From Streptantibioticus silvisoli (GTDB taxonomy: Bacteria > Actinomycetota > Actinomycetes > Streptomycetales > Streptomycetaceae), in assembly GCF_027947535.2 (NCBI RefSeq), contig NZ_JAAGKO020000068.1:1-33811 (forward strand): a stretch of DNA of 33,811 bases, in the 5' to 3' direction. The notes under the pieces were generated by a model that saw only the letters and a list, made by a program, of their open reading frames with translations, was not told the DNA's origin and did no database searches. This document shows, one piece after another, positions 1-33,811 of the stretch (position 1 is its first letter; each line of letters opens with the position of its first letter). The position numbers and the translations under genes were made by a program.

Positions 1-66
1 CTAAGCCTTTCAGCGCCGATGGTACTGCAGGGGGGACCCTGTGGGAGAGTAGGACGCCGCCGAACA
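1..66 (+). rRNA. rrf: 5S ribosomal RNA, 3' end (partial)
   Basis: The first 66 bases match, from memory, the 3' half of actinobacterial 5S rRNA. The GCCGATGGTACTGC helix region and the terminal GGAGAGTAGGACGCCGCCGAAC are present. The gene is cut by the window edge, so a 16S-23S-5S operon should lie just upstream. The exact 3' end (65-67) is estimated from the 5S consensus. Confidence 0.95.
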
Positions 67-75
67 TTTTTTGGG

Positions 76-122
76 CCGTTGGCTCCAGCAGATTTGATCT
101 GTTGGAGCCAACGGTCATTTTT
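76..122 (+). terminator. Rho-independent terminator of the rRNA operon
   Basis: An 18-bp inverted repeat (76-93 with 97-114) has a 3-nt loop and a single G-U pair. It is followed by TCATTTTT. It starts about 10 nt after the 5S 3' end, as expected for the rrn operon terminator. Confidence 0.93.
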
Positions 123-259
123 GCGTTCAGGACTGCTGGCTCTCCGTCTGACCGTCGCACAGCGGTAGCGGGGGTAATGGGGTGGACCGGGCCGGCCACG
201 GGGGCCGGGGCCGGGCATCGGGGCCGGCCCGCGTCGCACCGTGCGGGCCGGAGAACGGA

Positions 260-289
260 TTTCCGATGCGGGCCTGGATGGGCTACTCT
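260..289 (+). promoter_or_regulatory. Candidate promoter of tRNA-Thr
   Basis: TTTCCG (260-265) and TACTCT (284-289) are separated by 18 nt. The -10 hexamer fits the Streptomyces housekeeping consensus TAnnnT and lies 15 nt before the mature tRNA 5' end. The -35 is weak. The rrn terminator upstream means the tRNA needs its own promoter. Confidence 0.5.
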
Positions 290-304
290 TTTCCCTGTTG
301 GCAC

Positions 305-380
305 GCCCCAATAGCTCAGTCGGTAGAGCGTCTCCATGGTAAGGAGAAGGTCTACGGTTCGATTCCGTATTGGGGCTCCA
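305..380 (+). tRNA. tRNA-Thr (anticodon GGT)
   Basis: This is a complete 76-nt cloverleaf. The acceptor stem GCCCCAA pairs with TTGGGGC. The D arm contains AGCTCAGTCGGTAGAGC. The anticodon stem TCTCC/GGAGA encloses loop ATGGTAA, giving anticodon GGT, which reads ACC/ACU threonine codons. The T arm has GGTTCGATTCC, and the 3' CCA is encoded. It stands alone between the rRNA operon and osaC. Confidence 0.97.
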
Positions 381-385
381 GACGA

Positions 386-423
386 ACGAAGGCCCCCGCC
401 ATTCACGTGGCGGGGGCCTTCGT
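386..423. terminator. Bidirectional terminator between tRNA-Thr and osaC
   Basis: A perfect 16-bp inverted repeat (386-401 with 408-423) has a 6-nt loop and a GGCCCCCGCCA core. It lies directly after the tRNA and 85 nt beyond the osaC stop on the opposite strand, so it can serve both converging transcripts. There is no T tract, which is common for streptomycete terminators. Confidence 0.85.
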
Positions 424-508
424 CGTATCCGGCCGACGGACCGTAAGCCGGACCGTGAGCCGGGCCGTCAGCCGTGGTCGGCCGAGCCGTCAGCCCCGGC
501 CGGTCCGG

Positions 509-3262
509 TCAGACGTCGACGTGTCCGTGGACCCGCATGGTGAGGATGGCCATGTCGTCGGAGGGCGGGTCCGGGGCGAAGCGCTCCACGGCCCGCTGGA
601 CCCGGGCGGCGACCGCGCCGGCGGTGAGGCCGGTGCTCTGGGCCAGCACCTCCGCGAGGCCGTCGTCGCCGAGCATGCGGCTGCCCTCCCGGCGTTCGGT
701 GACACCGTCGGTGACGCACAGCAGGACATCGCCGGATTCCAGGCGCACCGTCTGCTCGACCAGGCGGATGTCGTCCATGACGCCCAGCAGCGGCTGCGGG
801 TCCGCGGCGGAGACGACCTTGCCGTCCTTGCGCAGCCGCAGGGGCAGCGGGTGCCCGGCGCAGACCACCTTCAGCTCGGCGCTGCCGTCCGGCTGCGGCC
901 ACAACTCGCCGTAGAGCAGGGTGAGGAAGCGGCTGCGGGCGCCCTCGTCGAGGATGGCGGTGTTGAGGCGTTCCAGCACGGCGGGGCCGCCGAGGCCCTC
1001 ACGGGCCAGCAGGCGCAGCGCGTGCCGGGCCAGGCCGGTGACGGCGGCGGCTTCCGGTCCGGTGCCGCAGACGTCGCCGATGGCGAAGCCCCAGCAGCCC
1101 TCGCGGATCGGGAACAGGTCGTAGAAGTCGCCGCCGACCTCGTTGCCCTCGCCGGCCGCCTGGTAGATGACCTCGACCTCGACGCCGGGGATGTGCGGCA
1201 ACTCCGGCGGCAGCAGGCTGCGTTGCAGGGACTGGCTGATCGCGGTGCGCTCGGAGTACAGCCGGGCGTTGTCCAGGGCGAGCGCGGCCCGGCGCGAGAG
1301 GTCCTCGGCCAGTTCCAGGATCTCCTGGCGGAAGCGTTCGTCGGACGGCTTGCCGAGCGTCAGCATGCCGATGACGCGGTTGCGGGCGACCAGCGGCAGC
1401 ACGACGGTCTCGCCGCCGACCGCGGAGGCGGTGGCGTGCGCGCCGGTGCCGGTGGCGGGCCGGCCGGCCTCGGCCAGGCCCAGGCTGCGCAGCGAGGCGC
1501 GCAGCGCGGTGGAGTGGGCCGCTTCGGACGGCGCGTTCCACATCCGGGCGCCCGGGGTGGGGTCGGGGGAGGGCGGCGCGATGCGGGACAGCAGCGCCTT
1601 GAGGCCGTCGATGCGGTCCTCGTCCTCGTGCAGGACGAAGGCGAGTTCCGGTTCGGACTGCTCGGCGATGGTGTAGACGGCGCACCAGGTGGCGAGCGTC
1701 GGCACCGTCATCTGGGCCATCAGGGCCAGTGTCTGGTCGCGTTCCAGGGTGCCGGCCAGCAGGTCGGAGGCCTCGACGAGGAAGGACAGCGAGCCGCGGC
1801 GCAGCCGTTCGAGCTCGGTGAGCCGGGCGCTTTCGACGGCCAGCGCGATCCGGTCGGCGGCGAACTGAAGGCGCAGCGCCTCCTCGTTGGTGTACCGGCC
1901 CGGGGCCTCGGCGGCGACGCCCAGCGAGCCGGTGAGGCGGCCTTCGACCTTCAGCGGGACGGTGACGACCGAGCGCATGCCGGTGCCGGACAGCAGCGGG
2001 ACGGCGCCGGGCGCGACGGTGAGGTCCTCGTGGACGGCGGGCATCCGGGCGCTGCCGTAGCGGCCGGAGCCGGCTTCGACGGGGACCCGGGCGAAGCGCT
2101 GGCGGGCGGCGGGCAGTCCGGTGGAGGCGCGCACCTCCAGCTCGGTCTCGTCGTCGGTGGCGAGCAGCAGGTAGGCGGCGTCGCCGTCGAGCATGTCGCG
2201 GGCGCGTTCGACGGTGCGTTGCAGCAGGCCGTCGAGGTCGTCGGGGGCGGGGGAGCCGATGAAGACCTCGAAGGGGTCGGCCGCGTTGCCGCCCCGGTCG
2301 CCGGGGGAGTCCTGCACCGGGATGCGCACCGGGCTCTGCAGGATGGCGCGTTCGTTCTCGCGCACCAGCAGGCAGACGGTGGAGGGGGCGCCGTCGCTGT
2401 CGCGCACCCGCAGGTGGGAGCCGTAGACCGGCTGGACCTTGCCGTCGGAGTCGCGCAGGCCGTAGGAGCCCTCCCAGCGCGACAGCCGCAGCGCCTCGGC
2501 GAGGCCGAAGCCGGTGCCGGGGGTCTGCGGCCAGGCGCTGAGGTCGCCCAGTGGTTTGCCGGTGACCTGCTCGGCGGTATGGCCGAAGAGTGCCTGCGCG
2601 TCGTCGTTCCAGCCGCTGACGGTGCCGTCGTGGTCGACCTGGACGACGGCGACCCGGACCCGGGGGTCGGCCAGCGGCAGGGAGGCGGGGGGCAGCGGGG
2701 GGCCGGCGGAGCGGGTGCCGGCCGGGCGGTCGGGCAGTTCGAGCTGGAACCAGACGCGTTTGTGGGTGGGGGTGTACTCCACGCCCCAGCGGCCGGCCAG
2801 CGCGGAGCACAGGATGAGGCCGCGGCCGCCCTCCTTGTCGGGGGAGGCGGTCAGGTGGGGGGAGGTGTGCAGCGGCACCTCGCGTTCCGGGTACTGGTCG
2901 GCGACCTCGATGCGGACCGAGCCCGGCTGGCGCAGGCACACCACGTCGGCGGCGGTGCCGGCGTGGACCACGGCGTTGGTGACGAGTTCGCTGGTCAGGA
3001 CGACGGCGTCGTCGGTGACGTCGGCGAACCCCCACCCCTGGAGCGTGTCGCGCACGAAGGCGCGGGCGGTGGCGACGGAACGTCCGACCGGCTCGAAGGT
3101 GGCGGCTGCCCGCGCGGTGATCAATTGGCTCCTCGTGTGTCGCAGGTCACCCGGCTCGGCGTCGGGCCGTCCGGTGCCGTTCCGCCCGGGTGGGCGGTGG
3201 CCGGCCGCGAACCCGGATGGGGGCGCGGGCGAGTCCTTCCGTTCGGCGCTCTGCTCGCGCAT
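509..3262 (-). CDS. osaC: OsaC-like multidomain anti-sigma kinase / PP2C phosphatase
   Basis: This is a 917-aa cytoplasmic regulator with no membrane segments. Rough domain order: an RsbW-like HATPase at 45-177 (N-box SELVTNAVVHAG at 91-102, GGRGL at 145-149); PAS at 196-305; two GAF domains at about 331-476 and 496-666; and a SpoIIE/PP2C phosphatase at 690-917 with EVGGDFYDLF at 708-717 and a C-terminal SDDMAIL metal-binding motif. The family pairs an anti-sigma kinase with a phosphatase that resets anti-anti-sigma factors. In S. coelicolor, OsaC modulates SigB after osmotic shock. I chose ATG 3262 because GGAGGGG lies about 11 nt upstream; an upstream ATG at 3304 has no good ribosome site. 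It is divergent from osaA with 248 bp between. Assignment rests on domain order plus the osaA/osaB neighbours. Confidence 0.9.
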   Translation of the reverse strand: MREQSAERKDSPAPPSGFAAGHRPPGRNGTGRPDAEPGDLRHTRSQLITARAAATFEPVGRSVATARAFVRDTLQGWGFADVTDDAVVLTSELVTNAVVHAGTAADVVCLRQPGSVRIEVADQYPEREVPLHTSPHLTASPDKEGGRGLILCSALAGRWGVEYTPTHKRVWFQLELPDRPAGTRSAGPPLPPASLPLADPRVRVAVVQVDHDGTVSGWNDDAQALFGHTAEQVTGKPLGDLSAWPQTPGTGFGLAEALRLSRWEGSYGLRDSDGKVQPVYGSHLRVRDSDGAPSTVCLLVRENERAILQSPVRIPVQDSPGDRGGNAADPFEVFIGSPAPDDLDGLLQRTVERARDMLDGDAAYLLLATDDETELEVRASTGLPAARQRFARVPVEAGSGRYGSARMPAVHEDLTVAPGAVPLLSGTGMRSVVTVPLKVEGRLTGSLGVAAEAPGRYTNEEALRLQFAADRIALAVESARLTELERLRRGSLSFLVEASDLLAGTLERDQTLALMAQMTVPTLATWCAVYTIAEQSEPELAFVLHEDEDRIDGLKALLSRIAPPSPDPTPGARMWNAPSEAAHSTALRASLRSLGLAEAGRPATGTGAHATASAVGGETVVLPLVARNRVIGMLTLGKPSDERFRQEILELAEDLSRRAALALDNARLYSERTAISQSLQRSLLPPELPHIPGVEVEVIYQAAGEGNEVGGDFYDLFPIREGCWGFAIGDVCGTGPEAAAVTGLARHALRLLAREGLGGPAVLERLNTAILDEGARSRFLTLLYGELWPQPDGSAELKVVCAGHPLPLRLRKDGKVVSAADPQPLLGVMDDIRLVEQTVRLESGDVLLCVTDGVTERREGSRMLGDDGLAEVLAQSTGLTAGAVAARVQRAVERFAPDPPSDDMAILTMRVHGHVDV

Positions 3263-3331
3263 GTCTGGCGGCACCCCTCCGCGGCCCAGGTGTACGCCCG
3301 GCACGTGGCGGGCAACCCGATGCCAGGTTAC

Positions 3332-3337
3332 TTACCC
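3332..3337 (-). promoter_or_regulatory. Possible SigB-type -10 element of osaC
   Basis: On the minus strand this reads GGGTAA, about 70 nt before the osaC start. It resembles the GGGTAt -10 of SigB/SigH promoters, which would fit an osmotic-stress gene. I see no convincing GTTT -35 at 14-16 nt, so this is a weak call. Confidence 0.25.
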
Positions 3338-3510
3338 GTTGGGGCGGCGCGCGTGCCGGTTGCGGGTGTTTTCCGTCGTGATCGGACCGTGACGGGCGGT
3401 GGATGCCGCAGAACGGTTATGGCCGGGCGCGGTCGGGGTGAAACACTGGGAATGCCTTGGGCAGGGGCAAGAGCCAGGGCAGTCGAGGACGACCCTCTGG
3501 GAGGGACACG

Positions 3511-8958
<5,448 letters not shown>

Positions 8959-9290
8959 CGTGGGAACGGTGACCGGGAAATCTGTGATCCGCGCCCGGCG
9001 GATCATGGATTTCCCGGTGCCGGTATGGCCATCCGGTGACGAGTGGATGAGAGCAGGGTGAGATTGCGTCATCCGGCGCTCCGACACGCCCCGCCGGGTG
9101 TGAGAGTGCTGGGGGCGGGGAACCTATTCGTGCCTCGCCACGTTTTTGCTTCGGGCACAGTGACATGGCGGTGACAGGGTGTGGCGAGCGACAGGGTGCG
9201 GCTACCATGACCGGCACAAGGACGGACGGCGTACGGGAGTCGTCCCTGGGGGCGGCGCCCGGAATGCTGCCGGGACGAGGAGGGCGGGCC
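8959..9290 (+). other. osaA-osaB intergenic region (332 bp)
   Basis: It holds the osaA terminator at 8972-9018. The rest is more AT-rich than the surroundings and contains a short direct repeat of GACAGGGTG(T/C)GG at about 9173 and 9190. I cannot assign a specific promoter. No separate gene is supported; the longer reading frame starting at 9165 lacks a ribosome site and is the leader of osaB. Confidence 0.6.
8972..9018 (+). terminator. Terminator hairpin after osaA
   Basis: A 20-bp stem (8972-8991 with 8999-9018) has a 7-nt loop. The only two non-Watson-Crick positions are G-U pairs. It begins 14 nt after the osaA stop. No T tract follows. It implies that osaB is at least partly transcribed on its own. 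Confidence 0.82.
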
Positions 9291-9965
9291 ATGGTGCAGA
9301 AGGCCAAGATCCTCCTGGTCGATGACCGGCCGGAGAATCTGCTGGCGCTGGAGGCGATCCTCTCCGCGCTCGATCAGACGCTGGTGCGGGCATCGTCCGG
9401 GGAGGAAGCGCTCAAGGCGCTGCTCACGGACGACTTCGCGGTCATCCTGCTCGACGTGCAGATGCCGGGTATGGACGGTTTCGAGACGGCCGCGCACATC
9501 AAGCGGCGCGAACGCACCCGCGACATCCCGATCATCTTCCTGACCGCCATCAACCACGGCCCGCACCACACCTTCCGCGGCTACGCGGCCGGCGCGGTCG
9601 ACTACATCTCCAAGCCGTTCGACCCGTGGGTCCTGCGCGCCAAGGTGTCGGTCTTCGTCGACCTGTACATGAAGAACTGCCAGCTGCGCGAGCAGGCGGC
9701 CCTGCTGCGGCTCCAGCTGGAACAGGGCGAGCAGGGCGGCGGCGGCCGGGAGTCGGCGGGGGTGCTGGCCGAACTGTCCGCCCGGCTGGCCGCCGTCGAG
9801 GAGCAGGCCGAGGCGCTCACCAAGCAGCTCGACGAGTCCGCCGACGCCGCCGCGGTGGCCACCGCCGCCCACCTGGAACGCAAGCTGACCGGCCTGCGAC
9901 GCGCCCTGGACGCGCTGGAGCCCGGCGCCGACCACAGCGGCCCCTCGCTGCCCCCACAGGCCTGA
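9291..9965 (+). CDS. osaB: OsaB-like response regulator
   Basis: This is a 224-aa cytoplasmic protein. An N-terminal receiver domain (residues 5-125) has the acidic pocket D11-D12, the phospho-acceptor D55 in VILLDVQMPGMDG, and the conserved Lys in YISKPF. The second half has no DNA-binding domain. It is instead a Leu/Gln/Glu-rich coiled coil (about 135-210) and a short Pro-rich tail, so output is probably by protein contact. ATG 9291 is preceded by GAGGAGGG at 5-6 nt. It sits behind the osaA kinase and is the expected phosphotransfer partner. The S. coelicolor counterpart is required for osmoadaptation and affects antibiotic production. Confidence 0.92.
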   Translation: MVQKAKILLVDDRPENLLALEAILSALDQTLVRASSGEEALKALLTDDFAVILLDVQMPGMDGFETAAHIKRRERTRDIPIIFLTAINHGPHHTFRGYAAGAVDYISKPFDPWVLRAKVSVFVDLYMKNCQLREQAALLRLQLEQGEQGGGGRESAGVLAELSARLAAVEEQAEALTKQLDESADAAAVATAAHLERKLTGLRRALDALEPGADHSGPSLPPQA

Positions 9966-10368
9966 GCGGCCCTCCGGGGGTCGGCGGGAAGGTCTTGGGC
10001 GCGGGGCTTCTCGGTGCACAGGGGTTTTCCGGGGTGGAGGTCTTCGGGGTGCGGTGAGGTCTTCTGGGGGCGGGTGTCTTCGGGGGCGGTCGGGCGCCTT
10101 CGCGGCGTACCGGGGTCGTCGGGTGGAGGTCTTCACCGGTGACCGGGCCTTCGGGGGCGGATGTCTTCGCGGTGGCGTGAGGTCTTCGGCGGCGGGCGTC
10201 TTCGCGGGGTCCCGAGGTCTTCGGCGGCCGGAGCGGACGGGCGGGCTCCGGCGCACGACGGGCATCGCGTCTGACGCCCGCTCACCGTGCGGGCGGGGCG
10301 CGGCGACACGAACGGGCGAAGGTCTGTCAGGCGTGTCGGCGCCGGGGCAACGGCGGTAATGTCGCACC
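9966..10368 (+). other. osaB-ftsK intergenic region with degenerate GTCTTC repeats
   Basis: This 403-bp stretch holds no supported gene. It contains an irregular array of a GTCTTCGgGG-like core. Exact GTCTTC occurs at 10040, 10060, 10076, 10130, 10163, 10182, 10198 and 10217, with GCCTTC variants at 10096 and 10147. Spacing is mostly 16-20 nt. The final 12 bases are the ftsK -10 region. Confidence 0.7.
10357..10362 (+). promoter_or_regulatory. -10 element of ftsK (probably leaderless)
   Basis: TAATGT lies 6 nt before the ftsK ATG at 10369. That spacing would place the transcription start at or next to the A of the ATG. No ribosome-binding site is visible before the ATG, which is consistent with a leaderless mRNA. 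The -35 is not clear. Confidence 0.6.
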
Positions 10369-13227
10369 ATGGCCTCACGTACGTCCGGCAAGGGCTCCAG
10401 CAGCGCTACGGCGCCCGCACAGCGCGCCGGGCGTGGCAAGGCCGCCGCGGTGCCGGCCAAGAAAACGGCGGCCCGCCGCAGCGCGGCACCGCCCGTCAAG
10501 GGCGGCAAGGCCACCGGGAGGAAGCCGCCGGTCAAGAAGGCCGTCAGGCCCGCGCCGAAACCCGCCCCGAGTCCCACCGGCGGCGTCTACCGGCTGGTGC
10601 GCGCGGTGTGGCTGGGGTTCGCGCACAGCGTCGGCGCCGTCTTCCGCGGTGTCGGGCGCGGCGCCCGCGGCCTGGACCCGGCCCACCGCAAGGACGGCCT
10701 GGCGCTGCTGCTGCTCGGCGTGGCCCTGGTCACCGCGGCCGGCACCTGGTCCAACCTCAGCGGCCCGGTCGGCGACCTGGTGGAGATGCTGGTCACCGGC
10801 GCGTTCGGCCGGCTCGACCTGCTGGTGCCGATACTGCTGGCGATCGTCGCGGTCCGCCTGATGCGGCACCCGGAGCAGCAGGACGCCAACGGACGCATCG
10901 TCATCGGGCTGTCCGCGCTGCTGATCGGCGTGCTCGGCATGGTGCACATCGCGTGCGGCGCCCCCGGCCGGGGCCAGGGCGCGCAGGCCCTGCGCGACGC
11001 CGGCGGCCTGATCGGCTGGGCGGCGTCCAAGCCGCTGCTGTTCACCGTCGGCTCGACCCTCGCGGTGCCCCTGCTGGCCCTGGTCACCCTCTTCGGTTTC
11101 CTGGTGGTCACCGCCACCCCGGTCAACGCGATCCCGCAGCGCCTGAAGCAGATCGGCACCCGCCTGGGGCTCTACCTGCCCCCGGAGACCGACGAGGACG
11201 CCGACCCGTTCGACGACGAGGACGGCCTCGCCGCCGACGACACCCCGGTACCGGCCCGGCGCGGCGGATCGAGCTCCGCGGCCCCCGCCGAGTCGCCCGA
11301 CGCCGTCGAGGCCGCCGAGATCGGCCGGCGCCGCCGTCCCCGGCGCGGGCAGGAGGCCGGTACGCCGGAGCCCGGGGCGGTGGCGGACTTCACCAAGCGC
11401 GACCCCAACGCGGTCGACGTCGCCGCGGCCGCGGCCGCCGCGCTGGACGGCGCGGTGCTGCACGGCGTACAGCCCTCGCCGCTCGTGGCCGACCTCACCA
11501 GTTCCCTCCGCACCGTGCCCCCCGGCGGCCGTACCGGCGCCCGCCCGGCCGGCCAGGGCGACGCCGACGGCAGCGGCGGCACCGGCGCCCCGGCGAGGAC
11601 CCCGGCCACCGCCGGCTCCGGCTCCGGCTCCGCCGGCCCCGGCACGGGCAAGGCGGCGAAGGCGGGGGAGGGGACCGTTGCCGACCTGACGAAGCGGCCC
11701 GTGGTGCCCGAGGGCGACCCGTTGCCGCCGCGGGCCGAGCAGTTGATGCTCTCCGGCGACATCACGTACGCGCTGCCGCCGCTGGACCTGCTGGAGCGCG
11801 GCGGCCCCGGGCGGACCCGCAGCGCGGCCAACGACGCGGTGGTGGCGGCGCTCAGCGGGGTGTTCGGCGAGTTCAAGGTCGACGCCACCGTCACCGGGTT
11901 CAGCCGCGGCCCGACCGTCACCCGCTACGAGGTGGAACTCGGTCCGGCGGTGAAGGTCGAGCGGATCACCGCGCTGGCCAAGAACATCGCCTACTCGGTG
12001 GCCAGCCCGGATGTGCGGATCATAAGCCCGATCCCGGGCAAGTCGGCCGTGGGCATCGAGATCCCCAACTCCGACCGCGAGATGGTCAACCTCGGTGACG
12101 TCCTCCGTTCGGCGCAGGCCATCGGCGAGGAACACCCGATGACCGTCGCCCTCGGCAAGGACGTCGAAGGCGGCTACGTCACCGCCAACCTCGCCAGGAT
12201 GCCGCACGTCCTGGTGGCCGGCGCGACCGGTTCCGGCAAGTCCTCGTGCATCAACTGCCTGATCACCTCGATCATGGTCCGCGCCACCCCGGAGGAGGTC
12301 CGGATGGTGCTGGTCGACCCCAAGCGGGTCGAGCTGACCGCCTACGAGGGCATCCCGCACCTGATCACCCCGATCATCACCAACCCCAAGAAGGCCGCCG
12401 AGGCCCTCCAGTGGGTGGTGCGCGAGATGGACCTGCGCTACGACGACCTGGCCGCCTACGGCTACCGCCACATCGACGACTTCAACGCCGCCATCCGCTC
12501 CGGCAAGGCCAAGCCGCCGGAGGGCAGCGAACGCGAGCTGGTCCCCTACCCGTACCTGCTGGTGATCGTCGACGAGCTGGCCGACCTGATGATGGTCGCC
12601 CCGCGCGACGTCGAGGACTCCATCGTCCGCATCACCCAGCTGGCCCGCGCGGCCGGCATCCACCTGGTCCTCGCCACCCAGCGGCCCAGCGTCGACGTGG
12701 TCACCGGCCTGATCAAGGCCAACGTGCCCTCCCGGCTGGCGTTCGCCACCTCCTCGCTCGCCGACAGCCGCGTCATCCTCGACCAGCCCGGCGCCGAGAA
12801 GCTCATCGGCAAGGGCGACGCGCTCTTCCTGCCGATGGGCGCGAACAAGCCGGTCCGGCTCCAGGGCGCGTTCGTCACCGAGGACGAGGTCCAGGGCGTC
12901 GTCGACCACTGCAAGGCCCAGTTCACCCCGTCCTACCGCCAGGACGTCATGGTCGGCGCCGGCCCGAAGAAGGAGATCGACGAGGAGATCGGCGACGACC
13001 TCGACCTGCTGATGCAGGCCGTCGAGCTGGTCGTCTCCACCCAGTTCGGCTCGACCTCGATGCTCCAGCGCAAACTGCGCGTGGGATTCGCCAAAGCGGG
13101 CAGGCTCATGGACCTGATGGAGTCCCGCAACATCGTGGGGCCCAGCGAGGGGTCGAAGGCGCGTGACGTGCTGATCAAGCCGGACGACCTGGACGGAGTA
13201 CTCGCCGAGATCAGCGGCGGCGGCTGA
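10369..13227 (+). CDS. ftsK: FtsK/SpoIIIE family DNA translocase
   Basis: This 952-aa membrane-anchored motor pumps chromosomal DNA through closing septa; in streptomycetes it protects chromosomes during sporulation septation. Residues 1-75 are Lys/Ala/Pro-rich and basic. About four membrane helices follow (near 107-127, 148-166, 178-198, 225-250). An acidic to Ala/Pro-rich linker (about 265-460) carries three copies of a V-A-D-[FL]-T motif (338, 373, 437). The motor domain has Walker A GATGSGKS at 618-625 and Walker [14 protein letters not shown] near 729. The C-terminal gamma winged helix is at about 875-952 ([20 protein letters not shown]). The ATG is preceded by a -10 box rather than a ribosome site. 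The stop codon lies inside the first unit of a 38-bp repeat array. Confidence 0.97.
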
Positions 13228-13451
13228 CCGGAGTACTGGTGGTCGGCCGGAGCACGGACGGCTGACCGGAGCACCAGTGGCCGGCTGGAACACGGACGGC
13301 TGACCGGTGTACCGGTGGTTGGCCGGAGCACGGACGGCTGACCGGAGTACTGGTGGTTGGCCGGAGCACGGACGGCTGGCCGGAGTACTGGTGGTCGGCC
13401 GGAGCACGGACGGCTGGCCGGAGCACCGGTGGTTGGCCGGAGCACCGACGG
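13224..13451 (+). repeat. Six tandem 38-bp repeats downstream of ftsK
   Basis: Units begin at 13224, 13262, 13300, 13338, 13376 and 13414, each exactly 38 bp. Each starts CTG(A/G)CCGG and ends GAGCACGGACGG or a close variant. The first unit includes the ftsK stop codon. Because 38 is not a multiple of 3, the array is not periodic coding sequence. There are no spacers, so it is not CRISPR. Confidence 0.95.
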
Positions 13452-13669
13452 CGGACGCCCACCGGTGCGGTGTTGCGGGCAACCGTTCGTGCCGTTCATA
13501 CGTCAAAATGGAGAAGGGAGCCCGTGAATGGATGCCTGCCCCTCCGCACGGACGCGATCCGGCCGGACCCCGATGGCGGACACTCGATGGCCGCCCGGTT
13601 GCCCGCTGTTCGCAGAGCGCCCCTAGACTGAATTTCCAGCAGGTGGCTACACGTTTGAAAGGCGTCCCC
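13228..13669 (+). other. ftsK to RodZ-like gene intergenic region (442 bp)
   Basis: The first half is the 38-bp repeat array to 13451. The remainder, 13452-13598, is unremarkable. It is followed by a good promoter at 13599-13629. Reading frames that start in this region on either strand run through the repeat array and lack ribosome sites. Confidence 0.7.
13599..13629 (+). promoter_or_regulatory. Promoter of the RodZ-like gene
   Basis: TTGCCC (13599-13604) and TAGACT (13624-13629) are separated by 19 nt. This matches the Streptomyces vegetative (HrdB) pattern. It would give a leader of about 33 nt before the GTG start at 13670. Confidence 0.7.
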
Positions 13670-14527
13670 GTGTCCATCGGCAACTCCTCCTCCGACGCTC
13701 CTTCCTCCGCTTCGGACGTGCCCTCGTCCACCCCCTCGATCGGCCTGATCCTGGCCCGGGGACGCAGGGACGCCGGCCTGACCGTCGACGCGGTCAGCGC
13801 CGCCACCCGGGTCCGGGTGCCGCTCGTGCGCGCCATCGAACTGGACGACTTCGGCCCCTGCGGCGGCGACGTGTACGCCCGCGGCCATATCCGTGCCTAC
13901 GCGCGGGCCGTCGGCATCGACCCCGATCCGCTCGTCGACCGTTACGACGCCGAGCACGGCGGACGCCCGGAACCCACCCCGGTCGCGCCGATGTACGACA
14001 CCGACCGGGTCCGCGTCGAACCGCGCCGCCCCAACTGGACGGCCGCCATGATCGCCGCGATCGTCGTGGTCGTCGCCTTCGTCGGCTTCACCATGTTCAG
14101 CGGCGGCGGCAGCCAGCAGGTGGCCGGCCACGCCTCCCAGCAGGGCCCCAGCAGCCGTCCCTCCGCCTCCGCTCCGTCCGCCGCCCCTTCCGCGCCGGGC
14201 AGCACCGCGCCCTCGACCCTGCCCTCCACCCAGCCCAGCAACAGCCCCATCGCGGCCGTGCCTGCCAACAAGGTCGTGGTGAAACTCACCGCGGGCGGCG
14301 GCAAGAGCTGGGTGTCGGCCACCGGGGCCAACGGCAACACCCTCTTCCAGGGCCTGCTCGGCCAGGGCCAGTCCAAGACCTTCACCGACGACAAGAAGAT
14401 CTCGCTGGTCCTGGGCAACGCCGGCGCCGTCCAGCTGTTCGTCAACGGCAAGGACCTCGGCACCGCCGGCGGCAACGGGCAGTTGGTCCGTACCGACTTC
14501 ACCCCGGGCAATCCGCAGGCCGGCTGA
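13670..14527 (+). CDS. RodZ-like helix-turn-helix membrane protein
   Basis: This is a 285-aa bitopic protein. Residues about 20-85 form an HTH_25/RodZ-type domain, with G-L-T-V-D-A-V-S-A-A-T-R-V-R followed by the conserved G-G-D-V-Y-A-R-G-H-I-R. A single membrane helix lies at about 123-144 (AAMIAAIVVVVAFVGFTMF). A Ser/Ala/Pro-rich linker follows (about 150-200). The C-terminal beta domain (about 200-283, DUF4115) has K-S-W-V-S and a terminal T-D-F-T-P-G-N-P. RodZ proteins link the cytoskeleton or cell-wall machinery to the membrane; the role in Streptomyces is not established here. GTG 13670 has GAAAGG 6 nt upstream and agrees with relatives that begin M/V-S-I-G-N-S. It lies between ftsK and rimO, a conserved neighbourhood. 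Confidence 0.88.
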   Translation: MSIGNSSSDAPSSASDVPSSTPSIGLILARGRRDAGLTVDAVSAATRVRVPLVRAIELDDFGPCGGDVYARGHIRAYARAVGIDPDPLVDRYDAEHGGRPEPTPVAPMYDTDRVRVEPRRPNWTAAMIAAIVVVVAFVGFTMFSGGGSQQVAGHASQQGPSSRPSASAPSAAPSAPGSTAPSTLPSTQPSNSPIAAVPANKVVVKLTAGGGKSWVSATGANGNTLFQGLLGQGQSKTFTDDKKISLVLGNAGAVQLFVNGKDLGTAGGNGQLVRTDFTPGNPQAG

Positions 14528-14540
14528 CCGCCGACCGCCC

Positions 14541-14575
14541 GGCCCGTCCTCGCGCCCCGGCGCCCGGGACGGGCC
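14541..14575 (+). terminator. Terminator after the RodZ-like gene
   Basis: A 9-bp perfect inverted repeat GGCCCGTCC/GGACGGGCC (14541-14549 with 14567-14575) has a 17-nt loop that can itself pair GCGC with GCGC. It starts 13 nt after the stop codon. There is no T tract. Confidence 0.65.
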
Positions 14576-14648
14576 GCGCCCTCGCGGGGCCGGCCCGGAC
14601 GGGACGCCGGTGACGGCCCTCGCGGAAGGCGCGCGGGCTCGGACAAAG

Positions 14649-14654
14649 TAGGCT
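14649..14654 (+). promoter_or_regulatory. -10 element of rimO (probably leaderless)
   Basis: TAGGCT is an excellent Streptomyces -10 and lies 6 nt before the rimO ATG at 14661. No Shine-Dalgarno sequence precedes the ATG, so translation probably starts at the mRNA 5' end. The -35 is poor. Confidence 0.7.
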
Positions 14655-14660
14655 GAGCCC

Positions 14661-16232
14661 ATGCCCGAACCCCGTACCGTCGCTCTGGTCACTCTCGGCT
14701 GCGCGCGCAATGAGGTGGACTCCGAAGAGCTCGCCGGCCGTCTGGCGGCGGACGGCTGGCGCCTCGTGGAGGACGCCTCGGACGCCGACGTCGCCGTCGT
14801 CAACACCTGCGGCTTCGTCGACGCCGCCAAGAAGGACTCCGTCGACGCCCTCCTGGAGGCCAACGACCTCAAGGGCCAGGCCCGCACCCAGGCCGTCGTC
14901 GCGGTCGGCTGCATGGCCGAGCGGTACGGCAAGGAACTCGCCGAGGCGCTGCCCGAGGCCGACGCGGTCCTGGGCTTCGACGACTACGCCGACATCTCCG
15001 ACCGGCTGCGCACCATCCTGTCCGGCGGTGTGCACGCCCCGCACACCCCGCGCGACCGCAGGCAGCTGCTGCCGATCAGCCCCGCCGAACGGCAGAACGC
15101 CACCGTCGCGCTGCCCGGCCACGCCCAGCCCGCCCCGCAGAACGTCCCGGCGGACCTGCCCGAGGGCATCGCCCCCGCCTCCGGCCCCCGCACCCCGCTG
15201 CGCCGCCGGCTCGACGGCGGACCGGTGGCCTCCGTCAAGCTCGCCTCCGGCTGCGACCGCCGCTGCGCCTTCTGCGCCATCCCCTCCTTCCGCGGCTCGT
15301 TCGTCTCCCGGCGCCCCTCCGACGTGCTCGGCGAGACCCGCTGGCTGGCCGAGCAGGGCGTCAAGGAGGTCATGCTGGTCAGCGAGAACAACACCTCCTA
15401 CGGCAAGGACCTCGGCGACATCCGCCTGCTGGAGACCCTGCTGCCGGAACTCGCCGCCGTCGACGGCATCGAGCGCATCCGGGTCAGCTACCTCCAGCCC
15501 GCCGAGATGCGCCCCGGCCTGATCGACGTGCTCACCGGCACCCCCAAGGTCGCCCCCTACTTCGACCTGTCCTTCCAGCACTCCGCGCCCGGCGTGCTGC
15601 GCGCCATGCGCCGCTTCGGCGACACGGACCGCTTCCTGGAGCTGCTGGAGACCATCCGCGGCAAGGCCCCCCAGGCGGGGGTGCGCTCCAACTTCATCGT
15701 CGGCTTCCCCGGTGAGACCGAGGCCGACCTCGCCGAACTGGAACGCTTCCTCAACGGCGCCCGGCTCGACGCCGTCGGCGTGTTCGGCTACTCCGACGAG
15801 GAGGGCACCGAGGCCGCCGGCTACGACGGCAAGCTCCCGCAGGACGTGGTCTCCGACCGGCTGGCCCACATCTCCCGGCTCGCCGAGGAACTCACCGCGC
15901 AGCGCGCGGAGGACCGGCTCGGCGAGACGGTGGAGGTACTGGTGGAGTCCGTCTCCGCGGGCTTCGCGGACGGGTCAGCGGACGGTTCCGCGATCGACGG
16001 GGCCGGTTCCGGCGTCGGTGGAAGTGGTGGGCACGGGGACGGGGACGGCGAGGAGTACGCGGCCGTCGGCCGGGCCGCCCACCAGGCGCCGGAGACCGAC
16101 GGCCAGATCCTGCTGACGGAACGCCACGGCCTCGCCCCGGGAAGCATGGTCACCGCGAAGGTGGTGGACACCGACGGCGTCGACCTCGTCGCCGAGCCGC
16201 TGGCCGGCGGTACCCGGGGGGTCTGCGGATGA
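14661..16232 (+). CDS. rimO: Ribosomal protein S12 methylthiotransferase RimO
   Basis: This 523-aa radical-SAM enzyme adds a methylthio group to an Asp of ribosomal protein S12. The N-terminal UPF0004 domain has the three cluster cysteines C14 (T-L-G-C-A-R-N), C50 (N-T-C-G-F) and C84 (V-G-C-M-A-E-R). The radical-SAM cluster is C198-x3-C202-x2-C205 (G-C-D-R-R-C-A-F-C). The C-terminal TRAM domain (about 420-515) is interrupted by a Gly/Asp/Ser-rich insertion of roughly 35 residues at about 432-465, which accounts for the length above the usual 440-490. The stop overlaps the pgsA ATG (ATGA, 16229-16232), so the two are probably translationally coupled. RimO rather than MiaB is supported by the [11 protein letters not shown] region and the neighbours. 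Confidence 0.95.
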
Positions 16233-17656
16233 CCGGAGTACCCGCGAGCGCCGCCGGCGGCCACCGCCCCGCCGCGGCCGCCGGGGACCGCGGCGACCAC
16301 CTCCAGGACGCGGTGGTCCGCCCGGTCAAGCTGTGGAACGTCGCCAACGCCCTCACCATGCTGCGCCTGCTGCTGGTGCCCGGCTTCGTCCTGCTGCTCC
16401 TGCACGGCGACGGCCACGACCCGGCCTGGCGCTCCTTCGCCTGGGCCGCGTTCGCCGTCGCGATGATCACCGACCTGTTCGACGGCGAGATCGCCCGCCG
16501 GTACGACATGGTGACCGACTTCGGCAAGATCGCCGACCCGATCGCCGACAAGGCGATCATGGGCGCCGCCCTCATCGGCCTGTCCGCCCTGGGCGACCTG
16601 CCCTGGTGGGTCACCGCGGTCATCCTCTTCCGCGAGGTCGGCATCACCCTCATGCGCTTCTGGGTGATCCGGCACGCCGTGATCCCCGCCAGCCGCGGCG
16701 GCAAACTGAAGACGCTCACCCAGGGCGTCGCCGTCGGCATGTATGTCCTCATCCTCACCGGCCCCCTGGCCAGCCTCCGCGGCTGGTTCATGGCCGCCGC
16801 GGTGGTCCTCACCGTCCTCACCGGCCTCGACTACGTCCGCCAGGCGGTGGTCCTGCGCAGGGCGAGCCTGGCACGGGCGAGAGGCTTTTCCGCCGGGGGA
16901 GGGGGGCTCGCCGACGGGGCGGGTGTCTCCGACGGTGCGAGTGTCTCCGACGGTGTGGGTGTCTCCGACGGGGCGGGTGTCTCCGACGGTGGTGGCGTCT
17001 CCGACGGTGCGGCCGTTGGGGGTGCGGATGCGGGCGGTGCTTCGGGTGCTGCTGGCGGTGCGGGCGCTGGTGCCTTGGGTGTTGCTGGGGGTGCGGTGGC
17101 CGGCGGTGGTGCGGACGCTGGCGGTGCCTCCGGCGTTGCTGGCGGTGCGGATGCTGACGGCGGTGAGGTGGCTGGGGGTGAGGTGGTCGATGGTGCCTCG
17201 GGGGGTGCCGGTGGCGTGGTCGGCGGTGTCTCGGGTGTTGCCGGTGGCGTGGTCGACGGTGCCTCGGGTGTTGGCGGTGGCGTGGTCGACGGTGGCTCGA
17301 GTCTTGGCGGTGCGGTGGTTGAGGGTGAGGTGGTCGATGGCGCCTCGGGGGGTGCCGGTGGCGTGGTCGGCGGTGCCTTGGGTGCTGGCGGGGGCGTGGT
17401 CGGCGGTGCCTCCGGTGCCGATGGTGCGGCGGTCGACGGAGCCGAGGGCGCTGGGGGTGCCGGGGCTGCTACTGACTCCGGTTCCGTGGTGGCCGACGGT
17501 GCCGCCACTCCCGCGGACGTCGCTGACGCCTCCGGTGAGGTGCCGCCCTCCGGGGCCACGGCTTCCGGTGCGGTGGACACCGCGGAGGACGCCGAGCCGG
17601 ACGGCATCGCGAACGGCATCGCGGGTACGGCCGCGGTCCGCAGGCCGCAGACGTGA
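16229..17656 (+). CDS. pgsA: CDP-diacylglycerol-glycerol-3-phosphate phosphatidyltransferase with long low-complexity tail
   Basis: This 475-aa membrane enzyme makes phosphatidylglycerol phosphate from CDP-diacylglycerol and glycerol-3-phosphate. Residues about 35-212 are the complete catalytic core with several membrane helices. The full CDP-alcohol phosphotransferase motif D-x2-DG-x2-AR-x8-G-x3-D-x3-D is present at about 85-111 (begins D-L-F-D-G-E-I-A-R). Residues about 215-475 are a Gly/Val/Ala/Asp/Ser-rich tail. It has five hexapeptides of the G-V-S-D-G-x type (16922-17011) and then about six 11-residue units of the G-G-V-V-x-G-x-S-G type. Codon third positions there are noticeably richer in T than in the core. 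It starts at the ATGA overlap with rimO and overlaps pncC by GTGA. Family members are usually about 200-270 aa, so the tail is the anomaly. Confidence 0.93.
16922..17011 (+). repeat. Five 18-bp tandem repeats inside pgsA
   Basis: The unit reads approximately GGTGTCTCCGACGGTGCG (peptide G-V-S-D-G-A) and is in frame. It starts at 16922, 16940, 16958, 16976 and 16994, with a partial copy just before. Substitutions fall mainly in the first and last codons. Confidence 0.9.
17180..17420 (+). repeat. Imperfect 33-bp in-frame repeats and a 49-bp duplication inside pgsA
   Basis: An 11-codon unit (G-G-V-V-x-G-x-S-G-x-x) recurs about six times. A block of about 49 bases beginning at 17180 is repeated almost identically at 17327, an offset of 147 bp (49 codons). 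The coding strand here is strongly G/T-rich. Confidence 0.8.
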
Positions 17657-18228
17657 CGACGCCGGAGGACGGCACGGGCCGCCCCGACGCCTCCGTTGCG
17701 GCCACCGCGCTGCGTCTGCTCACGCGACGCGGTGAGACCCTCGCGGTCGCCGAGTCGCTCACCGGTGGGCTGGTGGCGGCCGAACTGACGTCGGTGCCGG
17801 GCGCGTCCAGCGCCTTCGCCGGTTCCGTGACCGCGTACGCCACGCGGCTCAAGCACGAACTCCTCGGAGTCGACGCCGGGTTGCTGGCCGACCGCGGCGC
17901 GGTGGACCCCGACGTCGCCCGGTCCATGGCCCGCGGCGTCCGCGACCGCCTCAGCGCCACTTGGGGCCTCGCGACGACCGGGGTGGCCGGTCCCGCCCCC
18001 CAGGACGGCAAGCCCGTCGGAACGGTCTACGTCGCGGTGGCCGGCCCCTCCCACGCGGCCGTCGTCCCCCTCACCCTGTCCGGCGACCGCTCCGCCATCC
18101 GCGTCGCCGCGGTCCGGGGTGCGCTGGAACTGCTGGTGGACGCGCTGTCGGCGCCGGACGGACCACCTTCCGGTGAAGCGCGGGAAAACGGGAAAGCTAA
18201 GGATACGGAACAGCCCGGAAGTTTCTGA
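17653..18228 (+). CDS. pncC: Nicotinamide-nucleotide amidohydrolase (PncC / CinA C-terminal family)
   Basis: This is a 191-aa cytoplasmic enzyme of the CinA C-terminal family. It deamidates nicotinamide mononucleotide in NAD recycling and lacks the N-terminal CinA competence domain. The diagnostic motif A-E-S-L-T-G-G-L (about 33-40) contains the catalytic Ser. G-S-V-T-A-Y, T-T-G-V-A-G-P and K-P-V-G-T-V-Y follow as expected. The start is GTG 17653, overlapping the pgsA stop as GTGA. The pgsA-cinA-clgR order is conserved in actinobacteria. The C-terminal about 20 residues are polar and variable. Confidence 0.93.
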   Translation: MTTPEDGTGRPDASVAATALRLLTRRGETLAVAESLTGGLVAAELTSVPGASSAFAGSVTAYATRLKHELLGVDAGLLADRGAVDPDVARSMARGVRDRLSATWGLATTGVAGPAPQDGKPVGTVYVAVAGPSHAAVVPLTLSGDRSAIRVAAVRGALELLVDALSAPDGPPSGEARENGKAKDTEQPGSF

Positions 18229-18337
18229 TGTTTGCAGCCCTGAGTGAACACGTCATCGCTCCCCGCACGGCCGAAGCCGGAGGCGGTACGGTGGGGCGAG
18301 AAGCTTGTGGTCCCGCGGTCCGAGGAAGGAGGCACCG

Positions 18338-18706
18338 ATGATTCTGCTCCGTCGCCTGCTGGGTGACGTACTGCGTCGGCAGCGCCAACGTCAGGGCCGC
18401 ACTCTGCGCGAGGTCTCGGCATCGGCCCGGGTCTCGCTCGGCTACCTCTCAGAGGTGGAGCGCGGCCAGAAGGAAGCCTCCTCCGAACTGCTCTCCGCGA
18501 TCTGCGACGCCCTCGACGTGCGAATGTCCGAGGTCATGCGTGAGGTCAGCGACGAGCTCTCGCTCGCCGAGCTGGCCCAGTCGGCGACCTCGGAGACTGC
18601 TCCCGCGCCAGTGCGGCTGGAAACCATCACGCACGTGCCGGTACCCGGCAAACGCGTCACGATCAAGGCCCCTCAGGCGGAGGTCGCGGAGGTCGTCGCG
18701 GCCTGA
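18338..18706 (+). CDS. clgR: ClgR-type transcriptional activator of Clp/Lon protease genes
   Basis: This is a 122-aa cytoplasmic DNA-binding protein. An HTH_3/Xre domain covers about residues 8-65 (L-R-R-Q-R-Q-R-Q-G-R-T-L-R-E-V-S, then S-L-G-Y-L-S-E-V-E-R-G-Q-K-E-A-S-S-E-L). This segment is the signature of the actinobacterial ClgR family, which activates clpP1P2, clpC and lon in streptomycetes. ATG 18338 follows AAGGAGG at 6 nt; an upstream ATG at 18305 lacks a ribosome site. The protein ends in V-V-A-A. Terminal Ala-Ala is known to make Streptomyces ClgR and PopR substrates of ClpP, so regulated turnover is likely. It follows pncC by 109 bp and carries its own terminator. Confidence 0.92.
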   Translation: MILLRRLLGDVLRRQRQRQGRTLREVSASARVSLGYLSEVERGQKEASSELLSAICDALDVRMSEVMREVSDELSLAELAQSATSETAPAPVRLETITHVPVPGKRVTIKAPQAEVAEVVAA

Positions 18707-18748
18707 CGGCCCGGCTCCCCTCCCTGATCCTGCCCCTGCGACCTGGCA

Positions 18749-18795
18749 ACGGCCGGGGTCCCCCTGCGGCAATCCCGCACCGGGACCTCGGCCGT
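18749..18795 (+). terminator. Terminator after clgR
   Basis: A 14-bp inverted repeat (18749-18762 with 18782-18795) contains one G-U pair. The 19-nt loop can form a small inner stem TGCGG/CCGCA. It lies 43 nt after the clgR stop and separates clgR from dps. Confidence 0.78.
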
Positions 18796-18848
18796 AGTCG
18801 TTCCCCCGTATCCCCACCGACGCTTTCCTGCTCCGTCACTCCATGAAC

Positions 18849-18904
18849 GTTTCGCGGTCCCCGAGGGGGCAGACGTAACGTGGATCAAACGGACGTAATC
18901 CACG
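18849..18904 (+). promoter_or_regulatory. dps leader: candidate promoter and hairpin next to the ribosome site
   Basis: Two overlapping promoter readings are possible. One is vegetative (TTCGCG 18851-18856, N19, TAACGT 18876-18881). The other is a stress-sigma type (GTTT 18849-18852, N14, GGGCAG 18867-18872). Neither is strong. CGTGGAT (18879-18885) and ATCCACG (18898-18904) can form a hairpin ending just before the GGAGG ribosome site. Confidence 0.35.
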
Positions 18905-18918
18905 CAGGAGGTCGCACC

Positions 18919-19410
18919 ATGACTGTCGTGAAGAGCACGCTGCCCGACGAGGCCCGCAAGATCGTGGGTGACGCTCTCCAAGGCACTCTGGTGGACCTGC
19001 TCGACCTGTCCCTGGTCGCCAAGCAGGTGCACTGGAACGTCGTAGGTTCCCGCTTCCGCTCCGTACACCTCCAGCTCGACGATGTCGTCTCCACCGCCCG
19101 CACCTACGCGGACACGGTCGCCGAACGTGCCTCCGCCCTCGGCGTCTCCCCGGACGGCCGCGCCGAGACCGTCGCCAAGACCAGCGGCATGGACAGCGTC
19201 ACGGACGGCTGGATCAACGACAAGGACGTCGTCGACGTGATGGTCGCCGGCCTGGCCGCCGTCATCCTCCGGGTCCGCGAGCGCATCCAGTCCACCGACG
19301 CCCCGGACCCCGTCACCCAGGACATCCTCATCGGCCTCTGCGCCGACCTCGAGAAGCATCACTGGATGTTCCAGGCGGAGAACGTCGGCACTGGCCAGAG
19401 CAAGGTCTGA
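18919..19410 (+). CDS. dpsB: Dps family DNA-protecting ferritin
   Basis: This is a 163-aa nucleoid-associated mini-ferritin. Dps dodecamers oxidise Fe(II) with peroxide, store the iron and condense DNA. The intersubunit ferroxidase residues are visible: H38 (K-Q-V-H-W-N), H50, D65 and E69 in Y-A-D-T-V-A-E-R. The N-terminal extension is short with few basic residues. ATG 18919 follows GGAGGT; an earlier ATG at 18880 has no ribosome site. From the neighbourhood it should correspond to the S. coelicolor gene called dpsB; the family call is much surer than the B designation. Confidence 0.93.
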   Translation: MTVVKSTLPDEARKIVGDALQGTLVDLLDLSLVAKQVHWNVVGSRFRSVHLQLDDVVSTARTYADTVAERASALGVSPDGRAETVAKTSGMDSVTDGWINDKDVVDVMVAGLAAVILRVRERIQSTDAPDPVTQDILIGLCADLEKHHWMFQAENVGTGQSKV

Positions 19411-19782
19411 CCTGACCTGGCCGGTCCGATCGACCGAGTGGCCTGCGGTCGTGCTCCGGGACGGGGCCTGCCCGCCCCATGCGATGGCTTAGTGCGGGTA
19501 GCCTTCGGGCCTCCGTGCCGGCCCGGGGTGGCCTCTGTTGCGGAGCTGGGCCCCTTGGTGTGGTGGTCGTGGGTCCTGCCGGGTGAAAATCCTTTTGGCC
19601 CCTTACCCCTCCGGGTGAAGGGCCTCTGACTGTCCTGATGGGTCTGTGGGAGGGGCCCTCTGCGCGCCGGGGTGGTCCGGGCGGCGGGATGGGTGGTGTG
19701 CGGGGTTCTGGGAGCGCGTGAGGTCGTCGTCGGTATGAGGATGGACGGCTGGGCGTCACTCGATGGGGTGGAGTTGGGTGGC

Positions 19783-19831
19783 GCCGTCTGCCGTCTGCCG
19801 TCTGCCGTCTGCCGTCTGCCGTCTGCCGTCT
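19783..19831 (+). repeat. Heptanucleotide microsatellite (GCCGTCT)x7
   Basis: Seven perfect head-to-tail copies of GCCGTCT are followed by degenerate GCCGCCGGTCCT. The array is intergenic. Confidence 0.97.
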
Positions 19832-19933
19832 GCCGCCGGTCCTGCCGCCGGTCCCGCGGCCGGGGCCGGGGTCGAGGCAGGCCGAGGCCGAGATCGCGAC
19901 CGGGGCGGAACGGAGGCACCGGGCGGGTTGGGG

Positions 19934-19987
19934 TCGGGTTTCCTGGGGGTGCTGACAGGCGCCTGTCAGCACCCCCAGGAAACCCGA
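19934..19987. repeat. Perfect 54-bp palindrome without spacer
   Basis: The 27-nt arm 19934-19960 is exactly the reverse complement of 19961-19987, with no loop. The centre is ACAGGC/GCCTGT and the arms contain TTTCCTGGGGGTGCTG. Pairing breaks at 19933/19988. In RNA it would be a very strong bidirectional terminator; in DNA it could extrude a cruciform. Confidence 0.95.
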
Positions 19988-20184
19988 TGGGGCTGCCGGC
20001 GGCCGAACCGGTTCCGGGTCTGCCCGCCCCGCGCGGCGGGTGGGGAACTCCGTTCCCGGGCCAGGCATGACGTCTTCAGAAGAACCGATGCCGTTCCTGG
20101 TCCGTGAGGGCGGACGCGGATCAGGGGCGGCTCCGGGGCGTTGAAGAGGCGGTCGTGCTTGGCGTTGTGTGGCGGCCGGCGTTG

Positions 20185-20212
20185 ACGGGGCCTGTGACGG
20201 GTCAGGCCCCGT
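20185..20212. terminator. Hairpin with 10-bp perfect stem
   Basis: ACGGGGCCTG (20185-20194) pairs with CAGGCCCCGT (20203-20212) across an 8-nt loop. On the minus strand it overlaps the end of the 9-codon frame at 20202-20231. Terminator or attenuator is a structural guess. Confidence 0.5.
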
Positions 20213-20231
20213 GATGGGTGCGTGGGCTCAT
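20202..20231 (-). CDS. Possible 9-residue peptide with good ribosome site
   Basis: On the minus strand AGGAGA lies 5 nt before an ATG that opens a 9-codon frame, M-S-P-R-T-H-H-G-A. It is closed by a TGA inside a GC-rich hairpin. The size and hairpin recall a leader peptide, but no structural gene follows on that strand before the 54-bp palindrome. It may be chance. Confidence 0.2.
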   Translation of the reverse strand: MSPRTHHGA

Positions 20232-20330
20232 AGGCGTCTCCTGGGGTGATGGTGGTGCCGGACAAGGGTCGTGCGCGCGCTGGTGAAGACGAGGCTTCGG
20301 CCCGCCCAACCGTGGGCCCGGCTTCACGTT

Positions 20331-20350
20331 GAGTAGAGTATCGCTACTCT
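20331..20350. promoter_or_regulatory. AT-rich operator-like dyad with promoter hexamers on both strands
   Basis: GAGTAGAGTATCGCTACTC (20331-20349) is a dyad with arms GAGTAG/CTACTC. The nested AGAGTATCGCTACTCT (20335-20350) places TACTCT, a -10-like hexamer, on both strands. On the plus strand TTCACG (20323-20328) lies 16 nt before TACTCT (20345-20350). The block is conspicuously AT-rich for this genome and looks like a TetR-class operator over a divergent promoter. Confidence 0.5.
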
Positions 20351-20444
20351 GTGTAATCAATCCATGCCCCAGAAGAGTGAACTCCATGACGGTTCATCCG
20401 ACAATGGGGCTAGTGATCACTCGATCGGGGCATCGCTGTCTCTA

Positions 20445-20466
20445 CAGGAACCGTTTTCGGTTCCTG
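20445..20466 (+). other. Hairpin in the leader of the small membrane protein
   Basis: CAGGAACCG and CGGTTCCTG form a perfect 9-bp stem around a TTTT loop, 29 nt before the ATG at 20496. It could be an attenuator, an RNA-processing site, or a terminator of upstream transcription. Confidence 0.5.
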
Positions 20467-20495
20467 CCGCTCTCTCGGGGACGTGGGAGGCGGTC

Positions 20496-21002
20496 ATGAA
20501 TGCTCGTCGTTCGATCCGTCTTGCCTTTATGACCCTGTGCGGCCTGGCCTGGTGCTGGTCGTTGCTGCGGATCGCCGTGGAACCAGGTCGGGCCGGCCCT
20601 GTCGAACAGGGCATCGCCGCTGGTGGCTGGACTCTCAGCGTTCTGCCCGTGCACGTTTCCCCCTGGCGGCGCGCGGTTGTCTCGCAGGCCGGATGGACGC
20701 CGCCGAACCGGCCGGCTCTCGCCGGTGCGGGCGGCGAGACGGACGGAGAAGGACGGGAGTCCGGCCTCACCGGGGTCCTGAGGACGCCCGAGGTGGTTGC
20801 CGGGGGCGATCAGGGCGGTGGGGCGAGTCCCGGGCCGTTGCCGACGCCACGCAGGCCAACGTTCGGTGCGGTGCGCCCCGTGGACCTGCCTCGGGTGCCG
20901 GCCGGGGCCACCGCGATGTCGGCCTTGCCGGGGATGGGATGCCGAGCCGGTCAGCCGCCGGGCGGGGGAGCCGGTCCGCGCTGGCAGGAGGGACACCAGT
21001 AA
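20496..21002 (+). CDS. Hypothetical small membrane protein
   Basis: This is a 168-aa protein of unknown function. Residues 5-27 (begins S-I-R-L-A-F-M-T-L-C-G-L) form a Trp/Cys-containing membrane helix after a basic N-terminus. A second, weaker hydrophobic stretch lies near 37-52. From about residue 60 the sequence turns Gly/Pro/Arg-rich and looks less protein-like, so the original gene may have ended earlier and now reads through. ATG 20496 follows GGGAGG at 5 nt. The 3' end overlaps the 3' end of nei on the other strand by 52 bp. An upstream ATG at 20364 is possible but lacks a ribosome site. It is real mainly on the evidence of its start region. Confidence 0.5.
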   Translation: MNARRSIRLAFMTLCGLAWCWSLLRIAVEPGRAGPVEQGIAAGGWTLSVLPVHVSPWRRAVVSQAGWTPPNRPALAGAGGETDGEGRESGLTGVLRTPEVVAGGDQGGGASPGPLPTPRRPTFGAVRPVDLPRVPAGATAMSALPGMGCRAGQPPGGGAGPRWQEGHQ

Positions 21003-21757
21003 GTCACCCGCTCACCACCGGGATCACCCTGCTGCGCTCGGCGGATCGCAGTGCCGCAGCGCAGACAGGGCTGGTGGGCGCGGCCGTAGACCCAGTGGCT
21101 GCGGCCGCGTCGTGGGTCGCCGGTGGTGATGTGGTCGTGGCGGGCCTTGTTGGCGTCCAGGAGCTTGTGGGCCAGGGCCACCATGCGTGCCGGGTCGCGG
21201 CATTCACCGACCGGGGTCCAGGGAGTGACGCCTCGCAGGAAGCACAGTTCGCACTTGTAGACGTTGCCGATGCCCGCGAGATTGCGCTGGTCCAGCAGGG
21301 CTTCGCCGACCGGCCGGTCCGGGGCGGTCAGAAGACGCCGCACGGCTTCCGGCGCGTTCCAGTCCGGGCCGAGCAGATCGGGGCCGAGGTGGCCGACGGC
21401 GGTGTCCTCCTCGGCGGTGCGCAGCAGTTCGAGCACCGGCAGGCGGTAGCCGACGGCAACCGCGTCCGCGTTGCCGAGGATGGCCCGGATCTGGTGGTCG
21501 GGGTCGCCACGCCAGCGCTGCCCCGGGGCGTAGATCCGCCAGGCGCCGTCCATGCGCAGGTGGCTGTGCAGGGTCCAGCCCTGTTCGAGGCGCACCATGA
21601 GGTGCTTGCCGCGCGGCACGACGTCGTCGACCCGGCGGCCGGTCAGCGTCGCCGTGGCGAGTGACGGCACCCTTAGGTCTGCACGCGTGAGGACCCGCCC
21701 CGCGAGTGCTTCCCGGAGCCTGCGGGCGGCCAGCCACACCGTGTCGCCTTCGGGCAT
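20951..21757 (-). CDS. nei: Fpg/Nei family DNA glycosylase (endonuclease VIII-like)
   Basis: This is a 268-aa bifunctional base-excision repair enzyme that removes oxidised bases and cuts the abasic site. The N-terminus after Met is P-E-G-D-T-V; Pro2 is the Schiff-base nucleophile and Glu3 the general acid, and the P-E-G-D form favours Nei over Fpg (P-E-L-P). The conserved beta-domain Lys is K51 (P-R-G-K-H-L). The helix-two-turn-helix has Q-R-N-L-A-G-I-G-N-V-Y. The zinc finger uses C231, C234, C255 and C258. The ribosome site GGAGGA is 10 nt before the ATG. It follows lhr by 54 bp on the same strand. A lhr-nei pairing is also found in mycobacteria. Confidence 0.93.
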   Translation of the reverse strand: MPEGDTVWLAARRLREALAGRVLTRADLRVPSLATATLTGRRVDDVVPRGKHLMVRLEQGWTLHSHLRMDGAWRIYAPGQRWRGDPDHQIRAILGNADAVAVGYRLPVLELLRTAEEDTAVGHLGPDLLGPDWNAPEAVRRLLTAPDRPVGEALLDQRNLAGIGNVYKCELCFLRGVTPWTPVGECRDPARMVALAHKLLDANKARHDHITTGDPRRGRSHWVYGRAHQPCLRCGTAIRRAQQGDPGGERVTYWCPSCQRGPAPPPGG

Positions 21758-21811
21758 GGATTCATCATCCTCCGCTTCTGCCGTCCGGCCGCCTCGACCG
21801 GTCGTGTGCTG

Positions 21812-24800
21812 TCACGCGCGCAGTCGCAGGCCGCGTGGGGTGGGATGGAAACCGGCTTCCTCCAGCGCCCGTCCCAGCGGTGAGGTGAGGGCGGCCTCGC
21901 CGTTGGCGCGTTCCACGGTCATCCGTCCGAGGGCGTCGTCGCGTACAGCGGCGGCCAGCGCGTCGACGGCGGCCCGCAGGCGGGGGGCGTCCTCCGGTTC
22001 CCAGGCCAGCAGGGTCTTGCCACCGCGCTCGACGTACAGGGTGAGTGCGCCGTCGACCAGGATGACCAGGGCGCCCGCCTTGCGGCCGGGTTTGTGCCCC
22101 GCGCGGGCGTCCGCGGTGTTCGGCGGCTCGGGCCACGGCAAGGCCGCGCCGTAGGCGTTGGCGGGGTCGGCGGCCGCCAGGACCACCGCCCGGGGCGTCG
22201 TGGGGTGGGCCTCGGCCCGCTCGCGGGCGGTGTGTACCGCGCGGAGCCGGTCCACGGCGCCGTCCATGGCGAACTGCGCCGCTCCGAGCCCCTCGACCAC
22301 GTAACCGCGACGGGACTGCCCGGTCTCCTCGAAGGCCGACAGCACCCGGTAGACCGCCGAGAAGCCGCCCGCGACCCCTTCGGCGGCCACCGCGCCCCGG
22401 GTGACCACACCGTGCCGGTCGAGCAAGGCGTGGCCCAGGGCGTGCGCGCGGAGCGTCGGGTCGGCCTCGACCGGCGGGGTCAGCGCCCAACGGCCGGCCG
22501 TCGTCGGAGGGCCGCCGCGCGACGCGGTGGGCCGGCGGCCCGTTATCGAGCCGTACCGGCCCCGCGGAACGGAACGCGCCGCGCGGTGCGCCGTCGATCC
22601 TGCCGTGCGTCCGGAGCCCAGCAACGCCCGCAATGGCGCCAGGGTGTCGTTGGTGAGCCGCCCCGACCAGCACAGATCCCACAGGGCCTCGGCGATGGCC
22701 GGTTCGGTGACGCCGTCGCCCGCCACGGCGCGTACCTGGTCCGCGATCTGCCGGAAGAACAAGCCGTAACCGCCCGACAGGGCGGAGAGAACAGCCTGGT
22801 GCACCGGTGAGAGTTCCAAAGCCGCGGGCGACGGCAGGGAGAGCGGGGCGTTGTCCGCGAGGTGCAGTGACACCCAGCCGTCCTTGCCCGGCAGCGCACC
22901 GGCCCCCGCCCAGACCACTTCGCCGGAGGCGGTCAACTGGTCGAGCAGCGCGGGAGCGTAGTCCGCCACTCGGGACGGCAGCACCAGCCGCTCCAGCGCG
23001 GAGGCCGGAACGGCGGCACCCTGCAACTGCTCGATCGCGCGCGCCAGGCCGTCGATGCCGCGCAACTCCTTGGTCCCGACGTGCTGCCACTGGGTCAGGA
23101 AGGCTCCGAGCACGCTGGGCGGCACCGGTTCGACCTCCTGCCGCAGAGCGGCCAGCGAACGCCGCCTCAGCCGCCGCAGCACGCCCGCGTCGCACCACTC
23201 CGCCGTGCCGTCGGCACCGTCCGGCCGGAACTCGCCCCGTACCGCGCGCCCGTCCGACGCCAGACGCTGCAACGTCCCGTCCACGACGGCGGCACCCAGA
23301 CCGAACCGGGCTGCGGCCTCCCCGGTGGTGAACGGGCCGTGGGTCCGCGCGTACCGGGCCAGCAGGTCGCCCAGCGGGTCCTTCACGGGCTCGGTGAACG
23401 CCTCGGGCACTCCGACCGGCAGCGCCGTGCCCAGGGCGTCACGCAGCCGCCCGGCGTCCTCCACCGCGGCGAACCGTTCGCCGCCCGCGATCCGCACCCG
23501 GATCGCGCGGCGCGAACGCTCCAGCTCCCCGGCCCAGGCCGGCTCCGCTCCCCGCGTCACTAGTTCGTCCACCGTCAACGGGCCCAGGACGCGCAGCAGG
23601 TCGGCGACGCCCTCGACATCCTTGATCCGCCGGTCCTCGGTCAGCCACTGCAACTCCCGTTCCAGTTCGGCCAGCACCTCGGCGTCCAGCAACTCCCGCA
23701 GCTCGGCCTGGCCCAACAGCTCCGCGAGCAGCCGCGAATCCAGCGACAAGGCGGCTGCCCGGCGCTCCGCCAGCGGGGAATCGCCCTCGTACAGGAACTG
23801 CGCGACGTAACCGAACAGCAGCGACCGTGCGAAGGGCGACGGCTCCGGCGTCGTCACCTCGACCAGACGCACGGCGCGTGATTCGACGTCCCCCATCAGC
23901 TCGGCGAGACCCGGCACGTCGAACACGTCCTGAAGGCACTCCCGGACCGCTTCCAGCACGATCGGGAACGACCCGAACTCCGAAGCGACCTGGAGCAGTT
24001 GCGCGGCCCGCTGACGCTGTTGCCACAGAGGGGTCCGCCGGCCCGGGTCCCGGCGCGGCAGCAGGAGTGCCCGGGCCGCGCATTCGCGGAAGCGGGAGGC
24101 GAACAGCGCGGAACCGCCCACCTGGTCGGTGACGAGCTGCTCGACCTCGCCCTTTTCGAAGACGACGTCCGCCGCGCCGACCGGACTCGCCTCGCTGTCG
24201 TACTCCGTGCCGCGGGCGTGCGGATCGGAATCCAGCAGGTCCATGCCCAGCAGATCGGCGTCGGGCAAGCGCAGCACGATGCCGTCGTCGGCGTGCATCA
24301 CCTGGGCGTCGAAGCCGTAGCGCTCGGACAGCCGGGCCGCCAGGGCCAGCGCCCAGGGAGCGTGCACCTGCGCCCCGAACGGGGAGTGCACCACGATCCG
24401 CCAGTCGCCCAGCTCGTCGCGGAACCGCTCCACCACGATGGTGCGGTCGTCCGGAACGTGCCCGCACGCGCGCCGCTGCTCGGCGAGGTAGGACAGCAGG
24501 TTGTCGGCCGCCCAGGCGTCCAGGCCGGCCGCGGTGAGCCGCTCGCGTGCCGCACGATCACCGAGCCCGCCCAGCTCGCGCAGGAACCCGCCGACCGCCC
24601 GGCCGAGCTCCAGCGGACGGCCCAACTGGTCGCCCTTCCAGAACGGCAGCCTGCCCGGCACTCCCGGCGCCGGCGAAACCAGGACGCGGTCACGGGTGAT
24701 GTCCTCGATCCGCCAGGACGTCGTGCCCAGCGTGAACACGTCACCCACCCGGGACTCGTAGACCATCTCCTCGTCGAGCTCGCCGACCCGTCCGCCGCCC

Positions 24801-26515
24801 TTCTTCGGGTCCGCGCCCGCCAGGAACACGCCGAACAGCCCGCGGTCCGGGATCGTGCCGCCCGACGTCACGGCCAGCCGCAACGCCCCCGGCCGTCCGG
24901 TCAGCGTGCCCTTGATCCGGTCCCACACCAGGCGCGGCCGCAGTTCCGAGAACGCGTCGGACGGATAGCGGCCGGCGAGCATGTCCAGTACCGCGAAGTA
25001 CGCCGATTCCGGCAGCCCGGAGAAGGGTGCGGCCCGGCGCACCAGCGTCAGCAGTTCCTCCACGTCCCAGGTGTCCACCGCCACGGCGGCGACGATCTGC
25101 TGCGCGAGGACGTCCAGCGGGTTCGCCGGAACGCGCAGCGCCTCGATCTCGCCGCGCCGCATCCGTTCGATGACCACCGCCGACTGCACCAGGTCACCGC
25201 GGTACTTGGGGAAGACCACACCGGTGGACACTGCCCCGACCTGGTGGCCCGCCCGTCCCACCCGCTGGAGACCCGAGGCGACGGACGGCGGCGACTCCAC
25301 CTGGACGACCAGGTCCACCGCGCCCATGTCGATGCCCAGCTCCAGGCTGGACGTGGCGACCACGGCGGGCAGCCGGCCGGCCTTCAGGTCCTCCTCGACC
25401 TGGGCGCGCTGCTCCTTGGAGACCGAACCGTGGTGGGCGCGGGCCAGGACCGCGGGCGCGCCGCGGGCCGATCCGGCCTCGCCCATCAGCTCGGCGGCGC
25501 GGTGGTCCTCCGGCAGCGGCTGGCCGGTCAGCCGCTCGTGGCCGATCTCGTTGAGCCTGTTGCACAGCCGCTCCGCCAGGCGGCGCGAGTTGGCGAAGAC
25601 GATCGTGGAGCGGTGGTCCATCACCAGGTCCGCGATGCGTTCCTCGACGTGCGGCCAGATCGACGGACGTTCGCCGCCGGACTGGCCCTCGGCGTCGGAG
25701 ACCGGGGAGCCGCCCAGCTCACCGAGGTCGGCCACCGGCACCACCACGGACAGGTCGAACGACTTCTCCGAGCGTGGCTGGACCACGGTCACCTGGCGCT
25801 GGGGCGTCAGGAACCGTGCGACCTCGTCGACCGGGCGCACGGTGGCCGACAGGCCGATCCGCCGCGCGGGGCGGTCCAGCAGCTCGTCCAGCCGCTCCAG
25901 GGAGAGCGCCAGGTGGGCCCCGCGTTTGGTGCCGGCGACCGCGTGCACCTCGTCGAGAATCACCGTCTCGACACCCCGCAGCGCGTCCCGCGCGCTGGAG
26001 GTGAGCATCAGGAACAGCGACTCGGGCGTGGTGATGAGGATGTCCGGCGGCTTCGTGGCGATCGAGCGGCGCTCCGCCGGCGGCGTGTCGCCCGACCTGA
26101 TGCCGACCCGCACCTCCGGCTCCGGCAGCCCCAGCCGTGCCGCCTCATGGCGCAGACCGGTCAGGGGACTGCGCAGATTGCGTTCCACGTCGACGGCGAG
26201 CGCTTTGAGCGGTGAGACGTACAGCACACGACAGCGGCGCTTCGCCTCGGCCGGCGGCGGTGTGTGGGCCAGCTGGTCGAGAGCGGCGAGGAAGGCCGCC
26301 AGGGTCTTGCCCGAGCCGGTGGGGGCCACCACCAGGACGTCGGACTCCTCGGCGATGGCCCGCCATGCCCCCGCCTGCGCGGCCGTGGGCACGGTAAAGG
26401 CGCCCCTGAACCACGCCCGGGTCGCGGGGGAGAAGGAGTCCAGGGCGGAGACCGGGTCCTGCTCCCCTCCGGGACCCGATGACTGAGGCCGCTCACCGAT
26501 CGACATGACACCCAT
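21812..26515 (-). CDS. lhr: Lhr-type ATP-dependent helicase
   Basis: This is a 1567-aa superfamily 2 helicase of the Large-helicase-related family, a 3'-5' translocase tied to DNA repair in actinobacteria. Walker A is A-P-T-G-S-G-K-T at 64-71. The Walker B DEVH box is at 188-191. S-A-T-V is motif III, and Q-R-V-G-R-A-G-H (near 420) is motif VI. The winged-helix/beta-barrel Lhr core runs to about residue 860. The long C-terminal Lhr extension (about 870-1567) is present and intact, and total length is normal for the family. I chose ATG 26515 because GGAGCGAGG precedes it; ATG 26506 is the alternative, and a TTG further up (26536) is unlikely. The upstream region carries DnaA boxes. It is probably co-transcribed with nei. 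Confidence 0.95.
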   Translation of the reverse strand: MGVMSIGERPQSSGPGGEQDPVSALDSFSPATRAWFRGAFTVPTAAQAGAWRAIAEESDVLVVAPTGSGKTLAAFLAALDQLAHTPPPAEAKRRCRVLYVSPLKALAVDVERNLRSPLTGLRHEAARLGLPEPEVRVGIRSGDTPPAERRSIATKPPDILITTPESLFLMLTSSARDALRGVETVILDEVHAVAGTKRGAHLALSLERLDELLDRPARRIGLSATVRPVDEVARFLTPQRQVTVVQPRSEKSFDLSVVVPVADLGELGGSPVSDAEGQSGGERPSIWPHVEERIADLVMDHRSTIVFANSRRLAERLCNRLNEIGHERLTGQPLPEDHRAAELMGEAGSARGAPAVLARAHHGSVSKEQRAQVEEDLKAGRLPAVVATSSLELGIDMGAVDLVVQVESPPSVASGLQRVGRAGHQVGAVSTGVVFPKYRGDLVQSAVVIERMRRGEIEALRVPANPLDVLAQQIVAAVAVDTWDVEELLTLVRRAAPFSGLPESAYFAVLDMLAGRYPSDAFSELRPRLVWDRIKGTLTGRPGALRLAVTSGGTIPDRGLFGVFLAGADPKKGGGRVGELDEEMVYESRVGDVFTLGTTSWRIEDITRDRVLVSPAPGVPGRLPFWKGDQLGRPLELGRAVGGFLRELGGLGDRAARERLTAAGLDAWAADNLLSYLAEQRRACGHVPDDRTIVVERFRDELGDWRIVVHSPFGAQVHAPWALALAARLSERYGFDAQVMHADDGIVLRLPDADLLGMDLLDSDPHARGTEYDSEASPVGAADVVFEKGEVEQLVTDQVGGSALFASRFRECAARALLLPRRDPGRRTPLWQQRQRAAQLLQVASEFGSFPIVLEAVRECLQDVFDVPGLAELMGDVESRAVRLVEVTTPEPSPFARSLLFGYVAQFLYEGDSPLAERRAAALSLDSRLLAELLGQAELRELLDAEVLAELERELQWLTEDRRIKDVEGVADLLRVLGPLTVDELVTRGAEPAWAGELERSRRAIRVRIAGGERFAAVEDAGRLRDALGTALPVGVPEAFTEPVKDPLGDLLARYARTHGPFTTGEAAARFGLGAAVVDGTLQRLASDGRAVRGEFRPDGADGTAEWCDAGVLRRLRRRSLAALRQEVEPVPPSVLGAFLTQWQHVGTKELRGIDGLARAIEQLQGAAVPASALERLVLPSRVADYAPALLDQLTASGEVVWAGAGALPGKDGWVSLHLADNAPLSLPSPAALELSPVHQAVLSALSGGYGLFFRQIADQVRAVAGDGVTEPAIAEALWDLCWSGRLTNDTLAPLRALLGSGRTAGSTAHRAARSVPRGRYGSITGRRPTASRGGPPTTAGRWALTPPVEADPTLRAHALGHALLDRHGVVTRGAVAAEGVAGGFSAVYRVLSAFEETGQSRRGYVVEGLGAAQFAMDGAVDRLRAVHTARERAEAHPTTPRAVVLAAADPANAYGAALPWPEPPNTADARAGHKPGRKAGALVILVDGALTLYVERGGKTLLAWEPEDAPRLRAAVDALAAAVRDDALGRMTVERANGEAALTSPLGRALEEAGFHPTPRGLRLRA

Positions 26516-26559
26516 CGTGCCTCGCTCCACTGACAATGGCCGCCGCGACCGCGCTGACC

Positions 26560-26672
26560 TGTGGACAAGTCGTTCCTTCTAGGCATCGGCCGGCGCCGCC
26601 GATGCCCTGACCTGGATAAACGCTGTGGAGTGGCGGATAAACGCTCACAGGTCCGCCCTGTGGACAAACGCT
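26560..26672. promoter_or_regulatory. DnaA-box cluster between lhr and the AraC regulator gene
   Basis: Two perfect DnaA 9-mers TGTGGACAA (reverse TTGTCCACA) lie at 26560-26568 and 26659-26667, with two 7/9 matches at 26612-26619 and 26632-26640. Three of the four also share an 11-mer GGA(T/C)AAACGCT (26614, 26635, 26662). All are in the same orientation. The region is only about 190 bp and contains both divergent promoters. Confidence 0.65.
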
Positions 26673-26705
26673 CTCTCCCCGCCTGGCCCATCGCACAATG
26701 AGGTC

Positions 26706-27530
26706 ATGAGTTCATCGGAGCGCGCTCGGCACTGGCGCCCCGCCGAGTTGCCCGGCCTCGACCTCCTGCGGGCCCGCTACGTCGCCAAGACGTTCTCGCC
26801 GCACACCCACGACGCCTTCGTCATCGCGGCCGTCAGCCGCGGCGTCGAGGAATTCCGGCACCGGGGAACCCTGGAACGGGCCGGGGCGGGCACCGTTTCG
26901 ATGATCAACCCGGACACCCCGCACACCGGCCGGGCCGGAATCCCCGAGGGCTGGACCTACCACGTGCTCTACCCCCGGCCCGAACTCGTCGCCCGGATCG
27001 CGGCCGACACCACCACCATCCGCGGTACGCCCTCCTTCAGCGCCACCGTCGTCATCGACCCCCGCGGCGTCCGGCTCGTCACTGACCTGCACCGGACGGC
27101 CGAGAACGACGACATGCTGGCCACCGACATCCTGCTGCGCCAGACCGTCACGTACCTGCTGACCCGGTACGGCTCCGCCGAGCCCGCACCCGCGCCACCG
27201 GGCGCCGGAGCCCGTGCCGCCGCCCGCGCGCGCGAGATCCTGCTTGCCCGCATGGCCGCCCCACCCGCGCTCGGCGCACTCGCCGCCGAGCTGGACACCG
27301 GCCCCTACGCGTTGCTGCGTGCCTTCAGGGACGCCTACGGACTGCCACCGCACACCTGGCTCACCGACGCCCGGGTCCGCCGCGCCCGAGACCTGCTGGA
27401 CCACGGCACGAGCCCGGCGGACGCGGCCTGCCACGCGGGCTTCACGGACCAGCCGCACCTGAACCGGCACTTCACCCGGATCGTCGGTGTACCGCCCGGC
27501 GCCTACCAGCGGGAACGACGCAACCGCTGA
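26706..27530 (+). CDS. AraC family transcriptional regulator
   Basis: This is a 274-aa regulator. The N-terminal cupin-like ligand domain (about 10-150) has F-S-P-H-T-H-D-A-F and N-P-D-T-P-H-T-G, typical of AraC_binding. The C-terminal AraC HTH pair (about 170-272) has L-D-T-G-P-Y-A-L-L-R-A-F and A-A-C-H-A-G-F-T-D-Q-P-H-L-N-R-H-F. ATG 26706 is close to CACAAT (26694-26699), a possible -10 at leaderless spacing; a weak GAGG also precedes it. It is followed 70 bp later by azlCD. AraC members of this type commonly activate an adjacent amino-acid exporter, so control of azlCD is a reasonable inference. It is divergent from lhr. Confidence 0.92.
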   Translation: MSSSERARHWRPAELPGLDLLRARYVAKTFSPHTHDAFVIAAVSRGVEEFRHRGTLERAGAGTVSMINPDTPHTGRAGIPEGWTYHVLYPRPELVARIAADTTTIRGTPSFSATVVIDPRGVRLVTDLHRTAENDDMLATDILLRQTVTYLLTRYGSAEPAPAPPGAGARAAARAREILLARMAAPPALGALAAELDTGPYALLRAFRDAYGLPPHTWLTDARVRRARDLLDHGTSPADAACHAGFTDQPHLNRHFTRIVGVPPGAYQRERRNR

Positions 27531-27587
27531 ACAGCCGTCGATCCCGACCGGCGCAAGAACGTACAAGATTTCCGGCCGTCGGCTTCA

Positions 27588-27593
27588 TAGCCT
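27588..27593 (+). promoter_or_regulatory. -10 element of azlC (probably leaderless)
   Basis: TAGCCT lies 7 nt before the azlC GTG at 27601. There is no clear Shine-Dalgarno sequence. The 70-bp gap after the AraC gene would then be a regulated promoter. Confidence 0.5.
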
Positions 27594-27600
27594 GCCGAAG

Positions 27601-28368
27601 GTGAGCGCAGATCTGACCGGCCGATACCCCCGCCCCACTCCGCCGACCCCGTCCGGCGACGCCTCGGCGCCGCCGGACGACAAACCCCGATCGGCCGTCG
27701 TCCGGGACGCCCTGGGAGTGGGGGTGGCCGTAGGACTGTCCGGCTTCGCCTTCGGCGCGACAGCCGGGGGCGCGGGCCTCACCGTCGCGCAGGCCTGCGC
27801 ATTGAGCCTGCTGGTGTTCACCGGAGCCTCCCAGTTCGCTCTGGTGGGCGCGTTGGGAGCGGGAGCCGGCCCCTACGCTGCCGCCGCCGGTGCGCTCTTC
27901 CTGGGGGTGCGCAACGCCTTCTACGGGCTGCGCCTGTCGCACGTGCTGCGGCTGCCGCCGTGGATACGCCCGTTCGCGGCGCAGTGGGTCATCGACGAGA
28001 CGTCCGCGGTCACCTTCGCGCAGCCCGACCGGGCGTCGGCCCGACTGGGGTTCACCGTCACCGGGGTCAGCCTGTTCACGCTGTGGAACCTCACCACCCT
28101 GCTGGGTGCGCTGGGAGCCTCGGCCCTCGGCGACCCCGGCACATGGGGACTGGACGCCGCCGGCCCCGCCGTTTTTCTCGCCCTGCTGTCACCGAAGGTG
28201 CGAAGCGGCGGCCTGGAACAGGTCACCGCCGTCCTCGGCGTGGTCCTGGTGCTGGCCGCCGTGCCCCTGCTGCCCGCAGGTGTCCCGGTGCTGGTCGCCG
28301 CCCTGGCCGCCCCCTTGGTCCTGCTGGCCCGGCGTGGGCGCGACTCCCGTGAGGAGACGGCACGTTGA
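27601..28368 (+). CDS. azlC: AzlC family branched-chain amino acid exporter, large subunit
   Basis: This is a 255-aa integral membrane protein with a Pro-rich cytoplasmic N-terminus of about 35 residues. About seven hydrophobic helices follow. The AzlC signature F-T-G-A-S-Q-F-A is near residue 78, and G-V-R-N-A-F-Y-G-L-R-L-S is near 102. With AzlD it forms a two-component exporter for branched-chain amino acids or related compounds. The GTG start at 27601 is set by the -10 box at 27588 and by family length. It overlaps azlD by TTGA at its stop codon. Confidence 0.9.
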   Translation: MSADLTGRYPRPTPPTPSGDASAPPDDKPRSAVVRDALGVGVAVGLSGFAFGATAGGAGLTVAQACALSLLVFTGASQFALVGALGAGAGPYAAAAGALFLGVRNAFYGLRLSHVLRLPPWIRPFAAQWVIDETSAVTFAQPDRASARLGFTVTGVSLFTLWNLTTLLGALGASALGDPGTWGLDAAGPAVFLALLSPKVRSGGLEQVTAVLGVVLVLAAVPLLPAGVPVLVAALAAPLVLLARRGRDSREETAR

Positions 28369-28673
28369 CCACCTGGATCGCCATCATCGTGACCGCCGTC
28401 GGCTGTTACGCGGTCAAACTTCTCGGTCTGTCCATGCCCGCGGCACTACTGGAGCGGCCGATCGTCCAACGGCTCGCGGCCCTTGTCCCGATCGCCCTGC
28501 TGGCCGCGCTGACAGCCCAGCAGACCTTCTGCGACGGCAGCCACCTCGTCATCGACGCGCGTGCCGCCGGGCTCGGCGCGGCCGCTGTCGCCCTGCTGCT
28601 GCGCGCGCCGTTCCTCGTGGTCGTCGGCGTCGCCGTGGTGGTCACGGCCATGCTGCGGTATACGACGGGTTGA
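28365..28673 (+). CDS. azlD: AzlD family exporter small subunit
   Basis: This is a 102-aa protein made of four membrane helices. Family hallmarks are C-Y-A-V-K-L-L-G near the N-terminus and a conserved R-A-A-G after helix 3. It starts at TTG 28365, overlapping the azlC stop as TTGA, with GAGGAG upstream at 28351-28356, so translation is coupled. It is the partner of AzlC in amino-acid export. Confidence 0.9.
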   Translation: MTTWIAIIVTAVGCYAVKLLGLSMPAALLERPIVQRLAALVPIALLAALTAQQTFCDGSHLVIDARAAGLGAAAVALLLRAPFLVVVGVAVVVTAMLRYTTG

Positions 28674-28785
28674 GGCTTCAGCAAAAAGGCACCTGTCCAC
28701 TGAGAGATCCTTGCGTATCTGTGCCGGATGACGCTCAATGCGGCGTGCCTCAGGCCTGCTTCACCTTCCTGTCGCCCGGTCGGGT

Positions 28786-28811
28786 TAATGTGACGCCCCA
28801 CAATTGCGGGG
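28786..28811 (+). promoter_or_regulatory. Candidate promoter and operator of the PucR-type gene
   Basis: TAATGT (28786-28791) is a plausible -10, with TTCACC (28760-28765) 20 nt upstream as a weak -35. Directly downstream is the dyad CCCCACAATTGCGGGG (28796-28811), symmetric around CAATTG apart from one position. GACGCCCC and GTCGCCCC also repeat around it. The placement suits a repressor site, perhaps for autoregulation. Confidence 0.4.
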
Positions 28812-28841
28812 TCGATGTGTCGCCCCGGTGAGGAGGGCGAG

Positions 28842-30155
28842 ATGACGACGGGCCCGCCGCAGGACGGCGTGGCGTATCCGCGGGAACTCTCGGCGGGCGC
28901 CCGTGCCCTCGCCGCCCGCTGTGTGCCGCGGGTCAACGAACTGGCCCGCCGTATGTCGCGCACCGCCCCCGAGGAGGCCCGGACCCAGCAGGGCCTGCCC
29001 ATCGACGTGAAGACCACCGAGGTGGCAGCGGCGGCCCGTTACGGGCTGCGGTTGTTCGTCCGGCGTACGCCCGGTGGCGACTACGCCTCGTTCCGGGAAC
29101 GCGCCGCCCGGCACGCCGAGGAGGGCATGCCGCTGCATCTGCTGCTGCGTGCCCACGCCACGGGAACGCACCTGTTGTGGAAGACGTTGCGCGACACCGC
29201 CGGACCCGGTGAGGAGAGCGCGCTGATCGAGCTGTCCGGGCTGCTCCTGCTCATCCAGGAGGGCATGGCCGGCGCGGTGGCGGAGACGTATCTCGACGAG
29301 CAGGCCGCGCTTGTCGCCGAACAGCGCGAACAACGTGAGGCCTTCGTACGCGGACTGCTCGACGGGACCAACGCCGACACGTCGCAACACGTGGCCTTCG
29401 GCATCGAACACGGCGGGCTCGTGCTGTACCTGCGGACCGACCGCGCCGTCGCCCCGATCGCGTCGCTCAGACCGGGCGTGACGCGTCAACCGGTGTCCGT
29501 CGCGGCGATGTCGCGGATCTCCCCGGTCGTGGCACGCCGCCGCAGACGCCGCATACAGACGGTGCTGGACCGGGCGTTCGGTACCGAGGTGCTGACACTG
29601 CTGCACGACGACGACGGGCACGCCATCGTTCCGGCCCGCCCCGGGGCCGTTGTCCCGCCTGTGCCGCCCGACGGGCTCGCCGATCGCCTCCGGCGGGCCT
29701 GCGGGGACGAGGTCAGGATCGCCGCCGTCCCGGTCGACCGGCCGTCCGCCATCGCGGACGCGGCGCGTACCGCGTGCGAGGTGGTACGCGTCGCGCACGC
29801 GAGTGGCCGGCCGCCCGGGTTGCACCGCCTGAACGACGTACTGCTGGAATTCCACCTGTCGCGTCGTGACGAGAGCAGCGGACTCATAGCGGCACTGCTC
29901 GATCCGATCGGGGAGCGCCCCGATCTGGTGGAGACCCTGCGGATCCATTTGGAGCACCAGCAGGACCGCCGGGGCACCGCCAGACGGCTCGGACTGCATC
30001 CGAACACGGTGGACAACCGGCTCGCCCGGATCGCCGAACTCACCGGTCTCGACCTCACTTCGCCCCGGGGAACCGCTCTGGCGCTCGCAGCGCTGCTTCT
30101 GCGGGAACGGCCGGAACCCGTCAGGCGATCGGCCGACCGTGGCGGCGCAGGGTGA
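28842..30155 (+). CDS. PucR/CdaR family transcriptional regulator
   Basis: This is a 437-aa cytoplasmic regulator. The N-terminal half (about 15-165) is helical and resembles the RsbT co-antagonist-like sensor domain seen in streptomycete PucR proteins. A GGDEF-like middle region follows (about 185-330). The C-terminal PucR HTH_30 domain (about 365-420) has L-R-I-H-L-E-H-Q-Q-D-R-R-G-T-A-R-R-L and H-P-N-T-V-D-N-R-L-A-R-I. ATG 28842 follows GAGGAGGG at 5-6 nt. Its 3' end converges with, and overlaps by 35 bp, a pseudogene on the minus strand. The ligand and targets cannot be read from the sequence. Confidence 0.9.
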   Translation: MTTGPPQDGVAYPRELSAGARALAARCVPRVNELARRMSRTAPEEARTQQGLPIDVKTTEVAAAARYGLRLFVRRTPGGDYASFRERAARHAEEGMPLHLLLRAHATGTHLLWKTLRDTAGPGEESALIELSGLLLLIQEGMAGAVAETYLDEQAALVAEQREQREAFVRGLLDGTNADTSQHVAFGIEHGGLVLYLRTDRAVAPIASLRPGVTRQPVSVAAMSRISPVVARRRRRRIQTVLDRAFGTEVLTLLHDDDGHAIVPARPGAVVPPVPPDGLADRLRRACGDEVRIAAVPVDRPSAIADAARTACEVVRVAHASGRPPGLHRLNDVLLEFHLSRRDESSGLIAALLDPIGERPDLVETLRIHLEHQQDRRGTARRLGLHPNTVDNRLARIAELTGLDLTSPRGTALALAALLLRERPEPVRRSADRGGAG

Positions 30156-31057
30156 GCAGGGCCTCGACCATCAGGACGGGCCGCCACTCCAGCAGCGAAT
30201 CCGGTGCACACGAACGCCGGCGCACCGGCCGGCCACCGTCCGCCTCCTGGGCCGCGACCACGAAGTCCAGGGAGCGGCTCATCTCCTCGTCCTCGTCGTC
30301 CGGGACCAGCGGCGGACCAGCGAGTTCGGTGAGGACGCGAAGGCGTGGGCGAAATGGTGTTCGCCGGATGCGTAACCCGCGCTGACCTGGCGTTGGTCGG
30401 CCTGCGCCGGATCGAGCACGATGAGCCCCTGTTCCCGGAGGAGCCGGTCGGGACGCGCCGCGGCGGTGGCGGCGCGTTCCGGTCCGGCGCGGCGTCCAGG
30501 AAGGCGAGCGCCGACATCGCCTTGTAGGGGTGAGGGGTGTCGATGCCGTCGAGCGCGGCCCAGCAGAAGTCGGTGGCGCGGAGGAGCCAGGGGTCCCACA
30601 CCTTCATGCGGCGCGGACCGGCGACCACCGCACCGGCGGTCAGCAGCTCACCGGGCGGATCGTCGAGCACCGGGATCCAGGGGCCGCCGGACAGTCGGCG
30701 GCTCAGGACGACCGGGCGGCGGGCAGTGCTCCCTCCGCGAAGGACAACGAGGCCAGGTAACGGCAGACAAGGTCGGCCACCGGCCCCTCGCAGCCCCCGC
30801 TCCCCTCCAGAATCCTCAAGGCCTGGGCAGGCCTGGGCGAGATGGAACGGTTCGCTGGCCGGGCCGCGCAGGTCGGGCTCCAAGGCGTGGCCGTAGCCTT
30901 CGTCGGTGTTCCGGCAGGTGGCGAGAGCCGTTCGGACCACCTCGGGATCGCCGTCCGGAAAAGGGAGGGCGAAGCGCCGCTGTTCGAGCGTGTGGACAGT
31001 CAGCCATACCAAATGCTGCGCGCGGGCCAAGGGCGATGAGCTGGGCGTCGCTGTCAC
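30121..31057 (-). pseudogene. Frameshifted conserved hypothetical (terpenoid-cyclase/prenyltransferase-like fold)
   Basis: Read from GTG 31057, a protein similar to a Streptomyces family of about 300 aa appears piecewise in different frames. Segment 1 (31057 to about 30839) contains Y-G-H-A-L-E-P-D-L-R-G-P. A 10-bp tandem duplication at 30819-30838 breaks the frame. Segment 2 runs to about 30707. Another shift at about 30700-30735 leads to segment 3 (W-I-P-V-L-D-D-P-P-G-E-L-L, then A-T-D-F-C-W-A-A-L). A shift at about 30465-30490 leads to segment 4 (L-I-V-L-D-P, then G-E-H-H-F-A-H). A shift near 30295-30315 leads to segment 5 (S-L-D-F-V-V-A-A-Q-E, L-L-E-W-R-P), ending at the stop 30121-30123. 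The family assignment is from memory; the broken-frame pattern is visible directly. Confidence 0.8.
30819..30838. repeat. 10-bp tandem duplication that disrupts the pseudogene
   Basis: AGGCCTGGGC occurs twice head to tail (30819-30828, 30829-30838). Removing one copy restores the reading from segment 1 to segment 2 of the pseudogene. Confidence 0.85.
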
Positions 31058-31149
31058 GGCGAAGACCCTGGCCCGGTGGCCCGGTGGCCCGGCATTCAGG
31101 CGGCGCACCGTCGCAGCTCGCCGGTGCGGGGTGAGTGGTTCGGGAGCGG

Positions 31150-31155
31150 GATACT
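31150..31155 (+). promoter_or_regulatory. Possible -10 of the DUF3046 gene
   Basis: GATACT matches the key A2 and T6 positions of the -10 and lies 7 nt before the ATG at 31163. No ribosome site is visible, so a leaderless start is likely. Confidence 0.45.
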
Positions 31156-31162
31156 GGGATGC

Positions 31163-31357
31163 ATGAAGTTGACGGTCTTCTGGCAGCGGATGAACACGCA
31201 TTTCGGCGAGGCGTACGCCGACTCCTTCGCCCGCGACCACGTCATGTCCGAGCTCGGGGGCCGCACGGTGAGCGAGGCGTTCGCGGCCGGCTGGGACGCC
31301 AAGGAAGTCTGGCGGGCGGTCTGCGCCGCGGTCGACGTGCCGGCCGAGCAGCGCTGA
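31163..31357 (+). CDS. DUF3046 family protein
   Basis: This is a 64-aa conserved actinobacterial protein of unknown function. It begins M-K-L-T-V-F-W-Q-R-M and contains F-G-E-A-Y-A-D-S-F-A-R-D-H and L-G-G-R-T-V-S-E-A-F-A-A-G, the DUF3046 signature. This family is typically encoded just upstream of recA. It is acidic with no membrane segment. ATG 31163 fits the family start; the earlier ATG at 31076 is unlikely. It lies 209 bp before recA and is separated from it by the recA promoter. Confidence 0.9.
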   Translation: MKLTVFWQRMNTHFGEAYADSFARDHVMSELGGRTVSEAFAAGWDAKEVWRAVCAAVDVPAEQR

Positions 31358-31396
31358 CTTTGACCGATCGCCCCCGCTGACCAGGTATTTTTCGAC

Positions 31397-31405
31397 TTAT
31401 CCACA
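31397..31405 (+). promoter_or_regulatory. DnaA box upstream of recA
   Basis: TTATCCACA is a perfect match to the DnaA 9-mer. It lies 15 nt before the recA -35, in an unusually AT-rich stretch (31385-31405). Confidence 0.55.
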
Positions 31406-31420
31406 GGATGGCGGGGTCGC

Positions 31421-31450
31421 TTGACACAGAATTCGAACATCCATTCTCAT
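31421..31450 (+). promoter_or_regulatory. recA promoter
   Basis: TTGACA (31421-31426) and TCTCAT (31445-31450) are separated by 18 nt. The arrangement matches the mapped recA promoter of S. lividans, with its poor -10. The leader would be about 110 nt. Confidence 0.85.
31435..31448 (+). promoter_or_regulatory. SOS (LexA) box of recA
   Basis: GAACATCCATTCTC is the same 14-mer described as the Cheo-box-like SOS element of S. lividans recA. It overlaps the spacer and -10 of the promoter, as expected for LexA repression. Confidence 0.88.
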
Positions 31451-31566
31451 GGGATGTACCCGAACCGGACGGCCCGGTTCGGGGCGACGTCGCGGTGCAT
31501 TGTCAGTGGCAGGCACTAGCGTCGTTGGACGTGAAGCGATCGACTCAAGCAAATCGGGTGGAACCC

Positions 31567-32688
<1,122 letters not shown>

Positions 32689-32691
32689 GCA

Positions 32692-33267
32692 GTGGTGTGG
32701 TCTGCCTCACCACCCGAGAGCGGCGGTGGGCCCTTCTCTTCGAGGGCGGAGCAGGGTCCACCGTCTGACCCGGAGGAGCGGGCGCGGGCGATCTGCCTGC
32801 GGCTGCTCACCGGTACCCCCCGTACCCGCAAGCAACTCGCCGACGCCCTGCGCCGGCGGGAGGTGCCGGACGACGTGGCGGAGCACGTCCTGTCGCGGTT
32901 CGAGGACGTCGGGCTGATCGACGACGCGGCGTTCGCCAGCGCGTGGGTGGAGTCCCGGCACCACGGCCGGGGGCTGGCGCGGCGGGCGCTGGCTCGCGAA
33001 CTGCGGACGCGGGGAGTGGAGTCGGGCCTCATCGACGAGGCGGTGAACCAGCTCGACTCCGAGCAGGAGGAACAGACGGCCCGGACGCTGGTTGAACGGA
33101 AACTGGCGTCCACACGGGGGCTGGACCGGGACCGCCGGATACGCCGGCTTGCCGGGATACTCGCCCGCAAGGGATACGGGGAGGGGCTGGCCCTGCGCGT
33201 GGTGCGCCGGGCGCTCGAAGAGGAGGGGGAGAACGCGGAGTTCCTGGAGGACTTCCTGCCGGAGTGA
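32692..33267 (+). CDS. recX: Regulatory protein RecX
   Basis: This is a 191-aa modulator that inhibits RecA filament growth. A 25-residue polar N-terminal leader precedes three RecX three-helix repeats. Family motifs include L-R-R-R-E-V-P, F-E-D-V-G-L-I-D-D-A-A-F-A, G-L-A-R-R-A-L-A-R-E-L and a terminal R-R-A-L-E-E-E. The start is GTG 32692 (or the next GTG, 32695), with AAGGGG in the end of recA as the ribosome site. The 3-nt spacing shows a recA-recX operon. Confidence 0.94.
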   Translation: MVWSASPPESGGGPFSSRAEQGPPSDPEERARAICLRLLTGTPRTRKQLADALRRREVPDDVAEHVLSRFEDVGLIDDAAFASAWVESRHHGRGLARRALARELRTRGVESGLIDEAVNQLDSEQEEQTARTLVERKLASTRGLDRDRRIRRLAGILARKGYGEGLALRVVRRALEEEGENAEFLEDFLPE

Positions 33268-33356
33268 GGCCGTCGCGGGCCGATCACCGGAGCGGACGGC
33301 CGACGGGTGCGGCGCTGACGCTGCCGCCGACGCCGCGGTGCGGGGGGCGGAGTCCG

Positions 33357-33392
33357 CACCGGAGGCACCGGAGGCACCGGAGGCACCGGAGG
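33357..33392 (+). repeat. Four tandem copies of CACCGGAGG
   Basis: Perfect 9-bp units start at 33357, 33366, 33375 and 33384, downstream of recX in non-coding sequence. Confidence 0.95.
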
Positions 33393-33767
33393 CGGCGCGG
33401 GGCGTGACGTCGATGCGGGGCGACGTGGCGCCGCGAAACCGGACGGGCTCTGGGCGTGCCTGGTCTGCGACGGACGCATCCGGGACGCTCGGCGTTGGGC
33501 GGTACCGGGAAGCCGATGCCGGGAACGGGAACGACCAGGCGTCGGCAGTTGTGGGGCTTGTGCATGGCGACTGTCGGCAGAGGCGCGGTGACCGTCAGCA
33601 GAGCGGACGGTCGGCGGCGAGGTCACCCGGCGACCGGGGGCATGGCCGGGCTGGGCACGCGTTCAGCCCGGAAGGTGACCGCTGGCCCGGGGCACCGGGG
33701 CGGGCGATGGCGGCCGGCTGAGCGATGGAGACGCGGCCGCGGGTTGCCCGTGTGGTGGCGGCGGCGC

Positions 33768-33794
33768 CAGGCGTCCTACGGGGGTGGACGCCTG
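33768..33794. terminator. Terminator-like hairpin near the window end
   Basis: CAGGCGTCC (33768-33776) pairs perfectly with GGACGCCTG (33786-33794) around a 9-nt loop. It may end recA-recX transcription or serve a gene beyond the window. Confidence 0.55.
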
Positions 33795-33811
33795 ACGTTG
33801 AACGGGGGGTG

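Follow-up and report, generated by a model that had tools for sequence, protein, structure and literature searches.

The window, the whole 33,811-nucleotide stretch of DNA analysed here, comes from a draft genome of Streptantibioticus silvisoli (8.7 Mb, 130 contigs). It carries the gene order rimO, pgsA, pncC, joined first by an ATGA and then by a GTGA overlap according to the open reading frame (ORF) list and the sequence. The pgsA frame continues past its catalytic core into a long repetitive tail, organized as follows.

14661–16232, plus strand: rimO, the upstream gene (ORF list; TIGR01125 above cutoff)
16229–16232, plus strand: ATGA overlap of the rimO stop and the pgsA start (sequence)
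16229–17656, plus strand: whole pgsA frame, ATG start, 475 open codons
16229–16867, plus strand: catalytic core of pgsA (CDP-alcohol phosphatidyltransferase), codons 1–213 (profiles and solved-chain match)
16868–17653, plus strand: Gly/Ala/Val/Asp tail of PgsA, 262 codons from codon 214 (translation and composition)
16911–17012, plus strand: 18-bp tandem array encoding G-V-S-D-G-x hexapeptides (TRF period 18, 5.7 copies, 85% matches; repeat search)
17159–17171, plus strand: dispersed 13-mer GGYGGTGMGGTGG, copy 1 (own-genome pattern search)
17176–17228, plus strand: 53-bp near-exact duplication, copy 1 (an 18-bp and a 34-bp exact run separated by one mismatch)
17183–17443, plus strand: imperfect 33-bp repeats encoding VVxGxSGxxGG 11-mers (TRF period-33 rows and unit list)
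17306–17318, plus strand: dispersed 13-mer, copy 2 (own-genome pattern search)
17323–17375, plus strand: 53-bp near-exact duplication, copy 2, at an offset of 147 bp (exact runs)
17653–17656, plus strand: GTGA overlap of the pgsA stop and the pncC start (sequence)
17653–18228, plus strand: pncC, CinA C-terminal type nicotinamide-nucleotide amidohydrolase family (ORF; TIGR00199 at 117.3 bits, cutoff 68.9)

The catalytic motif of CDP-alcohol phosphatidyltransferases is D-x2-D-G-x2-A-R-x8-G-x3-D-x3-D, and the corresponding PgsA residues (D82, D85, G86, A89, R90, G99, D103 and D107) are invariant across 25 sequences. PgsA scores above the curated cutoff of TIGR00560 (121.3 bits, cutoff 109.1), with PF01066 spanning residues 36–196 (163.5 bits, cutoff 22). 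Its closest solved chain by sequence is 7drj_A (E 2.7e-17). An AlphaFold2 model built from a 25-sequence input, of modest confidence (mean pLDDT 51, pTM 0.33), forms the core from six helices, and its best Foldseek match is 7drj_B (E 6.7e-6, TM 0.65 by target length). The PgsA core is intact and has the fold of the solved PgsA 7drj. Its nearest named relatives belong to Streptantibioticus and Actinacidiphila, with 91% identical cores. The upstream RimO has a Gly/Asp/Ser-rich low-complexity stretch of its own near the C-terminus (window positions 15950–16060, within its ORF), and its profile match ends at residue 433 of 523.

The long repetitive tail behind the PgsA core is confirmed. A preliminary description of this DNA had proposed a tail of about 260 residues, composed of G-V-S-D-G-x hexapeptides and 11-mers and ending in a 4-bp overlap with pncC; the tail measures 262 residues from codon 214 (position 16868), the peptides correspond to the 18-bp and 33-bp TRF units, and the overlap is the GTGA at 17653–17656. 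The 49-bp duplication it had placed at 17180/17327 is identical at 48 of 49 positions, and its exact runs widen it to 53 bp. The 33-bp units at 17183–17327 comprise 4.4 copies with 86% matches, and TRF reports higher-order periods of 87, 114 and 147 bp. A search for inverted repeats of at least 18 bp (10-bp seed) returned none in 16868–17656. By composition, the 262 residues include 88 Gly, 60 Ala, 37 Val, 23 Asp and 21 Ser.

The codon use of the tail is alien to the genome. Third-position T, which had been judged richer in the tail than in the core, is 0.298 vs 0.005, and GC3, which the preliminary description had proposed to compare between the two parts, is 0.687 vs 0.981. GGT accounts for 46 of 88 Gly codons in the tail vs 0 of 21 in the core. 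The strong G/T bias already ascribed to the coding strand is borne out by a GC skew of up to +0.44 and an AT skew down to −0.71 in 300-bp windows. Comparison of repeat copies, in which the pairs are non-independent, yielded 12, 70 and 60 mismatches at codon positions 1, 2 and 3 for the 33-bp units and 10, 14 and 26 for the 18-bp units. Position 1 is nearly always G and is conserved between copies, whereas in the 33-bp part position 2, which sets the choice among Gly, Ala, Val, Asp and Glu, is no better kept than position 3. The class of residue is thereby kept between copies and its identity is not.

At the protein level, AlphaFold2 predicts no secondary structure for residues 236–475 (pLDDT < 50). 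The tail is acidic (31 Asp/Glu vs 4 Lys/Arg), and no membrane-like hydropathy was found in it, with a 19-residue maximum of 1.32 vs 2.04 in the core. Since the C-terminus of this phosphatidyltransferase family is cytosolic, the tail would hang in the cytosol. No particular function is indicated, and the tail is probably a passive, disordered C-terminal extension.

Other repeats occur in the window. TRF reports a 276-bp (92-codon) unit repeated ten times in tandem at 4025–6798 (79% matches), overlapping 19- and 35-bp repeats around GAGGTCTTCG at 10032–10228, and 7.6 perfect copies of the heptamer GCCGTCT at 19783–19835. Tandem repeats of 19 and 38 bp, not multiples of three, lie at 13221–13456, over the called start of an ORF that probably begins further downstream.

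We then considered whether the tail is genuinely read in the PgsA frame. The pgsA strand contains only about 5% A over 16868–17500, and five of the six frames of the array are stop-free; because the A-poor strand leaves so many frames open, the open frame of the array proves nothing alone. GC by codon position in the PgsA frame of the tail is 0.904/0.695/0.633, so that the usual coding pattern is absent. An antisense Pro-rich frame was rejected as the true gene, its values (0.695/0.904/0.633) being unlike the coding sequence of this genome. Likewise rejected was an early stop hidden by a single indel in a G-run: the two alternative forward frames stop at 17157 and 17735 without giving a short tail like those of orthologs. 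The PgsA frame is chosen because of the core, the kept overlap and repeat periods that are multiples of three. On self-comparison, all well-matching offsets of the tail are multiples of three (838 covered positions vs 0 and 0 in the other two phases).

This periodicity extends to related arrays in the same genome, which are described below. In 12 coding arrays (the window, eight sense and three antisense), 49 of 49 TRF periods are multiples of three; ten arrays presumed to be intergenic have 30 such periods out of 40 (Fisher p 1.7e-4, with non-independent TRF rows; 12/0 vs 4/6 by locus, p 0.003). Set aside from this table were L117, which spans a stop (periods 15, 67, 27, 30 and 15), L143, L144 and L147, which are not clearly sense or Pro-rich, and one 1-base period in L119; the periods of L147 are all multiples of three. 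In the presumed intergenic arrays the share of such periods exceeds one third and several arrays are G-phased, L151 being too short for the phase comparison. Their unit may have been built of triplets from the start, or some of them may be former or unrecognised coding sequence. The periods of the coding arrays and the kept GTGA overlap point to selection on frame, an argument that is weakened, not removed, because the presumed intergenic arrays are also mostly in multiples of three and often G-phased. The preliminary description had suggested an expansion tolerated because the frame stays open; the frame is indeed open, but the account is incomplete, as openness is near-automatic here and the periods and GTGA point to frame selection.

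To place the tail in its family context, we measured PgsA tails after the same core position at 109 other loci (99 distinct tails, owing to two overlapping searches), leaving out the window itself together with L001, which duplicates it, and L111, a paralogue. Lengths range from 7 to 127 residues (median 17, quartiles 10 and 46), and 62 of the 109 tails have at most 20 residues. The longest unfused tails have 127, 97 and 85 residues, and low-complexity tails reach 127 residues. One further frame of 217 residues, outside this range, is a PgsA–PncC fusion: in L032 (Actinacidiphila epipremni, match 4001–4528) both proteins form one uninterrupted frame, joined naturally by a low-complexity linker of about 60 residues. 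Relatives with 80–91% identical cores carry tails of 7–20 residues. In three close relatives (L003, L031 and L004) the junction was read at the DNA level. Among 28 tails of at least 40 residues, excluding the fusion L032, third-position T has a median of 0.08 and a maximum of 0.21. Of 109 loci, the window included, 80 have the start/stop overlap of pgsA and pncC, and the rest have other spacings or stops (L001, L111 and L091, where no pncC was found, were left out of this survey).

The window's tail has no alignable orthologue. The end of PgsA is a hypervariable junction, free in length and with the overlap mostly kept, of which the window's tail is the extreme. The orthologue comparison proposed in the preliminary description thus revealed hypervariable lengths, and its claim that such tails do not occur in phosphatidyltransferases was too strong, shorter low-complexity tails being common in the family. 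Its alternative of passive repeat expansion gains support from the variation in tail length between species, the unkept residues of the copies and the unstructured model.

Similar G/T-rich repeats marked by third-position T recur in unrelated proteins and apparent intergenic gaps of the same genome. As a protein query against its own genome, the PgsA tail found only itself. BLAST of the pgsA array at the DNA level returned at least 40 scored matches, self included, and at least 800 first-look candidates. We read 27 of 39 non-self scored matches: nine are sense-coding, four antisense to coding sequence, ten presumed intergenic, two unclear (L143 and L144), and a further two (L133 and L137) did not reappear on re-check. 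Gene calls around the arrays came from a codon model with six ORFs of the window as its training set, and the sense-coding arrays were assigned to proteins by Pfam and reading. The coding and antisense arrays are as follows.

L113: sense array, linker of a double ABC ATPase
L114: sense array, stretch before DUF4129 in a TgpA-type transglutaminase
L116: sense array in a TetR regulator (1221–2114, minus strand), inserted between conserved parts of the C-terminal domain
L117, 1497–1745: sense array, C-terminal tail of an EamA permease
L132: sense array, C-terminal tail of an MFS transporter
L136: sense array, loop of another MFS transporter
L138: sense array, C-terminal tail of RimM (1409–2101, minus strand)
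L141: sense array, C-terminal tail of a TPR protein
L148: sense array, linker in a CHAD protein
L139, L145 and L149: antisense to genes, the array DNA reading as Pro/Ala/Thr linkers
L147: antisense to a gene, the array DNA reading as a His/Thr/Ala repeat

All ten sense-coding arrays, PgsA included, use the frame of G-first codons (Gly/Ala/Val). Third-position T is 0.16–0.37 in the nine other sense arrays vs 0.01–0.05 in the rest of the same genes. The TetR regulator L116 displays a Gly/Ala/Val/Asp insertion of about 100 residues without counterpart in four homologues (47–59% identity), in which the sequences matching its flanks are adjacent or nearly so. The RimM tail (L138) has 67 residues with GEVSDG repeats, vs 0–68 residues of other composition at 29 other loci; the wording GEVSDG closely resembles GVSDGA in the PgsA tail. 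The 40-residue EamA tail (L117) has no like among 13 homologues, whose ends comprise 1–62 residues. Neither the RimM nor the EamA tail is the longest of its kind (67 vs up to 68 and 40 vs up to 62 residues). In L117 a stop cuts the array and the Gly/Ala/Val reading resumes behind it in another frame, which may reflect either a tail frameshifted by slippage of one base in a G-run or an error in sequencing.

The extent to which this is peculiar to one genome was assessed by several counts. At BLAST E ≤ 1e-8, the array finds seven of seven scored places in its own genome vs 0–3 of seven in 80 other family genomes, seven of which have 1–3 places. Of ten such places read in relatives, three encode Thr/Pro linkers on the opposite strand and one a Gly/Ala/Asp run; the rest resemble ordinary coding sequence, and three of these are near-identical and come from a single genome. 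The 13-mer GGYGGTGMGGTGG occurs 114 times in its own genome vs at most 58 times in 60 other genomes; relative to the reversed 13-mer, the ratio is 114/22 here and 58/10 in the relative G024, so the own ratio is not out of line. Both the array query and the 13-mer were taken from this genome, and the counts accordingly favour it. First-look candidates number at least 800 vs 133–705 among the other genomes listed in the first comparison, and 693 vs 90–424 among 49 listed of 296 others in the wider one; this 297-genome comparison scored two places per genome and gives no array count. The longest shared words among 19 own arrays average 13.06 bp vs 10.95–11.39 bp in 12 order-2 Markov simulations, a null that ignores triplet phase, and their excess over this simple null is only suggestive of repeat copying between loci. 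Unrelated plasmids also match the array DNA weakly, at 60–80% (14 records), and because low-complexity DNA finds such matches, BLAST E-values are weak evidence of common origin. We take the excess of this genome to be real in degree and the tendency to be family-wide.

Together, these observations lead us to favour, with a probability of roughly 0.65, an expansion of repeats at the DNA level that took place at many sites in this genome and was sifted by selection on reading frame and position, with the PgsA tail translated and probably passive. The starting unit would be a short G/T-rich motif of G-first codons, 15–18 bp long and 33 bp when combined, with the core GGYGGTGMGGTGG. At the end of pgsA, such a motif may have grown by slippage or unequal exchange, to which the tandem structure and the near-exact duplication point. 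The near-absence of A, observed directly, makes stops rare, and the frame would simply lengthen. Out-of-frame changes would displace the stop from the pncC start and be lost, as the periods in multiples of three and the kept GTGA suggest. The overlap itself was presumably kept for translational coupling of pgsA and pncC; a spacing of −4 is described as important for coupling in PMC12548453. The array would survive where the protein tolerates it, in this case behind the last PgsA helix. The same has happened at other tolerant sites, as the nine other sense arrays show, so that unrelated proteins have tails, linkers or loops rich in Gly, Ala, Val and Asp(Glu).

A rather unlikely reading is an active, dispersing coding minisatellite: gene conversion or template switching would spread the G/T-rich, triplet-phased repeat with core GGYGGTGMGGTGG between loci, adding the same acidic Gly/Ala/Val/Asp peptide in frame to unrelated proteins; many proteins of one organism would then share a home-made disordered tag in termini, linkers and a regulator loop. 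Alternatively, there may be no genome-specific process, only the extreme of low-complexity termini and linkers in high-GC actinobacteria, each grown alone from codon bias and alike by compositional convergence. PgsA and RimM tails throughout the family are indeed variable and of low complexity, somewhat elevated third-position T occurs in the tails of relatives, motif-to-control ratios are alike in several relatives, and unrelated plasmids give weak matches. We nevertheless consider convergence unlikely, as this genome leads in array matches and 13-mer count, has the most first-look candidates among the genomes listed, and shares words of 13.06 vs 10.95–11.39 bp between its arrays, albeit against a weak null that does not keep triplet phase.

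The acidity of the tail (31 Asp/Glu vs 4 Lys/Arg), its length, its being in frame to the end, and the conserved codon position 1 of the 33-bp copies (12 of 142 mismatches), with the Gly/Ala/Val/Asp/Glu class kept, would suit a selected functional domain of PgsA, such as a flexible cytosolic tether, a spacer or a former of membrane condensates. Such a role is improbable given that 80–91% identical cores elsewhere carry tails of 7–20 residues, that the residue-setting position 2 is as variable as position 3 (70 and 60 mismatches), that unrelated proteins carry the same kind of array, and that neither a folded element nor a membrane-like 19-residue stretch is predicted. Retention of the array for its DNA or RNA, as a G-quadruplex, transcription or mRNA-stability element on the G-rich sense strand, is highly improbable. 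The G-quadruplex check proposed earlier did reveal raised G-richness (G4Hunter 0.83 in 16868–17500, with 132 of 608 25-mers at or above 1.2 vs 3.3% window-wide), our reading of the 13-mer fits two-quartet spacing, and arrays also lie outside called genes; but the tail has no canonical G3+ motif, the reversed 13-mer with equal G-tract spacing occurs 22 vs 114 times, and arrays lie on both strands relative to genes. On these grounds, a G-quadruplex was rejected as decisive. We give equally little credence to an artefact or untranslated tail, arising from repeat mis-assembly or from a G-run indel near 16895–16906 that masks an earlier stop. The draft assembly has 130 contigs, the array begins directly after G-runs, and the genomes compared include no second genome of the genus; yet the imperfect copies can be told apart, a frame shift yields no ortholog-like short tail (frames ending at 17157 and 17735), and like arrays lie on other contigs within conserved genes such as rimM.

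Bacterial low-complexity regions (LCRs) are usually studied protein by protein, and here they occur in unrelated, partly essential proteins of one genome. Such arrays, which lie in called genes as well as outside them and carry codon use foreign to the genome, allow one to ask what share of protein disorder in bacteria is a side effect of repeat growth in the DNA, with the frame, the junction with the following gene and the topology of the protein as filters, and which protein sites can take up such sequence; a loop of about 100 residues in a TetR regulator and a 262-residue tail on a membrane enzyme exemplify the tolerance. Searches of open-licence PMC papers listed no report of PgsA tails or of such a dispersed array in Streptomycetaceae.

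Among known systems, PE_PGRS proteins have a long Gly-rich repeat tail behind a conserved domain, encoded by GC-rich DNA, and in these respects resemble PgsA. Here, however, the tail sits on a membrane enzyme and only one member of the gene family carries it, and no PE domain was found in PgsA, PF01066 being the only Pfam match at E ≤ 0.001. Elastin-like sequences consist of VPGxG pentads; the PgsA tail contains no VPG and only 5 Pro in 262 residues. Four further systems show parallels. Slippage-grown LCRs are known in bacterial proteins and, as portrayed in PMC6821194, are likewise Gly/Ala-rich and disordered, with a proposed slippage origin; GGC is the prevalent Gly codon there, whereas GGT prevails here (46 of 88) and the arrays recur in many unrelated genes. 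Palindromic elements of Rickettsia, of about 150 bp with a conserved peptide, lie in frame inside unrelated genes and alter the encoded products (PMC10969869); the ten sense-coding arrays of this genome likewise lie in frame in unrelated proteins. Those elements are palindromic and keep their peptide sequence, whereas the units here are short and tandem, without an inverted repeat of at least 18 bp in 16868–17656, and keep the peptide in composition only. Mycobacterial interspersed repetitive units (MIRUs) are repeats at overlapping start/stop junctions with −4 spacing, and the pgsA array shares this position; a MIRU, as described in PMC12548453, brings its own ORF, coupled to the next gene, whereas here the array lengthens PgsA, the existing GTGA is kept and the coupled frame would be that of PgsA. 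PARCEL elements, too, are tandem repeats within coding sequence that occur in many genes of one genome; their 25-residue amphipathic palindromic motif and suggested horizontal spread, as outlined in PMC2996958, have no counterpart seen here. The PgsA tail thus shares traits with LCRs, Rickettsia elements and MIRUs, and by definition belongs only with the slippage-grown LCRs. Copying of its repeats between loci would make them the tandem-repeat equivalent of the Rickettsia elements; otherwise they are a well-marked case of ordinary repeat growth.
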